Shown: positions 1-64,000 of the stretch, piece by piece | Layout: every line of letters starts with the position of its first letter | How positions within the stretch are numbered: the stretch's first letter is position 1 | Assembly: GCF_000143985.1 (NCBI RefSeq) | Contig: NC_014364.1 | Span: 3,844,001 to 3,908,000 of the forward strand | Reading direction: 5' to 3' | DNA from: Sediminispirochaeta smaragdinae DSM 11293 | GTDB taxonomy: Bacteria; Spirochaetota; Spirochaetia; DSM-16054; Sediminispirochaetaceae | DNA length: 64,000 bases | Made by a program: the position numbers and the translations under genes | Notes under the pieces: generated by a model | Told to the model about the DNA's origin: nothing | Seen by the model: the letters and a program-made list of their open reading frames with translations, nothing else | Database searches by the model: none

Positions 1-137
1 TCCCCCGGACGAATATCGACATGCCGGCTCCAGAGGCAGAAGGGGCAGTGGTTTCGGTGTCTGGTTCCCCAGGAATAGGCAGGAACGGGCGCTCCGCAGT
101 GAATGCACCGAAAGCCGGAAGCTGTATCAGCGGCCAT
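1..137 (-). CDS. RNHCP-domain protein, 5' part only
   Basis: The first 45 codons are in the window and the gene runs off its left edge. The translation has a CIHCG zinc-knuckle-like pair at about residues 11-15, then the family motif RNHCPFCLWSRHVDIRPG from about residue 28. That motif defines the small RNHCP family, whose function is unknown; the paired CxxC motifs suggest zinc binding. The ATG lies inside the end of rsgA (11-nt overlap with its TGA), so the two genes are probably translationally coupled. It is too short for gene-prediction programs because it is cut by the window edge. Confidence 0.85.
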   Translation of the reverse strand, partial: MAADTASGFRCIHCGAPVPAYSWGTRHRNHCPFCLWSRHVDIRPG

Positions 138-1218
138 CGAAGCCTCCCCTCCGTCCCTCTTTCCGCATGGTATAGCGAAGCCTGCCGAAGCGCCGGTCCT
201 TCTCCCGCCGCCTTTCACGCTCATCGACTTCTCCGGCCGAGGCCTCATGCAAAAGCTGCAGATAGTTGAGATAACGATCCTGTTCGATCTCTCCGGCTAA
301 AAGCGCTTTTCTTACCGCGCAGCCCGGTTCATTGCGATGGGTGCAGTCCGAAAAACGACACGCTTCGGCCAAACGTGCAATATCATCAAAGGAAGCCTCT
401 GTCGATGCCTCGCTGCCGGTAATACCTACCGATCGGACCCCCGGCGTATCGATGACCAAAGCACCGGAAGGAATGCGGAAGAGTACCCGTTCCGTGGTGG
501 TGTGCCTTCCCCGTCCGTCACTGTCGCGAACCGCTGAGGTCCTTGCCATCGAGCTTCCGAGAAGGAGATTGATAAGGGTGGATTTTCCCGCTCCGCTGAT
601 GCCGGTCAGGGCGATAGTTCTTCCAGGAAGAAAAAGATCGCTAAGCTCTCCGGCCCCCGTTCCGGAAATCGAGTCCACAAGGTAGATGGGAAGCTCTCCG
701 AAACGAGCGGCAGCCCTTCTTTTGTAGGCCTCAGGCTCATCGACAAGATCGATCTTTGTAAGAATCAGGGCGCCCTGTGCCCCCCCGCTTTGAACATTGG
801 CAAGGAAACGCTCGATCCGACGAAGGTTGAGGCCTTTCGCGATGGAAGAAACGATTCCTATCACATCAACGTTTGCCGCGCTCAGATCCTCGTCGCCGCA
901 GCTGCGGCGATGCAGAACCGTGGCACGGGGCAGGATTCCCTCAATGCGAAAATGAGCGGGATCGTCGGTGGAAGAGAGGGCACACCAGTCTCCTATCACC
1001 GGCATAGGCTGTACTCCGAGATCAAGGAGGTAGCGGAAGCTCCCGGAAAGGGTCAACGCTGCTTCACCACCGGGATGGATTCCCCGATAGCGCTCTCTGC
1101 CGTCACGGACGACTCTGGCAGGTATCAATCCCTGACATCGATAGGGTTCGAAATTTTCGGCAAAACGGCTATTCCAGCCATATTGCTCGAGAAGATGTAT
1201 ATTGTCGGAATAATGCAA
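127..1218 (-). CDS. rsgA: Ribosome small-subunit GTPase RsgA
   Basis: Circularly permuted GTPase that acts late in 30S subunit maturation. The G4 motif TKID (154-157) comes before the G1 P-loop GISGAGKST (206-214) and G3 DTPG (257-260), which is the permuted order typical of RsgA. The C-terminal zinc knuckle uses C287, C292, H294 and C300. At 363 residues it is a normal length. The start is a TTG: an in-frame stop lies 10 codons upstream and no ATG lies between. A weak GGATGG precedes it. The last codons overlap the RNHCP gene. Identification is secure; the exact start is less so. Confidence 0.93.
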   Translation of the reverse strand: MHYSDNIHLLEQYGWNSRFAENFEPYRCQGLIPARVVRDGRERYRGIHPGGEAALTLSGSFRYLLDLGVQPMPVIGDWCALSSTDDPAHFRIEGILPRATVLHRRSCGDEDLSAANVDVIGIVSSIAKGLNLRRIERFLANVQSGGAQGALILTKIDLVDEPEAYKRRAAARFGELPIYLVDSISGTGAGELSDLFLPGRTIALTGISGAGKSTLINLLLGSSMARTSAVRDSDGRGRHTTTERVLFRIPSGALVIDTPGVRSVGITGSEASTEASFDDIARLAEACRFSDCTHRNEPGCAVRKALLAGEIEQDRYLNYLQLLHEASAGEVDERERRREKDRRFGRLRYTMRKEGRRGGFDGR

Positions 1219-1279
1219 TGGTTTCCATCCGTAGAAAGAGGTTCATATACGAAAGGCATACCGCCTAACGGTCAGAATC

Positions 1280-1377
1280 TCCCCGGAATGGAATGAGTGT
1301 ATATGAAAAAGTACCTACCTCACTCCCCCATTCCGGGGATACTCACCGAGATAGCGTTCCTGGTTTTCATATACACT
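1280..1377. repeat. Interleaved inverted repeats upstream of rsgA
   Basis: Two perfect inverted repeats interlock in the rsgA-lnt gap. Arms 1280-1291 and 1328-1339 (TCCCCGGAATGG) form stem A. Arms 1296-1309 and 1364-1377 (AGTGTATATGAAAA) form stem B. The order A-B-A'-B' allows a pseudoknot, or two mutually exclusive hairpins in the rsgA leader. GAGTG at 1295-1299 can also extend stem A with CACTC at 1321-1325. No protein-coding signal was seen in this gap. Confidence 0.6.
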
Positions 1378-1452
1378 TCCTTTCCGCACCATTGTGCATA
1401 AGATTTATTGCAATAATGATAGCTCGACGGCAGGCGTTGGTCAAGGCCTTTA

Positions 1453-3651
1453 TCAGCGGCAGCGGTATCGGATGAGCCGGTACAACCGCACTATGAGTCC
1501 GGAAACGAGAAACAGAGGTAGGAACAAAAGGATCAGCCGGGGAAGCAGGTCGATGTGCCGCTGATAAAAGGTTTCAGGTCTCCCGTACAGTGGTACATCG
1601 GCAACGATATAACCGGGATGGTAATGAGGCAGTTCCACGCTGATCTTCCCGACAGGCGAGATGATGCAGGTAAGCCCGCTTGCCGTCGAACGAAGCAGGG
1701 GGCGACGGTTTTCAACAGCCCGAAAGAGGGCGTTTGCGGCGTGTTGCTGTCCCTCGGTTTCGGTCCTACTCCAAAAATCATTGGAAATATTGAGGATCAT
1801 ATCGACTCCGGGTAGCACATGTGCCGCCACCTCACCGGGGAAGCTGTCCTCAAAACAGATGGGGGTGATAAAATCGGCCCTGGGGTGGGAAAAGATCACC
1901 GAATTGCTTCCGGCCTCCCACAAGGTGGCGTCGAAGTCGGTCAGAATTTTATAGAAAAGGGGAAATTGCTTTTCATAGGGAAAGTACTCGGAGAAGGGAA
2001 CCATATGCATCTTTCGATAGGTGGCGATACGCTCCCCGGTATCCGAGAAGAAAACCGAGGCGTTGTAGTGGTTTCGTATGTTCCCGCCGTCATCACCGGT
2101 CACCTCGTCGTAGTCATCATTGCCGGTCAAAAGCCAGGTGCCGAGTTGCCGCTGAAAATGCAGAAGCCGGTTGGCAAGGGCCGCATTGGGATGCGAGGAA
2201 GGATCCATGGCGCCCCACTTCCGGAGATTCGGTACAAAGGCCGTTTCAGACCAGGCGACAAGATCGACCGGTTTCCCGCTTCTTTTTAACGCGACCACAT
2301 CATCAGGAAGTGTATCAGACAGAGAGCTCGTCGGCGACGAGAGGGCAGCACGGGTTAGGGATTCCAGAACATCGAGGGTCGATGCGTAGTCGTTTTTACG
2401 AGGGTCGGTGTTCTGCTGGATAAGGGCCACGGTTATTTCGCTTTTCGCTTCACGGGCTTCCCATGCTTTGAGGGCGACAAGACCGTAGACCATTACGGAG
2501 AGGGTCATGGCAACAAGGAGCAGCGCCTCGCAACGACGTACACTATTCCATCCTCCCGCTCCCCCGCCCTGGGCGATTCCTTCTATAAGGGAAGCAACGA
2601 AGGCGGCAAAGAGCCAGAGAAAGAGATTGACACCCCACACGCCGAAAAGGGAGGCAATCTGGATCACCACCGGATAGCGGTACTGGCTGGTGCCGAGAAT
2701 CCCCCAGGGGTAGCCGAGAAAGCCCCCGGAGCGAATAAAATCAAAGGCGACCCATATCAACGCCATCAGAGGCAGCCGAAGACGCCGCCCCAGGGGGCCC
2801 GGAACGGCCCTTGAGAGCAATAAAAGCAGGGGAATATAGAGGCAGTAGATCACAATGTGAAAATCGGTAACAAAATGGAGGGAAAGCAGATCGTAGGTAC
2901 CAAGCCAGTAGTTACCGAGAAGCGCCTGAAGTGTCCCGTAGGATACGCCGGCGAAAAGGGCCCTGACAGGCGAGGTATACGACAGCACCAAAAGCAGGGG
3001 AATCGGTGCGATATAGCCTATCCAGCCGATCCCCTTTACCGCCAAAGGTGTGGAAAACGAAAGGCTTACAAGCACGGCCGAAGCAAGGGCGAGGAGCGTT
3101 GACCAACGCCGAAGAAACAGATCCAAGCCGCTGCTTCCTTCTGCAGAAAGCCGTCCTCGTCGTCCGATACGAGCGGCAACGTAACCGACACCATCGAGCA
3201 CTACAAGGGGAAGATAGCGGATCAAACTGTTAAGCCGTTGGAGGGAAGAATCGGGGGCAAGTCTGAGGTTCCCCTTTGTCTCGGCAAACCACTGAGCATA
3301 ACTCATATTGGCATTGGCAGCAAAAATCAATGAAAAAAGCAGAAAAAGAAGCGAGGGAACGAGCAGAAGTTCACTGCCAACGGAAAGGCGTCTGAGCCGT
3401 ATTCCGGTGCCGAGACGGCCCCTCGTTTTCCCCATCTTTGTGGAAAGGAGCCACAGAAAGTGAAGGGAGAGCAGCAGGGCCAGGGCAATATCCTCGCCCA
3501 GGCCGCCACCGGAGGCCATGCCTACAGGTCCCTTAATAAGGTGGGTAAGAGGAACCGCCAATCCCACGATGGCAAAGGCCGGGAACCACTGTTCAAATGA
3601 CCAGCCAAAAGCGCTTCTCCGTCGCATGTTGTCACCATACAACGAAAGCAT
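1453..3651 (-). CDS. lnt: Apolipoprotein N-acyltransferase Lnt
   Basis: Inner-membrane enzyme that adds the third acyl chain to lipoproteins. The C-terminal nitrilase-like domain (about 405-695) carries the expected Glu-Lys-Cys triad: E469 in AWSETAF, K547 in YRKMHMVPFSEYFP and C599 in ICFEDSF. The N-terminal half is membrane-spanning, and a last hydrophobic segment lies at about 705-720. At 732 residues it is about 200 longer than the E. coli enzyme. The excess is an N-terminal hydrophobic region (20-160) before the usual core that begins near LALASAVLVSLSFSTP. M9 is an alternative start. It is not obviously in an operon with its neighbours. Confidence 0.92.
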   Translation of the reverse strand: MLSLYGDNMRRRSAFGWSFEQWFPAFAIVGLAVPLTHLIKGPVGMASGGGLGEDIALALLLSLHFLWLLSTKMGKTRGRLGTGIRLRRLSVGSELLLVPSLLFLLFSLIFAANANMSYAQWFAETKGNLRLAPDSSLQRLNSLIRYLPLVVLDGVGYVAARIGRRGRLSAEGSSGLDLFLRRWSTLLALASAVLVSLSFSTPLAVKGIGWIGYIAPIPLLLVLSYTSPVRALFAGVSYGTLQALLGNYWLGTYDLLSLHFVTDFHIVIYCLYIPLLLLLSRAVPGPLGRRLRLPLMALIWVAFDFIRSGGFLGYPWGILGTSQYRYPVVIQIASLFGVWGVNLFLWLFAAFVASLIEGIAQGGGAGGWNSVRRCEALLLVAMTLSVMVYGLVALKAWEAREAKSEITVALIQQNTDPRKNDYASTLDVLESLTRAALSSPTSSLSDTLPDDVVALKRSGKPVDLVAWSETAFVPNLRKWGAMDPSSHPNAALANRLLHFQRQLGTWLLTGNDDYDEVTGDDGGNIRNHYNASVFFSDTGERIATYRKMHMVPFSEYFPYEKQFPLFYKILTDFDATLWEAGSNSVIFSHPRADFITPICFEDSFPGEVAAHVLPGVDMILNISNDFWSRTETEGQQHAANALFRAVENRRPLLRSTASGLTCIISPVGKISVELPHYHPGYIVADVPLYGRPETFYQRHIDLLPRLILLFLPLFLVSGLIVRLYRLIRYRCR

Positions 3652-3704
3652 AGCTCCGGAAAAGTCCGATTCGTCAGAATGGTGTTAGGAAGACGATCCC
3701 GACA

Positions 3705-4307
3705 TCAAAAAAGAACGTCGGAAGTACATGCCGAAACATCGGTGACCATCATGCCGGCGGAACGAGCCGCCCGGATGCCGACGGGGCTATCCTCAAAGAC
3801 CTGGCAAAACTCCGGGGCCCGGCCCATAAGGCGCGAAGCCTCCAGGTAGATCTCCGGATCGGGTTTCGGGCGATCCACATCCTCCGCAGCAAGCAGAAAA
3901 TCGAAACGTCCGACAAGCCCTGCGGCCTTGATATTCAGCTCGGCTATCCGGCGGTGTTCCGAGGTGGCGAGGCAGACGGGAAGCCTTCCAAAATAGTCGG
4001 TAAGAAGCGTGACAACAGGCTCTATCGGCCGCGCAAAAACGAGGTCGGAGGCGTAATGAGCCTCCTGTCGCTCCACATGCAATCGAAAATCAAGGGGCCT
4101 TGCAAGAAGCAAAGAAAGCCGTTCGACCATGTCGTTCTTTCCATACCCGATAATCGCCTTAAACTGCTGGGGCGAAAGGCTATAGTTGTCAAGCTCCAGA
4201 AGCGTCGCTTTCCATGCCCGATAGTGAATAGCGAGGGTGTCCACCAGGGTCCCATCGATATCGAAGATGAGAGCCCTGGCGGCAGGGTCGATAGAAAGGG
4301 TCAACAT
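3705..4307 (-). CDS. HAD-superfamily phosphatase/phosphomutase
   Basis: 200-residue haloacid-dehalogenase hydrolase with motif I DIDGT (D16 nucleophile, D18 acid/base), a motif II region LATSEHRR, a PKPDPEIY segment and motif IV EDSPVG. The helical cap begins after LVDTLAIHYRAWK, as in beta-phosphoglucomutase and sugar-phosphate phosphatases of the YqaB type. The substrate cannot be read from sequence. It starts 11 nt after the cupin stop and is probably the last gene of the lsr operon, so a sugar-phosphate from AI-2 breakdown is a possible substrate; that is inference. No strong ribosome binding site precedes the ATG. Confidence 0.8.
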   Translation of the reverse strand: MLTLSIDPAARALIFDIDGTLVDTLAIHYRAWKATLLELDNYSLSPQQFKAIIGYGKNDMVERLSLLLARPLDFRLHVERQEAHYASDLVFARPIEPVVTLLTDYFGRLPVCLATSEHRRIAELNIKAAGLVGRFDFLLAAEDVDRPKPDPEIYLEASRLMGRAPEFCQVFEDSPVGIRAARSAGMMVTDVSACTSDVLF

Positions 4308-4318
4308 GGGAACCAGGA

Positions 4319-4678
4319 TCAGGCGGGAACCCAGTCCACATCAACCTTATCTTTCGGGTCATAGGGAGCCTTCACAAACATCGCTTTCCAGGGCTTATCC
4401 CCGACATTTTTCAGATAGTGGTTGCTTTTCGGGGGCACATGAATGAGGTCTCCCTCGTTCAGCACGATCTTCTGTTCATCCACATAGATCTCAACACTTC
4501 CTTCGAGGGTGAAAAAATCCTCCTCGATCCGTTCATGATAATGACAGGTAAAGTCCTCACCGGGCATGATAACAACCATGCCGATATCGACATGTGGTCC
4601 CCGTAAAAGGTATTTCGGACCGGATATGCCGTCGAATCGGTAGGCTACTTCCTTTTCGTTGATCATCTTGTACGTCAA
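4319..4678 (-). CDS. Single-domain cupin protein
   Basis: 119-residue cupin. The metal-binding motif 1 is visible as GEDFTCHYHERIEEDFFTLEG (residues about 40-60) with two His and a Glu. Motif 2 is GDLIHVPPKSNHYLKN with His near residue 87. The likely start is TTG, because a strong GGAGG sits 7 nt before it, whereas the internal ATG at codon 5 is about 19 nt from that site. It lies between lsrK and the HAD gene, in the position where enteric lsr loci may carry lsrG. No LsrG (ABM-type) homologue is visible here, so the cupin may act on a phosphorylated AI-2 product. That role is a hypothesis. Confidence 0.8.
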   Translation of the reverse strand: MTYKMINEKEVAYRFDGISGPKYLLRGPHVDIGMVVIMPGEDFTCHYHERIEEDFFTLEGSVEIYVDEQKIVLNEGDLIHVPPKSNHYLKNVGDKPWKAMFVKAPYDPKDKVDVDWVPA

Positions 4679-4707
4679 AATTCTTCCTCCATGCTATAAT
4701 TGCGGGC

Positions 4708-6264
4708 TCATTCGCCCGGCGCTTTCCACATTGATGTCGTGACACCGGCATCCACCAGGCTAAGCTGCTGCGTATATGCCTTTAGCCAACGGTCATAGGT
4801 TTCCTGGTACACCGAGGCGTTGCCCCGATCAGGTTCGAAGAGTCGTTCCTTTCGAACGACCGCCGCCACCCCGTCGGAAAAACTTCCGTAAAGGCCGGTG
4901 CCCTTTCCTGCGCAGATTGCGGCTCCCAGGGCCGTGGCCTCCTTTACCTTACGGGTCTCCACCGGGACCTGAAGCACATCGGCAAGGATCTGGCACCAGA
5001 AGGGATCGACAGATCCTCCGCCGGCAAAAATAACCTTTTCGGGAAAGGTACCGGTAAAGTCCCTGATGCGCAGAAGATTTGCCTTTGTCACGATCGCGGC
5101 GTTTTCGAGGATGGATCGCCCCATGGCCGCCCGGGTGGAAATATTTCCTTCCACACTGAGGTTTAAAAACGATGGAGCGGCATGATACCACTTCGAATAG
5201 TTCATCGGGCCCGAAAAGATGGGAATGATTCCCTTTGATCCCGGGGGGACCTGGGCCGCCATTTCCGAAATCAGGGCATAGGCCGATATGTTACGCCTCG
5301 CGGCCTCCTGCTTCAGATCGGGACAGACGGCGTCCCGGAACCAACGCATCACAATGCCGGGATAGAAGACGATGGTCTCCGCCTGCCAGAGCTCGGGAAC
5401 GGCATGGAAATTGATGCGGACCCGGCGACTTGCATCCTCAAAGGGCCTGTTCATGTTCAGTTCCTGCTGCCAGAAACTGCCTCCGAACACCGCGCAATCC
5501 CCCGCCAGCACGGCACCTACCCCGATGCTGCCGAGCTGGGCATCCCCGCCTCCGGTGACGATGGGAAGCCCCTTTGGCAAGCCAGTGCGGAGAGATGCTT
5601 CACTGCCGACGGCTCCGATCACCTCGCCGGACTCATGGACCGCAGCGGAAAGAAGCTCTTTTTTGATACCGCAGTCCCTGGCAAGAGCAGGGTCCCAAGA
5701 GCGGGTTTTAAGGTTGAAAAGGCCGGTGGTGCCACCGTTGGAAGGATCGATGCTCAAAGGGGCACCAAGTCTATGGGCGATCCAGTCGCTGAGCATCGCC
5801 ACCGATGCAGCCTTTTCATAGATATCGGGTCTGCGCTCCTTGACCCAAAGCAGCCTGGCAATGGCTGCCAGGGAATAGGTCTGGCCTGAGGCCTTGTAGA
5901 CCTGCTCCTCAAGCTCCGGATGATCTTTTCGAAGGGCAATTACCTGCTCGACGGACCTGGCATCGACATTTGAACAGGCCCATATCTCGTTGCCCTGATG
6001 ATCGAACAGAACGATCGCTTCCCGCATGCTGGTTGCAGCGACCCCTGCGAGATCGAGATCGGAAACCTGCGAGAGCGCCTCTTTCAGGCAGTTCTCAAGC
6101 AATTTCCAATTTCGTTCCCAGTCAAATCTCATGGAACCGGGAACCCCTTCCTCTTCGGGATGGCTCCATTCACGGCCTACCGCCGCTACCTGTCTACCGG
6201 TTTCATCAAATATGACTGCTCGACCGCTTCCGGTACCCGCATCCAGTGCCAACAGATGTTTCAT
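4708..6264 (-). CDS. lsrK: Autoinducer-2 kinase LsrK
   Basis: FGGY-family kinase of 518 residues that would phosphorylate imported AI-2 (DPD) in the cytoplasm. The N-terminal phosphate-binding motif is LALDAGTGSGRAVIF. Stretches typical of LsrK rather than xylulokinase include VPGSMRFDWERNW, NVDARSVEQV, ISDWIAHRLG, FWQQELNMNRP, WYHAAPSFLNLS and the C-terminal TTSMWKAPGE. The ATP-site FAGGGSVDPFWCQILADV is also present. The gene follows lsrB by 56 nt, with GAGGG seven nt before the ATG. The identification rests on close resemblance to the enteric protein as remembered. Confidence 0.93.
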   Translation of the reverse strand: MKHLLALDAGTGSGRAVIFDETGRQVAAVGREWSHPEEEGVPGSMRFDWERNWKLLENCLKEALSQVSDLDLAGVAATSMREAIVLFDHQGNEIWACSNVDARSVEQVIALRKDHPELEEQVYKASGQTYSLAAIARLLWVKERRPDIYEKAASVAMLSDWIAHRLGAPLSIDPSNGGTTGLFNLKTRSWDPALARDCGIKKELLSAAVHESGEVIGAVGSEASLRTGLPKGLPIVTGGGDAQLGSIGVGAVLAGDCAVFGGSFWQQELNMNRPFEDASRRVRINFHAVPELWQAETIVFYPGIVMRWFRDAVCPDLKQEAARRNISAYALISEMAAQVPPGSKGIIPIFSGPMNYSKWYHAAPSFLNLSVEGNISTRAAMGRSILENAAIVTKANLLRIRDFTGTFPEKVIFAGGGSVDPFWCQILADVLQVPVETRKVKEATALGAAICAGKGTGLYGSFSDGVAAVVRKERLFEPDRGNASVYQETYDRWLKAYTQQLSLVDAGVTTSMWKAPGE

Positions 6265-6321
6265 TCCTCTACCCTCTCAGCTTATGAAGCGGGGCCGCCG
6301 AAACGACCCCATGGTACTAGT

Positions 6322-7365
6322 TTAGAAATCGTAGTTATCGATATTTTCTGCGTTAAAAACGGTTCGTTCGGGAAGTAAGATGATGCCGTTTCCGTCCGCT
6401 TCGTAGTCGTATCCCTGAACCGAGTTCGGGGAAACCTTAACCGTTCCGACTCCGGGTACATCAAAGGAGTCGCCGACGTTATACACCGTGCCGTTTGCAA
6501 GTTGGTTGGCAACATAAACGGCCAGTTTGCCCTGGACAACAACATCCCAGAGGGCAAAGCGGTTCACCGTACCGGACTTTACGTACTGCTTCATGGCATT
6601 CGGTGTGGAAAAGCCGACAATGATGACCTTCCCGCCGATACCCATGTTCTCTGCAGCCTGTGCCGCGGCAGGGAGAGCGGTGGAATCGGGACACAGAATC
6701 GCATCAAGTTCCGGATAGGTTGTGAAAATATCGGTGGCGGTCTGGAGGGATTTCTGGGGATCCTGATAACCGTATTGGGTTGTAACAACCTCCCAATTGC
6801 CGTGTTCGCTTGCGATGGTCTCCTTTGCAACATTTACCCACTGATTCTGGTCGGTGACCTCCGGGCTGGAATAGAAAAATGCAACCTTGGCGGCCTTTCC
6901 CCCCACCTGATCGGCAACCATCTTTACGAGAAGCTTTCCAAGTTGCTGAGGGGTCCCTTGATTGATGTAGTAGGAGCGGTAGCGTGGATCGACATCGGAG
7001 TCCCAGGTCAAAACCTTGACCCCCTTGTCCATCGCCCGCTTCAGTGCCTGGTTGAGCCCGTCGGGAGAAAGGGCGGAAACGGCAATCGCATCGTATCCCT
7101 GGTTTACAAAGTTGTTGATATATTCGATCTGCGCGCTGACACTGGCCTCGCTGGGACCATCGTATTTGACGGAAATTCCCAACTCCTTGCCCATCTCCAC
7201 GGCGCCTTTGCCGCCTGATTCAAAAAAGCCGTTACCGGTAATCTTCGGAATGAACGCAACACGTGTTCCTCCTGCTTCGCCCTGCCCGCCGGCGAAGGAA
7301 AAGGAAACGATAAGCAGGCTTAAAAGTACTATCATGCCCGCCATTCTCATCATGCTTCTCATCAT
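6322..7365 (-). CDS. lsrB: AI-2 periplasmic binding protein LsrB
   Basis: Binding protein for (R)-THMF, the AI-2 form taken up by Lsr systems. The start at 7365 or 7362 is set by GGAGG just upstream; a longer frame upstream lacks a signal peptide. The signal peptide ends SFAGGQGE without a lipobox. With a constant offset of 6 from Salmonella numbering, the ligand residues are K41, D122, D172, Q173 and P226, all conserved. Residue 228 is Ser where the enteric protein has Ala222. Long near-identical segments (FIPKxxGxGFF, [33 protein letters not shown]) make the family assignment firm. Confidence 0.95.
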
Positions 7366-7441
7366 TACACCTCCGTGAGAATTATTATGCTTCCGCCTCA
7401 CAACGAGACGGCAAGAACCACATGAACCGCCCCCGACCTCA

Positions 7442-8449
7442 TTAAGCCTGGAGCCCAATACGCAGTGCCCTCCGATTGAGACGCTGCTGTTTGAAAAAGG
7501 AGTACCCGACCTTCCCGACAACGGTGGCGATCAGAATAAAACCGGTTACCACCTGGGATACATCGTTGGTGACCCCCATGGACATCAATCCCTGCTTCAA
7601 AACACCGAGGAAGATCCCCGCGATCAAGGTGCCTGCCACGCTCCCTTTTCCTCCCTGGATGTCCGTTCCTCCCAAGACAACGGCGGTAAGAGCGGGAAGC
7701 AGCGCTTCCGATCCGAGATCCGATCGCGCCGAGGTAAAATAGGAGGTAAGGAGGATACCGGCGATGGCGGCACCGATGCCGGTGAGCGAATAGGTGATCA
7801 GCAGGGTCTTCCTGATTTTTATACCGCTGTAGCGGGCCGCTTCCATGTTGTCGCCGATCAGATAGAGAGAACGTCCGACCCTGTTCTTTTTTAGGAAAAG
7901 ACTTAAAACGAGGGAGAAAAGCAGAACGATGATAAGGCTGTTAGGAACAGCTCCGAGGCCTCCGTAGGCAAGGGAAACAAAGCCCTCGGGAAATCCCCCG
8001 ATTCCGTTGTAACCGGAAGCGCCGAGACTCCCGGCAATCCCGGTTGCCAGTCCCGAATAGAGGAACATCGTTCCCAGGGTAATAACAATGGCCGGGATAT
8101 CCGTAGAGGAAACGAGGAGACCATTAAACAATCCGGCCAAAAAACCTGCCAGAAAACCGGCAAGGATCGATACCCCGATGGGCAGGCCCATCTGCCAGGA
8201 AAAACCTGTTACGATGGAGGTAAGTCCCATCATCGAGGCGATGGAGATATCGATTCCTCCGGTAATAACCACCAGGGTAAGCGGCACGGCAACTAGCAGG
8301 ATGTGGGCAAAATCACTCGTCGTATAGAGCAAATTCGAAAAGTTGAAGAACGACGAATTGATCAGGCCGAAAACCGCGATCTCCAGAAAAAGCGCAAGAA
8401 GGATAAAGTATTCCCATCGTTTAAAGGAAACACTGCTTACGAGTTTCAT
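7442..8449 (-). CDS. lsrD: AI-2 ABC transporter permease LsrD
   Basis: 335-residue RbsC-type permease with about 8-10 hydrophobic segments. It matches LsrD at TSDFxx[34 protein letters not shown] and [11 protein letters not shown], the last being the conserved cytoplasmic loop of this subunit. Its ATG overlaps the lsrC stop by 4 nt (ATGA), so translation is coupled. It forms the channel with LsrC, driven by LsrA. Confidence 0.92.
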
Positions 8450-9450
8450 ACGGCCCCCTCCTCAAGTGCGGACTCTTCAAGTACAAGCTGGGCCCGTCTG
8501 CTTTTCAGCTGAGCCTCGAAGGCTTTTCTGAACCTGAAATCGAGTAAAACGACCGAGAGCAGAATGGCCCCGGCAATCGCGTCGTTCCAGAATGCAGGAA
8601 CCTTCAGGAAAACAAGGATGGAATCGATCGTGGTAAGAAACAGGCCTCCGACCAGGGCTCCCATGGGGCCGCCTACCCCGCCGGAAAGGCTTACCCCACC
8701 GAGAACGCAGGCGGCGACGGCCCTCATCTCCTGGCCGGAACCCGTCTGCATCGGGATAAAACCGATCTGCGACACAAAAACCAGACCGGCAAGGCCGGCA
8801 AAAAGACCAGCAAAGACATGGGCCCAAAAGACTCCCGCCTTTACATGAATTCCCATGAAAAAGGCACCTTCCCGGTTGTCTCCGACATAGTGGAAGATAC
8901 GTCCGGCCCTTGTTTTCTGGATGATAAGAGCACTGATGATCCCGAGAAGGAGAACAATCCAGGCAAGAGCACTGATGCCAAAAAGGTCGATACCGGCAAT
9001 ACGCTTATAAGATGTGACAACGTGGTCGATCCAGCTACCGCCGGTGAGGATGTACATGGTGCCTCGGAATACCCCCATGGTACCGAGGGTCATGATAATG
9101 GGAGGAACGCCGATGAGCCCGACCCCTATGCCATTGACAGCTCCCGCTGCAAATCCCGCCAAGAGTCCCAGGATCATGCTCACGGGAATGGAGATTCCCG
9201 CGTTCAGGGAAAGCCCCACAGCAACGGCGCTCAGACCGGTGATGGCACCGACCGAAACATCGATACCGCCGGTAAGCAGGACAAACATCTCACCTAAGGC
9301 GATCAAAACGATAATAAGTGAGGAATCTATGATTCCCGATAGCGTCGAGACCCTAATAAAAAGGGGGTTGATGATCCCAACGACGATAATGAGCACAATC
9401 TGAATCAGAAAGACCAGAAATGCCCGTTTTCTTATTAGTACGCTAAACAT
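8446..9450 (-). CDS. lsrC: AI-2 ABC transporter permease LsrC
   Basis: 334-residue permease. The chosen start, MFSVLIRKRAF, overlaps the lsrA stop by 8 nt and is the last Met before the first membrane helix. An upstream in-frame extension of 23 codons lies wholly inside lsrA and looks non-native. LsrC-type features are LLTGGIDVSVGAITG, IIMTLGTMGVFRGTMYILTGGSWI and the AACVLGGVSLSGG loop. It pairs with LsrD. Confidence 0.9.
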   Translation of the reverse strand: MFSVLIRKRAFLVFLIQIVLIIVVGIINPLFIRVSTLSGIIDSSLIIVLIALGEMFVLLTGGIDVSVGAITGLSAVAVGLSLNAGISIPVSMILGLLAGFAAGAVNGIGVGLIGVPPIIMTLGTMGVFRGTMYILTGGSWIDHVVTSYKRIAGIDLFGISALAWIVLLLGIISALIIQKTRAGRIFHYVGDNREGAFFMGIHVKAGVFWAHVFAGLFAGLAGLVFVSQIGFIPMQTGSGQEMRAVAACVLGGVSLSGGVGGPMGALVGGLFLTTIDSILVFLKVPAFWNDAIAGAILLSVVLLDFRFRKAFEAQLKSRRAQLVLEESALEEGAV

Positions 9451-10951
9451 GGCTACCCTGCACTCCAAAGGCTCCCGCCGTAACGGTTTCGATGTCGCAT
9501 TCGCTTCGTGCATACTCACCGGTGATCTGACCGTGGTACATAATGTAAATGCGGTCGCTCAGTTCTAGAATCTCTTCGAGATCGGAAGAGATAAGTAAGA
9601 CGCCGACCCCCTGAGCCGTCAGCGACCTGATGATGTTGTACACGTCAAGACGGGCTTCGGCATCGACACCCCTTGTCGGTTCGTCAAGGATGATCACGCT
9701 GGGATCACAGGCAATCACCCGTGAAAGTACCACCTTTTGCTGATTCCCGCCCGAAAGGGTCGATGCGACCTGATCGGGGCCAGCCACCTTTATTCTGAAC
9801 TGCTCGATGAAGCGTTTGGCAATGCCGTACTCTTTCCCCGACGACATGAATACCTTTCCGAAACGGTGGAGGATGCTGGAAGTCGTGGTAAAGTAATTGG
9901 GCTGTCCGAGAAAAATTCCGTGAGCCGCACGATCTTCCGGCACATAGACGAGCCCGGATTCCTGACAGCGGCCGGGGGTCCGGCCGTCGATTTCCTTGCC
10001 GGAAACAAAAACCTTGCCTGCACTTCCTCCGGTGATTCCCATGACAGCCTCTGCAAGTTCCGTCCGTCCCGCACCCACGACACCGGCAAGACCCACAATC
10101 TCCCCGCTTTTGACATTGAGCGAAACATCTTTGAAATCCTCGGAGCTGAAGCCCTGTAGTTCAAAAACGGTCTCATCACCGATGGATTGCCGCCTCTCTT
10201 CGCAAGGGTCCTCCCTGCCCGCCTTTCCTTCAGGTAACATGGCTTTGACCAACTTGATGTGATCAAGTTTAGAAGTCGCTTCACAAAGCACCATGTTCCC
10301 ATCCCGAAGAACACTCACCCGGTCCGAAATCTCAAGTATTTCATTAAGCCTGTGAGAGATGAAGAAGATGCCTATCCCCTGGGATTTGAGAACCCTCAAC
10401 CGCTCGAAAAGGGAGTTCACCTCTTTGAAGGTGAGGGTCGAGGTCGGCTCGTCCAGGATAAGCACTCTGGCCTTGCGGATAAGACCGCGAATGATTTCGA
10501 GCAGCTGCTGTTGTGCTATGCTCAAAGCCCCCGCAAGCTCTGAGAGATCCTCGCAAAAGCCAAGGGCTTCTCCTATTCGGACAATCTCCCTGGTCATATC
10601 GCCGACCTTACACCCCGTCCCCAAGATGACATTCTCTTCGATACTGAGGTGGGGAAAGATCTGAGGCTCCTGTGGAACCAGATAGATGTGCCCCATATGG
10701 GCCTGCGAGGGGTTTTGGAAGACCACCTCTTCTCCGTCCACAAGGATCGTCCCGGCATCACGACCATAGATCCCGGAAACGATCTTCATGAGGGTCGACT
10801 TTCCCGAGCCGTTTCCCCCGAGTAAAGCGTGGATCTCCCCCTCCCGAAGGGTCATATTGACCCCTTTGAGAACAGAAACACCGCTGAAGGATTTCCAGAT
10901 ATTTGAGAGCACCAAGATTTCCTCTTTTTGCTTCTCTTCCGCAGTTTCCAT
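9443..10951 (-). CDS. lsrA: AI-2 ABC transporter ATPase LsrA
   Basis: 502-residue double ATPase of the RbsA/LsrA type. The first nucleotide-binding domain has Walker A GGNGSGKST (45-53), a LSIAQQQLLEI signature in place of LSGGQ, and Walker B VLILDEPTSTL. The second has a degenerate P-loop VVGAGRTELAE, a LSGGNQQKVVLS signature and VIILDEPTRGVD. This asymmetric pair is normal for the family. It is the second gene of the operon, 17 nt after lsrF. Confidence 0.92.
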   Translation of the reverse strand: METAEEKQKEEILVLSNIWKSFSGVSVLKGVNMTLREGEIHALLGGNGSGKSTLMKIVSGIYGRDAGTILVDGEEVVFQNPSQAHMGHIYLVPQEPQIFPHLSIEENVILGTGCKVGDMTREIVRIGEALGFCEDLSELAGALSIAQQQLLEIIRGLIRKARVLILDEPTSTLTFKEVNSLFERLRVLKSQGIGIFFISHRLNEILEISDRVSVLRDGNMVLCEATSKLDHIKLVKAMLPEGKAGREDPCEERRQSIGDETVFELQGFSSEDFKDVSLNVKSGEIVGLAGVVGAGRTELAEAVMGITGGSAGKVFVSGKEIDGRTPGRCQESGLVYVPEDRAAHGIFLGQPNYFTTTSSILHRFGKVFMSSGKEYGIAKRFIEQFRIKVAGPDQVASTLSGGNQQKVVLSRVIACDPSVIILDEPTRGVDAEARLDVYNIIRSLTAQGVGVLLISSDLEEILELSDRIYIMYHGQITGEYARSECDIETVTAGAFGVQGSHV

Positions 10952-10968
10952 ATGACCTCGATTCCGTT

Positions 10969-11835
10969 TTAGTGAAGCTTGCTATCTTCGATATCCCGGG
11001 CTGTTACCTTGAACAGTTCAACACGCTTTGTCTCTTCATTACAAAGATCGTTGGTATACTCGAGGGCCTGTTTCACAGAAAAGTTTTCATGGATGATTTT
11101 CTGTACCCCCTGGATAATCGCCGAGGGATACTCGGACTGCCAGATGTTCCTTCCCATATCCACTCCGATGGCTCCTTCCTGGATCGATCGGTAACAAAGG
11201 GTCAGTACATCCTCGTAGGTATCAAGCTTCGGCCCTCCGGCGACCACGATGGGAACAGGGGTCTTCGTCACGACCTCTTCAAAACCGTCACAATAGTAGG
11301 TCTTGACGATATCGGCTCCCAACTCGGCTGCAATCCGCGAAGCGTGAGCAAGGTAGCGCTTCTCTTTTTTATCTTTCAGCGCCTTTCCTACCGCAGTCAC
11401 GCCGAGGACCGGCAGATCAAAGCGTGCCGCATCGCTGATCATCGTACTTAGATTGAGAATGGTCTGATGAGAGTGCTCGGCACCGACAAAAATGGAAACG
11501 GCAACGGCGGAGGCATTGAGCCTGACCGCTTCTTCTGCGGTGAGGATAAGCCCTTCATCATCGATATCCTTATCTAAGATGGTATTACCACCGGAAGCCC
11601 GCAAAACACAGCCCTTGCCAAAATCGGGATCTATACTACTTGTCAGGACACCTGGGCTGAGCATCAGGGAATCGGTATACGGAAGTAACTTCTCAATGGC
11701 CTTCGACGGAACCTCCATGCCGGTGGTCGGCCCCATGAAATAGCCATGATCGATGGCAAGCATCAAGGCCCTGCCATCACCCTTCACAATCTGAGAAAGA
11801 CGACGTTTTTTTCCCCAAGAGATATTGTCAAACAT
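10969..11835 (-). CDS. lsrF: AI-2 processing thiolase/aldolase LsrF
   Basis: 288-residue class I aldolase-fold enzyme. In enteric bacteria LsrF transfers an acetyl group from 3-hydroxy-5-phosphonooxypentane-2,4-dione to CoA. The likely catalytic lysine is K178 in ADIVKTYYCDGF. LAIDHGYFMGPTTGME and the C-terminal GVDMGRNIWQSEYP phosphate loop fit the LsrF/DhnA family. It is the first gene of the lsr operon here, whereas in E. coli it comes near the end. A GGAGAG sequence precedes the ATG. Confidence 0.9.
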   Translation of the reverse strand: MFDNISWGKKRRLSQIVKGDGRALMLAIDHGYFMGPTTGMEVPSKAIEKLLPYTDSLMLSPGVLTSSIDPDFGKGCVLRASGGNTILDKDIDDEGLILTAEEAVRLNASAVAVSIFVGAEHSHQTILNLSTMISDAARFDLPVLGVTAVGKALKDKKEKRYLAHASRIAAELGADIVKTYYCDGFEEVVTKTPVPIVVAGGPKLDTYEDVLTLCYRSIQEGAIGVDMGRNIWQSEYPSAIIQGVQKIIHENFSVKQALEYTNDLCNEETKRVELFKVTARDIEDSKLH

Positions 11836-11853
11836 AAGCTCTCCTATTTGTAG

Positions 11854-11881
11854 TTGTATTACAAGATTATTTGTTACAAAT
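11854..11881. promoter_or_regulatory. Paired palindromes, probable LsrR operators
   Basis: Two perfect odd-length palindromes lie side by side: TTGTATTACAA (11854-11864) and ATTTGTTACAAAT (11869-11881). They share the half-site TTGT/ACAA and their centres are about 16 bp apart. Related TTGTTACA and TTTGT half-sites continue toward lsrR (11943-11970). The position between the lsrF promoter and its start codon suggests repression by LsrR, relieved by phospho-AI-2. Confidence 0.6.
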
Positions 11882-11883
11882 TA

Positions 11884-11912
11884 ATTTAAACATATGATAT
11901 TTTATTTGTCAA
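11884..11912 (-). promoter_or_regulatory. lsrF operon promoter
   Basis: On the minus strand a consensus -35 TTGACA (11912-11907) is followed after 17 bp by a weaker -10 TTAAAT (11889-11884). The two palindromes described next lie between this promoter and the lsrF start, a typical repressor position. Confidence 0.6.
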
Positions 11913-11958
11913 CATTTTGTTTTATACAAATTATCATTTTTAATTGTTACATTTGTTA

Positions 11959-11987
11959 TTTACATTTGTTTTTTCATCATGTATACT
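11959..11987 (+). promoter_or_regulatory. lsrR promoter
   Basis: TTTACA (11959-11964), a 17-bp spacer and TATACT (11982-11987) form a good sigma-70-type promoter. It leaves a leader of about 55 nt before the lsrR ATG at 12049, and TTGT-type half-sites overlap the -35 region. Confidence 0.6.
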
Positions 11988-12048
11988 TTTATTGAATTTT
12001 TACGAAACTACAGGTAAGGTAGAAATCAAGCACAACGAGGACGCAGGT

Positions 12049-13032
12049 ATGGTTACCATCGAAAAAGAGGAGTATCGAAAGGCCCTTTTGGCAAAGATTG
12101 CCTATTTGTACTACAACGAAGGCAAGAACCAGCAGGAAATATCAACGGAGGTGGGAATTGCCCGTCCCATCATCTCAAAAATGCTGAATGAAGCCAGAGA
12201 AACTCATATCGTCGAAATTCGGGTTAAGCATCCCTGGACCTCGCAAAGTCTTGAAACGGAGATCATACAAAGGTTTGGTCTGAAAGAGGCCAGAATCATC
12301 GTCTGCCAAAATGAAGAGACCGACTGCAGCATGGCCGACCTGGGAAGGGTTGCAGCGGACTACTTCAACAGTGTTGTCCGTCCGGATTCAATCATCGGAA
12401 TTTCCTGGGGAAAAGCCTTACGGGAGATGCTTCGCTGCATCGAACAAAGAGAACTTCCAGATGCCAAGGTCATCCAGCTCATCGGCGCATCAGGGTCGGA
12501 AATTGTCACCACCGACGGCCCCCGCTACGCCCAGATGCTCGCCGAAAGACTAAGCTGCTCCAGCTTTTATCTTCATGTTCCCCTGGTGGTCGAAAGCGAA
12601 TCGGTACGCAACGCTCTTTTACAGGATATCAGAATCCACAACACCCTTGCCAATGCGAGGAAGGCTAATATCACCTTCGTGGGAATCGGCTATACCGAAG
12701 ACATTGATAACTACAGTCTCCTTCGAACCGGATACATAACAAAGGATGAGCTGCGCAAGCTTATAAAAGAAGGTGCGATCGGTGATATTTGTGCCCGCCA
12801 CTTCGATATAGAAGGCAATTATCTCGACACGGACTTCGACCGCAGGACCATAGGAATCAGTTTAGAGGATCTTAGGCAGATCGATACGGTTGTCGGGGTC
12901 TCGGGAAACAGTGTCAAGGCACCGGCCCTCTACGGCGCCCTGAGGGGAGGGTATCTCAATGTGCTGATTACCGACAGTGCGACTGCGATAGCCCTCATAA
13001 AGATAGACGAAAAAAGAAAGAAGAAAGCATAA
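12049..13032 (+). CDS. lsrR: LsrR, SorC-family repressor of the lsr operon
   Basis: 327-residue regulator with an N-terminal helix-turn-helix (about 15-55; NQQEISTEVGIARPIISKMLNEA) and a C-terminal SorC sugar-phosphate-binding domain (GISWGKALREM, LIGASGSE, VGIGYTED, VVGVSGNSVKAPALYGALRGGYLNVLITD). The start at 12049 is preceded by GAGGACGCAGGT. A longer frame opening at 11944 is rejected because it runs through the promoter region. LsrR proteins bind phospho-AI-2 and then release DNA. It is divergent from lsrF and overlaps the next gene by 1 nt. Confidence 0.9.
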   Translation: MVTIEKEEYRKALLAKIAYLYYNEGKNQQEISTEVGIARPIISKMLNEARETHIVEIRVKHPWTSQSLETEIIQRFGLKEARIIVCQNEETDCSMADLGRVAADYFNSVVRPDSIIGISWGKALREMLRCIEQRELPDAKVIQLIGASGSEIVTTDGPRYAQMLAERLSCSSFYLHVPLVVESESVRNALLQDIRIHNTLANARKANITFVGIGYTEDIDNYSLLRTGYITKDELRKLIKEGAIGDICARHFDIEGNYLDTDFDRRTIGISLEDLRQIDTVVGVSGNSVKAPALYGALRGGYLNVLITDSATAIALIKIDEKRKKKA

Positions 13033-13982
13033 TGAAAGAGCAGTTTCTATCGATTATAATCACCATCGGCCCGATTCTCATTCTGCTTATCAGCGGCATG
13101 CTGTTACGGACCATGCACGTCATAGACCCAACGCATGTTCAAGGGCTCCAGATTTTGGTCCTCAAAGTGATCCTTCCTTCCGCCCTTTTTTTGACCTTCC
13201 TCGATATGCGCCTGCAAGGCAATTATATTCTGCTGCCCCTCTTTGCCTTTTTTCTTTGTGTGGTAACCTATGCCTACGGTTTCGCTATGAGGAAGAAGTT
13301 TCATGAACCTCCAGCCTTTCGCTACCTCATGAGCTCTTTTGAATTCGGGATGATGGGCATCACCCTTTTTGTCGCAGCCTTCGGGCAGCAACAGCTTGGG
13401 AAGATTGCCATTATAGGGCTCGGCCAGGAGTTCTTCGTCTGGTTTATCATGGTCCCGTCGCTAAGCGGGCTTACCGGCTCCCGCTCAGATACAACGAAAG
13501 TAATCAAAAGCTTTGTGACCAATCCGGCCCTCGTCGCTATATTTGCCGGCCTCGTTCTTAACATAAGCGGTTTTCCAAGGTGGGGAGAAGATACCCTTCC
13601 CGCCCGCCTTCTGATATCGACCCTAAAAAGCCTAAGTCCAGCCTTGGTTCCCATGATTCTGATCATCATAGGCTACAACATGGATTTTAAACCACGCTAC
13701 ATGAAACAAGCGGCCATGATTTTTCTGCAAAGAATCATCATCATGGGCCCCCTTGCACTACTTTTCATCATTTTTATTATGGGGCCGGTCCTCCATCTTG
13801 ATCGCTTTTTTCTTTACGCCGTCATCACCCTGATCATCCTTCCACCGCCCTTTGTCATTCCGCTTTTCCTTCCCCAAAAAAGAGAGGGGGAGATTCCTCA
13901 GATTAATGGGGTTCTGATGGGGTATACACTGTTGACTGTTGCAGCTTTCTGCCTCTTTGTGGTGATTGTTGATCTTCAGTAG
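13032..13982 (+). CDS. AEC-family membrane carrier
   Basis: 316-residue integral membrane protein with about ten hydrophobic segments and no signal peptide. The spacing of two five-helix halves, the N-terminal PILILLISGMLLRTMHVID and the PALVAIFAGLVLNISGF segment resemble the auxin efflux carrier (AEC) family, which export or exchange small organic acids. The ATG shares one base with the lsrR stop (TAATG), so it is co-transcribed with lsrR. Enteric lsr loci have no such partner. A role in exporting an AI-2 product is possible but unproven. Its stop codon is the insertion point of the MITE-like element that follows. Confidence 0.75.
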   Translation: MKEQFLSIIITIGPILILLISGMLLRTMHVIDPTHVQGLQILVLKVILPSALFLTFLDMRLQGNYILLPLFAFFLCVVTYAYGFAMRKKFHEPPAFRYLMSSFEFGMMGITLFVAAFGQQQLGKIAIIGLGQEFFVWFIMVPSLSGLTGSRSDTTKVIKSFVTNPALVAIFAGLVLNISGFPRWGEDTLPARLLISTLKSLSPALVPMILIIIGYNMDFKPRYMKQAAMIFLQRIIIMGPLALLFIIFIMGPVLHLDRFFLYAVITLIILPPPFVIPLFLPQKREGEIPQINGVLMGYTLLTVAAFCLFVVIVDLQ

Positions 13983-14125
13983 TGTCAGGAATCGTGGTGA
14001 TTTTATGCCGTTTTTGCCGGAAACAGCCTTATGTTTCCGGCAGTACCTGATTTTTCGTACCTGTCTCTTTGTAACTGACAGGATGAAAAGAAATTGGGGT
14101 GCCTTGATCACCACGATTCGGAACA
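13983..14125. repeat. MITE-like element, full-length copy 1 (143 bp)
   Basis: Terminal arms 13989-14001 and 14107-14119 (GAATCGTGGTGAT and complement) are perfect, and the right end continues to GGAACA. Inside are two further hairpins: TGCCGGAAAC (14015-14024) with its complement at 14033-14042, and CCTGTC (14060-14065) with GACAGG (14077-14082). GTAG flanks it on both sides (13979-13982, 14126-14129), the left one including the stop of the AEC gene. Read against the reverse complement of the copy at 21920-22062 it has the same length and recognisable internal similarity. The arms carry a compensated C/G change relative to that copy. Confidence 0.75.
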
Positions 14126-14207
14126 GTAGGGAACGACCACCACTCTGGACAGGATTCACCATTCCCATCACAATATAGCCACCCCATCCTATGGAGAGGT
14201 TCGCCAC

Positions 14208-14978
14208 ATGAAAACCCTACAAGCCCCACTCCTTTTTTCGCTTGAAGGCAAAGTCGCCCTCGTAACAGGCGGCGGTGTCAATATCGGACGGGGTATTAGC
14301 CGTACCCTGGCCGAAGCGGGAGCCAAGGTGCTGGTTGCCTATCATTCATCATCCTCTGCGGCCGAAAAAACCGTTCAGGAAATTAACAACGAGGGAGGAC
14401 TCGCCGAAGCTTTCCGCGTCGATGTCTCGGAGGAGAAAGCGGTAGAAGCTCTTTTCGGAGAAATTCTGAAAAAAGAGGGTGCGCTCGATATCCTGGTGAA
14501 CAACAGCGGAGTCCTATCTTTATCGGAGCAGAGCGAGTTGTCGGTGGCCGAATGGGACCGAATATTCGGTATAAATGCCCGGGGAGTCTTTCTTTGCTGC
14601 AGGGAGGCAGCGAAGAGCATGCATCCGGGATCTGCCATCGTCAATGTGGCAAGCATCAATGCCATTCACCCCGGTTTCGGCAAAAGTGCCCATTACGATG
14701 CCACAAAGGGAGCCGTGGCAGCCTACACTCGCAGCTTGGCAGCCGAACTCGGCCCTTCGGGGATACGAGTGAACGCAGTCGCTCCCGGACTTATCGATTC
14801 ACCACAGCTGAGAAAACGCGCTCCCGAACTTGTGGAATCTGTAGTCCGAAGAAGCCCTTTGGGACGCCTATCGCTCCCCGAAGATATTGGAGCAGGGGTG
14901 TTATTCCTTGCCTCAAGGGCCTCAGGCAACATCACTGGGCAGCTACTCGTTATCGACGGAGGCTACCTGCTTAGCTAA
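14208..14978 (+). CDS. Short-chain dehydrogenase/reductase
   Basis: 256-residue classical SDR. The NAD(P) motif is TGGGVNIG (20-27), NNSG follows at about 98-101, and the catalytic residues are S149, Y163 and K167 in YDATK. The C-terminal GRLSLPEDIGAGVLFLAS and DGGYLL are typical. The start is fixed by GGAGAGG seven nt upstream. It is convergent with the KDG kinase gene, so a role in gluconate or uronate metabolism is plausible, but the substrate is not readable. It stands alone between two copies of the MITE-like repeat. Confidence 0.85.
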   Translation: MKTLQAPLLFSLEGKVALVTGGGVNIGRGISRTLAEAGAKVLVAYHSSSSAAEKTVQEINNEGGLAEAFRVDVSEEKAVEALFGEILKKEGALDILVNNSGVLSLSEQSELSVAEWDRIFGINARGVFLCCREAAKSMHPGSAIVNVASINAIHPGFGKSAHYDATKGAVAAYTRSLAAELGPSGIRVNAVAPGLIDSPQLRKRAPELVESVVRRSPLGRLSLPEDIGAGVLFLASRASGNITGQLLVIDGGYLLS

Positions 14979-14996
14979 GGCATATTACATTTTCAG

Positions 14997-15054
14997 TGTT
15001 CCGAATCCTGGTGGTGATGGAATTATGTCTCTTCAAGCACCATGATTCGGAACA
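14997..15054. repeat. MITE-like element, short derivative (58 bp)
   Basis: Arms TGTTCCGAATCCTGGTG (14997-15013) and complement (15038-15054) pair with one mismatch around a 24-nt loop. The right end is followed by GTAG, as in the full copies; the left flank is TCAG. It keeps the terminal repeats of the 143-bp element and lacks most of the interior. It lies between the convergent SDR and KDG kinase genes, where it could also act as a hairpin on transcripts from both sides. Confidence 0.7.
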
Positions 15055-15074
15055 GTAGATAAAAAAAGCCCCGG

Positions 15075-16139
15075 CTATCGGCGAACCCTCCCCGAGCCGT
15101 CTCCCGACATAAGCCGAAGCACCTCCTGTCTGGAGACAAGGTTGAGATCACCGGAGATCGAATGTTTAAGGCAGCCTGCGGCAACGGCAAATTCCAGGGC
15201 CTCTTGCTCATCATCAAGACACAAGGAACCGTAAATAAGTCCGGCGGCAAAGGCATCGCCACCTCCTACACGATCAACGATATCGCGGATCTCATATCTG
15301 CGGCTCATATAGATATCGCCGCGAGTGGCAAGCAAAGCCGACCAACCGTTGGAATCGGCGCTCCTGGCCTCACGTAAGGTGATGGCCAGTTTGGAAAGAT
15401 TGGGATAACGACCGAGCACAAGGGAGGCAAGATCCCGATAGCGGTCGACTTCAAGGCCACCGGAAGAAACATCGATATCCAGGCCGATGCCCAAAGAGTG
15501 CTGGCAGTCCTCCTCATTGGCGACGGCAATATCGACATACGGGAGAAGCTCCCCCATCACCTGTGGGGCACTTTTCCCGTATTTCCATAGCTTTTTGCGG
15601 AAATTAAGATCGCAGGAAACGGTAAGCCCCATCTCTTTTGCAGTCCGAACCGCCGCGATACTGAGTGCGGCCGCCGTCTCCGATATGGCAGGGGTAATGC
15701 CGGTGATATGAAACCAGCTAGCTCCCGCAAAAAGGGCGCTGAGATCAACCTCTTCCCGCCGAAGCAGAGCTATTGCAGAACCGGAACGATCGTAGAGCAC
15801 GTTGCTGGCCCGCTGGTTGGCACCGGTCTCAAGAAAATAGATGCCGATGCGCTCACCCTGCCGTATAATCGCAGAGGTATCGACGCCTCGTCGACGCAAC
15901 TCTCCCACTGCGGCATCCCCCAGGGGGCCCTCGGGCAGTGCGGTGAAAAATGCCGCATCAAGGCCGAAAGAAGCAAGAGAAACGGCAACATTGGCCTCTC
16001 CTCCGCCGAAACTCGCCTCAAGAAAGGGCGTTTGCAAAAGCCTTGTGTGGCCGGGACTGGTAAGTCGCAGCATGATTTCGCCCAGGGTAACGACCCTTGT
16101 ATTGGCTGCAGAAGTCGCTTTTTGATCAAACATCCGCAA
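15075..16139 (-). CDS. kdgK: 2-keto-3-deoxygluconate kinase (PfkB family)
   Basis: 354-residue ribokinase-family sugar kinase. An N-terminal ASFGGGEANVAVSLASFG glycine motif and the C-terminal catalytic GGGDAFAAGLIYG are present, with SCDLNFRKKLW, typical of KDG kinases. It overlaps the KDPG aldolase gene by 14 nt. Together they convert KDG to KDPG and then to pyruvate and glyceraldehyde-3-phosphate. Met3 is an alternative start. A second kinase of the same subfamily lies at 31426. Confidence 0.82.
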   Translation of the reverse strand: MRMFDQKATSAANTRVVTLGEIMLRLTSPGHTRLLQTPFLEASFGGGEANVAVSLASFGLDAAFFTALPEGPLGDAAVGELRRRGVDTSAIIRQGERIGIYFLETGANQRASNVLYDRSGSAIALLRREEVDLSALFAGASWFHITGITPAISETAAALSIAAVRTAKEMGLTVSCDLNFRKKLWKYGKSAPQVMGELLPYVDIAVANEEDCQHSLGIGLDIDVSSGGLEVDRYRDLASLVLGRYPNLSKLAITLREARSADSNGWSALLATRGDIYMSRRYEIRDIVDRVGGGDAFAAGLIYGSLCLDDEQEALEFAVAAGCLKHSISGDLNLVSRQEVLRLMSGDGSGRVRR

Positions 16140-16758
16140 CTCCCCTCACAAGATTCAGACTCTTTCTGACCTCCGCCGCAATGCCTTCGGCCGTACCGGC
16201 CTTGGTGAGCCAGCTGCCGCCGCAGGCCGATACCATGGGAAGAGCAAGGTACTCCCTCACATTATCAAGGCTGATACCACCAGAGGGTAAAAAGTGTATC
16301 TGAGGATACACAGGAGCAACAGCCTTGAGAAATCGCACTCCCCCCGAAACCTCGGCAGGGAAGAACTTCAAAACCGACAACCCTTTTTCAAGAGCCCATT
16401 CGATCTGACTCGGGTTGGAAACCCCCGGAATTATTACGGTCCCGGTACGAAGAACATGATCAACAAGACTTGGATTGAAACCGGGAGACACAATAAACCG
16501 AGCACCTGCCGAACGTGCGGCATCGGCCTGGGACGGGGTAAGAACAGTTCCCGCTCCGACTAAAAGTTCCGGGAATTCTTTACAAAGGAGCGCTATTCCC
16601 GCCTCGGCATATTCCGAACGAAAGGTTATCTCAGCAATAGGAAGCCCCCCATCACACAACCCCTTTCCAATACAGCGAGCATCTTCAAGATGTTCCAGTT
16701 TGATAACAGGAATAAGCCCATAGGGCCGTATGGCCTGTAAAAATTGATCACTGTTCAT
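16126..16758 (-). CDS. eda: KDPG/KHG aldolase
   Basis: 210-residue class I aldolase of the Entner-Doudoroff pathway. The Schiff-base lysine is K131 in VLKFFPAEVSGG. The general-acid/base and phosphate motifs EITFRS (E43, R47), VGAGTVLT and SPGFNP are all in place. It is the first gene of a two-gene operon with kdgK, with its own start 151 nt from the divergent SAM hydrolase gene. Confidence 0.93.
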   Translation of the reverse strand: MNSDQFLQAIRPYGLIPVIKLEHLEDARCIGKGLCDGGLPIAEITFRSEYAEAGIALLCKEFPELLVGAGTVLTPSQADAARSAGARFIVSPGFNPSLVDHVLRTGTVIIPGVSNPSQIEWALEKGLSVLKFFPAEVSGGVRFLKAVAPVYPQIHFLPSGGISLDNVREYLALPMVSACGGSWLTKAGTAEGIAAEVRKSLNLVRGVADV

Positions 16759-16874
16759 ACATAGAGCATACTCGTAAAGCCCATTTCAAACAAGTTCGAT
16801 CATGTCTGTTGCTATCAACAAGATGTCGGCAACTATACCGATCATCTCCCGATAGCCATTCCTTCGTATCAATC

Positions 16875-16903
16875 TTGCAACATCCCCCCATCTTGCGTAT
16901 CAT
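16875..16903 (+). promoter_or_regulatory. Promoter of the SAM hydrolase-ECF operon
   Basis: TTGCAA (16875-16880), a 17-bp spacer and TATCAT (16898-16903). The expected transcription start, about 7 bp after the -10, falls on the A of the ATG at 16910. No Shine-Dalgarno sequence precedes that ATG. This predicts a leaderless mRNA. Confidence 0.5.
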
Positions 16904-16909
16904 TCATGC

Positions 16910-17758
16910 ATGAGAAAGACAAACGGCAGCCTTGTGTTTCAAAGCGACTTCGGAACCATCGACGGTGCGGTCAGCGCCATGTACGGTGTGGCGGAAGCGG
17001 TTAGCGATAATCTGAAATTGTACGATCTTACCCATGAGATTCCGCAGTTCAACATCTGGGAGGCCAGTTACCGTCTGATTCAGACCATCGAATATTGGCG
17101 GCCGGGAACGGTCTTTGTGTCGGTGGTGGATCCCGGGGTCGGCACCAGCAGGAAAAGCGTGGTGGCCCTGGCACAAAGCGGCCACTACATCGTCACGCCC
17201 GACAACGGAACCCTGACGCATATATCCGAATCCATCGGCATTACCGCCATGCGCGAGATAGAAGAGAGTATCAACCGCCTCGGCGGCAGCGAAAAGAGCT
17301 ACACCTTTCACGGCCGGGATGTCTACGCCTATACCGGGGCCAGACTTGCCTCGGGAGTGATCACCTTTGAACAGATTGGGCCTGAGCTTGCGCCGGAACC
17401 TGTCACCATCGCTCATCAGCCTGCGGAACTAAAGGATGGAATCATCACCGCAAGTATCGACATCCTCGACGCCCGTTACGGAAGCCTCTGGACCAATGTT
17501 CCCCGGACCATGTTCGAAGAGCTCGGGGTCGAATACGGCCATACGGTATTGGTGGAGATCAGCAAATACGGCAACACCGTATACGGGAACCGGCTTATCT
17601 TCGGTAAATCCTTCAGCGACGCGGCAATCGGCCAGTCGCTGGTCTACATCAATTCACTGCTGAACGTGGGTATTGCCGTGAATCAGGGAAACTTCTCCAG
17701 GGCCCACAACATCGAGTCCGGGCGGGGCTGGGTGGTGCGTCTGTCCAAGGGTGATTAA
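16910..17758 (+). CDS. SAM hydrolase (DUF62/SAM hydroxide adenosyltransferase), copy 1
   Basis: 282 residues. The family hydrolyses S-adenosylmethionine to adenosine and methionine, related to fluorinase and chlorinase. The conserved Asp-Arg-His set is D74 and R81 in VVDPGVGTSRK and H134 in TFHGRDVYA, with the same D-to-R spacing as the archaeal enzyme. QSDFGTIDGAVSAMYGV and IVTPDNGTLTHI are also family motifs. The fluorinase-specific insert is not evident. It is the first of two tandem paralogues, followed by a complete ECF transporter in the same direction. Confidence 0.9.
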   Translation: MRKTNGSLVFQSDFGTIDGAVSAMYGVAEAVSDNLKLYDLTHEIPQFNIWEASYRLIQTIEYWRPGTVFVSVVDPGVGTSRKSVVALAQSGHYIVTPDNGTLTHISESIGITAMREIEESINRLGGSEKSYTFHGRDVYAYTGARLASGVITFEQIGPELAPEPVTIAHQPAELKDGIITASIDILDARYGSLWTNVPRTMFEELGVEYGHTVLVEISKYGNTVYGNRLIFGKSFSDAAIGQSLVYINSLLNVGIAVNQGNFSRAHNIESGRGWVVRLSKGD

Positions 17759-17787
17759 CGCAAAAACAATAATACAAGAGGCAAGCT

Positions 17788-18633
17788 ATGGATCGACATA
17801 AACTACTGCTTTTTCAAACCGATTTCGGCAGACTCGAAGGAACGGTGGCGGAGATGTACGGGGTGGCCCTTGGGGTCGATCAGGGCCTCAAAATCCATGA
17901 GATTACCCACTACATCCCCCAGTTCAATATCTGGGAGGCCAGTTATCGCCTCATGCAGGCCCTGCCCTGGTGGCCGAAGGAGACGGTGGCCGTCTCGGTA
18001 GTTGATCCGGGAGTCGGCTCGAGCAGAAGATCGGTGGTTGCAAAAACCTCACAGGATCACTATATCGTCACCCCGGACAACGGAAGCCTTACCCATATTG
18101 CCAAGCATGTGGGGCTTAGTGCTTTGCGGGAGATAGACGAGAGAACAAACAGGGCCCCGGGAAGCGGAGAGAGCCACACCTTCCACGGCAGGGATGTCTA
18201 CGGCTATACCGGTGCACGGCTTGCTTCGGGAACCATCACCTTCGACGAGGTCGGCCCAAAGCTCGATCCGAAGAGCATCGTCACCCTTCCCGTCGCAGAG
18301 CCCGAAACGGGAAAAGGCTCTGCCAGCGGTATGATCGAGATCCTCGATATCCGTTACGGGAATGTCTGGACGAACATTCCCAAAAAGCTCTTCGCCTCGG
18401 CAGGTTTTAGCTCCGGATGCAAGGCCCTTGTCACCATTACCCGAAGCGGCGAAACACTCTTCCAGGAAACCCTGCCCTACCTCGACTTTTTCTCGGCAGC
18501 AGAGCCTGGAGAGGATCTTATCTACAATAACGAGCTCCTCTTTGTCTCCCTCTCCACCAATCAGGGAAGTTTCGCCGAAAAGCATGGCATCCAATCCGGA
18601 CCGGAGTGGAAAATCCGGTTCGAGATCGCATAA
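17788..18633 (+). CDS. SAM hydrolase (DUF62), copy 2
   Basis: 281-residue paralogue of the preceding gene, aligning end to end without large gaps. D73 and R80 ([11 protein letters not shown]) and H133 ([10 protein letters not shown]) preserve the catalytic set. The pair shares [12 protein letters not shown] and DPGVGxSRxSVVA exactly or nearly so. It begins 29 nt after copy 1, behind AGAGGCAAGCT. Both copies look intact, so neither seems a decaying duplicate; they may form a heteromer or differ in substrate. Confidence 0.9.
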
Positions 18634-18650
18634 TAAAAGGAGTTGCGTCT

Positions 18651-19205
18651 ATGAAAAAGCTCTCTCCCAAAACGGTGGTGATCATCGCCATCGGCGCCGC
18701 CCTCTACGGAATCGGGGGCCTGCCGATCTTCGGTATTCCGATCTTTGCAGAGACCACCCTGAAACCGGCCATGGCAATCCTGGCGATCTTTGCCGCCCTC
18801 TACGGACCTGTGGTCGGATTCCTCGTCGGGTTTCTCGGACACTGGATCACCGATCTTTTCGCCGGCTGGGGCGTCTGGATGACCTGGGTCCTCGGTTCCG
18901 GTATCGTCGGAATCGTCATCGGCCTCTTTCCCATCATCACAAAGGACAAGGTGGATGAAGGAATATTCGCAACCAAAGAGATCATCATCTTCATCATCCT
19001 GGCCTTCATCGGTAACTTTGTGGGCTACAGCATTTCGGCCTTTCTCGATTATGTCCTCTACGCCGAACCCGCCAGCAAGGTTATCGCCCAGCAGCTGATC
19101 ATCGCCAGCACCAACACGGTCATCATTGCAATCATCGGATCGATCATCATGGCCCTGATTGCAAAACGAAACCGACAGGGCAGCGAGCTTTCCGAGGAAG
19201 AATGA
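18651..19205 (+). CDS. ECF transporter S component, UPF0397-like
   Basis: 184-residue membrane protein with five to six hydrophobic segments. The N-terminal [19 protein letters not shown], the [25 protein letters not shown] core and the [15 protein letters not shown] segment resemble the UPF0397 group, often labelled a riboflavin-type S component although substrates are unsettled. The start at Met (18651) is set by AAGGAG 9 nt upstream. It would confer substrate specificity on the transporter made with the next two genes. The neighbouring SAM hydrolases hint at a SAM-, methionine- or adenosine-related ligand. Confidence 0.78.
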
Positions 19206-20944
19206 GCCAGGCGCTCCTTTCCTTCGAAACGTTCTCCTTTCGGTATAAAAGCCAGAAGGCCCCCACCCTGAAGGAGATATCCCTCAGGGTGGAAGCCGGA
19301 GAAAAGATACTCATTGTCGGTCCCTCGGGAAGCGGGAAAACGACCCTCGGTTCCTGCATCAACGGGTTAATCCCCTTCTCGTTCGAGGGGTCGATAAGCG
19401 GAAGCTTCAGGCTCGAAGGTAAGGAGAGTAAAGACGCCGATCTCCATGAGCGGGGCGAGCTGGTGGGAACGGTGCTGCAGGACACCGATAGTCAGTTTGT
19501 CGGCCTTTCGGTGGCCGAAGACATTGCCTTTGCCCTGGAAAACGCGGCGGTAGGCCGACCGGAAATGATCGACCAGGTGAAGAAGGCCTCGGCCATGGTG
19601 GGGATGGAGGAATTTCTCGCACGCTCACCCTTTGAGCTGTCCGGAGGACAAAAACAGCGGGTCTCCCTGGCTGGGATTCTGGTGGACGACGTGGACCTTC
19701 TCCTTTTCGACGAGCCTCTGGCGAACCTCGATCCGAAGACGGGAAAGGTCGCCATCGAACTCATCGATGAGATCCACCGAAAAACAGGGAAAACCGTCAT
19801 CATCATCGAGCATCGTCTCGAAGATGTCCTCCACCGGCCGGTCGACCGGATTCTGCTCATGGAGCAGGGACGAATCATCGCCGACGAGAAGCCCGACAAG
19901 CTGCTTGCAGGCTCCCTTCTCGCTGAAAAAGGAATCAGGGAGCCCCTTTATATCGCGGCCATGAAATTCGCAGGCTGCACACTTTCCGAAGAGGACAGGG
20001 CCGCATCCATCGATACCATCCGCCTGGAGAAGCACCGTGAGAAAATCCTGAAGTGGTTCAGGGAACGACAGCTCCCCCGGCCGGAGGCAAAGGGCCCCTC
20101 GCTGCTTCGCCTCGAATCGGTAAGCTACTCCTACACGGGTGAGCGAAAGGCGCTGGAGGAGATCAGCTTCGATATCAGAGAGGGAGAGATGGTTTCCATC
20201 CTCGGGAAAAACGGAGCCGGAAAATCGACCCTGGCCGCCATCATTACCGGGCTTATCAAACAGGATTCCGGAAAGCTCTTTTTTCGCGACGAAGAAATCT
20301 CCAAGACGACGATTGCCGACAGAAGCCGCGAGATCGGCTTTGTGATGCAAAACCCCAACCACATGATCAGCCACCACATGATCCGGGAAGAGGTCGGTTT
20401 CGGCCCGAAGCTGCGGCAGATGCCGGAAGATGAGATCGAACGGCGAATCGACGAGGCACTGAAACTCTGCGGCCTCTACCGCTTCAGGAACTGGCCCATC
20501 GGCTCCCTCAGCTACGGCCAGAAAAAACGGGTAACCATCGCCTCGATCTTGGTAATGGAGCCCAAGCTCCTGATCCTGGACGAGCCCACGGCTGGCCAGG
20601 ATTATCGTCACTACACCGATATCATGGAGTTTCTCCGCAGGCTCAACGACGAGGCGGGCCTGACGATTGTATTCATCACCCACGACATGCATCTGGCCCT
20701 GGAATACACCGCCAGATCGATCGTGCTGACCGACGGCAAGATGATCGGGGACGATTCCATGTCCAGGATTTTCAGTAACCCCGGGATCATCGAAACGGCC
20801 AACCTGAAGCCGACCAGTCTCTACGAGCTGGCCAACAAGCTGGGAATCGGAGAAGTCGACCGGTTCATCGACCGTTTCATTGAAGAGGAGCAAAGGCAAC
20901 GCACATGGACCAGTCAAAAATCCGCTTCGGCCTCAACTACATAG
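19202..20944 (+). CDS. ECF transporter ATPase, fused EcfA1-EcfA2
   Basis: 580 residues, two complete ABC domains in one chain. Domain 1 has Walker A GPSGSGKT (40-47), signature LSGGQ (146-150) and Walker B LLLFDEP. Domain 2 has GKNGAGKS (335-342), signature LSYGQ (436-440) and LLILDEP. Residues about 235-300 form the linker seen in fused cobalt/HMP-type ECF ATPases. The start overlaps the S-component stop by 4 nt (ATGA). Both sites look competent for ATP hydrolysis. Confidence 0.9.
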
Positions 20945-21744
20945 ATACGGCCTCCCCCCTCCACAGGCTTTCGGGCGTGACGAAATTCGCCCTGTTCATC
21001 TACTGGATCACCGTGGTGCTCACCACCTTCGATCTAAGGATCCTTGCAGGAATGCTCTTCTTCGGCCTCCTTCTCATAGTGCTCTCACGGGTGCCCTTTC
21101 GCATCTACCGCCCCTTCCTTTTATTCATGATCTATATCCTCATCATGAACAGCCTCTTTATGTTTCTCTTCGCCCCCATGCAGGGCGTCGAGTACATGGG
21201 ATCGAAAACCGTATTGTTCGTCATCACCGAGCGTTACACCGTGACGCGGGAAACCCTCTTTTACCTTCTGGTGATCGCCGTCAAACACTTTTCGATCTTT
21301 CCCATGGCCCTGCTCTTTGTCTTCACCACCCATCCCACGGAATTTGCCTCGAGTCTGAACAGAATCGGTGTCCCCTACAAGGTCGCCTATTCGGTGAGCC
21401 TCACCCTCCGCTATCTGCCTGAGATCACCAAGGACTTTGTCAACATCATGCAAAGCCAGCAGGCCAGGGGCGTGGACATATCCAAAAACGTCCCCCTAAA
21501 GCAGCGGATCACCAACGTTACCCGGGTACTGATTCCCCTTCTCCTCTCCAGCCTGGACAAGGCCGAGGTGATCAGCAACGCCATGAGTCTGCGGGGCTTC
21601 GGCACGGAAAAAAAGCGGACATGGTACAACGCCCGCCCCCTCGCAAAAGGGGACGCCATAGTCTTTACCGCCATGGCGCTTTTCCTCATCTTCGCCGTCT
21701 GGATGAAACGCAACCTCGGAACCATGTTCTGGTACCCCTTTTAA
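20905..21744 (+). CDS. ECF transporter T component
   Basis: 279-residue EcfT scaffold subunit with about six membrane segments. The coupling motif pair is QARGVDI and MSLRGFG, the Ala-Arg-Gly and Arg-Gly helices that dock on the ATPases. It overlaps the ATPase gene by 40 nt in another frame, with its RBS inside that gene. It completes the S-A-T set, so this is a dedicated ECF module rather than an S component relying on a shared energising unit. Confidence 0.88.
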   Translation: MDQSKIRFGLNYIDTASPLHRLSGVTKFALFIYWITVVLTTFDLRILAGMLFFGLLLIVLSRVPFRIYRPFLLFMIYILIMNSLFMFLFAPMQGVEYMGSKTVLFVITERYTVTRETLFYLLVIAVKHFSIFPMALLFVFTTHPTEFASSLNRIGVPYKVAYSVSLTLRYLPEITKDFVNIMQSQQARGVDISKNVPLKQRITNVTRVLIPLLLSSLDKAEVISNAMSLRGFGTEKKRTWYNARPLAKGDAIVFTAMALFLIFAVWMKRNLGTMFWYPF

Positions 21745-21919
21745 AAGGGCCATTGGGCGGCTCCTCGCTATCGCTCGGACCGGGCTTTGCGCTCCAACGC
21801 TTCGCCCCGCGTCTTCGGGACTCGGGCACGGGCTCACTCCCGATCGCCCTCCTCGTCCCCGCGGGGCTCCAGGGTTTCCGCTCCAATCCCTGCCGCGGGA
21901 AGAAAGAATCATAACCTAC
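21745..21919. other. GC-rich intergenic stretch, possible dispersed repeat
   Basis: No gene is supported here. The stretch from about 21750 to 21900 is strikingly richer in G and C than its surroundings and full of short CGCT, GCTCC and CGGG repeats, e.g. GCTCCAACGC and GCTCCAATCC. It ends just before the MITE-like element. It resembles multicopy intergenic sequence more than coding DNA; only a whole-genome comparison could confirm this. Confidence 0.4.
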
Positions 21920-22062
21920 TGTTCCGAATCCTGGTGGTTGAAAGAGCTCAACTTCTTTTCCTGTAGTCAGATACAAGCAAAACTATGAAAAAAAGTACAC
22001 ACAGGCATAAAAGCAAGTATTTTACCGGTAAAAAGACAGGTAAACCACCAGGATTCGGAACA
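21920..22062. repeat. MITE-like element, full-length copy 2 (143 bp)
   Basis: Perfect 20-bp terminal inverted repeat TGTTCCGAATCCTGGTGGTT (21920-21939) and complement (22043-22062). CTAC flanks both sides (21916-21919, 22063-22066), which is GTAG on the other strand, matching the flanks of the copy at 13983. It is inserted in the opposite orientation to that copy. The inside contains the palindrome TTTTACCGGTAAAA and an AAAAGAA(A/G)TTG segment shared with copy 1. No open reading frame of note. Confidence 0.78.
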
Positions 22063-22080
22063 CTACATATCACATATATG

Positions 22081-22125
22081 TTGACTTAATCATAAGGTAC
22101 CTTTATATTATTATAAAGGTACCTT
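22081..22125 (+). promoter_or_regulatory. Promoter and palindromic operator of the ABC-2/MarR operon
   Basis: TTGACT (22081-22086), a 17-bp spacer and TATATT (22104-22109) make the promoter. A perfect inverted repeat covers 22094-22125: 14-bp arms AAGGTACCTTTATA around a 4-bp centre. Each arm itself contains the palindrome AAGGTACCTT, so two dimer sites may be present. It overlaps the -10 element and is most likely the binding site of the MarR protein encoded last in the operon. Confidence 0.75.
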
Positions 22126-22166
22126 ACTAACAATATTAGAATTCAGATGCATATGAGGTGATATCG

Positions 22167-23087
22167 ATGAAGAATATCATAGAAGTACATAACTTTACGA
22201 AAGAATACGGGGATTTCACAGCAGTAAACGATATCTCGTTTGGGGTAAAAGAGGGCACTATCTTTGCATTTCTCGGTCCAAACGGTGCGGGAAAAAGTAC
22301 AACTATCAACACTTTGTGTACGATCCTGGAAAAAACTGCTGGGGAAATGACCATAAACGGCCATGACGTATCAGAACAGAAGGATTTGGTACGAAAGGAT
22401 ATCGGCATTGTGTTTCAGGAATCGACTCTTGATGAGAGGCTTACGGTCGAAGAAAATCTTCGATTCCATTGTGATTTTTATAAAGTACCGAAAGAGAAGA
22501 TTTCCGAACGCATCAATTTTGTTCTCGATCTCGTGGAACTGGGAAATCGAAAAACGGCAAAGGTTGCTTCGTTGTCCGGGGGGATGAAAAGACGAGTGGA
22601 AATCGCTCGTGCTCTTGTCCACTTTCCAAAAGTATTGTTCCTCGACGAGCCCACCGCAGGCCTTGATCCGCAGACGCGGGCGAATGTCTGGGAGTATATT
22701 CAAAAACTACAAAAAGAGAAGCATATCACGATATTTCTCACCACTCATTATATGGATGAAGCGGAAATATGCTCGGATATCGCGATTATGGATCACGGTA
22801 AGATTATTGCCTTTGATACACCTGAAAATCTCAAAAAACAGTTTACCGATATCCGAATACAGATTGAAAGTCGGAATCCGGAAAAAATCGAGAACTTTTT
22901 CCGTCTTATAAAACGGGAGATTTCCTACGAACGGAATAACGAATATTTTACCATACGTACTCAAGATCCATCCAAAGCGCTCGAGTTACTTTCTTACTGT
23001 AAAGAGAACATTTCTGATTTTGAGGTACGAAAGGGTACGCTGAATGAAGTTTTTTTAGCAATCACAGGTAAGGAGATAAGAAACTAA
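22167..23087 (+). CDS. ABC exporter ATPase (DrrA-like)
   Basis: 306-residue ATPase of the ABC-2/drug-resistance type. Walker A GPNGAGKST at about 37-45, signature LSGGMKRRVEIARAL, Walker B LFLDEPTAGLDP, then a C-terminal regulatory segment of about 80 residues as in DrrA. The start at 22167 is set by GAGGTG; an upstream GTG frame start is less likely. The stop shares a base with the permease start. Substrate unknown; family members expel drugs or lipids. Confidence 0.88.
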   Translation: MKNIIEVHNFTKEYGDFTAVNDISFGVKEGTIFAFLGPNGAGKSTTINTLCTILEKTAGEMTINGHDVSEQKDLVRKDIGIVFQESTLDERLTVEENLRFHCDFYKVPKEKISERINFVLDLVELGNRKTAKVASLSGGMKRRVEIARALVHFPKVLFLDEPTAGLDPQTRANVWEYIQKLQKEKHITIFLTTHYMDEAEICSDIAIMDHGKIIAFDTPENLKKQFTDIRIQIESRNPEKIENFFRLIKREISYERNNEYFTIRTQDPSKALELLSYCKENISDFEVRKGTLNEVFLAITGKEIRN

Positions 23088-23914
23088 TGAATACCATTGG
23101 AGCCATATTGCAGCGGAATTTATTGAATTTCATTCGGGACAGGGGAAGATTGTTCGGCGGGATAATCATGTCGTTGTTCTTCTTATTTATCTTTTCCTTT
23201 GTCATGAAATCGCCGACAAGCGGCCCCGCACAGCCGATGAATTATCTGATTTCCGGCGTCATTATCATGACGGTATTCCAGTCGAGCCTGAATAACTCGA
23301 CCGATATTCTGTCGGATATCGCGAGCGGGTTCATGAAAGAGGTTCTTGTGGCGCCCATCACCAGAGCTCAAATATCAATCGGCCATATACTTTCGAGTAC
23401 CGTGATCGCCGTACTACAAGGACTTCTAATAGTGATTGTTGCCATGTTTATGGGACTGCAACTGGATCTTGTTCATTTTAGTGCGATGATCGTCGTTATG
23501 ATAGTCGCTGGAGGGACCTTCGGTTCCATCGGATTGTTTCTTGCCACGATATCCCGAAATTCTTCTTCGTTTCAGATTGTAAGTACCATGATTATCATGC
23601 CGTTTACGTTTCTCTCCGGTGCATATATTCCGACTACGCTTATGCCGAAGTTTCTCATGCCTCTAGTGTATGTTAATCCGCTGACATATATCACTTCGAT
23701 ATTTAGATACATCACCCTTAGAATGGAAAGCCTCCCCCTGCCCGAGCTGGCTAAGCAGGGCGTGGCATTTGACATCCATGGCTTTATGCTCACGCCGTTT
23801 ATGGGTTTTTGCGTTATCATTATCATCGGAATTGTTTTTTTCATGCTATGTGTACAGAAGTTCAATACTGCCGACTTCTCAAGTGTCAAGGTTGCTAAGG
23901 TGCATCGCAGATAA
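23087..23914 (+). CDS. ABC-2 type exporter permease
   Basis: 275-residue permease with six predicted membrane segments and the ABC-2 family features PMNYLISGVIIMTVFQSSLN near the second helix and MPFTFLSGAYIPTTLMPKFL before the fifth. The ATG overlaps the ATPase stop (TAATG). Together the two genes make a dimeric efflux pump. Confidence 0.85.
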   Translation: MNTIGAILQRNLLNFIRDRGRLFGGIIMSLFFLFIFSFVMKSPTSGPAQPMNYLISGVIIMTVFQSSLNNSTDILSDIASGFMKEVLVAPITRAQISIGHILSSTVIAVLQGLLIVIVAMFMGLQLDLVHFSAMIVVMIVAGGTFGSIGLFLATISRNSSSFQIVSTMIIMPFTFLSGAYIPTTLMPKFLMPLVYVNPLTYITSIFRYITLRMESLPLPELAKQGVAFDIHGFMLTPFMGFCVIIIIGIVFFMLCVQKFNTADFSSVKVAKVHRR

Positions 23915-23944
23915 ATAAAACGATATCAAATTAGGGAGGGTTAC

Positions 23945-24505
23945 ATGATCAATAATACCAATGAACTTCTTGAAAAACTGATGCATATGAGCTGGCTGCT
24001 CAGAATTCAGCAAATGAAGCACTACAGGGATCACGGTCCCATGGGGACCCCCTATAGAGGCCAGGGACGAATCCTCGCCATTCTTGCCTTAAAACCGGAG
24101 ATCAGTCAAAGAGAATTGTCGCGAATCCTGGACATCCGACCTCAATCGCTGGGCGAGCTCCTAGTCAAGCTGGAGAGGCAGGGGTTCATCGTCAGAACGC
24201 CCTCGGAACAGGACCGACGAGTGATGCTTGTCCGACTGACAAAGGAGGGAGCGGAAGCGGCAAAAACCTCTGAAGATGCCGGCGAACAAGAGGCATTCTT
24301 TAACTGCCTTTCCGAGGATGAACAGAATCAATTCGACGAATTCCTGGATCGCCTTATCAACGAGCTCGAGAAAAGCCTGGACAGAGATGAAGCTGATAGA
24401 TTTACGGACCGCTTTAGCTCAAGACGAGGCCCAAACAGGCCAAGTCGATTCGACCATCGCTTCGACGGCTTTTTTCGATCCAATCACTTCAGGGACCGTG
24501 ACTGA
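23945..24505 (+). CDS. MarR-family regulator
   Basis: 186 residues with a winged helix-turn-helix (about 45-115): ISQRELSRILDIRPQSLGELLVKLERQGFIVR followed by the DRRVMLVRLTKEG wing. The last 40 residues form an unusual tail rich in Arg, Asp, Phe and Ser (SSRRGPNRPSRFDHRFDGF). GGGAGGG precedes the ATG. As the third gene after the exporter it is likely to repress the operon through the palindrome at 22094-22125 and to respond to an exported compound. Confidence 0.88.
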   Translation: MINNTNELLEKLMHMSWLLRIQQMKHYRDHGPMGTPYRGQGRILAILALKPEISQRELSRILDIRPQSLGELLVKLERQGFIVRTPSEQDRRVMLVRLTKEGAEAAKTSEDAGEQEAFFNCLSEDEQNQFDEFLDRLINELEKSLDRDEADRFTDRFSSRRGPNRPSRFDHRFDGFFRSNHFRDRD

Positions 24506-24569
24506 GGAAAGGCATTCGCATGAGACATAGCCATTCCCCTCATTCTCCCCGCTGGATCAGTAATCCCCC

Positions 24570-26039
24570 CTACGCCTGATACGTAGAGGAAGAAACATTC
24601 CCGCCGGTTCCCGTCCAGTTGGTGTGGAAGTATTCCCCTTCGGGCCGGTCGGTCCGCTCGTAGGTGTGCGCTCCGAAGTAATCCCGCTGGGCCTGAAGGA
24701 GGTTGGCGGGGAGCTGCCCGCTTCGGTAGCCGTCGAAGAAAGAGAGGGCCGAGCTCATGGCAGGGGTTGGAATTCCCGCAAGGGCGGCCCTGCTTACGGT
24801 CCGCCTCCAGCCGTCCTGGCAGCCACTTACAATTTCCTTGAAGTAAGGATCCAGAAGCAGGCTCTTGAGGGAGCGGTTTCCATCGAAGGCCTCTTTGATT
24901 TTGCCGAGGAAGCTGCTGCGAATGATGCAGCCCCCCCTCCACATGAGGGCGATTTCGCCGTAGTTTAGTTTCCACCCGAAGGAATCGGCTGCCTCCCGCA
25001 AGAGCATAAAACCCTGGGTATAGGAGATGATCTTCGATGCAAAGAGGGCCTTCCTGATATCCTCGATCACCCCTTTTCGTTCATCGCCAGAGAGCCTTCC
25101 GTGTGGGGCCTCGCCAATAAAACCGGCGGCCTCCTTTCGTTCTTCCTTGCGGGCCGAAAGGCAGCGTGCATAGACCGCCTCGGCGATGACGGTCACCGGT
25201 ACCGCCAGGTTGAGAGAGTCGATGCCGGTCCATTTGCCCGTTCCCTTTTGTCCCGCCTTGTCTGCAATCTTGGTGACAAGGGGAGAGCCGTCCGTATCCT
25301 TCACCTTCATGATATCTCTGGTGATTTCGATGAGGTAGCTTTCAAGCTCACCCTTGTTCCACTCGGTAAAGACCTCGTACATCTCCTCGTGGGAAAGCCC
25401 GAGCCCCCGGTAGAGTAGATCATAGGCCTCACAGATCATCTGCATATCGCCGTACTCGATACCGTTGTGAACCATCTTCACGTAGTGTCCGGAGCCCTCT
25501 TCCCCTACCCATTCACAGCAGGGAGCTCCGTCCTCGCTCTTTGCCGCAATGGCCTGAAATAGCTGCTTAACCAAGGGCCAGGCCTTGGGATTGCCTCCGG
25601 GCATGATGGAAGGCCCCCGTCTGGCACCTTCTTCTCCGCCGGAGATCCCCGTACCGATAAAAAGGATCCCCTTTGCAGCCAGTTCACGGCTTCGCCTGCT
25701 GGTATCGGGATAGTGTGAGTTTCCTCCGTCGATAATAAGATCCCCGGGTGAAAGCAGGGGAAGCAGCTTTTCGATAAAGATATCGACCACCTCACCGGCC
25801 TTTACCATCAGCATCACCTTTCGCGGCGAGGAAAGGGAGGAGACAAGCTCTCGGAGAGAGCGGGCTCCGATAATCGTATCCCGTCCGGCAGCTGCATCCC
25901 CGAGAAATTCGTCCACCTTACTGGTCGTTCTGTTATAGACCGCGACCGAATAGCCGTGATCATTCATATTCAGTACTAAATTCTGTCCCATGACCGCAAG
26001 CCCGATTAATCCGATATCGGCCCTTCTTTCCATCATCAT
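24570..26039 (-). CDS. gnd: 6-phosphogluconate dehydrogenase, decarboxylating
   Basis: 489-residue long-form 6PGDH. NADP-binding GLAVMGQNLVLNM, the substrate loop GGNSHYPDT, GISGGEEGARRGPSIMPGG and the catalytic KMVHNGIEYGDMQ are all present. It converts 6-phosphogluconate to ribulose-5-phosphate and CO2. The first ATG overlaps the LarA-like gene stop by 4 nt; three successive ATGs are possible and the third has the best spacing from AGGAG. It closes a minus-strand operon whose other genes suggest sugar-acid use. Confidence 0.95.
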   Translation of the reverse strand: MMMERRADIGLIGLAVMGQNLVLNMNDHGYSVAVYNRTTSKVDEFLGDAAAGRDTIIGARSLRELVSSLSSPRKVMLMVKAGEVVDIFIEKLLPLLSPGDLIIDGGNSHYPDTSRRSRELAAKGILFIGTGISGGEEGARRGPSIMPGGNPKAWPLVKQLFQAIAAKSEDGAPCCEWVGEEGSGHYVKMVHNGIEYGDMQMICEAYDLLYRGLGLSHEEMYEVFTEWNKGELESYLIEITRDIMKVKDTDGSPLVTKIADKAGQKGTGKWTGIDSLNLAVPVTVIAEAVYARCLSARKEERKEAAGFIGEAPHGRLSGDERKGVIEDIRKALFASKIISYTQGFMLLREAADSFGWKLNYGEIALMWRGGCIIRSSFLGKIKEAFDGNRSLKSLLLDPYFKEIVSGCQDGWRRTVSRAALAGIPTPAMSSALSFFDGYRSGQLPANLLQAQRDYFGAHTYERTDRPEGEYFHTNWTGTGGNVSSSTYQA

Positions 26040-27310
26040 GCTCCTTTTCGCATTATCTTATCGCAGATCCAAAGCCCCGAGGCCGGGTTCGAGATAAAGA
26101 AAAACGGCTTCCCCTCGCTCCCCTCGTTCCAACCGTCCCGAAGGGTATCGGGACGATAGCGCCTCATCATCATATCAAAGTCGTCATACCGGTAACCGAC
26201 CTTCTCAACCTCTTCCCTGCTCAGAGCACCGGGACAGTAGCGGATGGAAAATCGGCCCTCGCTCGATCCGTGGATAAGGTGTGCCGCCGCAGCAAGATTC
26301 GACGCAAGCTCTCCCCCCGCCGCCACCGCTTCGAGGATCCGATCGGTTCCCGCGTAGCCGTAGCAACGGATAAGCCGGTCTATCTCGCTATCCTCACCGA
26401 AACGATCCACACCCGGAGCAAGAACGATGAGTTCTCCGCCGTCGGCAATGGCCATCCGGCTTCGATAGATGCTTTTATTCCCAAGCCAGGTCGATCGATA
26501 TTCGGCGGGATCAAGATACACCACAATACGTTCGGGGGCACGCTCAAGACGGCAGATGTTAAGCTCCGCCGAAAGGCGACCTGCAGCCTCGAAACAGCGA
26601 CGGTCGTCTCCCAGAAAAAGTCCTACCGGCTTGTTCCCCTCCTCGGTCCGGGCAATAACGGTAAGGGCATACTCCAAAGGGATGTCCCCGGCAAAATGCT
26701 CCTGTGCGTAATCGAGCAGACTTCGCACTGGGGAGTCGATTCTTCCCATGATCCGTTCCATGCCGTATACGGCCCCGAGATAGTGGCTCTTATTGATTCC
26801 CTCACTTCCACCGGTACCGATAAATATGTTCTTGTTATAGTTTGCCATGCCGATCACCTCATGGGGAACCACCTGGCCCAGCGAAAGAATGAGGTCATGC
26901 TCCCCGGAGGCGATACGGCGATTAACCTCGGCCTTCCAGCTCCAGGAGAGGCGGCCCTCGGACAGTTCCGTAATAACCTCGGAGGGAACGGTCCCGAGGG
27001 AGACCACATCGCGACGCCAGTCGTGGACAAGAAAAAGGTGATGGTCGACACCGGGAAACATCAGATTGATTTCCCTATCGGTCATGGGGGCGTGAGTACC
27101 CAGGGCAGGCATGATCGCAGTCACGGCAGGGCCGAAGAACTCAACCGCCCAGCAGGTCAAAAGTCCGGCCAGTCCGTGCATCCTTGTAATGTCCGGCGGC
27201 AGAAGAAGAATACGGCGGCGATCGGAAAAGCGCCCGAGGGCGCGAAAAAATTCCTCTTTCATATGGTCGGGAGCTATCCCCGACCTGTTGATCAGCTCTG
27301 CGTGGATCAT
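26036..27310 (-). CDS. LarA-family (nickel-pincer) hydroxyacid epimerase/racemase
   Basis: 424 residues. Lactate racemase LarA uses a nickel-pincer nucleotide tethered to a lysine. Corresponding residues here are D40 and R43 (PDITR), H73 (GTHAP), H150 (VVPH), K160 (ANYNK, the tether) and H176 (KSHYLG). The H-K and K-H spacings of 10 and 16 match LarA. LarA homologues include a gluconate 2-epimerase. Next to gnd and a sugar transporter, an aldonate epimerase is more likely than a lactate racemase. The cofactor genes larB, larC and larE are not in the window. Confidence 0.82.
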   Translation of the reverse strand: MIHAELINRSGIAPDHMKEEFFRALGRFSDRRRILLLPPDITRMHGLAGLLTCWAVEFFGPAVTAIMPALGTHAPMTDREINLMFPGVDHHLFLVHDWRRDVVSLGTVPSEVITELSEGRLSWSWKAEVNRRIASGEHDLILSLGQVVPHEVIGMANYNKNIFIGTGGSEGINKSHYLGAVYGMERIMGRIDSPVRSLLDYAQEHFAGDIPLEYALTVIARTEEGNKPVGLFLGDDRRCFEAAGRLSAELNICRLERAPERIVVYLDPAEYRSTWLGNKSIYRSRMAIADGGELIVLAPGVDRFGEDSEIDRLIRCYGYAGTDRILEAVAAGGELASNLAAAAHLIHGSSEGRFSIRYCPGALSREEVEKVGYRYDDFDMMMRRYRPDTLRDGWNEGSEGKPFFFISNPASGLWICDKIMRKGA

Positions 27311-27311
27311 A

Positions 27312-28127
27312 TCACCCCTTTACAGCCCCCATGGTCAAACCCTTTACCACATATTTCTGAAAAATCATGGTCAACACAATCGCAGGAGCCATGATGGCAA
27401 CGGCAGCCGCCATTACCCCGCCCCAGTCAACCTCCGCATAAGACATAAAGTTATACACGGCAATGGGAAGGGTTCTCGTCTTTTCCATACTCAGAACCTG
27501 AGAGAACATGAAGTTGTTCCAGGAAAAGATAAAACTCAAGGTTGTCGCCGTCACCACCCCGGGAACAGAGAGGGGAAGAACGATCCTTAAAAAGGCAAGC
27601 TGTTGGGTTGCCCCATCTATCATTGCCGATTCTTCAAGCTCCCTAGGGACACCCTCAAAATAGGAGGACATGACCCAGACAACAATCGGCATGGTAATAA
27701 GGATATGGGAAAGAATCAAAGCTGTATAGCTGTCCATCAAACCAAGCCGGGAAAAAACGATATACCAGGGCATCAAAAAAGAGATCCCCGGCATAAGCCG
27801 GGCGACAAGGATAAAAACCGCAAGACGTTTTTGTCCGAAACGTGCAATCGAATAGGCGGCAGGAAGCCCCATCAAAAGAGAAAGGGCAACGGATGTGACT
27901 CCGACGATGCTTGAATTGATGAGGTATTTCAGAAAATCCTGTTCTCTGAAAACCTTGTAAAAGTTGATCATGGTCGGATGGAAAACAAATTTCGGCGGCC
28001 AGGAGATGATATCAACCTGACTCTTGATCGAAGAGAGGAGCATCCAGAGGAACGGGAAGAGGGTCGGTACGATAATAAGCACCAGGAGAATGGGAAAAAA
28101 GATGCGAAAAACCGGTGACTGTTTCAT
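27312..28127 (-). CDS. Sugar ABC transporter permease (MalG type)
   Basis: 271-residue permease with six membrane helices and the EAA loop EESAMIDGATQQLAFLRIVLPLSVPG facing the ATPase. It is the second of two permeases in a MalEFG-type carbohydrate uptake (CUT1) set. No ATPase gene is nearby, so a shared MsmK-like ATPase encoded elsewhere is expected. Confidence 0.88.
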   Translation of the reverse strand: MKQSPVFRIFFPILLVLIIVPTLFPFLWMLLSSIKSQVDIISWPPKFVFHPTMINFYKVFREQDFLKYLINSSIVGVTSVALSLLMGLPAAYSIARFGQKRLAVFILVARLMPGISFLMPWYIVFSRLGLMDSYTALILSHILITMPIVVWVMSSYFEGVPRELEESAMIDGATQQLAFLRIVLPLSVPGVVTATTLSFIFSWNNFMFSQVLSMEKTRTLPIAVYNFMSYAEVDWGGVMAAAVAIMAPAIVLTMIFQKYVVKGLTMGAVKG

Positions 28128-28137
28128 AGTTCCTCTC

Positions 28138-29016
28138 CTATGCCTCGAATCGCTTTCGAAGCCTCATCACGCCGAGGCTTGCCGTAAGAACCAGAACAAA
28201 AAGGAAGACAAGCATGGCGGATGCTGAGCCGAGGTCGAAATACTCGAAGCTGTATTTGTACGCCATGATGTTGATGGTCTCGGAAGCATAGCCGGGACCT
28301 CCTCCGGTCATTGCATAGATGATATCGAAGGTTTTCAGTGCATCGATGGCCCGCAGGATAACAGCCGTCAGGATCGTCGGCATGATCATCGGAAGGGTAA
28401 TGAAAAAGAAAATCTGGGTGGAATTCGCGCCGTCGACCTTCGCCGATTCATAGGGCTCCGACGACAGTCCTGCAAGTCCGGCAAGGACGATGAGGGTAAT
28501 CATCGGCGTCCACTGCCATACATCGACTATGATCAGCGAGGGAAGAACCGTTGATGCGTCGGTCACCCACCCGCTCTGGGGTAGCCCGAGTATGCTCAAG
28601 CAGTAGTTGAGAAATCCGATGGTCGGATCATAAAAGAGGTTCCAGACAATACCGATGGCCACGGGGGTGGAGACCAGCGGCAGCAGCAGGATCAATTTAA
28701 TCCCGTTTTTGCCCACAAACTCGCGATTGAGAACAAGAGCCAGTACGGTCCCAATAACGGCTTCGAGAACGACGGCACCGATGGTAAAATAGAAGGTACG
28801 GCCGAAGGCATCGATAAAACGCGGTTCCTTGAGGATCCCGAGATAGCTGGAAAAACCGACGAACTTCATGGGTCTGCCCGAGGTAAGGGCCCAATCGGTA
28901 AAACTGATGACGAAGGTATAGGCCACGGGGAAGACCATGAGCAGCAGAACAAAGAAAAGCGCGGGAAGGGGGAATATATATCTGAGGTTACGCTCGAAAA
29001 AACCGCTTTTGATCAT
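28138..29016 (-). CDS. Sugar ABC transporter permease (MalF type)
   Basis: 292 residues, six helices, EAA loop YESAKVDGANSTQIFFFITLPMIMPT. The start at 29016 is preferred because AAAGGAG lies just upstream; a TTG six codons earlier overlaps that site. It follows the binding-protein gene after a stable hairpin, which should lower its expression relative to the binding protein. Confidence 0.88.
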   Translation of the reverse strand: MIKSGFFERNLRYIFPLPALFFVLLLMVFPVAYTFVISFTDWALTSGRPMKFVGFSSYLGILKEPRFIDAFGRTFYFTIGAVVLEAVIGTVLALVLNREFVGKNGIKLILLLPLVSTPVAIGIVWNLFYDPTIGFLNYCLSILGLPQSGWVTDASTVLPSLIIVDVWQWTPMITLIVLAGLAGLSSEPYESAKVDGANSTQIFFFITLPMIMPTILTAVILRAIDALKTFDIIYAMTGGGPGYASETINIMAYKYSFEYFDLGSASAMLVFLFVLVLTASLGVMRLRKRFEA

Positions 29017-29053
29017 TGCAACAACTCCTTTCAAGTATGAGACAAAAGGAAAG

Positions 29054-29083
29054 CGGGGACAACATGATCACATATTGTCCCCG
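29054..29083 (-). terminator. Intergenic hairpin between binding protein and permeases
   Basis: Nine-bp perfect stem CGGGGACAA/TTGTCCCCG with a 12-nt loop, followed on the minus strand by CTTTCCTTTTG. It probably acts as a partial terminator or 3'-end stabiliser, giving more binding protein than permease. Confidence 0.6.
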
Positions 29084-29103
29084 GAATACTTGATACGCAA
29101 GGC

Positions 29104-30381
29104 CTAATTTCCGCCGTATTCTCCGTCGGCTTTCAGCAACTCGTTGACAGCCTCGGTCTTTTCCGCAGCCAAGGCCTCGAGCTTGGGTGATGTTCCCTTT
29201 GTATCGATAGATTCGATGATAACCTCTCCGATAAGATCTCTGGCTTTCCCGACTGAACTCATAAAAGGACGATCGTACGGATAACCATTCTGTGCAGCAT
29301 GGGCCTGGGTTTCGATCAAACCGGGGTTCATCTTTTCCCTGACCTCGCTGTTCTGCCAGGCGGAATTACGGGCCATGGTGATGTTGGAAAGCATGCCCTG
29401 AATGGCAAGCTCCTTGCTGGTGGCCCAATCGAGGAACTTCATTGCTGCTTCCGGATTCTTTGTCTTGCTCGAAATACTCATTCCCCAGGAAACCACGATA
29501 AAGGGGCTGTCGCCGCGCGGTCCTTCGGGAAGTTTCGCTATACCGACATCTTCGGCAGGGACCTGTGTCTTCGTGGGGTCGACAACCTGACCGTAAAAAA
29601 CCGATGCATCGGTCCACATCGCAAGCTTTCCGGCCTGGAATACCGGCATCAGATTCTCCCAGGACATCGAGGTTACCCCCTGAGGTCCGTATGTTCCCAA
29701 AAGCCTGCCATAATAGCGGAAGGCCTCAATCGCCTCGGGTGTATCAAAAACCGCCACGTTATTATCAAGGTAGAGCCCACCGAAGTTGTAGAGATAGCTC
29801 GAAAGCTGGGTAACCGCAGATCCACCCTTTCCCCGTGAACCGATTCCGGCAACCTCGTCGGTTGTCAGGGCCTTTGCTGCGGCCTCAAGTTCGGTAAAAT
29901 TGGTCGGAACCTCGATACCGGCAGCCTTGAAGAGGTCCTTGCGGTAATACATCACCTGCCATTCGGTAACCAGGGGGATGATATATACATGACCATTCTT
30001 TCGTCCGATATCCACGGAATTTGAGGGATAATCAGAAAAATCATAGGTATCAAGGGGCTCATACCAACCGTTCTTAATAAAAAGCAAGCCCTCCTGAAGC
30101 GGCCGTGTCATAAACACATCCACGGTAGAAGAGTTTGTTGCAAATTCCGTGGTGAGTTTTTGCGTCAGTTGGCTCTCTTGAAGGCTCTCTACATTTACCT
30201 TAATACCTGTTTCTTTTTCAAATTCAGGGATCACCTGTTTCAATAATTCGCCGTAAGGATGATTTGCAAGAAGTACACGAATTTCCTGGGGCTTTTCCGA
30301 CGCAGTCCCCTCGGACTGACCTCCGGCAAAGAGAGGCAGACACAGGCCTACCATCAGTAATAGAACCAGAACTCTTTTCAT
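29104..30381 (-). CDS. Extracellular sugar-binding protein (MalE type)
   Basis: 425-residue family 1 solute-binding protein. The signal peptide MKRVLVLLLMVGLCLPLFAG runs into GGQSEG without a lipobox Cys. The mature part has ILLAN-type start VLLANHPYGELLKQVIPEFEKETG and the usual VPLVTEWQVMYYRKDLF and AMKFLDWATSKE motifs. AAGGAGAG precedes the ATG. Ligand not predictable; the neighbours suggest an oligosaccharide or sugar acid. Confidence 0.9.
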   Translation of the reverse strand: MKRVLVLLLMVGLCLPLFAGGQSEGTASEKPQEIRVLLANHPYGELLKQVIPEFEKETGIKVNVESLQESQLTQKLTTEFATNSSTVDVFMTRPLQEGLLFIKNGWYEPLDTYDFSDYPSNSVDIGRKNGHVYIIPLVTEWQVMYYRKDLFKAAGIEVPTNFTELEAAAKALTTDEVAGIGSRGKGGSAVTQLSSYLYNFGGLYLDNNVAVFDTPEAIEAFRYYGRLLGTYGPQGVTSMSWENLMPVFQAGKLAMWTDASVFYGQVVDPTKTQVPAEDVGIAKLPEGPRGDSPFIVVSWGMSISSKTKNPEAAMKFLDWATSKELAIQGMLSNITMARNSAWQNSEVREKMNPGLIETQAHAAQNGYPYDRPFMSSVGKARDLIGEVIIESIDTKGTSPKLEALAAEKTEAVNELLKADGEYGGN

Positions 30382-30468
30382 ACTTTCTCTCCTTTTTTCA
30401 AAATACGGCAGAACACCGCTTTCTCACATTATCCCCCCCCTTTTTTTGAAAGTCAAAGGATAAATAAA

Positions 30469-30501
30469 TATTTTTTTCATTTGCATGATTATTTTTTTCA
30501 T
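30469..30501. promoter_or_regulatory. 12-bp direct repeat in the divergent RpiR/transporter promoter region
   Basis: TATTTTTTTCAT occurs at 30469-30480 and again at 30490-30501, 21 bp apart, two helical turns. TATTATAAT-like sequence follows at 30501-30510, close to a -10 for the RpiR gene. The position between the two divergent units suggests a regulator site, probably for the RpiR protein. Confidence 0.45.
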
Positions 30502-30535
30502 ATTATAATATCCAGGAAATCACAAGGAGCCGTCC

Positions 30536-31378
30536 ATGCTTGAGGTAAGCTGCATCTATCTTATCAAGTCGAAATACAAGGAGTTCAGCGAAAAGGAGCG
30601 GCTCATTGCGGATCATATCCTTGCCAACCCCCGTGAGGCGGTTCATCCCAGCATCGAAGAGCTTGCGGAGAGCGTGGGGATATCGGAATCCACGCTGGTA
30701 CGTTTTGTAAAGAAACTGGGCTATCCCGGTTATCAGCGCTTTCGGATCGCCCTTGCAACCGAGACGGTAGTTCCGGCATCCCGCCTTTTCGAAACGCAGA
30801 TCAACGAAAACGACGACGATGTCGAGGTCGTGTTCAACAGCGCCATCTCGACCCTGGAGCTTTCCAGAAATACCCTCGATCGTAAGGCGATGACCGAGGC
30901 TGCGGACCTGATCACATCATCCGAACGGTTGTACCTTTTCGGTACCGGCGGTTCCAATATCGTGGCACGGGATGCATTCCATAAGTTCATCAGGACAGGC
31001 CTTGATTGCGCCATGGCGGAGGATTACCACATGCAGCTGATGCTCGCCTCTCAGTCCTGTGAGCATTGTGCCGCACTTATCATCTCCCATACCGGAGAAA
31101 ACATGGATACCCTCGCCATCGTCGAAGAGCTCAAGCATTCGGGTTGCAGGACGATCATGCTTACCAGCAATCCCCGATCGCCCCTTGCCCGTGCGGGGCA
31201 GATATCCCTCTCGGTGCAGATCGCATCGACCTCCTTCGTATCCGAGGCCTTTTCCGCGCGCATCGCCCATTTGGTGGTCATCGATGCACTCTATGTTGAG
31301 ATCATGAAGCGCTTCGATGAGGCAGGCGTTACGCATCTCGAAGCGATGCGGCAGGCCATTGCAAAGCGCAGGACCTGA
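30536..31378 (+). CDS. RpiR-family regulator
   Basis: 280 residues: N-terminal helix-turn-helix (HPSIEELAESVGISESTLVRFVKKLGYPGYQRFR, about 35-75) and C-terminal SIS sugar-phosphate-binding domain (about 110-255; LFGTGGSNIVARDA, LIISHTGENMDT, LTSNPRSPLA). AAGGAG precedes the ATG. It is divergent from the transporter operon and the first gene of the catabolic operon to its right, so it probably controls both. Confidence 0.9.
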   Translation: MLEVSCIYLIKSKYKEFSEKERLIADHILANPREAVHPSIEELAESVGISESTLVRFVKKLGYPGYQRFRIALATETVVPASRLFETQINENDDDVEVVFNSAISTLELSRNTLDRKAMTEAADLITSSERLYLFGTGGSNIVARDAFHKFIRTGLDCAMAEDYHMQLMLASQSCEHCAALIISHTGENMDTLAIVEELKHSGCRTIMLTSNPRSPLARAGQISLSVQIASTSFVSEAFSARIAHLVVIDALYVEIMKRFDEAGVTHLEAMRQAIAKRRT

Positions 31379-31425
31379 CAGAGGATGTTCTCAACCTCGA
31401 CAGGCTTATATATAAGGAGTATAGC

Positions 31426-32502
31426 ATGGCACAATCCACCTACGACTTCATAGCCCTGGGAGCACTGGTAACACGACTGGATCCCGGGATCGTTCCCTTC
31501 GAGTATGCCGATCACTACGATCTCCATGTTTCAGGAGGGGAGTTCAATGTGGCCGCCAACATGGCCAGGGCCTTTGGAAAAAAAACGGCGATCGTCTCGG
31601 CCATGGTCGACTACCCGATCGGAGCGAAGGTCGAGGCTGAGGTAAGAAGGATGGGGGTCGACGGCTTTTACAAGCGATTTTCCCACAACGGTGTTCACGG
31701 ACCCAATATGGCACAGGTCTGGAGCGACCGGGGCCAGGGAGTCAGGGCGCCGGTGGTCTTCTACAACAGGGCAAACGAGGCTGCCGCTCTTCTGGGTCCC
31801 GGCAGTTTCGACTGGAAAAAGATCTTCGAAGGCGGCGTACGATGGTTCCATTCTGGCGGGATCTTTGCTGCCCTCTCGGCCACTACTCCGGAACTTATCA
31901 TCGAAGGCATGAAGGCGGCAAAAGAAGCGGGTGCAACGGTCTCCTTCGACCTGAACTACCGTGCAAAGTTGTGGAGCGCCAACGCAGCAGAAGGCACTGA
32001 TCCGGTACTGCAGGCACAAAAGCTCCTCGGGAAAATCGTTGAATATGTCGATATCCTTGTCGGCAACGAAGAGGACCTGCAAAAAGGGCTCGGTCTGGCC
32101 GGACCCCAGGTGGAAAAGGTATCCAAACTTGATCCCTCGGCCTTCATCTCGATGATGGAAACCGTGGGTAAACGCTATCCCAACATCAAGGCGGTGGCAA
32201 CCACCATACGGGAGGTTAAATCGACAAACCACCACGAATGGAGCGCGGTCCTCTGGAGCGGAGGAAAGGCGCACCGGGCCCCGGTCTGCAGCCTGGATGT
32301 CTACGACCGGGTCGGCGGGGGCGACGGATTTGCCGCGGGCCTTTTCGCAAGCCTTCTGGAGGAAGCAGATCCGGAGAATGCCGTGCGTACAGGCTGGGCC
32401 CACGGCGCCCTGCTCACCAGCTTTCCGGGAGATACCACCATGGCAACAAGGGAACAGGTCGAGGCCTTCGCCTCCGGCGGTTCCGCCAGGATTCAACGAT
32501 AA
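31426..32502 (+). CDS. PfkB-family sugar kinase, KDG-kinase-like
   Basis: 358 residues. SGGEFNVAANMARAFGKK is the N-terminal substrate-binding motif and DRVGGGDGFAAGLFASLL the catalytic and anion-hole motif; SFDLNYRAKLW matches KDG kinases. It resembles the kinase at 15075-16139, so it may phosphorylate KDG or a related keto-sugar acid. TAAGGAG precedes the ATG. It is the second gene of the RpiR operon. Confidence 0.83.
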   Translation: MAQSTYDFIALGALVTRLDPGIVPFEYADHYDLHVSGGEFNVAANMARAFGKKTAIVSAMVDYPIGAKVEAEVRRMGVDGFYKRFSHNGVHGPNMAQVWSDRGQGVRAPVVFYNRANEAAALLGPGSFDWKKIFEGGVRWFHSGGIFAALSATTPELIIEGMKAAKEAGATVSFDLNYRAKLWSANAAEGTDPVLQAQKLLGKIVEYVDILVGNEEDLQKGLGLAGPQVEKVSKLDPSAFISMMETVGKRYPNIKAVATTIREVKSTNHHEWSAVLWSGGKAHRAPVCSLDVYDRVGGGDGFAAGLFASLLEEADPENAVRTGWAHGALLTSFPGDTTMATREQVEAFASGGSARIQR

Positions 32503-32518
32503 AAAAGGTAGGCACACA

Positions 32519-33553
32519 ATGAAAGCGCTGGTCATGCACCGTTACAAGCAGCTGAGCTATGAAGAGGTCCCGGAGCCGAAGATAGCCTCCGAGAGGGACC
32601 TGATTGTCAAGGTAAAGGCGGCAGCCATTTGCGGCTCGGATGTCCACGGCTTCGACGGCTCCACCGGCAGACGCAAGCCGCCGGTGATCATGGGCCACGA
32701 GGCCTCCGGCGAAATCGTAGCCATAGGCAACGGGGTGTCCGGTTTTGCAATGGGAGACCGGGTCACCTTCGATTCGACCATCTACTGCGGCAGCTGTTAT
32801 TATTGCCGCAGGGGGCTGGTCAACCTCTGCGACAATAGAAGGGTGCTGGGGGTTTCCTGTGAAGAGTACCGCCAGGACGGCTGTTTTGCCGAATATGTCC
32901 GCATCCCCGACCACATTGCCTACCGGCTTCCAGAAGGGCTCTCCTTTGTCGACGCCTCCCTCACCGAGCCCGCAGCGGTAGCGGCCCATGCCATGAGCAT
33001 TACTCCGATCGAGTTGAACGACACCATGGCGGTTGTGGGAACGGGTTTGATCGGCCTTTTGCTTATCCAGTTTCTCAAATCAGCCGCCTCGGGACGGGTC
33101 ATCGCCATCGATACCGACGAAAAACGCCTTGCCATGGCACGCTCCCTGGGAGCGGATATGGCGATCAATCCCGCATCGGGCACGACGGCAGATGAAATAA
33201 GGGAGATAACACAGGGTCTCGGCGCGGACAGGGTCTTCGAAGCGGTTGGTGCAAGCGCTCCCATACAGACCGCCCTGGAGGTCGTTCGAAAGGGTGGATC
33301 GTTGACCCTTATCGGCAACGTGAGTCCCAAGATAGAACTCCCCCTCCAGTCGGTGGTGACGCGGCAGATCACGCTTTTCGGTTCCTGCGCCATATCGGGG
33401 GAATATCCTGCGGTCCTTGATATGATGCTTCGGAACAAGATCGATCTTGATCCCCTGATCAGTGCGGTCGCCCCCCTTTCCGAGGGGCAGAGCTGGTTTG
33501 ATCGACTTTACAATCGCGAGCCCGGCTTGCTCAAGGTGGTACTTGAACCATGA
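32519..33553 (+). CDS. Zinc-dependent alcohol/polyol dehydrogenase
   Basis: 344-residue medium-chain dehydrogenase. Catalytic zinc ligands are Cys in ICGSDVHGF and His-Glu in GHEASGE. The structural zinc motif is degenerate or reduced (CGSCYYCRRGLVNLC has four Cys, so it appears present). NAD-binding VVGTGLIGLLL follows. The start MKALVMHRYKQL at 32519 was chosen over a longer upstream frame inside the kinase gene. Resembles sorbitol, threonine or galactitol-type dehydrogenases. Confidence 0.87.
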   Translation: MKALVMHRYKQLSYEEVPEPKIASERDLIVKVKAAAICGSDVHGFDGSTGRRKPPVIMGHEASGEIVAIGNGVSGFAMGDRVTFDSTIYCGSCYYCRRGLVNLCDNRRVLGVSCEEYRQDGCFAEYVRIPDHIAYRLPEGLSFVDASLTEPAAVAAHAMSITPIELNDTMAVVGTGLIGLLLIQFLKSAASGRVIAIDTDEKRLAMARSLGADMAINPASGTTADEIREITQGLGADRVFEAVGASAPIQTALEVVRKGGSLTLIGNVSPKIELPLQSVVTRQITLFGSCAISGEYPAVLDMMLRNKIDLDPLISAVAPLSEGQSWFDRLYNREPGLLKVVLEP

Positions 33554-34617
33554 AAAAGGAAGCATTGCGTTTCGGCCTTATCGGCTACGGAAAGGTTGCA
33601 CGCCTCCACGCCATCGCCCTGAGGGAGGCGGATGGCGCCAGGCTGGTTGCCGTTGCAGGCCGAAACAAACAGCGGCGCGACCTGTTCGCCGCCGAGTTCT
33701 CCATTGCCTCCCGCGACAGCGCCGAAGCGATGGTACAAAAGGACGGGGTCGATGCGGTAATCATCACCACGCCCCATCCGAACCATAGGGATGCAGCCAT
33801 CGAGGCCTTTGCCGCCGGATGCCACGTTCTGGTGGAAAAGCCCATGGCGTTAACCACGCCCCAGTGCGACGAGATGATCGAGGCGGGGAAACGGGCAGGC
33901 CGTCTACTTTCGGTGGTAAGCCAGCGGCGCTGGTACCCCTCCTGCCGCAGGATAAAAAAGGCCATCAACGAGGGGAAATTGGGCAAGCCAGCCCTCGCCC
34001 AGGTAACCATCCTCGGCTGGCGCGATGAGGCCTACTACAAAAGCGATCCCTGGCGGGGAAGCTGGGAGGCGGAAGGCGGCGGCGTCCTTATCAATCAGGC
34101 CCCCCACCAACTCGATCTGCTGTGCTGGTACATGGGCCCGATCGCCGAGGTAAAGGGGTTCTGGGACAACATCAACCACCCCTACATCGAGGTCGAAGAC
34201 AGCGCGGTAGCGGCGGTCAGGTTCAGGAACGGAGGAATGGTCTCTCTTCTGCTTTCCAACTCCCAGAAGCCGGGTATCTATGCAAAGGTTCACATCCACG
34301 GGGACAGCGGCGCCTCGGCCGGGGTCCAGACCGACGGCGGGGCAATGTTCGTCGCCGGCCAAAGCGGTATCCTCGAGCCACCGGTCAACGACCTCTGGAC
34401 CATCCCCGGTGAGGAAGGCAACCTCGACGTCTGGGAAAAAGAGGACACTGCCTTTTTCACAAGCATCGAGCCTACGACCTGGTTCTTCGGGCGCCAAATC
34501 GAAGATTTCGCCGACGCCGTCGCCAAAGACAGGACTCCTGCGGTAACGGGGGAAGAGGGAAGAGAGACCGTCCGCCTCATCGAGGCGATCTACCATTCGG
34601 ATCCGAAAAAGCGGTAA
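33550..34617 (+). CDS. Gfo/Idh/MocA-family oxidoreductase
   Basis: 355 residues. N-terminal Rossmann motif FGLIGYGKVARLHA, the diagnostic EKPMALT at about 96-102, and a C-terminal sugar-binding domain (LINQAPHQLDLLCWYMG). It overlaps the dehydrogenase stop by 4 nt. These enzymes oxidise or reduce hexoses, inositols or their derivatives with NAD(P). It ends the operon and is convergent with the next gene. Confidence 0.9.
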   Translation: MKKEALRFGLIGYGKVARLHAIALREADGARLVAVAGRNKQRRDLFAAEFSIASRDSAEAMVQKDGVDAVIITTPHPNHRDAAIEAFAAGCHVLVEKPMALTTPQCDEMIEAGKRAGRLLSVVSQRRWYPSCRRIKKAINEGKLGKPALAQVTILGWRDEAYYKSDPWRGSWEAEGGGVLINQAPHQLDLLCWYMGPIAEVKGFWDNINHPYIEVEDSAVAAVRFRNGGMVSLLLSNSQKPGIYAKVHIHGDSGASAGVQTDGGAMFVAGQSGILEPPVNDLWTIPGEEGNLDVWEKEDTAFFTSIEPTTWFFGRQIEDFADAVAKDRTPAVTGEEGRETVRLIEAIYHSDPKKR

Positions 34618-34647
34618 GGGAAAGCGGGCAGAACAGAGAGAACAACC

Positions 34648-36066
34648 CTAGCGACAGGCCAGGGAGGCCGCTTCCCTGGCAGCAATGCGGCCGAAAGCAA
34701 TAGCATCCGCCAGGGAATTACCGCCGAGCCTGTTGGCGGCATGGATTCCTCCCGTAGCCTCTCCTGCAGCAAACAGGCCTTTAATCGGTCCCCCCGACTC
34801 GCTGATCACTTCCGCCTTCTCGTTTATCTTTAGGCCTCCCATACAATAATGAACAGCGGGAACAATGCGAATACCGTAAAAGGGAGCATGTATAATCTCG
34901 GAAGGGAGATCATTTCTTCCGAAATCCCGATCCTCTCCTATCATTACCAGTTGATTATAGCGCTGAACGGATTGAGAAAGGACGACTGGATGGATGCCGA
35001 GCATCTCGGCAAGCTCGGATAGGGTATCGGCCTTGGTAATCAAATTCATCGCAAAATAGGTGTCGGTAGCAGATAATCCTTTTCTGATCTGATCGTCGAA
35101 AATAAGATAGGCGGATTTTTCCGGCTGCTTTAGAATCTCCCGGCTCAGGACATCCCTGAAGGCAAGTTCATCGGTAAATCTATATCCGTTTCGATTGACA
35201 AGGACGGCGCCGTTTCCACGCACAGCCTCTGTGATAAGCACCCCGTTATTCGGCTCGACCGTTGGGTGGGTCTGGATATACGACATATCCACCAAGGCAG
35301 GATGAAGGCCCTCAACGATGGAAAGGTAATCACCGGTGGCACCGGGCTGATTCGTTGTTTTAAAACCTTTCAGGTCGGGGTCCATTTTTACATACAATGC
35401 GGGCTCGCTACCGAATCCGCCCGAAGCTATGATTACGGCCGAAGCCTTTATTTTATACTGTCGGCCTTCCCTTGTTTCCGTGAGGACACCAAAGACCTCG
35501 GTTCCTTTTTGATTATGAAGAAGTCCAATAACCCGATTTTCCGTCCGTACATCGATGCCACGTTTGTTCAACTGTCCGGTAAGAACGGGAATGAGGGATG
35601 TACCGATCGGAGCCCCCCCTGCAGGCCTATGGGTCCGTGATATGCTGTGGCCGGCAAGGCGTCCTACATCACTCAGATCAAGCCCCATATGCTCCAGCCA
35701 GGAGACGGATTCCGCCGAATTACGGACCAAAAGCCTGACCAGCTTTTTGTTATTTAACCAATGACCAGCCTTCATCGTATCCTGATAATAGCTGTCCAGG
35801 GAATCCACAATTCCGTTTTTCTTCTGCTCTTCCGTACAGGCCGCATTCATCCCGCCTGTGGCCCGTAAGGAGTTTCCGCCAAGATAGCTCATTTTTTCCA
35901 GCAAAACGACGGAGCATCCCCGCTCCGTTGCCTCTATGGCGGCGGACATGCCGGCCGCTCCCCCTCCGACCACGACAATATCTGTCCTTTCCGGCAGGAA
36001 AAGACAGAACAGGCACAAAGCCCCCATCGCTGCTACGCCCAGGAATGCAAGGAGTACCTTCTTCAT
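34648..36066 (-). CDS. Fumarate-reductase-like flavoprotein (no FMN domain)
   Basis: 472 residues. The N-terminal hydrophobic anchor MKKVLLAFLGVAAMGALCLF is followed at once by the FAD motif VVVGGGAAGMSAAIEA. Substrate-domain motifs match soluble flavocytochrome fumarate reductases: THPT, TEAVRGNGAVLVNRNG, MGGLKI and NRLGGNSL. In the normally VHH segment it has VHY, so one active-site His is Tyr and the acceptor may not be fumarate. It lacks the FMN-binding domain of its paralogue at 38452. The start overlaps the response-regulator stop by 4 nt. Confidence 0.83.
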   Translation of the reverse strand: MKKVLLAFLGVAAMGALCLFCLFLPERTDIVVVGGGAAGMSAAIEATERGCSVVLLEKMSYLGGNSLRATGGMNAACTEEQKKNGIVDSLDSYYQDTMKAGHWLNNKKLVRLLVRNSAESVSWLEHMGLDLSDVGRLAGHSISRTHRPAGGAPIGTSLIPVLTGQLNKRGIDVRTENRVIGLLHNQKGTEVFGVLTETREGRQYKIKASAVIIASGGFGSEPALYVKMDPDLKGFKTTNQPGATGDYLSIVEGLHPALVDMSYIQTHPTVEPNNGVLITEAVRGNGAVLVNRNGYRFTDELAFRDVLSREILKQPEKSAYLIFDDQIRKGLSATDTYFAMNLITKADTLSELAEMLGIHPVVLSQSVQRYNQLVMIGEDRDFGRNDLPSEIIHAPFYGIRIVPAVHYCMGGLKINEKAEVISESGGPIKGLFAAGEATGGIHAANRLGGNSLADAIAFGRIAAREAASLACR

Positions 36067-36782
36067 CTTTCCAGCCCGTCCCGTAATCGGTAGAAATGGA
36101 GCGGACGACCGGGCTTACCGTATTCCATGTGCCGCTCCAGGATCTCATTTTTATACATGTATTCCAGGTAGCGCCTGACGGTCACTCTTGAGATCCCCAA
36201 ATCGACCGCTAATTCCTCGGCGGTAAAAGATCGCCCATAGTCTTGCACCTTGTCGGTAATAATCGAATAGGTATAGGTACTCAGGCCCTTATCCAGGAGA
36301 GGAGCATGAATATCATCCGTATGAGAAGAATGTTCGGGATGGCCTGGGGAGGTAAAGAGAGAATCAAGGGATTTTTGCTCGAAACGGTGCTCTTTGTCGG
36401 AAGCGTTATGCAATGTTTTTCGGATTAAAAAGACCTTTTGTAATGCTTCCTGGAAGCGTTCATAGGTAAAGGGCTTCACAAGATAATCCGAGGCTCCCCA
36501 GTTCAGTGCCTTCTCCACTGTCGAAGGCCGTTTATCAGCGGTTATCAATATTACGGACACCGAAAGATCCTTTTGCCTGATCCAACTAAGAAGCGAAGTC
36601 CCTTTTTTCTCGGGAAGAAACACATCAAGAAGGACAAGATCGTATTCCTCTATTTCCAGATACCGCTTTGCCTCCTGAACAGACTCGGCATATGAAACCG
36701 TCTCTGCCAATCCCGTATTTTCAGCAAATTGTTTATTGATCTTTCCGACCATGGGATCATCTTCAACAATCAGGATGTTCAT
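36063..36782 (-). CDS. Response regulator, CitB/DcuR family
   Basis: 239 residues. Receiver domain with acidic pocket EDD (8-10), phosphorylation site D53 and K103 (LVKPF). The C-terminal half has a helix-turn-helix (FTAEELAVDLGISRVTVRRYLEYM). The start at 36782 is the Met that opens MNILIVEDD; the reading frame continues upstream within the kinase gene but has no role. It overlaps the kinase stop by 4 nt and the flavoprotein start by 4 nt. Confidence 0.9.
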   Translation of the reverse strand: MNILIVEDDPMVGKINKQFAENTGLAETVSYAESVQEAKRYLEIEEYDLVLLDVFLPEKKGTSLLSWIRQKDLSVSVILITADKRPSTVEKALNWGASDYLVKPFTYERFQEALQKVFLIRKTLHNASDKEHRFEQKSLDSLFTSPGHPEHSSHTDDIHAPLLDKGLSTYTYSIITDKVQDYGRSFTAEELAVDLGISRVTVRRYLEYMYKNEILERHMEYGKPGRPLHFYRLRDGLER

Positions 36783-38362
36783 GTCGATTCCGCCCCTGCC
36801 CTTTTTATGGGAAATGTAACAACGAATTCGGCCCCACCCCACTGGTTTGTGTCTATTTCTATTGTCCCCTGCTCTTCTTTCACGATTTTCGACACTACAT
36901 AAAGGCCGTAGCCTCTTCCCTCTTCCTTTGTCGTAAAGCCTTTGCACAATATGCTGTTTTCGATTCCAGGACGAATACCCGGACCGTTATCCGATACCGT
37001 GATTTCCAGGTTGCTTTCATCTTCAATCAAACGTACGTCGATTTTTCCATTCTTTGCGGGGATAAGGGCATCCAAAGCATTTTCTATGAGGTTACCGATG
37101 ACGGAAACCAAAGATTCCACCCTCATGCCCTCGGGAAGTGTATGTATTGATGAATGGGGATCAAGTCGAAGCGAGACCCTTGCTTCGGCAGCCTTATTAT
37201 ACTTTGACAGGATGAGTCCAGCCAGCGCAGGGAGCTTAATGTTGCTGCTCAGCAGCGATAGAATTTCCTGCCGCTTTTTTGTTATCCCGGATATGTATGT
37301 TACGGCTGTGTCTATTTCACCCAGCTGGATCATTCCCGATATGGTGTGGAGCTTATTCATGAATTCATGATTCTGGGCCCGCAAAGCCTGGGTCAACTCT
37401 TTCATCCCCGTCAATTCCTCCGCCCTCTGTCTGGCCACGGTCAAATCTTCAAAACTGGCCATAAGCCCCAGAAATGCACCGGTGGCAGGATCGCTAACAG
37501 GATAGTATTTCCCAAGTAAGATTTTAAGCGGACCCTGCCTGACCTCTTGTACCAACATCGTATGTCTTTCAAAGGCTTCTGTCAGTCCCGAGGCAAAAAA
37601 GTAATCTTTATAGTTTTTTCCGATGTCGGAAGGAGAGAGGTCCAACAGCGTCTCGGCACTTTTATTATACATACTTATGCAAAAATGTTCATCGACAACA
37701 ACCAGGCCCTCCTTCAGATTTTGCAGAACGAGCTCTTTTTGTCCCAAGAGAAAGCTGATTTCTTCAGGTTCCAGGCCCCGAATGGACCTTTTGATGCTGG
37801 AAGTCAAGGCAAAGGATACAATAATACCGCACATCATGATGAAAAACATGAATATAAGCAGAAAAATAAGATTTCTTGTTATCTCCTGGTAGATCCTGCC
37901 GTTCAGCATCCCAACAACAACAGCACCGGATAAAACACCTTCGGAATAGACAGGAGCAACGGCCTCTGCATAGGTAGCGAAAAAAGAGGGGAAAACGATA
38001 CGCGCCTTCTCCTCTTTCAATACTACGTCTACAAGCGTTGATGAAAACGTTTCTCCGATAAGAGCCGGCTTCGGATTCGAATAAAACCTTTTGTCACGGT
38101 TAAGCACGTAGATATATTGGATTCTGGTTTTTAAACGTAATTTCTCGATGAAATTTTGAATAGCGATATATCCATTCTCTTTCGGTACATGCTCCCGGAC
38201 AAGCTCGGTTTGTGCTATTGTCAGAGCCACATCGAGGGCTTCACGTCCTAACTGCCGCCTCAGCGTGGAAAACCACTGTATTGTCATGAAAAAGACAACA
38301 CCGATGATGAGTAGGATAATCAAAAGTGATAGTGTTCTCGATATCTTTGCATAGAGTGTCAT
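36779..38362 (-). CDS. Sensor histidine kinase, CitA/DcuS family
   Basis: 527 residues. Two membrane helices (9-30, 164-188) enclose a periplasmic sensor of about 130 residues with YIYVLNRDKRFYSNPKPALIGE, as in CitA/DcuS domains for C4-dicarboxylates or citrate. Then a PAS domain (about 210-310), phosphoacceptor H332 in NHEFMNKLH, N-box ENALDAL, DNGPGI and GRGYGL. ATG 38362 is preferred; a TTG seven codons upstream is possible. There is no clear RBS. It likely controls the adjacent reductases. Confidence 0.9.
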   Translation of the reverse strand: MTLYAKISRTLSLLIILLIIGVVFFMTIQWFSTLRRQLGREALDVALTIAQTELVREHVPKENGYIAIQNFIEKLRLKTRIQYIYVLNRDKRFYSNPKPALIGETFSSTLVDVVLKEEKARIVFPSFFATYAEAVAPVYSEGVLSGAVVVGMLNGRIYQEITRNLIFLLIFMFFIMMCGIIVSFALTSSIKRSIRGLEPEEISFLLGQKELVLQNLKEGLVVVDEHFCISMYNKSAETLLDLSPSDIGKNYKDYFFASGLTEAFERHTMLVQEVRQGPLKILLGKYYPVSDPATGAFLGLMASFEDLTVARQRAEELTGMKELTQALRAQNHEFMNKLHTISGMIQLGEIDTAVTYISGITKKRQEILSLLSSNIKLPALAGLILSKYNKAAEARVSLRLDPHSSIHTLPEGMRVESLVSVIGNLIENALDALIPAKNGKIDVRLIEDESNLEITVSDNGPGIRPGIENSILCKGFTTKEEGRGYGLYVVSKIVKEEQGTIEIDTNQWGGAEFVVTFPIKRAGAEST

Positions 38363-38392
38363 GTCTATTTTAGTATAACCCAAAAGAGGAAA

Positions 38393-38425
38393 GGGGCTGA
38401 CCAGGATTGCTTCCCGGCCAGCCCC
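38393..38425 (-). terminator. Terminator after the FMN-domain reductase gene
   Basis: GGGGCTG (38393-38399) pairs with CAGCCCC (38419-38425), and the minus-strand transcript continues TTTCCTCTTTTG. It separates the reductase from the two-component genes, though readthrough is possible. Confidence 0.6.
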
Positions 38426-38451
38426 TATCGATAAAAAACGTCCGTTCGCTG

Positions 38452-40188
38452 CTACTTCGCTGCAAATTCGGCCGCATTCGTTCCGGCAATCCTGCCGAAG
38501 GTTGTTATGTCGCTCAAAGAATTTCCACCCAGGCGATTCGCTCCATGAACACCTCCGGTTACCTCTCCCGCTGCATAGAGACCGGGAACCGCCGAACCGC
38601 CAGTTGTAATAACCTGAGCATCGGTGTTGATCTTGATCCCCCCCATGGTGTGATGGACAGCTGGGCCGACCTCAACCATGTAATAAGGCGCATGAATTAA
38701 TTCCCGCGGCAGATCCGATCTGTTGAAGTCCGTATCGACTCCTGTATTCACAAAACCATTGTATTGGTCAACCGTTGCCTGCAGCGTTGCAGCATCAAGC
38801 CCCATCTTCTGAGCAACATCCGCAATGGTTTCGCCCTCGGTAAGAAGACCTGCTTTTACGTAATTCTCAATGGCGGAAAGGGAATCCCGTACCCCCTGGT
38901 CGAAGAGGAGGAAGGCGGTACCACCGGTCTGGGCCAACTCCGCATCGGAGACGACATCCCGGGTTTGCATCTCGGAGATAAATCGTGCAGCATCGCGGTT
39001 CACAAGAATCGCACCATTGCCGCGTACGGCTTCAGTGATCATCGTATTTTTCACAGGGACCACCGTGGGATGTGTCTGAATCTGCTCCATGTCAACAAGG
39101 GCCACATCAAAGTCCTTGATAAAATCCAAAGCATCTCCTGTGGCTCCCGGTTGATTGGTTGTGCCGAAGCCTTTTAGTTCCGGTTTGTAGGCAACAACCT
39201 TTTCCTGGTTTGCCCCGAAGCCGCCGGTCGTGATGATGACGGCTTTCGCCCGTATCGTATAAGTTCCATTCTTCGTTTCTACTTCGACTCCGCTAACCGC
39301 GTCTCCCTCTTTCAGCAAAGCAACCACCTTGCTGTTTGTTTGAACGTTAATTCCACGCTTTTGTACCGCATCATAGAGAATCTTGACCAGATGGTTTCCG
39401 ACGGGAGCTCCGCCTGAGGGCCGGTGGGCCCTGGGATTTGTCGCTCCGCCCAGCTTCCCTACATCGGAGAAATCACCCCCGAGGCCGATGAGCCAGTCGA
39501 TGGTACCAGCCGACCGCTCCGTTAAAACGTGGACCAGCGCCGGGTTGTTCAGGTTTTTTCCGCCTTTCATGGTATCTTCGTAAAAGGTTTCAACAGAGTC
39601 CTGTATACCCAATGCCTTCTGGGGTGCCGTTTCCGCCGCATTCAGTCCCCCGGTGGCATAATTGGTATTGCCGCCGATAACAGGCATCTTCTCAACAAGA
39701 ATAACCGAAGCCCCATGATCATGGGCTTCCAGGGCCGCAGACAAACCGGCACCTCCGGCACCCACAATAACGACATCACAACTCATATCTTCCGGAACTT
39801 CACCAGTTGCCCCTTTGGCATCGGCGCTCTTTACCGCCTCACCGGTTTGGGCCTTGGATAGCGCCGCAGCAATGGCGGCGATCAAGCCTTCCGAGGTCTC
39901 GGAAGCACCGCTTACGGAATCTATCTCCGCACTATTCTTGTCAAGAACCCGTTTGATGATCTCCTGGACGGCCTGTTCACTAAAATCCGACTCGGCACTC
40001 TCTGTTACATCAATCTTCGTTATTTTGTCCGAATCTACCGAAACAGCGACTTTGATGGCGCCGCCGTGCCCTTGCCCCTCGCCCTCATACGTTCCGGGTT
40101 TATATGCACCCTTTCCGCTACAGGCAACAAAAGAGAGCAAAAGAACAAGGGATGCGATTGCCGCCCCCAAACGTTTGTTTGCTTTCAT
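38452..40188 (-). CDS. Exported FMN/FAD fumarate- or urocanate-reductase-like lipoprotein
   Basis: 578 residues. Lipobox LSFVACS gives C23. Residues about 30-110 are an FMN-binding domain with the flavinylation-type motif DSVSGAS (90-96), Ser at the position usually Thr. The FAD domain begins IVGAGGAGLS. Fumarate-reductase residues appear in QTHPT, TEAVRGNGAILVNRD, VHHTMGG and GVHGANRLGGNSL. Unlike haem flavocytochromes it has no haem motifs. Such proteins take electrons from membrane flavoproteins and reduce organic acceptors outside the inner membrane. A good promoter (40221-40249) lies upstream. Confidence 0.87.
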   Translation of the reverse strand: MKANKRLGAAIASLVLLLSFVACSGKGAYKPGTYEGEGQGHGGAIKVAVSVDSDKITKIDVTESAESDFSEQAVQEIIKRVLDKNSAEIDSVSGASETSEGLIAAIAAALSKAQTGEAVKSADAKGATGEVPEDMSCDVVIVGAGGAGLSAALEAHDHGASVILVEKMPVIGGNTNYATGGLNAAETAPQKALGIQDSVETFYEDTMKGGKNLNNPALVHVLTERSAGTIDWLIGLGGDFSDVGKLGGATNPRAHRPSGGAPVGNHLVKILYDAVQKRGINVQTNSKVVALLKEGDAVSGVEVETKNGTYTIRAKAVIITTGGFGANQEKVVAYKPELKGFGTTNQPGATGDALDFIKDFDVALVDMEQIQTHPTVVPVKNTMITEAVRGNGAILVNRDAARFISEMQTRDVVSDAELAQTGGTAFLLFDQGVRDSLSAIENYVKAGLLTEGETIADVAQKMGLDAATLQATVDQYNGFVNTGVDTDFNRSDLPRELIHAPYYMVEVGPAVHHTMGGIKINTDAQVITTGGSAVPGLYAAGEVTGGVHGANRLGGNSLSDITTFGRIAGTNAAEFAAK

Positions 40189-40220
40189 ATCAAACTCCTA
40201 AAGGATAATTATTTATCTAT

Positions 40221-40249
40221 ATACTATTTTCGGTCCGGGCAATCGTCAA
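40221..40249 (-). promoter_or_regulatory. Promoter of the FMN-domain reductase gene
   Basis: TTGACG (40249-40244), a 17-bp spacer and TAGTAT (40226-40221) on the minus strand; AGGAG sits just before the ATG at 40188. Confidence 0.6.
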
Positions 40250-40355
40250 TCCTTCTGTATATATTGTTTTTTTTGTTCATTTTGGTCGCAGCGGATTTCA
40301 TTCACAGATAGAAATTGAGAATGCCGGTTAGGGATGATGATAATGGAAGGAGACT

Positions 40356-40630
40356 TCAAATCGCTCCCACGCAAATCTGCAGAGCAACGGTAATTTCTTC
40401 CAGTTCCTGAGCGGAAATTCTTCCCGCCGGATTGTGAAAGCGTTCCAGGGATAAGAAGCATAGCGGTCTTTCCATTCCGTAACAGGTACGACTATGCGCA
40501 ATGGCAGTTTCCCGACAGCGTCGGGAGAAACGACAACGGCCAGCCTTTGCTTACTGATCTCTGCCCCGATGGTAGGATCAAAATTAATCCACCACAGTTC
40601 GCCGCGTTGGGGATTAGTCATCCATGACAT
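40356..40630 (-). pseudogene. MazF/PemK-family toxin gene, internally deleted and frameshifted
   Basis: The first part reads as a normal PemK/MazF toxin: PQRGELWWINFDPTIGAE, RLAVVVSPDA, LRIVVPVTEWKDRYASYPW. The following conserved S-D-Q-RS(V/L)S catalytic block is missing. The proper C-terminus is present in another frame starting at about 40450: LERFHNPAGRISAQELEEI and on to a stop at 40356. So about 30 codons were lost with a frame change, and the product now ends in an unrelated tail (to 40328). It overlaps the upstream XRE-ImmA gene by 17 nt, showing they formed one unit. Confidence 0.8.
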
Positions 40631-41798
40631 CCATTATGTCGTCTGCTAAAAGCTCACTGTCCGGAGCATACATATCCGCACTCTCTTCTGCCAGTTTTGA
40701 AAGATAGGCCGAACGTTCTTCAGCACTCAGAGAGAGGTAGGTAGTAACAGCGGACGAGCTGTTGTCCTCCAGTTGCTCTTTCACCATCAGGTAATCCGGG
40801 AAGAGCTCCTGGGCCCGGGATTCGCTTATCAATCCTTCCGCTACAGCGCGGAACAGGTACTGCTGGGTTAAACGCGGTTCCTCCGGATAGGGCCAGAGCC
40901 CCGGTTCCTCGGAATAAATACCCTTACTCCTGAAATTAATAAACATACTCTGATAGGCCGACCGGCTTAAAATGCCGAGATCCTTCGCCCTGTAGGTAAG
41001 TGCCTGAATACTGATGCCGAAGCGTTCTTTTATAAGGCACAGTTCCTGGATGGAGATGCTGGTACGGCTTGTCCCCAGAATTTGCCGTAAGCGTTCTGCC
41101 GGAACCAGGAAAGCCCCGGAAAAACGATGGGCTAGATGTTCGTTTATCTTGGGCTCGGTGCTGGAAAGAAGCAAATGACCGAGTTCGTGGCAGATAGTCA
41201 GCCTTGTTCGGTCAACGCTTTTATCTTTCGCGTAAACGATGATTTTCCGATTATTCGACAGATTTCCTACAAATCCATCCACCCCGTTTCCCGCCGTTGG
41301 GATGGGGACAAGAATAATCCCCTTGCTTTCCAGAAGCTCGCAGAGATTCTGAATAGGAGTATCATCCAAATTCCAGAAGGAACGAAGCTCCTCAGCCATG
41401 TTTTCGGCCTCTTCAGGTGTCGCCTCTTCACGTGACCGAGGAAGAACAGAAGGTTCTGAAATCACTCCGCATACATTCTCAATCATTAAAATGTTTTCAA
41501 CTTTTTCTTCGGCGATTGCCTTGAGACTATCGATTTTCACCTGACTGACAGAGGCTTTCTTTCTGAATGACTGCCATGTAACGGTGGCTGAGGGATTTGA
41601 AAAGAAATAATCCGTTTTAACGTCAAAAACCTGGGCAAGAGCATAAAGCGTCAAAGCATTGGGCGTCGCCTTTTCCAGTTCATATTTTGAAAGAGCCGCA
41701 CGGGTGATCCTGGTTCCCTGCTGTTCAAGTTTATCCGCTAATTTCTGGAGAGACCATCCGCTCATTATTCTTTTTTGCCGTAATTTCTCCCCGATCAT
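40614..41798 (-). CDS. XRE-type helix-turn-helix plus ImmA/IrrE metallopeptidase regulator
   Basis: 394 residues. N-terminal Cro/CI helix-turn-helix (about 5-60; LQKLADKLEQQGTRITRAALSKYELEKATP). Central zinc peptidase domain with HELGH (204-208) and E220 as likely third ligand. A C-terminal part of about 130 residues is less conserved. The start at 41798 has AGAGGAAAG upstream; the frame extends further upstream but has no role. Proteins of this kind cleave or regulate repressors in phages, ICEs and toxin-antitoxin loci. Here it may have been the antitoxin or regulator for the downstream toxin. Confidence 0.85.
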   Translation of the reverse strand: MIGEKLRQKRIMSGWSLQKLADKLEQQGTRITRAALSKYELEKATPNALTLYALAQVFDVKTDYFFSNPSATVTWQSFRKKASVSQVKIDSLKAIAEEKVENILMIENVCGVISEPSVLPRSREEATPEEAENMAEELRSFWNLDDTPIQNLCELLESKGIILVPIPTAGNGVDGFVGNLSNNRKIIVYAKDKSVDRTRLTICHELGHLLLSSTEPKINEHLAHRFSGAFLVPAERLRQILGTSRTSISIQELCLIKERFGISIQALTYRAKDLGILSRSAYQSMFINFRSKGIYSEEPGLWPYPEEPRLTQQYLFRAVAEGLISESRAQELFPDYLMVKEQLEDNSSSAVTTYLSLSAEERSAYLSKLAEESADMYAPDSELLADDIMDVMDD

Positions 41799-41811
41799 TG
41801 TACTTTCCTCT

Positions 41812-41847
41812 GTTGACAGTATCGATATATATTCTATTTTTGTCAAC
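41812..41847 (-). promoter_or_regulatory. Promoter of the XRE-ImmA gene with inverted repeat
   Basis: Minus strand -35 TTGACA (41846-41841), 17-bp spacer, GATACT (41823-41818). GTTGACA (41812-41818) and its complement TGTCAAC (41841-41847) bracket the promoter and could bind the gene's own XRE domain. Confidence 0.5.
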
Positions 41848-41933
41848 GGAAAGAGGCATGATTTAATATCATTTACAAATTTGTTAAAACAAAAAAAAAA
41901 CGAACAAAAAAGTCTATTAATCGTAAGAGAGAA

Positions 41934-41962
41934 TTGAACCATCATCTACTTCACCATATAAT
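41934..41962 (+). promoter_or_regulatory. Promoter of the FecBCD/MoeA-like operon
   Basis: TTGAAC (41934-41939), a 17-bp spacer and consensus TATAAT (41957-41962). The leader of about 55 nt holds an imperfect inverted repeat (ATACTTTTCC/GGAAGTAT, about 41978-42001) that could be an operator or hairpin. Confidence 0.6.
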
Positions 41963-42022
41963 GGCAGCCAATCACACATACTTTTCCATATACGGAAGTA
42001 TATTAAGAGGGATGCAAATACC

Positions 42023-43156
42023 ATGAAAAGAAACCACCACAAAAGCCGGGTTCTATGGGGATCGCTGGTCCTCACCCTCCTGCTCACCCTCGGTGCCTGT
42101 AACAAGGGTGCCGATAGTGCCGCGCAGGGATCAAAACCCACAACGGAAGCGACCGTAGCGGCCACGCCGGAAACCCGCAGCGTAACGAACTGCGACGGAA
42201 CGGTCATCACCGTTCCCTACAAGGTCGAAAGGATCGGATGTCTTTTCGGACCATCGTATGAAAAGGTGGTCATGCTCGGGGCCGAGGATAAGATCGTCTT
42301 CGACGGGGATTACCACATCTACAGCTGGCCCTGGTCAAACGTAATTTACAAGCATGTCGACGAGGTTCCCGGCATCAAGAATGCCCACAGCTCCCCCAAC
42401 ATCGAGGACCTTGTAGGCTACAAGCCCGATATCGTCTTCAACTTTCCCAATCCCAACACCACGAAGGCGATGAATGAGGCGGGCATGGCCGTTGTTCCCC
42501 TGGCATCGAAACCAGCGTATGATTCCATTGTCGATGAGATAGGGGTATATGCCGAGGCGATCGGAGGCGACGCCCCGAAGGTTGCCGAACGCTATGCCGC
42601 CTATTTTCACGCTGTAGTGGAACGCATTAGCGCGGTCGTCGATACCATCCCCGAGGTTGAACGGCCCAATGTTTACTTCGCCAATCAGGAAATCCTGATG
42701 ACCCACGGGTCGGCCTCAAGTATTTTGGATCTCATCAAGGTCAGCGGGGGTGTTCCCGTTACCACCACGCTTGAAGGGGGCGGGAAAACAAAGGTGACCG
42801 CCGAGCAGCTTCTGGAATGGAACCCCGATTACATCTTTGTCGACCATGCCGGTTCATCGGGAAACGCCACGGCCGAAGAGGTGATACACGAGATGCTTTC
42901 CGACGATCTCTACGCCGAGATGAGTGCGGTTGCGCAGGACCATATCTTTATCGTACCAACCGGCGTCTTTTTTTGGGATTCCGGTGTCCAGAAGCCCCTG
43001 CTCATGCTGTATCTGGCAAGCACCCTTTATCCTGATCGTTTTCCCGATGTCGACATGACGGCGGAACTTAAAAAGTTCTACTCGGAATTCTTCTATTATG
43101 ACCTGAGCGACGAACAGGCCCGACGGATTCTGGCCCATCTCGATCCGGAAACGTGA
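42023..43156 (+). CDS. FecB-type metal/oxyanion binding lipoprotein
   Basis: 377 residues. Lipobox LTLGAC gives the lipidated Cys at about 26. The mature part is a class III periplasmic binding protein (PF01497-like) with VPYKVERIGCLFGPSYEKVVMLGAEDKI and NIEDLVGYKPDIVF. Relatives bind siderophores, cobalamin, haem or, in Haemophilus MolA, molybdate and tungstate. The MoeA-like gene next door favours the last. A strong promoter lies at 41934-41962. Confidence 0.85.
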   Translation: MKRNHHKSRVLWGSLVLTLLLTLGACNKGADSAAQGSKPTTEATVAATPETRSVTNCDGTVITVPYKVERIGCLFGPSYEKVVMLGAEDKIVFDGDYHIYSWPWSNVIYKHVDEVPGIKNAHSSPNIEDLVGYKPDIVFNFPNPNTTKAMNEAGMAVVPLASKPAYDSIVDEIGVYAEAIGGDAPKVAERYAAYFHAVVERISAVVDTIPEVERPNVYFANQEILMTHGSASSILDLIKVSGGVPVTTTLEGGGKTKVTAEQLLEWNPDYIFVDHAGSSGNATAEEVIHEMLSDDLYAEMSAVAQDHIFIVPTGVFFWDSGVQKPLLMLYLASTLYPDRFPDVDMTAELKKFYSEFFYYDLSDEQARRILAHLDPET

Positions 43157-43169
43157 TAAGGACGGGGAA

Positions 43170-44378
43170 ATGAGCATGACAGGATCCGCCCGTATGAACA
43201 TGCCCAGGCTCGAAGCGCTGGAGGAGATCGGCAAGCATATAAAGTATCGGCCGATCGAGGAAATCGTGCCCCTTCCCGATGCGGTTAAGCGGGTGGCGGC
43301 CAGGGACATCGTTTCCCGCCTGAATGTACCGGATGTGAAGTGCAGCCGCTGGGACGGTATCTGCTTTTCCTGGCAGCACTATCTCGACTCGGGCCGTGAC
43401 GTAAGTTCGTGGCAGGCCGAGGTGGATTACATCTTTTCAAACACCGGCATCCCGGTTTTTCAGCAGGCCTTTGACACCATGGTGATGATCGAGAAAACGA
43501 CCTTTCACGAGAATCAGCTTATCTCCATAGATCAGAAGGATGTGGTCCAGGGACAGCAGATGATTCCGGTGGGAGAGCGCATGGCGATCGGTGAAATCAT
43601 CGTAGCGAAAGGGACGCTCATCACCCCGTCCCATCTCAACCTGTTGGCAACGGGCGGCGTGATACAGGTTCCGGTCCTTAAGAAACCGATTGTAGCCCTC
43701 TTGCCTTCGGGAAACGAGCTGGTATCCTGCTACAACACCCCGGCCCCCGGTCAGACCATCGAATCAAATACCTTTTCCATGGCCGCCAAGGTCCGGCAAT
43801 GGGGTGGCAAGGAGCTACTTTTTCCCATTGCCAGGGATGAGCATGCCGTACTGAGAAGCCGCCTGAAAGAGGCGGCGGCAAAGGCCGATATCGTGGTAAT
43901 CTGCGGGGGCTCGGGACGGGGACGATTCGACCTCCTCCAGGAGGCGGCATCGGATGTCGGCGAGCTTTATTTTTCCTCCGTGGAACACGGACCGGGCAAA
44001 AGGACCTGCTTCTCGCTTATCGACGGAACACCGGTCTTCGGCCTGGTGGGGCCGCCGGGAGGGGAAGAGATGACCTTCGATTTCTACGTCCGACCCGCAC
44101 TCTTGGCCTGCCTGGGACAGCCCTACCGTGTCACCGAGGTCCAGGCCGTCCTGGATGAGGACATAGCTCCCCACCACCGGACCGATTTTATCTACACCAT
44201 CGGCCTTTACCGGGTGCCGGGAGAAAAGCTGCTCCATGCGCGCCCCCTGCCCCACAGTCGTCTCGACCGCTCCATTGCCGAGCACAACGGCTATCTTTTC
44301 GTGCATCAAAAGGGGCCTGGCCATAAGAAAGGCGAAACCGTTATGGTTGAACTTCGTACCGGTCATGAAAACATCTGA
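43170..44378 (+). CDS. MoeA-like molybdopterin-pathway protein with altered motifs
   Basis: 402 residues with the MoeA layout: N-terminal EALEEIGKHI and LPDAVKRVAARDI, central MoCF-type domain with VALLPSGNELV and IESNTFSMAA, and C-terminal barrel. MoeA inserts molybdate into adenylylated molybdopterin. Several catalytic motifs differ: SRWDGIC for S(A/x)MDGYA, GGSGRGRFDLL for GGxSxGDYD, and GLVGPPGGEE for GLPGNPVS. It lies between binding protein and permease genes and overlaps the permease by 14 nt. It may be a sensor or metal-handling partner rather than a standard MoeA. Confidence 0.78.
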   Translation: MSMTGSARMNMPRLEALEEIGKHIKYRPIEEIVPLPDAVKRVAARDIVSRLNVPDVKCSRWDGICFSWQHYLDSGRDVSSWQAEVDYIFSNTGIPVFQQAFDTMVMIEKTTFHENQLISIDQKDVVQGQQMIPVGERMAIGEIIVAKGTLITPSHLNLLATGGVIQVPVLKKPIVALLPSGNELVSCYNTPAPGQTIESNTFSMAAKVRQWGGKELLFPIARDEHAVLRSRLKEAAAKADIVVICGGSGRGRFDLLQEAASDVGELYFSSVEHGPGKRTCFSLIDGTPVFGLVGPPGGEEMTFDFYVRPALLACLGQPYRVTEVQAVLDEDIAPHHRTDFIYTIGLYRVPGEKLLHARPLPHSRLDRSIAEHNGYLFVHQKGPGHKKGETVMVELRTGHENI

Positions 44379-45393
44379 AGAACAAGGCCGCGTTCTGCCG
44401 ATTGTGCTGCTCGGCTGTCTCCTGATCGCGGCGTTCTTCCTTTCCTGCTTTCTTGGACGATATTCCCTGACGCCCCGGGACCTCTTTTTTTTATTTCGCG
44501 AAGGGCTAACAGGGCTGCCCTCCGGGCTCTCAGCCAGCGCATCGAAGGTCTTTTTTCGCATCCGACTGCCTCGAATCCTGGCGGCTGCAATCACCGGCTG
44601 CGGCCTTGCCCTGTCGGGATCGGTCTATCAGGGGGCCTTTCGCAACCCCCTGGTTTCTCCCGATATTCTGGGAGCCACTGCCGGAGCGGGACTTGGGGCG
44701 GCTGTTGCCCTACTCCTCAACCTCAACGGCAGCCTCGTTCAGCTGGTCGCCTTTCTCTTTGGTCTGGCGGCAGTAGGAGGGACTACCATACTCGCCCGTT
44801 CCTTCGGCGACCGAAACAGTCTGACCCTCTCCCTTGTCCTCACCGGTATTGTCGTCTCCGCCCTCTTTCAGGCCGGCATCTCCCTGGTAAAATATGTGGG
44901 TGACCCCTATACGAAGCTCCCTGCCATCACCTTCTGGCTCATGGGCTCCCTTTCGGCGGCCGTCCCCTCATCGCTTCCCCTTCTATCGGCTCCCCTGCTG
45001 GCAGGCGGCCTTCCCCTCCTGCTGCTGCGCTGGAAACTAAATCTGCTCTCCCTGCCGGATGAGGAGGCGATGTCTCTGGGAATCAATACCACACGATTGC
45101 GTTTTATCGTGATCCTCTGTGCAACCCTCATCACCTCATCGGTAGTCGCCGTAGGAGGCATCATCGGATGGGTGGGCCTGATCATCCCCCATCTGGCACG
45201 AATGCTGGTGGGCTCCGACTGTCGCTTCCAACTTCCCGCTGCCATGGTCCTCGGGGCAAGCTACCTTTTGCTGGTGGATGATATTGCCCGAAGCGCAACG
45301 GCCATGGATATTCCTCTCGGCATCCTCACCGCCGTGATAGGCGCCCCCTTTTTCCTGTTGCTTATGTACAAACAGCGGAGAAGCCAGTCATGA
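44365..45393 (+). CDS. FecCD-type ABC permease
   Basis: 342 residues, about nine to ten membrane helices. FecCD/BtuC signatures are RIRLPRILAAAITGCGLALSG, QGAFRNPLVSPDILGATAGAGLG, VGGIIGWVGLIIPHLARMLVGSD and LPLGILTAVIGAPFF-like SMDIPLGILTAVIGAPFFLLL. The start at 44365 lies inside the end of the MoeA-like gene; an earlier frame start lies deep in that gene. It makes the homodimeric channel of the importer. Confidence 0.9.
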   Translation: MKTSEEQGRVLPIVLLGCLLIAAFFLSCFLGRYSLTPRDLFFLFREGLTGLPSGLSASASKVFFRIRLPRILAAAITGCGLALSGSVYQGAFRNPLVSPDILGATAGAGLGAAVALLLNLNGSLVQLVAFLFGLAAVGGTTILARSFGDRNSLTLSLVLTGIVVSALFQAGISLVKYVGDPYTKLPAITFWLMGSLSAAVPSSLPLLSAPLLAGGLPLLLLRWKLNLLSLPDEEAMSLGINTTRLRFIVILCATLITSSVVAVGGIIGWVGLIIPHLARMLVGSDCRFQLPAAMVLGASYLLLVDDIARSATAMDIPLGILTAVIGAPFFLLLMYKQRRSQS

Positions 45394-46172
45394 ACATCGA
45401 AGTGAAGGAGCTCTCCTGCGGATACGGCGCAAAGGTGCTGCTGGAGGGGCTCAATCTGACCCTTTCCCGGGGTGAGATCCTCTGCATCCTGGGACCCAAC
45501 GGCGTGGGTAAAACAACCTTTTTCAAAACGATCCAGGGCTTTCTGAAACCGCTTGCCGGAGAGGTATATATCAACAACACCCTTCTCTCCCGTCTCAGCC
45601 GCAGGGAACTTGCACAGCTCATAGCCTATGTCCCCCAGGTCCACGGCCACCCCTTTTCCTACAGCGCACGTGATATGGTGCTCATGGGACGCACCCCGTA
45701 CCTAAACACGCTTTCGGCACCGGGAAAGGGGGATTCTGCCGTATGTCGAGAGGTGATGGAGCAGCTGGGGATCGCGCATCTGGCAGACCGATGCTATTCG
45801 CAGCTATCAGGAGGGGAACAGCAGATGGTGCTCATCGCCAGGGCAATGGCACAGAAGCCCACCTTTCTCATGATGGACGAACCGACCTCCAATCTTGATT
45901 ACGCTCATCAAATGTACCTGCTCCGGCAGATGATCAAACTGCGTGACACGGGACTGGGCATCATGATGATAACCCATTCCCCGGATCAGGCCTTTTTCTG
46001 CGCAGACAACGTGGCGCTCTTCTATCGGGATCGTCGGGTGCAGGCCGGAGCAACGGCCACCGTTCTCACCGAAACCTCCCTGAAGGATGCCTACGGCATC
46101 ACCGTCGACCTATTCAGAAACCGAAACAGCGCCGGAGAAGTGGTTACCACCTGTTCTCCGGTTATGGGATAG
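45390..46172 (+). CDS. FecE-type ABC transporter ATPase
   Basis: 260 residues. Walker A GPNGVGKTT, signature LSGGEQQMVLIARAM, Walker B FLMMDEPTSNLD, H-loop MITHSP. The start overlaps the permease stop by 4 nt. It powers the importer. The last 17 codons (RNRNSAGEVVTTCSPV and onward) contain a 45-bp sequence repeated perfectly 8 kb away, so the 3' end of this gene is one boundary of a probable island. Confidence 0.92.
   Translation: MNIEVKELSCGYGAKVLLEGLNLTLSRGEILCILGPNGVGKTTFFKTIQGFLKPLAGEVYINNTLLSRLSRRELAQLIAYVPQVHGHPFSYSARDMVLMGRTPYLNTLSAPGKGDSAVCREVMEQLGIAHLADRCYSQLSGGEQQMVLIARAMAQKPTFLMMDEPTSNLDYAHQMYLLRQMIKLRDTGLGIMMITHSPDQAFFCADNVALFYRDRRVQAGATATVLTETSLKDAYGITVDLFRNRNSAGEVVTTCSPVMG
46118..46162 (+). 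repeat. 45-bp direct repeat, left copy (attL-like)
   Basis: Runs AAACCGAAACAGCG through to TTCTCCGGT and is identical base for base to 54077-54121 in the same orientation. It lies in the last codons of the FecE-type ATPase gene. It contains the inverted repeat CCGGAGAA...TTCTCCGG with GTGGTTACCAC in the middle, a shape typical of recombinase sites but also of terminators. Confidence 0.85.
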
Positions 46173-46183
46173 AGCAAAGACCA

Positions 46184-46405
46184 TTATCGCCTTTTTATCA
46201 TTCTTAAAGCCCCGGCGCCGATAATCTGATCTTCGGTGACGGCATAGCCCTGGTACTGGAGGAGATTCAACATGGCGCTGCTTTCACAGTGATACCCCTC
46301 GTGTACCTGAAAGCCCTCGAGCATGACGCCTTCCGGCGGGCTCCAGCCGGAACCCGTACAACCGAAAAGACAGCCCGCACCCAACAGCAAAATAACATCT
46401 TTCAT
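46184..46405 (-). pseudogene. Lipoprotein with BtrH_N/C39-like segment, truncated
   Basis: 73 residues starting MKDVILLLGAGCLFGCTGSG, a lipoprotein signal with lipobox LFGC, behind GGAGG. The rest, EGYHCESSAMLNLLQYQGYAVTEDQIIGAG, resembles the start of BtrH_N/C39-like cysteine-peptidase domains (HCxSSxLxNLL). The family continues well over 100 residues further, but here it ends in LRMIKRR 22 nt from the 45-bp repeat. It may be a remnant cut at the island edge, or a short functional lipoprotein. Confidence 0.5.
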
Positions 46406-46517
46406 TATATCCTCCATATCGTAATGGTAACAAAGAGGATAAACCCTCCAGTAAGGGGGAGAGGCAAGAGAAATACATACAGATGCCTGCGAGAAATGAA
46501 AGTGTCAAAACCAATAA

Positions 46518-46621
46518 ATTTACGTAAATAATTTAAAATAAACTTCAAAAAACACAAATATAAAATCATGTCAAAATTTATGTTGACACCAAACCAGAGT
46601 CATGCTAAATCTTTACGTAAA
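46518..46621 (+). promoter_or_regulatory. Island sugar-operon promoter with two identical operators
   Basis: TTTACGTAAA occurs at 46519-46528 (within the 12-bp palindrome ATTTACGTAAAT) and at 46612-46621. Between them a -35 TTGACA (46583-46588), 17 bp and TAAATC (46606-46611) form a promoter, so the second operator covers the transcription start. The central CG is typical of LacI-family sites. The rest of the gap 46406-46733 shows no gene. Confidence 0.6.
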
Positions 46622-46733
46622 CAAAGGCTTGTTTCTTATTTGGCCGGATCTTTTCAGACAAGCGAATACAGCAAAGGTAAATATGATAACAAGGCCTGAA
46701 TATTCTATCATTTATTCATATCGGAGGATAAAG

Positions 46734-47693
46734 ATGCACAAAAGATCAAAAACAATGCTGGCCCTTTTAACACTACTCGTTCTGGCATTTCCCTTATTTG
46801 CGGGAGGAAAACAGGAAGGAACCAAAGATGACAGACTGCGATTTGCGTTCCTGCCGAACACCCAGAACAATACCTTTCAGAGCACCATGAACGACACATT
46901 TAAAACATTGTGTGATGAGAAAGGAATCGCTTACACCGTTCTGGATCCCGACTATGACCTGAACAAGCAACTCAACCAATTATCAGACGCCGCCAATCAA
47001 AAATATGATATGGTGTTCGTCATCCCCGTAGACTCCAACGGCATAACCGCAGGGCTCATGGAACTCAAACAAGCCGGTGTCCCTGTCATCAACGTCGATA
47101 CCTCAGTCGGCAAAGACGATTTAAGCCTCGTACTTTCGGTGGTCGCAACCGACGCCTATATGGCGGGAACACTGGTTGGAGCCCAGATGGTAGAAGACTA
47201 CCCAGAAGGCGGCAAGATCGCCATTCTCGATTTCCCCTCCAATGAAAGTTGTGTCGACAGGGTAAACGGTTTCCTTGAAGGCCTTGGCGCAAACAAAAGC
47301 GCATTCGACATTGTGGCCCAGCAGGATGGAGCCGCAGCACTTGACGCATCATTGGTGCTTGCCGAAGACATTATCACAGCACACCCCGATCTGAAGGCCT
47401 TCTTTTGCATCAATGATCCAAGCGCCCTCGGAGCGGCGGCGGCAATCAAGGCAGCAAACCAAAAGGGCCAGATAGGAGTATACAGCATCGATGCCTCGCC
47501 GGATGGAAAGCAGGCACTGCTCGACGGAGAGTTTACCGCCGTGGCCGCACAGGTTCCCATCGAGATTGCAAAATACGCCTTCAACCAGGCCCTGGATGTT
47601 CTGGATGGTAAAACAATCGAGAAATCGGTATATCTGCCTTCCCACCTCGTCTCTCAGGAAGAAGCAACCAAGACCCTGAACGACTGGCAGTAA
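46734..47693 (+). CDS. Ribose-type sugar-binding protein
   Basis: 319 residues, Peripla_BP_4 family. The signal peptide runs MHKRSKTMLALLTLLVLAFPLFAG then GGKQEG, again without a lipobox Cys. LPNTQNNTFQSTMNDTFKTLC, DMVFVIPVDSNGITAGL and FCINDPSALGAAAAIK match RbsB-like proteins. The start at 46734 is fixed by GGAGG; the frame extends upstream without a role. It is the first gene of the island operon with GH32, so fructose or another released sugar is a candidate ligand. Confidence 0.88.
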   Translation: MHKRSKTMLALLTLLVLAFPLFAGGKQEGTKDDRLRFAFLPNTQNNTFQSTMNDTFKTLCDEKGIAYTVLDPDYDLNKQLNQLSDAANQKYDMVFVIPVDSNGITAGLMELKQAGVPVINVDTSVGKDDLSLVLSVVATDAYMAGTLVGAQMVEDYPEGGKIAILDFPSNESCVDRVNGFLEGLGANKSAFDIVAQQDGAAALDASLVLAEDIITAHPDLKAFFCINDPSALGAAAAIKAANQKGQIGVYSIDASPDGKQALLDGEFTAVAAQVPIEIAKYAFNQALDVLDGKTIEKSVYLPSHLVSQEEATKTLNDWQ

Positions 47694-47726
47694 CCTATCG
47701 CCAGGATTTCCGAAGGTTTCTACCGC

Positions 47727-47757
47727 AAAGAGGAGGGCTGAACCCTCCTCTTTGTTT
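47727..47757 (+). terminator. Attenuator hairpin after the binding-protein gene
   Basis: Perfect 11-bp stem AAAGAGGAGGG (47727-47737) and CCCTCCTCTTT (47743-47753) with loop CTGAA, followed by GTTTG. It should terminate most transcripts after the binding protein. Confidence 0.75.
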
Positions 47758-47781
47758 GTCAGATGCATGAGGGTAATGGAG

Positions 47782-49290
47782 ATGAATGAAATAGTATTGG
47801 AAATGAAGAACATCAAAAAGAGTTTCTCCGGAGTACATGCATTGAAAGGCATCGATTTCTCGCTGAAAAAGGGCGAAGTCCACGCATTGCTGGGAGAAAA
47901 CGGTGCGGGAAAATCGACATTGATCAAGACACTCGGAGGAATTTACCGCCCGGATGAGGGAACCATCACGATCCGGGGCAGCCAGGTGGTAATTGACAAG
48001 GTCACAACAGCACGGGAATACGGAATAGGGATCATTCACCAGGAAATTGTGCTGGTCCCCCACCTCTCCGTGGCCAAGAACATTTATCTCGGAAGAGAAC
48101 CTTTGACGAGGGGGGGGATACTCGACGAGAAGCGCATGATAACGGAGGCCCACACGATGATTTCACGATTGGGGCTCTCCATCGATGTGACCCGTCCGGT
48201 TGAAGAACTAACCATCGCCCAGCAGCAAATGGTTGAAATTGTAAAAGCCATCTCCTTCAACGCCAAGATCCTGGTTATGGACGAACCGACCTCATCCCTT
48301 AGTGAAGAAGAAGTGGAGAAGCTGTTTGAAACAATTGGGAAATTAAAAACCCACAATGTAAGCATCATCTATATCTCTCACCGCATGGAAGAATTGTTCA
48401 GGATTTCCGACAGAATAACGGTCATTCGCGACGGCCTGTATGTCGGGACCAAGGACACGGACAAAACCAACACGCACGAACTGGTTGCCATGATGGTGGG
48501 ACGAAACCTGGAAAGTTTCTATACAAGAACATACAACAAGCTGGAGGGAGCGCCGGTTGTACTGGATGTAAAGCACCTTTCAAGCAAAGGCTATTTTGAG
48601 GATGTTTCTTTTTCCGTAAGACGTGGTGAAGTGATAGGCTTTGCAGGCCTGGTGGGAGCCGGCAGAAGCGAGATCATGATGAGCATTTTCGGCTGCCCTC
48701 CGCAAAGATCATCGGGGACCGTTCTCCTCAATGGAGAAGAAGTGCATTTCACCAACTCCCTGCAGGCAATAAGAAAAGGAATCGGGTTCGTTCCCGAAGA
48801 TCGAAAAAAACAGGGGTTGGTCCTGAGCAACTCGGTCGGATACAACATTACACTTGCTTCGCTGAGATTTCTTATGAAGGGAATCTCAATCAGCAAAAAC
48901 AAACGGCAGGCAATTATAGACAAGCACATCAAAAAACTGATGATAAAAACATCATCGGCAGACGCGGAGGTATCGAGTCTATCAGGGGGCAATCAACAGA
49001 AGGTCGTAATAGCAAAGTGGCTGGCAACACAGCCAAGCCTGCTCATTCTGGACGAACCAACCAGAGGCGTGGATGTCGGAGCCAAGTACGAAATATACAC
49101 GATCATTAACCAGCTGGCTTCCGAAGGGATTGCAATAATTTTCATATCCAGCGAACTCCCTGAAATCATAAATATGTGCGACTCGGTATGCGTGGTCAGG
49201 GCCGGAAAAATTGTCAAACAGATTCCCCATGAAACATTGTCGCAAGAATACATCATGCAGTTTGCCGCAGGAGGAAAAGAGCATGAATAA
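47782..49290 (+). CDS. Ribose-type ABC ATPase (RbsA-like)
   Basis: 502 residues, two ABC domains. First: [23 protein letters not shown] signature, ILVMDEPTSSL. Second: degenerate [41 protein letters not shown]. The start MNEIVLEMKN is set by AGGG 8 nt upstream; earlier in-frame Met codons are poorly placed. Energises the importer with the next gene. Confidence 0.9.
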   Translation: MNEIVLEMKNIKKSFSGVHALKGIDFSLKKGEVHALLGENGAGKSTLIKTLGGIYRPDEGTITIRGSQVVIDKVTTAREYGIGIIHQEIVLVPHLSVAKNIYLGREPLTRGGILDEKRMITEAHTMISRLGLSIDVTRPVEELTIAQQQMVEIVKAISFNAKILVMDEPTSSLSEEEVEKLFETIGKLKTHNVSIIYISHRMEELFRISDRITVIRDGLYVGTKDTDKTNTHELVAMMVGRNLESFYTRTYNKLEGAPVVLDVKHLSSKGYFEDVSFSVRRGEVIGFAGLVGAGRSEIMMSIFGCPPQRSSGTVLLNGEEVHFTNSLQAIRKGIGFVPEDRKKQGLVLSNSVGYNITLASLRFLMKGISISKNKRQAIIDKHIKKLMIKTSSADAEVSSLSGGNQQKVVIAKWLATQPSLLILDEPTRGVDVGAKYEIYTIINQLASEGIAIIFISSELPEIINMCDSVCVVRAGKIVKQIPHETLSQEYIMQFAAGGKEHE

Positions 49291-50302
49291 AAACTTCAGG
49301 ACCTGGCTTCGCAGCAATACCGTCACCACCATGCTCCGCAATAATGCCGGCATCTTGGTCGTCTTGATCCTGTTCGGGGTCTTCCTATCCTTTACCACCG
49401 ATAACTTTCTCACGAACGGAAACATCATATCGGTATTGCGCCAGATTTCCATCAACATGTACATCGCCCTCGGGATGACCCTGGTCATCATCCTTGGAGG
49501 TATCGATTTGTCCGTCGGCAGCATTGTCGCCATGAGCGGAACACTCATCGTCGGTTTCATCGTTACCCAGGGACTTCCGTTATGGCTCGCCATTGTGCTG
49601 GGACTCCTGCTGGGGACCCTGGCCGGTCTGATAAACGGAATCATCATTGCAAAATTCAAGGTCCCGGCCTTCATCGTCACAATGGCAATGATGAACATCG
49701 CCAGCGGCGTTGCGTATGTATACAGCGGAGGCCGCTCCACAAGAATCACCGAAGATTTTTTCGTACAGATCGGAACAGGCTATATATTTGGAAAAATTCC
49801 CCTCCCCGTCGTTTACATGATAGTGCTGATCGCAGTCTTCGTATTCATGCTCAATAAAACGAAATTCGGTACCTATGTGTATGCAATCGGCGGAAATCGT
49901 GAATCGGCAAAGGTAAGCGGCGTTCCCATCATGAAGGTCGAGATAGCCGTATTCACCCTTACCGGCCTGCTATCGGCCTTCGCAGGGCTTGTGCTTGCCA
50001 GCAGGATGTACTCGGGACAGCCTTCGGTGGGAAGCGGCTATGAACTCGACGCCATTGCTGCGTGTGTTCTTGGCGGCGTTTCAATGGCGGGAGGAAAGGG
50101 GCGTATCAGCGGGACCGTTATAGGTGCGATGGTCATTGGAATCATTTCAAACGGCCTGAACCTCATGGGCGTCAGCTCCTTCTGGCAACTGATAGTGAAG
50201 GGAGTAATCATTCTTTTCGCCATTCTCATCGATACACAAAACGGCAAGGGAAGCGCATTTTCCACGTTCATCAAGAACGCCTCATTGCGTCATAGATCAT
50301 AA
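49283..50302 (+). CDS. Ribose-type ABC permease (RbsC-like)
   Basis: 339 residues, about eight to ten helices. LGMTLVIILGGIDLSVGSIVAMSG, PAFIVTMAMMNIASG, IGGNRESAKVSGVP and LDAIAACVLGGVSMAGGKG are standard for the family. GAGG precedes the ATG, which overlaps the ATPase stop by 8 nt; an earlier frame start lies inside the ATPase. Confidence 0.9.
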   Translation: MNKNFRTWLRSNTVTTMLRNNAGILVVLILFGVFLSFTTDNFLTNGNIISVLRQISINMYIALGMTLVIILGGIDLSVGSIVAMSGTLIVGFIVTQGLPLWLAIVLGLLLGTLAGLINGIIIAKFKVPAFIVTMAMMNIASGVAYVYSGGRSTRITEDFFVQIGTGYIFGKIPLPVVYMIVLIAVFVFMLNKTKFGTYVYAIGGNRESAKVSGVPIMKVEIAVFTLTGLLSAFAGLVLASRMYSGQPSVGSGYELDAIAACVLGGVSMAGGKGRISGTVIGAMVIGIISNGLNLMGVSSFWQLIVKGVIILFAILIDTQNGKGSAFSTFIKNASLRHRS

Positions 50303-50317
50303 ATACTGGAGCAGCAT

Positions 50318-51793
50318 ATGAACATCTTTAGAAAACCATCATTCACCGAATCCACCGGTGATGCCATACCATTTTATCACGACGGCACCTACCATATTTT
50401 CTCATTAACATCCCCACCGGGAACTACGGTATATCCCGATCGACTCAGAACGACCTGGAGTCATACCATATCCGAAGATCTGGTAACATGGAAAGAACTT
50501 CCGACAGCCCTTTATCCCGGAGAAGGCGACGAGCCGGACGCCTCGGGCGTATGGACAGGAGCCGCCCTTTTCGGAGAGGGAACATATCATATTTTTTACA
50601 CCGGCTATAATATACATGCGGAATATCAACAAACGATTTGCCACGCCGTAAGCGACGATTCAATCTCCTGGCACAAGGATCCACGAAACCCCATTATCAT
50701 TCCCAACACGGAGCTGTACGAAGCGCTTGACTGGCGCGATCCATACGTCTTTTACCATGAAGAGGAACATGAATACTGGATGCTGATATCAGCACGCAGG
50801 AACAACGGACCAAGCACACGACGCGGCTGCGTCATACTCTACAAATCTCCCGACCTGACATCCTGGCATTATTCCCGTGCCCTGTACACGCCAGGCCATA
50901 CGAACTGTCCCGAGTGTTCAGAAATGTATAAAATAGGTGACACATGGTATCTTTCTTATTCCCGCTTTTCCGAGTTTGGCAACACCATCTATCGAATTGC
51001 CGATACCCCCTACGGGCCATGGAAAACCCCGGTAAAAGATGGGATAGGCGGCCGAAGATTTTACGCCGCGAAATCAATGAAAAACGACGAGGGGCGACGT
51101 TTCTACTTTGGCTGGGCCCACGATCGTGCAGACAATAGTGATGCAGGTCAGTGGTATTGGGGCGGGCTCTTCTGTGTTCCGCATGAGGTTGTGCAGGATA
51201 CAAACAAAGAACTCAATGTCAAACTTCCCGTTGAAATAGAAGCCACCGCAAAACAGGAGATAGCGTGGAAACTTCTCCCCAAATTGGGGGATGTCGTGAC
51301 GCATGGAAAGAAATCATTATCAGTTGCATCCAAAGAAACCTTCTCGTACGGTTTCTTTGATCACTGCGAGAATCGCTTTCTTTTCTCCTGTACAATTTTG
51401 CCCCGGGAGGTTTACGATCATTTCGGCTTGCTGATCAAGTCCGACGACGATGCGGCAAATTGCCTCCTGCTCTCTTTTGATGTAAGCATGAACAGGGTTT
51501 CACTCCTCAATCTACCCATGGGAGTCGATCCATTCTGGCAGCAATCCTGTCAGGCCATTCCCGAACCCAAGGAACCGGGCCCCGATGGTATCAGGGTCGC
51601 GGAAAAAGTGTTCAAAATCAGCCCCACTAGTGCGATCGGAATAAAAGCACTTATCGACAAGGACATGGTGGAACTGTTCATAAACGATGAGGTTGCCTTC
51701 ACGTATCGCTACTTCGCCAAGGCAGACCATGAAATCGGATATATGGTACAGGATGGTGAGGTCGATTTCGATGACATCACGATAAGAGCATAA
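50318..51793 (+). CDS. GH32-like beta-propeller glycoside hydrolase
   Basis: 491 residues with no signal peptide, so cytoplasmic. The propeller carries the RDP motif (140-142, DWRDPYVFY) and the acid/base EC motif (E199, NCPECSEMY) of GH32. In place of the usual WMNDPNG it has STGDAIPFYHDGTYHIFSL, with D15 at the nucleophile position. Residues about 330-491 form the C-terminal beta-sandwich. It probably hydrolyses sucrose, fructans or related fructosides brought in by the adjoining importer. A strong terminator follows. Confidence 0.82.
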   Translation: MNIFRKPSFTESTGDAIPFYHDGTYHIFSLTSPPGTTVYPDRLRTTWSHTISEDLVTWKELPTALYPGEGDEPDASGVWTGAALFGEGTYHIFYTGYNIHAEYQQTICHAVSDDSISWHKDPRNPIIIPNTELYEALDWRDPYVFYHEEEHEYWMLISARRNNGPSTRRGCVILYKSPDLTSWHYSRALYTPGHTNCPECSEMYKIGDTWYLSYSRFSEFGNTIYRIADTPYGPWKTPVKDGIGGRRFYAAKSMKNDEGRRFYFGWAHDRADNSDAGQWYWGGLFCVPHEVVQDTNKELNVKLPVEIEATAKQEIAWKLLPKLGDVVTHGKKSLSVASKETFSYGFFDHCENRFLFSCTILPREVYDHFGLLIKSDDDAANCLLLSFDVSMNRVSLLNLPMGVDPFWQQSCQAIPEPKEPGPDGIRVAEKVFKISPTSAIGIKALIDKDMVELFINDEVAFTYRYFAKADHEIGYMVQDGEVDFDDITIRA

Positions 51794-51829
51794 GAGACTA
51801 TAAATATTAAATAACTATAGAGAGCCACC

Positions 51830-51865
51830 ATACCGCCGGTTCACTAGCTGCCGGCGGTATTTTTT
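51830..51865. terminator. Rho-independent terminator between GH32 and lacI-type genes
   Basis: ATACCGCCGG (51830-51839) pairs with CCGGCGGTAT (51851-51860), then TTTTTT on the plus strand. The gene on the other side is convergent, so it may serve both. Confidence 0.85.
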
Positions 51866-51888
51866 GTACATGCTGCCATGATTCCCAG

Positions 51889-53916
51889 TCAATTCATGAC
51901 AGTCTGTTTTACCAAACGCTCAAGATCGCTCGGAATGGCCTCGTGCAAGATATCTTTCCAGGCTTTTATAAGCTGTTTGGGTTTTACAACATACGGCTGA
52001 ACGCCGACAAATTTGAAAGTCTCGTTACTAACTAATGCTTTTGCAACGGCCTTGGCCGTAGCCTCACCTTGCTCATAAGGGCGCTGGGTACTCAACCCCA
52101 TCACCATCTTTTTTTGGGCCATATATGAGGCTATTTTATAATCAAGATCAAATGTAAAGATCGCTATATCCGTCCGCCCCATCTCCTCCAGAGCTTTGAT
52201 TGCATACAATGCCGGCTGATCCCAGGAGATGTACAGCCCCTCAATATCCGGATGCTGTTTGATCATCTGTTTGCATGTATCATAGGCATGCTCGATCCTT
52301 CCAAAGGATTGAATGGCAACAATATCAATATGAGCGTACATTTCCCGGACCACCTTCTCCGCAGAAGCATCCCGAAGATGCGTGCCATAAAAGGGAGTAC
52401 CATGAATAATAAACCCGACTTTTGCACTCGATCGTGCTTTAAAGTAGTCTCCAAGCAAAATTCCCGTGTTATTACCGTTTTCCCTCTCGTTCACCGAGAC
52501 ACAAGTGACGTAGGATTCTTTCGATAATCCTTCCGGCACATTGCTGATAAAGACCAGCTTGATCGTCTTGGAAAGCTCCTTGAATTTTTGTGCAGTGACA
52601 TGATCATCGGTAGGGATGGCAATCAGCACATCGGGACGCTGGATCCGTATTGCTTCAAGCTGGGCCAGCTGCAACGACGGATCAAACTGCGCATCCATGA
52701 CAGATACCACAGAAATCCCAAAAGATTCCAATGTTGCCCGAATAGCCTGTTCGTGCAGGCGGGTCCACGCGGTACCCCCATAATGAAAGGAAATCGCCAC
52801 ACGATAATTCTTGTCACGGAGCATACGTCGTTCGTCCGTCGTCAATATAATCTCGTCGGGAGAAACAGCCTTTTCACCAAAAGGCCCCATTCCCAGCATC
52901 CTTGTCGACTTTCGATTAATCAACTCGACACCCACTTGCAAGTCACGGCTTTCAAGCTGCTCTCCCGCCATCAAACGAAGTAGAGCGTCCCAGGCCCTTT
53001 GGGCCATCTGTTCGGTATCCTCTTTTAAAATTGTCAGGGGAGGAGCCGTGATTTCATAGAAGGGATTATCCCCATATGCAATTATGGAGATATCCCGAGG
53101 ACATTCCTTGCCCATATTCTGCAGCGTTTTCAACAGATCACAGGTCAGCTCATTCCCAACTACAACACATGCGGAAGGTTGTTGTCTTTCATAGGCGAGC
53201 TTAATCTCATGCTCATATGCCTCTCCGTTCATATGGGGCTCAAATTCAAAAACAAGCGAGCCTCTGTAATAGAGTGAACTTTCCTCCAGTGCTTGTTGAT
53301 ATCCCTCAAGCTGATCTTTACCAGTCGCCCCAATCCCCTGTATCTTGAGCAAGGCAATGCGCTCATGTCGATTCTTGATCAGTTGTTTGGTACCAAGATA
53401 TATCGCCTTCTTTATGGCAAATGTCACAGAGCAAATTTCATCTGAGTTGATTCTCCGCTCGATACAAACAAAAGGAATCCTTGAACGTAGCAATTTGCCA
53501 TAAGATCTCGGATTATCGGTGGCAGGAACCAAAAGTATCGCCGCATACGTCTTTTTGGAAATAAGCGATTGTAGTATTTGCCTCTCTACCTGCTTATCGT
53601 CATTCGTGATATGCACGGAAAGCCGAAGAGTAGAATCTTCGGCCAAGGCATGAATATGGGAGGCGATACGAACATAGGTTTGTTCTTCGAGATTCGGCAC
53701 CAGCAGGGCAACAGCACCACTGCGGCCGTACGAAAGGGACCCGTCGGCGCTGATTCTCTTATTCTGGTACCCTGTTGCAACAATAGCCTCCTGAACTCTC
53801 TGTACAAGCTCTGGCTTAACATAGCGTGTACAGTTGATAACATGAGAAACCGTTGCAATCGAAACACCGGCAGTATCCGCAACATCCTTTATAGTGACCT
53901 TTTGCCTTTTTGCCAT
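51889..53916 (-). CDS. LacI-type regulator with two periplasmic-binding-protein-like sensor domains
   Basis: 675 residues, twice the usual LacI length. Residues 8-50 are a LacI helix-turn-helix and hinge (TIKDVADTAGVSIATVSHVIN). Residues about 66-335 are a normal LacI effector domain (GDNPFYEITAPPLTILKED). Residues about 371-655 are a second, RbsB-like domain (VAISFHYGGTAWTRLHEQAI, LYISWDQPALYAIKALEEMG, FTFDLDYKIASYMAQKK). No stop or start lies at the junction, so it is one protein. It is convergent with the island sugar operon and likely controls it. A near-match operator overlaps its own promoter region. Confidence 0.88.
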   Translation of the reverse strand: MAKRQKVTIKDVADTAGVSIATVSHVINCTRYVKPELVQRVQEAIVATGYQNKRISADGSLSYGRSGAVALLVPNLEEQTYVRIASHIHALAEDSTLRLSVHITNDDKQVERQILQSLISKKTYAAILLVPATDNPRSYGKLLRSRIPFVCIERRINSDEICSVTFAIKKAIYLGTKQLIKNRHERIALLKIQGIGATGKDQLEGYQQALEESSLYYRGSLVFEFEPHMNGEAYEHEIKLAYERQQPSACVVVGNELTCDLLKTLQNMGKECPRDISIIAYGDNPFYEITAPPLTILKEDTEQMAQRAWDALLRLMAGEQLESRDLQVGVELINRKSTRMLGMGPFGEKAVSPDEIILTTDERRMLRDKNYRVAISFHYGGTAWTRLHEQAIRATLESFGISVVSVMDAQFDPSLQLAQLEAIRIQRPDVLIAIPTDDHVTAQKFKELSKTIKLVFISNVPEGLSKESYVTCVSVNERENGNNTGILLGDYFKARSSAKVGFIIHGTPFYGTHLRDASAEKVVREMYAHIDIVAIQSFGRIEHAYDTCKQMIKQHPDIEGLYISWDQPALYAIKALEEMGRTDIAIFTFDLDYKIASYMAQKKMVMGLSTQRPYEQGEATAKAVAKALVSNETFKFVGVQPYVVKPKQLIKAWKDILHEAIPSDLERLVKQTVMN

Positions 53917-53927
53917 TTCACTCTCTT

Positions 53928-53977
53928 TTTACGCAAATTTCCAGTGAATTATAAAGGTTATAGCAGAAACATGTCAA
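53928..53977 (-). promoter_or_regulatory. Promoter and operator of the double-sensor LacI gene
   Basis: Minus strand -35 TTGACA (53977-53972), an 18-bp spacer and consensus TATAAT (53953-53948). TTTGCGTAAA (53937-53928), one base from the TTTACGTAAA operator seen at the sugar operon, lies just downstream, which suggests autoregulation. Confidence 0.65.
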
Positions 53978-54076
53978 ACAGAAGAATAAATATGCCAATA
54001 AAAGCAATAGAATATGCTTTTTTATATAAACAGGTTGGTACCAACATGCATCTGGATGAAAAAGGGGACTGTATAA

Positions 54077-54121
54077 AAACCGAAACAGCGCCGGAGAAGT
54101 GGTTACCACCTGTTCTCCGGT
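54077..54121 (+). repeat. 45-bp direct repeat, right copy (attR-like)
   Basis: Identical to 46118-46162 and in the same orientation. Here it is non-coding, between the LacI gene and the interrupted GntR gene. In the ATPase frame it reads RNRNSAGEVVTTCSPVVR then stop at about 54128-54130, which looks like the former 3' end of that ATPase gene. Confidence 0.85.
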
Positions 54122-54145
54122 CGTACGATAAACCCTGTATTGGCG

Positions 54146-54964
54146 TTATTTTAAGCGTCGGTATGGTTTCACGGCATCATTGGAGAGAGGAACTTCAAAT
54201 TTGCAACGATCACCCCGAACAATCGATTGAGTAAACTCATATACCTCATTATTCTCCAGATAGCCAATCCGCTCCACGGCGAAGGCAAGGGTTCCCGCGT
54301 GGCAATCAAGAAGTTCGCTCTCCTGTTTACTCACTTGAACTACTTCGTACGATTCCACACCATGATGCGGCATTATCCCACACTCTTTATTCAGAATATT
54401 GTAGAGTGATTCGTGTTCCAGACGATAGCTGTTTAAGACCGAGCAAATCTTGTAAGGGATATAGGTCTTTTCCAAGATAAGAGGAACGCCATCAGCTTCT
54501 CGTATCCGATAGATATAGTTCACCATAAAGCCTGAATCGGCAATACGAAAAATTTCCATCAGACGAGGATCGGCTTCGATAACCTCATAATGAATAATCC
54601 GGGAGGAGGGTTCCATACCCTCCATGCGGGCCTGGGCGGAAAAACTGTACAGCGAGCTTACATTCTTCCGTAACTTCGGATTAGCGACAAAAGATCCCAG
54701 ACCGCGGCGCCGGTATACAAAACCCTCTTTTTCCAGTGCCCCGAAAGCCTGCCGGGCAGTTGACCGACTAATTCCATACCGGGAACAAAGCTCGGACTCA
54801 GAGGGCATCCTATCCCCCGGCTTTAGCTCTCCCTAAAATATACATCGTTTAATGATGAGAATAAGTTGGCTATATAACGGCGTCTCATCTTCTTCGCTTA
54901 CATCATACTGAAAAATCGGGTTATTCTCCAAGCAACTATCTCCCGTATCTACTTTCCTCATCAT
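54146..54964 (-). pseudogene. GntR/HutC-family regulator interrupted by an in-frame amber codon
   Basis: The full frame from ATG 54964 reads through the normal GntR N-terminus (ETPLYSQLILIIKRCIF), then TAG at 54835-54833, then GELKPGDRMPSESELCSRYGISRSTARQAF and a complete UTRA ligand domain (about residues 100-270). The TAG replaces a single residue where relatives usually have Ser, Glu or Lys. Without read-through, only a 220-residue product starting at Met53 (54808) could be made, lacking the first DNA-binding helix. It follows the AGE epimerase by 27 nt as the last gene of the operon. Confidence 0.82.
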
Positions 54965-54991
54965 AGAATAAACCCTATTATTTGACAATGA

Positions 54992-56197
54992 TTACTGATT
55001 AATACAATCATCGATCAGAGCAATTCCTTGTATCAGCAATCGGGGAAGATGGAGTGTGCCTTTCCACGCAGAACCCTTTACCGGCAACGCAATGCTGCCG
55101 TCTCTGTGAAGATATCCATACCATTCACCATATTCATAATCGGGAAAGTGAGAAAATGTCCATGCATGAACCTCGTCATATGACGCCAGGTATTTGTCAT
55201 CTTTCGTGATAACATACGCCAAGAGCAGCGCATAGAGACTTTCAGTATGCGGCCACCAATATTTCATATCCCATTCAACATGTTCGGAGGGTTTTCCTTC
55301 AAGATCAACAAAAGAAAACAAGCCTCCGTATGTTTCGTCCCATCCCCGTTCCAAAGATGCATCAAGGATTTGTAAGCCCAGAGCAATGGTATCTCTGTTA
55401 CCGCGATACAGCCCCTCCTGCATAAGAAACCAAGCCGTCTCAATTGAATGCCCGGGGTTTATGGTCCTCCCGTCCGGAGTATTAATGACAGAACCATCTT
55501 GTGCGACAGTCTCAAGGAGCGCCCTCTCATTGGGCTTAAAAAAGTAGCGCTGAATATCTCCGATGCAGGTATCGATTACCTGAGAAAAATCTGATGAAAT
55601 ACTTTTATCCACATCCATCGCTCTGATGACCTGTGTAGTCGACATAAGCAGCATGGTGGCCGTCAAACTCTGTATATTCCGGTTTTCACTATAAAATTTG
55701 GAAGGCAGTTCCTCGGGGTGATGATACAAATGGACAATAAGCCTGTAGGTTTGTAAAGCCAGTTCATAGGCTTCGCGATCATTTGCAGCCTTTGCATATT
55801 CACTTAGTCCCAATATACCAAAGGTTTCGGTAAACCAGTACCTTCGTTTTCGTAATTTTCTCCCTTGTTTATCCACAAGAAAGAACATCCGTCCGTCGGA
55901 ATCTATACAGTGATTTTTAATAAACTCATAGCCATTCTTTGCAGCAGCAAGCCATTCATCATTCTTTTCTATCTCATTATATAATTTTGAAAAGAACCAC
56001 AATGAACGATTCTGCAGCCAGACAGCTTTATCGGAACACAGCAAGCTTCCATCGCGGTCAAGATAATGAAAATACCCCCCGTTTTCTCTATCAATGGAAA
56101 ATTTCATCCAAAATGGGACCACATCATTGAGCAATGTTTTGCTATATATATAGCGTAGCTGTTCTAATCTATGGGTATCAATACATCCGTCCATCAT
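54992..56197 (-). CDS. AGE-family sugar 2-epimerase/isomerase
   Basis: 401-residue (alpha/alpha)6 barrel related to N-acylglucosamine 2-epimerase, cellobiose epimerase and mannose isomerase. Conserved stretches are RYWFTETFGILGLSEYAKA, GHSIETAWFLMQEG and WDMKYWWPHTESLYA, the last two carrying the catalytic His residues. The substrate in this locus is not predictable; an aldose or aldose-ketose isomerisation is likely. Second last gene of the minus-strand transporter operon. Confidence 0.85.
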   Translation of the reverse strand: MMDGCIDTHRLEQLRYIYSKTLLNDVVPFWMKFSIDRENGGYFHYLDRDGSLLCSDKAVWLQNRSLWFFSKLYNEIEKNDEWLAAAKNGYEFIKNHCIDSDGRMFFLVDKQGRKLRKRRYWFTETFGILGLSEYAKAANDREAYELALQTYRLIVHLYHHPEELPSKFYSENRNIQSLTATMLLMSTTQVIRAMDVDKSISSDFSQVIDTCIGDIQRYFFKPNERALLETVAQDGSVINTPDGRTINPGHSIETAWFLMQEGLYRGNRDTIALGLQILDASLERGWDETYGGLFSFVDLEGKPSEHVEWDMKYWWPHTESLYALLLAYVITKDDKYLASYDEVHAWTFSHFPDYEYGEWYGYLHRDGSIALPVKGSAWKGTLHLPRLLIQGIALIDDCINQ

Positions 56198-56215
56198 TCT
56201 GCCCTTCTGTTTCCT

Positions 56216-57376
56216 TTATCGATTCTGTTTGTTACTGGACACATCAAACCAAACCGCCATAAGCAATATCAGCCCCTTTATCACATCCTGCCAGGCGGCA
56301 GTCAGGTTTAACAGGCTCATTCCATTGCCAAGACTTGTCATAACGAGAGCTCCGACCAATGCTCCGAAGAGCATACCCCGTCCTCCGGTCAGGCTGATTC
56401 CTCCTATGACGCATGCCGCAATACTATCCATCTCAAACGAATTTCCTGCATTCGGTGTGGCAGATGCCAGTCTTGAAGTTAATACATTGCTGGCCACAGC
56501 CGAAAGGAAACCCATCATAACAAAGACCTTCATATATACCTTTCGAATATCAATGCCCGATAATTTCGCGGCCTTGCTATTACCGCCTACAGCGTATATA
56601 TACCTGCCGTATTGTGTCTTGTTGTACAAAAAGGCAAAGATGAAATAGAGAATAAGCAAAATGAGCACCGGAACGGGAATACCTTGATATGAATTAAATC
56701 CGAAAACAAAACATCCTACCAACACTAGTACCAAGAAATACTTTCCGAAGAGTACTCTTTTTGATGCAATATCAAAGCCATATGAGGATCGCCTACGCCG
56801 CATGCCCTGTTCAAAGAATATAAAACCGCCAATACATATAATACCGAGAAGGATGCTTAGCCATCCGGGAAGGTATTCCTGCCCGAGCAGCGCAAAATCA
56901 GGATTGGAAACGGGAATCGAACATCCTTTCGTTACTAAAACAGTGGCCCCGCGAAAAATCATCATTCCCCCCAGGGTCACAATAAAAGCTGGAACATTTT
57001 GATATGCTATCCAATAGCCCTGCCACACACCTATGAGTAATCCGGCCAAAAGTGAAATAGCGATGGCACATACACAATTCATATCATACTGCGTTTGTAG
57101 CAAGGCGGTAATGGCACCGGTTACCCCGACAACAGATCCTATTGAAAGATCAAACTCTCCTGACACAAGGCAGCCGACCATGCCGATTACCAGAATACCT
57201 TTTATACCGGTAAGCCGAAAAAGGTTGGAAAGATTTCGCACTGAAAGAAACGTACCACCGGTTAATATGGCAAAGAGTACCCAGATGACGATCAAGGCCC
57301 CCACCATTGCATAGGATCGTATACCTTTGATTAGCGTGTATCGATTTTCCAAAGAATTGGTTTGCAAAGACTTCAT
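56216..57376 (-). CDS. XylH-like sugar ABC permease
   Basis: 386 residues with more helices than RbsC-type proteins, as in XylH. VSGEFDLSIGSVVGVTGAI, VPAFIVTLGGMMIFRGATVLVTKG, YAVGGNSKAAKLSGIDIRK and DSIAACVIGGISLTGGRGML are clear. It lies 12 nt after the ATPase gene. Confidence 0.88.
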   Translation of the reverse strand: MKSLQTNSLENRYTLIKGIRSYAMVGALIVIWVLFAILTGGTFLSVRNLSNLFRLTGIKGILVIGMVGCLVSGEFDLSIGSVVGVTGAITALLQTQYDMNCVCAIAISLLAGLLIGVWQGYWIAYQNVPAFIVTLGGMMIFRGATVLVTKGCSIPVSNPDFALLGQEYLPGWLSILLGIICIGGFIFFEQGMRRRRSSYGFDIASKRVLFGKYFLVLVLVGCFVFGFNSYQGIPVPVLILLILYFIFAFLYNKTQYGRYIYAVGGNSKAAKLSGIDIRKVYMKVFVMMGFLSAVASNVLTSRLASATPNAGNSFEMDSIAACVIGGISLTGGRGMLFGALVGALVMTSLGNGMSLLNLTAAWQDVIKGLILLMAVWFDVSSNKQNR

Positions 57377-57388
57377 TTGTGTATTCTC

Positions 57389-58912
57389 CTATATCGATGC
57401 AGTCGCATATTGCATAATGCGTTCCTGAGTTGCTTCTGTATATGAAAGCTCACCAGTTAGGCGACCTTCACACATGACCAGAATTCTATCGGCCATGCCA
57501 ATGACCTCCGATAATTCCGAAGAGATCATGACAATAGCAACCCCCTGATCAATCAGATCGTTCATAATTTCGTATATGTCATGTTTTGCTTTTACGTCGA
57601 TTCCTCTGGTAGGCTCATCAAGAATGAGAACATCAGGTTTCGTCATCAGCGATTTTGCGATGACAACCTTCTGTTGATTACCGCCACTGAGGTTCTGGAC
57701 CAGCTGCTCTAATCCGGAGTACTTTAAAGAAAGTTTCTTTGCATATGTCTCGGTTTCGCGTATCTCTTTATTGGAATCAATCTGCCTGAACCAGGAAACC
57801 ATATTGGGAATATTTGCCAAGGTGGAATTTCTTATAATATCCATACACATGACAAGGCCCCGTTCTTTTCGATCTTCAACGACCAAGCCAATACCCTTTT
57901 TAATGGCATCATACGGTTTGTGGATATTAATCTTTTGTCCATGAATGAAGACGGTACCCGAAATCTCGTATCGCTCATATGCGCCGAATAACCCCATGAA
58001 AAGTTCCGTTCTTCCGGCTCCCATAAGTCCCGCAAAGCCCAGGATCTCACCTTTTTTCACGGTAAAACTGACGTGATCAACCAAAACCTTGGAGATCGCA
58101 GGGTCAAACACACTGAGGTCTCTTACCTCCATCACAATATTCGAAGGGAAATGTTCCTTTCGGGGATATTGCTCAGTTAGATCCCTTCCCACCATATGTT
58201 TGATTATGAGATGCTCATCGAACTCCCTTCTGGGGGCCGTTATTATACTTTTCCCGTCTCTTAACACTGTTATGGTATCGCTTATTTCCAGGACACGATT
58301 AATCTTGTGCGAAATATACAGACAGGTAATGCCGTCATTCTTTAAAGAACGTATGATGTCGAAGAGAATGAGAGCGTCGGAATCAGGTAGGGCCGAAGTA
58401 GGTTCATCAAATATGATCACCTCGACGTTTTTGGAAATTGCCTTTGCAATTGCAACGATTTGCTGTTGTCCGACACTCAGCATCTCAACAGGAATATCCG
58501 GTGATATAGAGGATTTTAGTTGTTGAAGAATCTTGATTGACTCATTTCGCATGCAGTTATAGTCAATAACGCCATGCGTTTCAGGTTCATTTCCAAGGAA
58601 GATATTTTCACAAACTGTCATATTGGGGATCAGTTCAAGCTCCTGGTATATGATGCTAATTCCCGCTTGTTCAGCCTGTTTGGTGTCCCTATTGTGCTGT
58701 TCAACACCTTTAAACATGACGCTGCCGGAATATTCGCCATAGGGATATACTCCAGCCAATATTTTCATCAAGGTAGATTTTCCGGCCCCGTTTTCTCCGA
58801 CTATCGCATGGACTTCGCCTCGGTTAACACGAAAACTTACTTGATTCAGGACAACGACACCAGAAAACCCTTTGACTATTCTCTCAAATACTAAAAAGCT
58901 ACGGTTATCCAT
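57389..58912 (-). CDS. XylG-like sugar ABC ATPase
   Basis: 507 residues, two ABC domains. First: [23 protein letters not shown] signature, VIIFDEPTSALPDSD. Second: MGAGRTELFMGLFG, LSGGNQQKVVIAKSL, VLILDEPTRGIDVKAK. The start MDNRSFLVF at 58912 is set by GGAGAG 8 nt upstream, in preference to an in-frame start 12 codons earlier. Confidence 0.9.
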   Translation of the reverse strand: MDNRSFLVFERIVKGFSGVVVLNQVSFRVNRGEVHAIVGENGAGKSTLMKILAGVYPYGEYSGSVMFKGVEQHNRDTKQAEQAGISIIYQELELIPNMTVCENIFLGNEPETHGVIDYNCMRNESIKILQQLKSSISPDIPVEMLSVGQQQIVAIAKAISKNVEVIIFDEPTSALPDSDALILFDIIRSLKNDGITCLYISHKINRVLEISDTITVLRDGKSIITAPRREFDEHLIIKHMVGRDLTEQYPRKEHFPSNIVMEVRDLSVFDPAISKVLVDHVSFTVKKGEILGFAGLMGAGRTELFMGLFGAYERYEISGTVFIHGQKINIHKPYDAIKKGIGLVVEDRKERGLVMCMDIIRNSTLANIPNMVSWFRQIDSNKEIRETETYAKKLSLKYSGLEQLVQNLSGGNQQKVVIAKSLMTKPDVLILDEPTRGIDVKAKHDIYEIMNDLIDQGVAIVMISSELSEVIGMADRILVMCEGRLTGELSYTEATQERIMQYATASI

Positions 58913-58954
58913 GCGTACAACTCTCCATTTTACAAGTTCAAGGAACACAAAGAG

Positions 58955-58984
58955 TGCCCGGACGACTATAGAGCAGTCCGGGCA
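58955..58984 (-). terminator. Hairpin between binding-protein and ATPase genes
   Basis: Nine-bp stem TGCCCGGAC (58955-58963) with GTCCGGGCA (58976-58984), then CTCTTTGTG on the minus strand. Same placement as the hairpins after the other binding-protein genes in the window. Confidence 0.6.
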
Positions 58985-58992
58985 TACATCAG

Positions 58993-60057
58993 CTACTTAG
59001 GCCACCGATTTTTCGGAACGTTTTTGTATACATCTTCCATCTTTTGCAGTTTTTTCCCGATCACGATATCGTACAAAGTATCAGAAGTTATCTTACTGGC
59101 AGACAGAAGAACAGCAGGAACCGACTCACCACCGGCCTCAACGGTTCCATTAACAGCCTGATGGTCCACACCCATTGCAAGATCTATCGCCGCATCGACG
59201 GCAGCTTTCGCAATAAAATCATGTTCGAAAAGCATAGTCATGCTTTGACTTCCTTCGGCAATCCTCTGGAGAGCAGCCACATCGCCATCCATTCCTGTTA
59301 CAAAAACCTTTCCATCAAGGCCCTGTGCCTTTAGTGCCTGTATGCAGGCTCCTGCCATGGTGTCGTTTTCAACTAATACAGCCTGAATGTTGTTATGTTC
59401 ATTGGTAAGTGCGTTTTCCATATTCGACATGGCGTTCTCCGGCGACCAGGTATCGATGTACTGCTCATACACCACACTGATATCACCGCTGTTAATCTTC
59501 GGCTGAATGACATTGTAGAAACCATCCCGCAGCTGATAGGAGACATTATCTCCCGAGTCTCCTGCAATCACGACGTAGTTACCTTCTGGTACACTATTAG
59601 TTGCACTTTTCGCCATATCTTCGCCTATCATGGTAAAATCGTATCCCACAAACATTGTGAGTCCTTTATTATCAATGAGCCGCAGATACGAAATCACCGG
59701 AATACCGGCTTCCTTTGCGGCATCCAGACTCGAAGACATTGCATTAACATCCTGAGGACCGATAATGAGGCAATCCACATCCTGGGTAATCAGATTATCT
59801 ATTTGTTGATTCTGTACATTTGCATCGGTATCGGCATCCTGGACAATAAGCTTCACACCTTGTTGCTTTGCATATGCAATAGCAATTTCCTTTTCAGCAG
59901 CCCAACGCTCCTCACGCAATGTAGGAAAAGAGAATCCGATGACAACCTCTTCCTTGCTCTTACTCTCCGCCGTACTTTCCTGCGAACCTTCTGCGCTAAC
60001 GAAGAACGGGACTAAGAATAAAACTAATGCCATTACACTTGATAACATTTTCTTCAT
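58993..60057 (-). CDS. XylF-like sugar-binding protein
   Basis: 354 residues. Signal peptide MKKMLSSVMALVLFLVPFFVSA then EGSQES. Closest in type to xylose-binding XylF: FSFPTLREERWAAEKEIA, DTDANVQNQQIDNLI, DTWSPENAMSNMENALT and GMDGDVAALQRIAEGSQ(S)MT. The start at 60057 is fixed by GGAGG 8 nt upstream. The true ligand may be another pentose or deoxy-sugar given the DeoC and epimerase genes around it. Confidence 0.88.
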   Translation of the reverse strand: MKKMLSSVMALVLFLVPFFVSAEGSQESTAESKSKEEVVIGFSFPTLREERWAAEKEIAIAYAKQQGVKLIVQDADTDANVQNQQIDNLITQDVDCLIIGPQDVNAMSSSLDAAKEAGIPVISYLRLIDNKGLTMFVGYDFTMIGEDMAKSATNSVPEGNYVVIAGDSGDNVSYQLRDGFYNVIQPKINSGDISVVYEQYIDTWSPENAMSNMENALTNEHNNIQAVLVENDTMAGACIQALKAQGLDGKVFVTGMDGDVAALQRIAEGSQSMTMLFEHDFIAKAAVDAAIDLAMGVDHQAVNGTVEAGGESVPAVLLSASKITSDTLYDIVIGKKLQKMEDVYKNVPKNRWPK

Positions 60058-60096
60058 CGCTCTTACCTCCATAATGTTCTAATAAGCTGTCTATTT

Positions 60097-61044
60097 TTAG
60101 ATCAGCTGTTCATCAAGCAAGATTTCAGCTACCCACCGTGCCGCAGTGCCGACAACACAGGGGCACTTGTATTCATGCGCACCAGAATTTCCGAAAGCTG
60201 CTTTTTGACGAGCATCACGTAGTAGGAAAAATTCACCGAACAGTTTTTCTTGCACACCTTTTCCAAGGACGCTTCCATAGGTTTCGACATATTTATCATG
60301 TAATCTCTGGGCCATAGAAAAAGAACGGTACTGGTTCTCTTTATCATTGGAAAACGTATCGAAACTTCTGCCGATAAAGGTTCCCATGTACAGGATTCCC
60401 CCGGAATATCCCCCGCAGGCACCATCTCCACATTGCGCCATTCCTCCGGAGAGTGCGGTGGCAGCTTTAAAAAGGCTCTTATCCACCGGCGTAATCGTTT
60501 CCCCTAATCCATACAAGATACATTGGGAACAGCCGTGGAAACGAACTTCAGCCTGATATGCGGCTTCGTAGACCTCTTTTAACCGCTTTACCCGTCTTGC
60601 TGCATCAACGCGGGGAGGATCCTGGGAAAACTTACCATACTGTTCATATATAAGTTGAATAAGATCGGGGTGCCGGTCCAAGACTGTATATCGCTTAACA
60701 GCATATCTAAGCCCGACATCAACCGTGTAGCTTCCTATTTCTTCAAGAAATGTATCTTTCGTCCCCGCCTGCATGAACATCAAAGCAATAGCGGTAGCAA
60801 GATAATAGGCAAGCTTCCCTTTTTTTCTGTATGAAAGGGCCGCATTAATAAGCATCTCCAACCATGAGCAAGCAGTTGCCGAGCTATCCATCGAGATGCC
60901 ATGTTCGAGTTCACCGCTTTCCTGCAATTCACAAACCGTAGAATGCACAATGTGGTTAACAGCTTCGGCATCCAGGTTGCGTGAAGAGATGAGTAATTCC
61001 AAGAAATTCCGTAATGTATATTCGTTGCTTTTCTTTTCCATCAT
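60097..61044 (-). CDS. C_GCAxxG_C_C family protein with N-terminal extension
   Basis: 315 residues. The C-terminal half carries the family's cysteine pattern: C172 and C175 (HGCSQC), C205 and C210 (QCGDGACGGYSGG), C294 and C296 (YKCPC). Family members are thought to be redox or metal proteins but have no proven function. The first 150 residues are helical, with a hydrophobic stretch at about 77-93, and match nothing I recognise. It sits between DeoC and the binding-protein gene, inside a sugar operon, an unusual setting that suggests a redox or metal-dependent sugar step. Confidence 0.72.
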   Translation of the reverse strand: MMEKKSNEYTLRNFLELLISSRNLDAEAVNHIVHSTVCELQESGELEHGISMDSSATACSWLEMLINAALSYRKKGKLAYYLATAIALMFMQAGTKDTFLEEIGSYTVDVGLRYAVKRYTVLDRHPDLIQLIYEQYGKFSQDPPRVDAARRVKRLKEVYEAAYQAEVRFHGCSQCILYGLGETITPVDKSLFKAATALSGGMAQCGDGACGGYSGGILYMGTFIGRSFDTFSNDKENQYRSFSMAQRLHDKYVETYGSVLGKGVQEKLFGEFFLLRDARQKAAFGNSGAHEYKCPCVVGTAARWVAEILLDEQLI

Positions 61045-61060
61045 GAACTCGATCTATGTG

Positions 61061-61759
61061 TTATTTCTCTTTCAGGGTACCGGCTTGTTCACGCTGCCTG
61101 CATTCATCAAGGATTGTCTTTGTCGCCGTTGCACCAAACCGCGAGGCCCCAGCAGCACGCACATCAAGTGCAGCATCTAAGGTTCTGACACCCCCGGCAG
61201 CTTTGATCTGCACCTTTGGGCTGCATGATGCACGCATAATCTGCAGATCATGAATAGTCGCACCGCCGGTCCCGAAACCCGTCGACGTCTTTACAAAATC
61301 AGCCCCGGCAGCCTCCGACAACTCACAGGCTTTCCTGATGAGATTGTCATCGAGATAGCAATTTTCTAAAATCACCTTCACAAGAGCATGTTTAGCGTGG
61401 GCCACATCAACCAGCGCTTTTATTTCTTCTTGTACGTATGCATAGTCATGAGACAAAAGCCTTCCGATGTTGATGACCATGTCGAGTTCCACCGCTCCAT
61501 CAGCCATGGCCTCTTCTGCTTCATAGACCTTTACCTTGGTGGTATGTGCCCCATGGGGAAAACCAATAACCGTTGTTACCTTTACCTCTGTCCCCGCCAG
61601 TATCTCCACCGCCAACCTGACATCGGCAGGATGCACACAAACCGATACCGTCTCGTACGCCTTTGCCAGCTTTAATCCTTCCCGAACCTGCTCAGTAGTC
61701 AGATTGGGCCTTAAAAGGGAGTGATCAATCATTTTTGCAATGTCGTGCGTCGTAATCAT
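61061..61759 (-). CDS. deoC: Deoxyribose-phosphate aldolase
   Basis: 232-residue class I aldolase. The Schiff-base lysine lies in DFVKTSTGFGTGGAT, and KVTTVIGFPHGAHTT and IKAAGGVRTLDAAL are standard. It cleaves 2-deoxyribose-5-phosphate to acetaldehyde and glyceraldehyde-3-phosphate. The start MITTHDIAKMIDHSLL at 61759 follows AGAGG; the frame continues upstream through the promoter without a role. It is the first gene of the transporter operon. Confidence 0.93.
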   Translation of the reverse strand: MITTHDIAKMIDHSLLRPNLTTEQVREGLKLAKAYETVSVCVHPADVRLAVEILAGTEVKVTTVIGFPHGAHTTKVKVYEAEEAMADGAVELDMVINIGRLLSHDYAYVQEEIKALVDVAHAKHALVKVILENCYLDDNLIRKACELSEAAGADFVKTSTGFGTGGATIHDLQIMRASCSPKVQIKAAGGVRTLDAALDVRAAGASRFGATATKTILDECRQREQAGTLKEK

Positions 61760-61784
61760 GTAATACCTCTTATATTTCAAATGT

Positions 61785-61834
61785 TTGTAACATTTACAAC
61801 ATATGATAGTATGTTGTCTTTTCTTGTTTGTCAA
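61785..61834 (-). promoter_or_regulatory. deoC operon promoter and palindromic operator
   Basis: Minus strand -35 TTGACA (61834-61829), 17-bp spacer, TACTAT (61811-61806). The 15-bp perfect inverted repeat TTGTAA-CAT-TTACAA (61785-61799) lies just downstream of the -10, a typical repressor site, probably for the GntR/LacI-type protein encoded next door. Confidence 0.7.
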
Positions 61835-61851
61835 TAACATTAATGTCTCAA

Positions 61852-62865
61852 TTAATGTCGCAGAGAAAGGCCACGCAGCAGAGGCTTGGTATTCAACACA
61901 ATATGACGTGTTGACGATCCGTCTCCTCCAAGACGGGAGACGCAGCATTCAACGGTCCGTTCGACCATCTCATCCCAAGGCACGGCTATCGTTGAAAAAT
62001 TCAGCTCTTCAGAAACCGGCATATTATCGAACCCCATGATAAAAGGAGGAGCTATACCACTATCGGAACAATAGTGAATCACCGCAGATGCTAATTTGTC
62101 GTTACAGCAAAACACAGCACACTTTTCTTTTTCTACCTCTGTTCCAAAGAGGGTCGGTACGTGACGCAGGGCCTCTTCAAAATGCCAAGTCCCTGCCGAT
62201 ACCACCTGAGCATCAGGAAATTCGGAAAGAAAACCGGAAACCCTTGCCCGACTGCGTTCATCATCTTCGGGACCGGCAAAAACGAGATAGGCATCCAAAG
62301 AAAGATATTCTTTGAAAATCTGAGCAGCGGCAGTCCCTCCGGAGTAGTTATCAATATACACACTGTCGACCCAAATCGACGAAAGTCCCGGCGCAGCTTT
62401 TTGGTTCAACAAAAAGCCAAAAATATTTTGCCGGTAAAGCTGCATTTGAAGATAACCCGTATCGATCATTACAGGATAAAGATCGTCCTCCAAAACAGTA
62501 TTGCGATCGGTCCATACGATTTTATGAGGAAGATCAACCGCTTCAAGACGAAGGACCAGTTTATGCAGCAGGAAAGCACTGTAGCTTGTTTTAATTTGGG
62601 CCCGTTCGGACACATAAAGACCTACCGCGTCATACGTATGATGCTCTCCCTTGACAAATGAACCGGACTGGGCCTTTCGGCCCAGATAGCCCTCCTCTTC
62701 CAGCTCTTTGAGAAGCCTGTGAGCAGTCATGTAGCTAATATGAAAGCGTGCGGCAATTGCACGATTTGAGAAAAACCGGTCACCGCTTTGATAGTATCCA
62801 GACGCTATGCGGTCAATAAGCTTTTGCTTGATTTCGGCAACCTTCCGGGTCCTTCCTTTCGGCAT
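61852..62865 (-). CDS. GntR-type helix-turn-helix with LacI-like sensor domain (AraR-like)
   Basis: 337 residues. N-terminal GntR winged helix (about 8-70; NRAIAARFHISYMTAHRLLKELEEEGYLGRK) joined to a LacI-type effector domain (about 80-330; VFAGPEDDERSRARVSGF, VFCCNDKLASAVIHYC, FIMGFDNMPVSEELNFSTI). This fusion is that of AraR-like repressors. It starts directly after the transaldolase stop (TAAATG) and precedes the deoC promoter, so it is placed to control the operon it sits in. Confidence 0.88.
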   Translation of the reverse strand: MPKGRTRKVAEIKQKLIDRIASGYYQSGDRFFSNRAIAARFHISYMTAHRLLKELEEEGYLGRKAQSGSFVKGEHHTYDAVGLYVSERAQIKTSYSAFLLHKLVLRLEAVDLPHKIVWTDRNTVLEDDLYPVMIDTGYLQMQLYRQNIFGFLLNQKAAPGLSSIWVDSVYIDNYSGGTAAAQIFKEYLSLDAYLVFAGPEDDERSRARVSGFLSEFPDAQVVSAGTWHFEEALRHVPTLFGTEVEKEKCAVFCCNDKLASAVIHYCSDSGIAPPFIMGFDNMPVSEELNFSTIAVPWDEMVERTVECCVSRLGGDGSSTRHIVLNTKPLLRGLSLRH

Positions 62866-63516
62866 TTATACAAAGCTCTTTATGTGCGAAAGGTCGTCAC
62901 GGTAGGCATCACAGGCCTCCTGAACAAGCGGCTGCTGAATAAAAGCACGGATATCGTTCGGAAATATAAAACCGGATTTTACACCATGAGCAGCATAAAA
63001 ACTTAGGTCTGTGACATTATACAGGCCGGTACAAATTTCAACATCGAGATCCTGGGCATCAATGATCTGCTGCATTCGCAGTACTTCTTCGATCTTCGAG
63101 GAGACTCCTGCCTGCTGGATCATTCGACTGTAGGGTGCAATAGCTATTGCTCCGGCCGCTACGGCAAGAAGCATAAGAGGAGCCGTGGGCACAATCGTAG
63201 CCATGGCAATCGATCCCTGTTCTGTCAATGCACGAATAACGCGTAAACCGGCCGGTGTTGCAGGTACTTTGATGCGCATTTTGTTTGGATCTATGGATAC
63301 CATCCTATCAGCCTCTCCCATCATCGCGTCAAAAGTCCCGTCGCCTATCTGATAATAGAGAGAATCGGCTTTACTGCAAAGAGCCTTAAAGAGCTTTACC
63401 GGATTCATCTCTTCTTTTGCCACAATAGTGGGGTTTGTGATGATACCCTCAAAAACACCTAGGGATAACAGCTCTTCAGCTTCCGTCGTATTTGCCGTTG
63501 CCAACCAAAATTTCAT
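62866..63516 (-). CDS. Transaldolase/fructose-6-phosphate aldolase family
   Basis: 216 residues, the short form. EGIITNPTIVAKE at about 23-35 and the Schiff-base lysine in MRIKVPATPAGLRVI are diagnostic. The C-terminal half differs from typical FSA/TalC sequences (TAPLMLLAVAAGAIAIAPYSRMI), so the substrate may differ. It is 20 nt after the SIS gene, in one operon with it. Confidence 0.85.
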   Translation of the reverse strand: MKFWLATANTTEAEELLSLGVFEGIITNPTIVAKEEMNPVKLFKALCSKADSLYYQIGDGTFDAMMGEADRMVSIDPNKMRIKVPATPAGLRVIRALTEQGSIAMATIVPTAPLMLLAVAAGAIAIAPYSRMIQQAGVSSKIEEVLRMQQIIDAQDLDVEICTGLYNVTDLSFYAAHGVKSGFIFPNDIRAFIQQPLVQEACDAYRDDLSHIKSFV

Positions 63517-63536
63517 AATCTTCTCCTCACAGTTCG

Positions 63537-64000
63537 CTAGAATTTTGCCCTGAAAGTTTTATACGCATCAAAAATAGACTTCTCTCGTTCCAAAACTTCA
63601 TCAACATGCTGAGATACATTATGGCTTGGATACACCATTACGGGTACATCCCGCTTTTTCAGCAAAGCAGCTGTCTCCGACACAATTGTATTCATAACGA
63701 TCATGGACATAACGGTCGAGGCCCCTCCGGATTTCTCACCATCGCCAATATCCACAATTGCGTCATGTGCCGGGACACAGGTATCGATGACATACGAAGC
63801 GACCTCATCCAGGCGCTTGCCCGAGGGGGCTTTCGAACTCTGAGATTTTGCATGCGCAAGGGACACCACCGCAATTGTTTGCATACCAAGCGAGTGGGCC
63901 ATCTCTGCCATCTCGACAGGAAGTGCATTAATTCCGGAATGCGAAAAAACAATTAATGTATCATCAGAAGAAAAACGGTAATTCTCAAAAATAACCTCGG
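63537..64000 (-). CDS. SIS-domain sugar-phosphate isomerase (UPF0309-like), C-terminal part
   Basis: The gene enters from the right edge; about 154 C-terminal residues are in the window. VIFENYRFSSDDTLIVFSHS, GINALPVEMAEMAHSLGM, AHAKSQSSKAPSGKRLDEVA and GASTVMSMIVMNTIVSETA match the UPF0309 family of SIS phosphosugar-binding proteins. The visible frame is open to the window edge, so the start lies outside. Probably isomerises a ketose- or amino-sugar-phosphate upstream of the aldolases. Confidence 0.8.
   Translation of the reverse strand, partial: EVIFENYRFSSDDTLIVFSHSGINALPVEMAEMAHSLGMQTIAVVSLAHAKSQSSKAPSGKRLDEVASYVIDTCVPAHDAIVDIGDGEKSGGASTVMSMIVMNTIVSETAALLKKRDVPVMVYPSHNVSQHVDEVLEREKSIFDAYKTFRAKF

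Follow-up and report, generated by a model that had tools for sequence, protein, structure and literature searches.

The window analysed here, a stretch of 64,000 nucleotides from Sediminispirochaeta smaragdinae DSM 11293, contains an importer operon of the FecBCD type that includes an additional MoeA paralogue, and the residues of this paralogue and its relatives indicate that the hydrolytic half of the active site was kept and the metal (oxyanion) half rebuilt clade-wide. The reading that we favour, with a probability of about 0.4, is that the importer operates together with its own cytoplasmic enzyme of MoeA fold, Mg2+-dependent and of the pterin-adenylate type, which would load or process the imported metal species. 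The importer would bring in a metal, most likely molybdenum or tungsten, as an oxyanion or as a chelate. The MoeA-like partner would bind a pterin in adenylated form, or a comparable chelator, and by hydrolysis that depends on Mg2+ would load, exchange or process the imported species. This would serve a dedicated cofactor route, distinct from that of the housekeeping MoeA, which ModABC supplies. Insertion of molybdenum into its cofactor is the usual task of canonical MoeA. How molybdenum or tungsten reaches the insertase after import has not been settled; the usual assumption is that the oxyanion diffuses freely. With an insertase-fold protein encoded inside an importer operon, direct hand-over or a new metal-cofactor route can be tested in a concrete case.

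The operon consists of four genes arranged head to tail on the + strand. These encode a FecB-type substrate-binding lipoprotein (SBP; 42023..43156; lipobox LTLGAC; Peripla_BP_2, E 2.4e-21), a MoeA-like protein of 402 aa (43170..44378; MoeA_N, 1e-20; MoCF_biosynth, 2.6e-16), a FecCD-type permease (44365..45393; E 1.3e-79) and, by domain matches, a FecE/BtuD-type ATP-binding protein (45390..46172). The most likely permease start is the ATG at 44365 (MKTSEEQG...), which results in a 14-nt overlap with the MoeA-like gene; domains and coordinates thus bear out the earlier note, which had placed the MoeA-like gene between the SBP and permease genes and overlapping the latter. Because the SBP and MoeA-like genes are separated by only 13 nt, and the permease and ATPase genes overlap by 4 nt in addition to the 14-nt overlap, the arrangement fits one translationally coupled operon. 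The presence of a Peripla_BP_2 SBP, a FecCD permease and an ABC ATPase in one operon identifies the importer as FecBCD/BtuCDF-type (type II). No Moco/Wco riboswitch or other Rfam family reached gathering score anywhere in the window. Upstream of the operon and divergent from it, an HTH-IrrE (Peptidase_M78) gene overlaps a gene of the PemK/MazF-like toxin family (40328-41945, - strand). A sugar-type ABC operon begins about 430 bases downstream. A gene for a 675-aa LacI-type regulator that carries two binding-protein sensor domains in succession, Peripla_BP_3 followed by Peripla_BP_4, lies next to a sugar ABC operon (51889-53916, - strand).

MolABC (HI1470-1472) is a molybdate/tungstate importer. 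The window importer resembles it in having a Peripla_BP_2 SBP, a FecCD permease and a BtuD-type ATPase, and MolA is among the solved relatives of the window SBP. However, MolA ranks only fourth (E 1.8e-12), and other FecB-type SBPs (4ovk, 4hn9 and 4pag) score higher. To our knowledge, MolABC carries no MoeA-like gene. With this ranking, and with a ModABC also present in the genome, the MolABC-like specificity suggested in the earlier note is a candidate reading. Elsewhere in the genome, at C1:3731000-3740000 (L134:1856-7031), genes for a radical SAM protein, a FecB-type SBP, DUF364, and ModB-like and ModC-like proteins stand in a row without ModA, an array that by analogy may lend indirect support to a molybdenum-like substrate for FecB-type SBPs in this organism.

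The MoeA-like protein belongs to the MoeA family at the domain level (MoeA_N, 74.4 bits against a cut-off of 30.8; MoCF_biosynth, 60.1 bits against 26.6) and falls far under every NCBIfam MoeA equivalog cut-off. Its score was 171 bits for PRK10680 (the MoeA equivalog; cut-off 440), 209.6 bits for its best match, PRK14498 (MoeA-PBP; cut-off 534), and 140.5 bits for NF045515 (the Glp divisome protein; cut-off 475). The domain search of the 402 aa gave only MoeA_N and MoCF, with no C-terminal PBP-like domain. An AlphaFold model built from a 12-row clade alignment (pLDDT 86) could be superposed from end to end on Cnx1E, MoeA and gephyrin E, with Z values mostly of 31-34 and about 370-388 residues aligned. 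The Cnx1E structures, the K294A, S328A and R369A variants being among the named matches, gave Z 32.6-34.2 over 378-388 residues, and in the VIA-align match list the MoeA-type folds were followed by MogA/MoaB at Z 15. The model thus shows the complete four-domain MoeA/Cnx1E fold in this additional MoeA paralogue.

All three motifs that the earlier note had described as altered are indeed changed relative to E. coli MoeA: S-A-M-D-G-Y reads S-R-W-D-G-I, S-V-G-E-A-D reads G-R-G-R-F-D, and P-G-N-P reads V-G-P-P. The essential acids of the first two motifs, D59 and D259, are nevertheless intact, and the alignment shows that T100, E188 and D228, the other Mg2+/adenylate residues, are kept as well. 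A loss of the catalytic acids is rejected, as D59, D228, D259 and E188 are all retained. The codons of D62 (E. coli D59) and D223 (E. coli D228) lie at 43353..43355 and 43836..43838, on the + strand like all codons given here. E. coli D228 (Cnx1E D242) is the Mg2+ ligand (PMC9458074), and the Mg2+-dependent hydrolysis of MPT-AMP requires Cnx1E D274, the counterpart by motif of E. coli D259 (PMC9458074; PMC6954367). The Mg2+ loop of the window protein, G249-R-G-R-F-D254 (43914..43931), retains the latter acid as D254 and has a new basic residue, R250, in place of V255.

The oxyanion side of the site is formed by the K-P-G-K/R loop and S303/Ser328 (PMC13197769; Cnx1E K294A, S328A and R369A structures), and E. 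coli K279 corresponds to Cnx1E K294 by motif. In the window protein the KPGKP molybdate loop is rebuilt as V271-EHGPGKRT (43980..44006), in which K279 is replaced by G274, K282 is kept as K277 and P283 is replaced by R278. The segment G291-LVGPPGGEE (44040..44069) stands in place of G-L-P-G-N-P-V-S-A, with P298 replaced by V293, N300 by P295 and S303 by G298. The acid at D142 is lost to R137 (43578..43580), and neither of the canonical molybdate-side residues, D142 and K279, is present. The comparison with the E. coli MoeA active site that the earlier note had called for therefore gives a divided result: the protein is like the MoeA, Cnx1E and gephyrin E-domain Mo-insertases in its full-length fold and catalytic residues, and unlike them in the replacement of D142, K279, S303 and N300, in the new basic residues at 255 and 283, and in being encoded in an importer operon of a genome that has a second, canonical moeA.

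These features were counted in 18 transporter-linked rows, 52 canonical MoeA rows and 26 MoeA-PBP fusion rows; the equivalents of R350 and S371 fall in a poorly aligned C-terminal domain, and nothing is drawn from them. The five residues D59, T100, E188, D228 and D259 are kept in all 18 transporter-linked rows. D142 is found in none of these, compared to 52/52 canonical and 26/26 MoeA-PBP rows, and K or R at 279 likewise in none, compared to 49/52 and 26/26. Proline at 300 occurs in 18/18 transporter-linked rows and in 0/78 canonical or PBP rows, and a basic residue (K/R) at 255 in 18/18, compared to 1/52 canonical and 1/26 MoeA-PBP rows. Position 283 is R or H in 10 of the 11 members of the window's subclade and P in all 78 canonical and PBP rows. 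Since D142, K279 and N300 are replaced and position 255 is basic in every transporter-linked row, the motif changes do not look like the chance drift of one gene, and since the pattern across the three sets of rows is clean, the site reads as remodelled rather than simply dead. Genes of this type may carry the name MoeA in genome annotation, and a signature of D142 lost, a small residue at 279, N300P and V255K/R can be used to separate them from moeA.

The earlier note had suggested that the protein may be a cytoplasmic metal-oxyanion receptor, chaperone or sensor coupled to the transporter; in such a role it would be non-catalytic and would control or drain the transporter. The position of the gene inside the importer operon, its translational coupling and the canonical moeA elsewhere in the genome agree with this, and non-enzymatic repurposed MoeA homologues are known, such as Glp (PMC11733289). 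Glp, a gephyrin-like divisome protein of Actinobacteria, is similar to the window protein in being a MoeA paralogue of changed function alongside canonical MoeA. However, its putative active site is degenerate and poorly conserved (PMC11733289), whereas the five catalytic positions do not vary among the 18 transporter-linked rows, which have no divisome context. This invariance points to selection on catalysis or on binding of the phosphate/Mg2+ part of a ligand. In addition, no member has the molybdate-site lysine (E. coli K279, Cnx1E K294). It is thus not natural to read the protein as a passive receptor that takes up the free oxyanion in the canonical pocket, and a receptor or sensor role is considered unlikely. 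The favoured enzymatic reading draws on the same five positions, whose retained residues are those with which MoeA/Cnx1E bind Mg2+ and the adenylated ligand and cleave the phosphoanhydride.

All 4,653,970 bases of the genome lie on one contig. A canonical moeA was found at about C1:1744220-1745596, adjoining moaA, moaC and MOSC-mogA, and the window protein is therefore rejected as the only moeA of the cell; cinA is also present. The combination of no other moeA with complementation, which the earlier note had named as what would speak against it, does not apply. A modABC set (L133; above the curated cut-off) lies close to the nif cluster, in which there are four tandem nifDKEN-type genes, and the window importer is thus rejected as the only route for molybdate. 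There is one molybdopterin oxidoreductase, and an AOR-type gene (216 bits) is located at C1:1203396. A weaker match to the aldehyde ferredoxin oxidoreductase N-terminal domain (AFOR_N, 98 bits, 574-aa frame) lies at C1:3837968-3838549, about 6 kb before the start of the window. Tup/Wtp importers were judged from matches to ModB, and no TupB was evident among these in this genome.

Such a gene content bears on another explanation, in which the protein is an ordinary Mo-insertase except for its specialisation on tungsten or molybdenum: it would make Moco or Wco from MPT-AMP, and the tungstate or molybdate would come through the importer. The retained catalytic acids, the AOR-type tungstoenzyme gene and the lack of an evident TupB all agree with this, as do three MAGs (G296, G312 and G779) in which moaC is present and the transporter-linked protein is the only MoeA_N-type protein found. 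However, these MAGs are possibly incomplete, and in two of them there is another MoCF protein: a 339-aa MoCF protein without MoeA_N is encoded next to moaC-moaA-mogA-modBC (L136:5686-6705; L137:5775-6794), and all MoeA_N proteins of these genomes belong to the transporter-linked type. D142 and K279, both lost here, are present in nearly every canonical and PBP member, and only 9/16 genomes with a transporter-linked member also have a tungsten AOR, so that a strict link to this enzyme is not supported; 7/16 lack it, and tungsten is therefore not implied. An ordinary insertase is accordingly rated as unlikely.

Two known MoeA paralogues are instructive in this respect. MoeA1-PBP fusions occur in archaea and bacteria and are proposed to be linked to tungsten (PMC11733289); like the window protein, they tie a MoeA paralogue to a binding-protein or transport function. 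They nevertheless form a separate branch, keep D142, K279 and S303, have Y300, and are joined to a fused PBP-like domain, whereas the partner of the window protein is a FecBCD importer. MoeA1 of Methylorubrum extorquens is a tungsten-specific insertase whose oxyanion-side residues also differ from those of canonical MoeA; unlike the window protein, it keeps K-P-G-R, the highlighted changes being the fourth residue of the motif and S303 to A (PMC13197769). This protein shows that a changed pocket can retune metal choice, which supports the favoured reading. Because the window protein departs from canonical MoeA in the residue features tested, we do not class it as moeA, but it probably works in a MoeA-like way.

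A GTDB-wide pattern scan gave two close relatives, L006 and L007, both in Peptococcaceae MAGs. L006 has a gene order identical to that of the window operon, with 54% identity between the MoeA-like proteins and 66% between the SBPs, and in L007 a MoeA-like gene followed by FecCD adjoins a divergent modABC. Among 296 Spirochaetota genomes sampled there was one further clear relative, G212, in which the MoeA-like gene and an SBP-FecCD-ATPase-SBP operon are convergent. The gene order that the earlier note had proposed to look for in other spirochaetes was thus found in a different phylum, but the spirochaete relative is arranged differently. Together with the canonical moeA elsewhere in the genome, the conserved order in L006 upholds the claim that the gene is an extra paralogue coupled to the importer. 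In the plasmid collection, the best relatives among the matches listed had at most 31% identity, and none was shown to be of the transporter-linked type.

The phylum to which the Peptococcaceae MAGs belong yielded further relatives in profile searches, with the orders FecCD-ATPase-SBP-MoeA (L048, L060), SBP-FecCD-ATPase-MoeA (L107), FecCD-ATPase-SBP-DUF364-MoeA (L111) and DUF364-MoeA divergent from ATPase-FecCD-SBP-SBP (L061); a member in L108 adjoins two modABC sets. FecBCD genes lie within 1.5 kb of 9/18 transporter-linked genes, compared to 0/78 canonical or PBP-fused ones (Fisher p 4e-8, indicative only, as the rows are related and were drawn by similarity searches), and in wider flanks beside 12/18, where the controls were not all read to equal distance. 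The clade is therefore recurrently encoded beside FecBCD importers, in several gene orders. A chance neighbourhood, in which a decaying moeA duplicate sits inside an iron-siderophore operon, would agree with motifs that differ from textbook MoeA, but it is contradicted by the same order at 54% identity in a different phylum, by the clade-wide invariant residues and by the repeated association in different gene orders, and is regarded as extremely improbable. Members without FecBCD in view, alone or adjoining a methyltransferase (L043, L055, L057, L058 and L078), count against the favoured reading, as do the 7/16 genomes without a tungsten AOR. In two different genomes, a solitary MoeA-like gene of the clade has as its immediate neighbour the gene of a SAM-dependent methyltransferase some 300 aa long (L049:6419-7357; L065:7902-8810), and a related methyltransferase adjoins the MoeA-like gene in L106.

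FecBCD importers normally carry chelates. This agrees with a further alternative, uptake and processing of a metallophore or chelate, in which the MoeA-like protein, elsewhere with DUF364, radical SAM and methyltransferase proteins, would make, activate or strip the chelator with no pterin metal insertion. DUF364 companions are present in L061, L106 and L111, and nitrogenase-like companions also agree with it. However, the role of DUF364, metal chelation with a pterin-like ligand, is itself only proposed (PMC2954201), and no biosynthetic or modifying gene is present in the window's own operon; chelate processing is thus rated as quite improbable. A more novel reading, possible if doubtful, is that these proteins are transporter-coupled MoeA enzymes of a class not described before, their metal pocket rebuilt, which together with FecBCD (and with DUF364, radical SAM and NifH/D/K-like proteins in some genomes) would provide a dedicated route from an imported metal chelate to a metallocofactor other than ordinary Moco. 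The FecBCD/MoeA pairing in distantly related anaerobes suggests an undescribed hand-over of an imported metal or complex to a cofactor-making protein. No paper describing this pairing was found in the open-access literature searched, which is weak evidence of novelty.

PF00148 nitrogenase-like pairs occur in operons with MoeA-like and FecBCD genes at L067:2863-12763, L112:2278-9733 and L113:5070-10896. In L067, two PF00148 genes are followed by MoeA-FecCD-ATPase-SBP-radical SAM; in L112, NifH and two PF00148 genes stand between MoeA and SBP-ATPase-FecCD; and in L113 an apparent NifH accompanies the pair. No description of such operons was found in the literature searched.

In the tree, a branch with 100/99 support separates the transporter-linked rows and two smaller sister groups, one Cys-rich and one MoaA-linked, from canonical and PBP-fused MoeA; the tree is midpoint-rooted, and the word clade assumes that the root lies outside the transporter-linked side. 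In the single-contig genome G578, the sole MoeA_N protein is a MoaA-linked member adjoining moaA, MOSC and mogA, and for this reason metal insertion has probably been retained at least among the MoaA-linked members. These likely insertases keep R at 279, where the window protein has G, a difference that counts against the favoured reading. The Cys-rich group (L061, L067 and L118) is also FecBCD-linked. Its MoeA-like proteins, encoded at L061:12481-13857, L067:2863-4257 and L118:6001-7314 and 8649-10073, are a second, strongly diverged group in which T100 is replaced by M, and a Cys-rich stretch is present in both N-termini read (L061 and L067). Two other MoeA-like genes contain an in-frame stop, TAG in L106:6274-7518 (G772) and TGA in L113:7925-8965 (G710), which may reflect decay, sequencing error or, for TGA, recoding.
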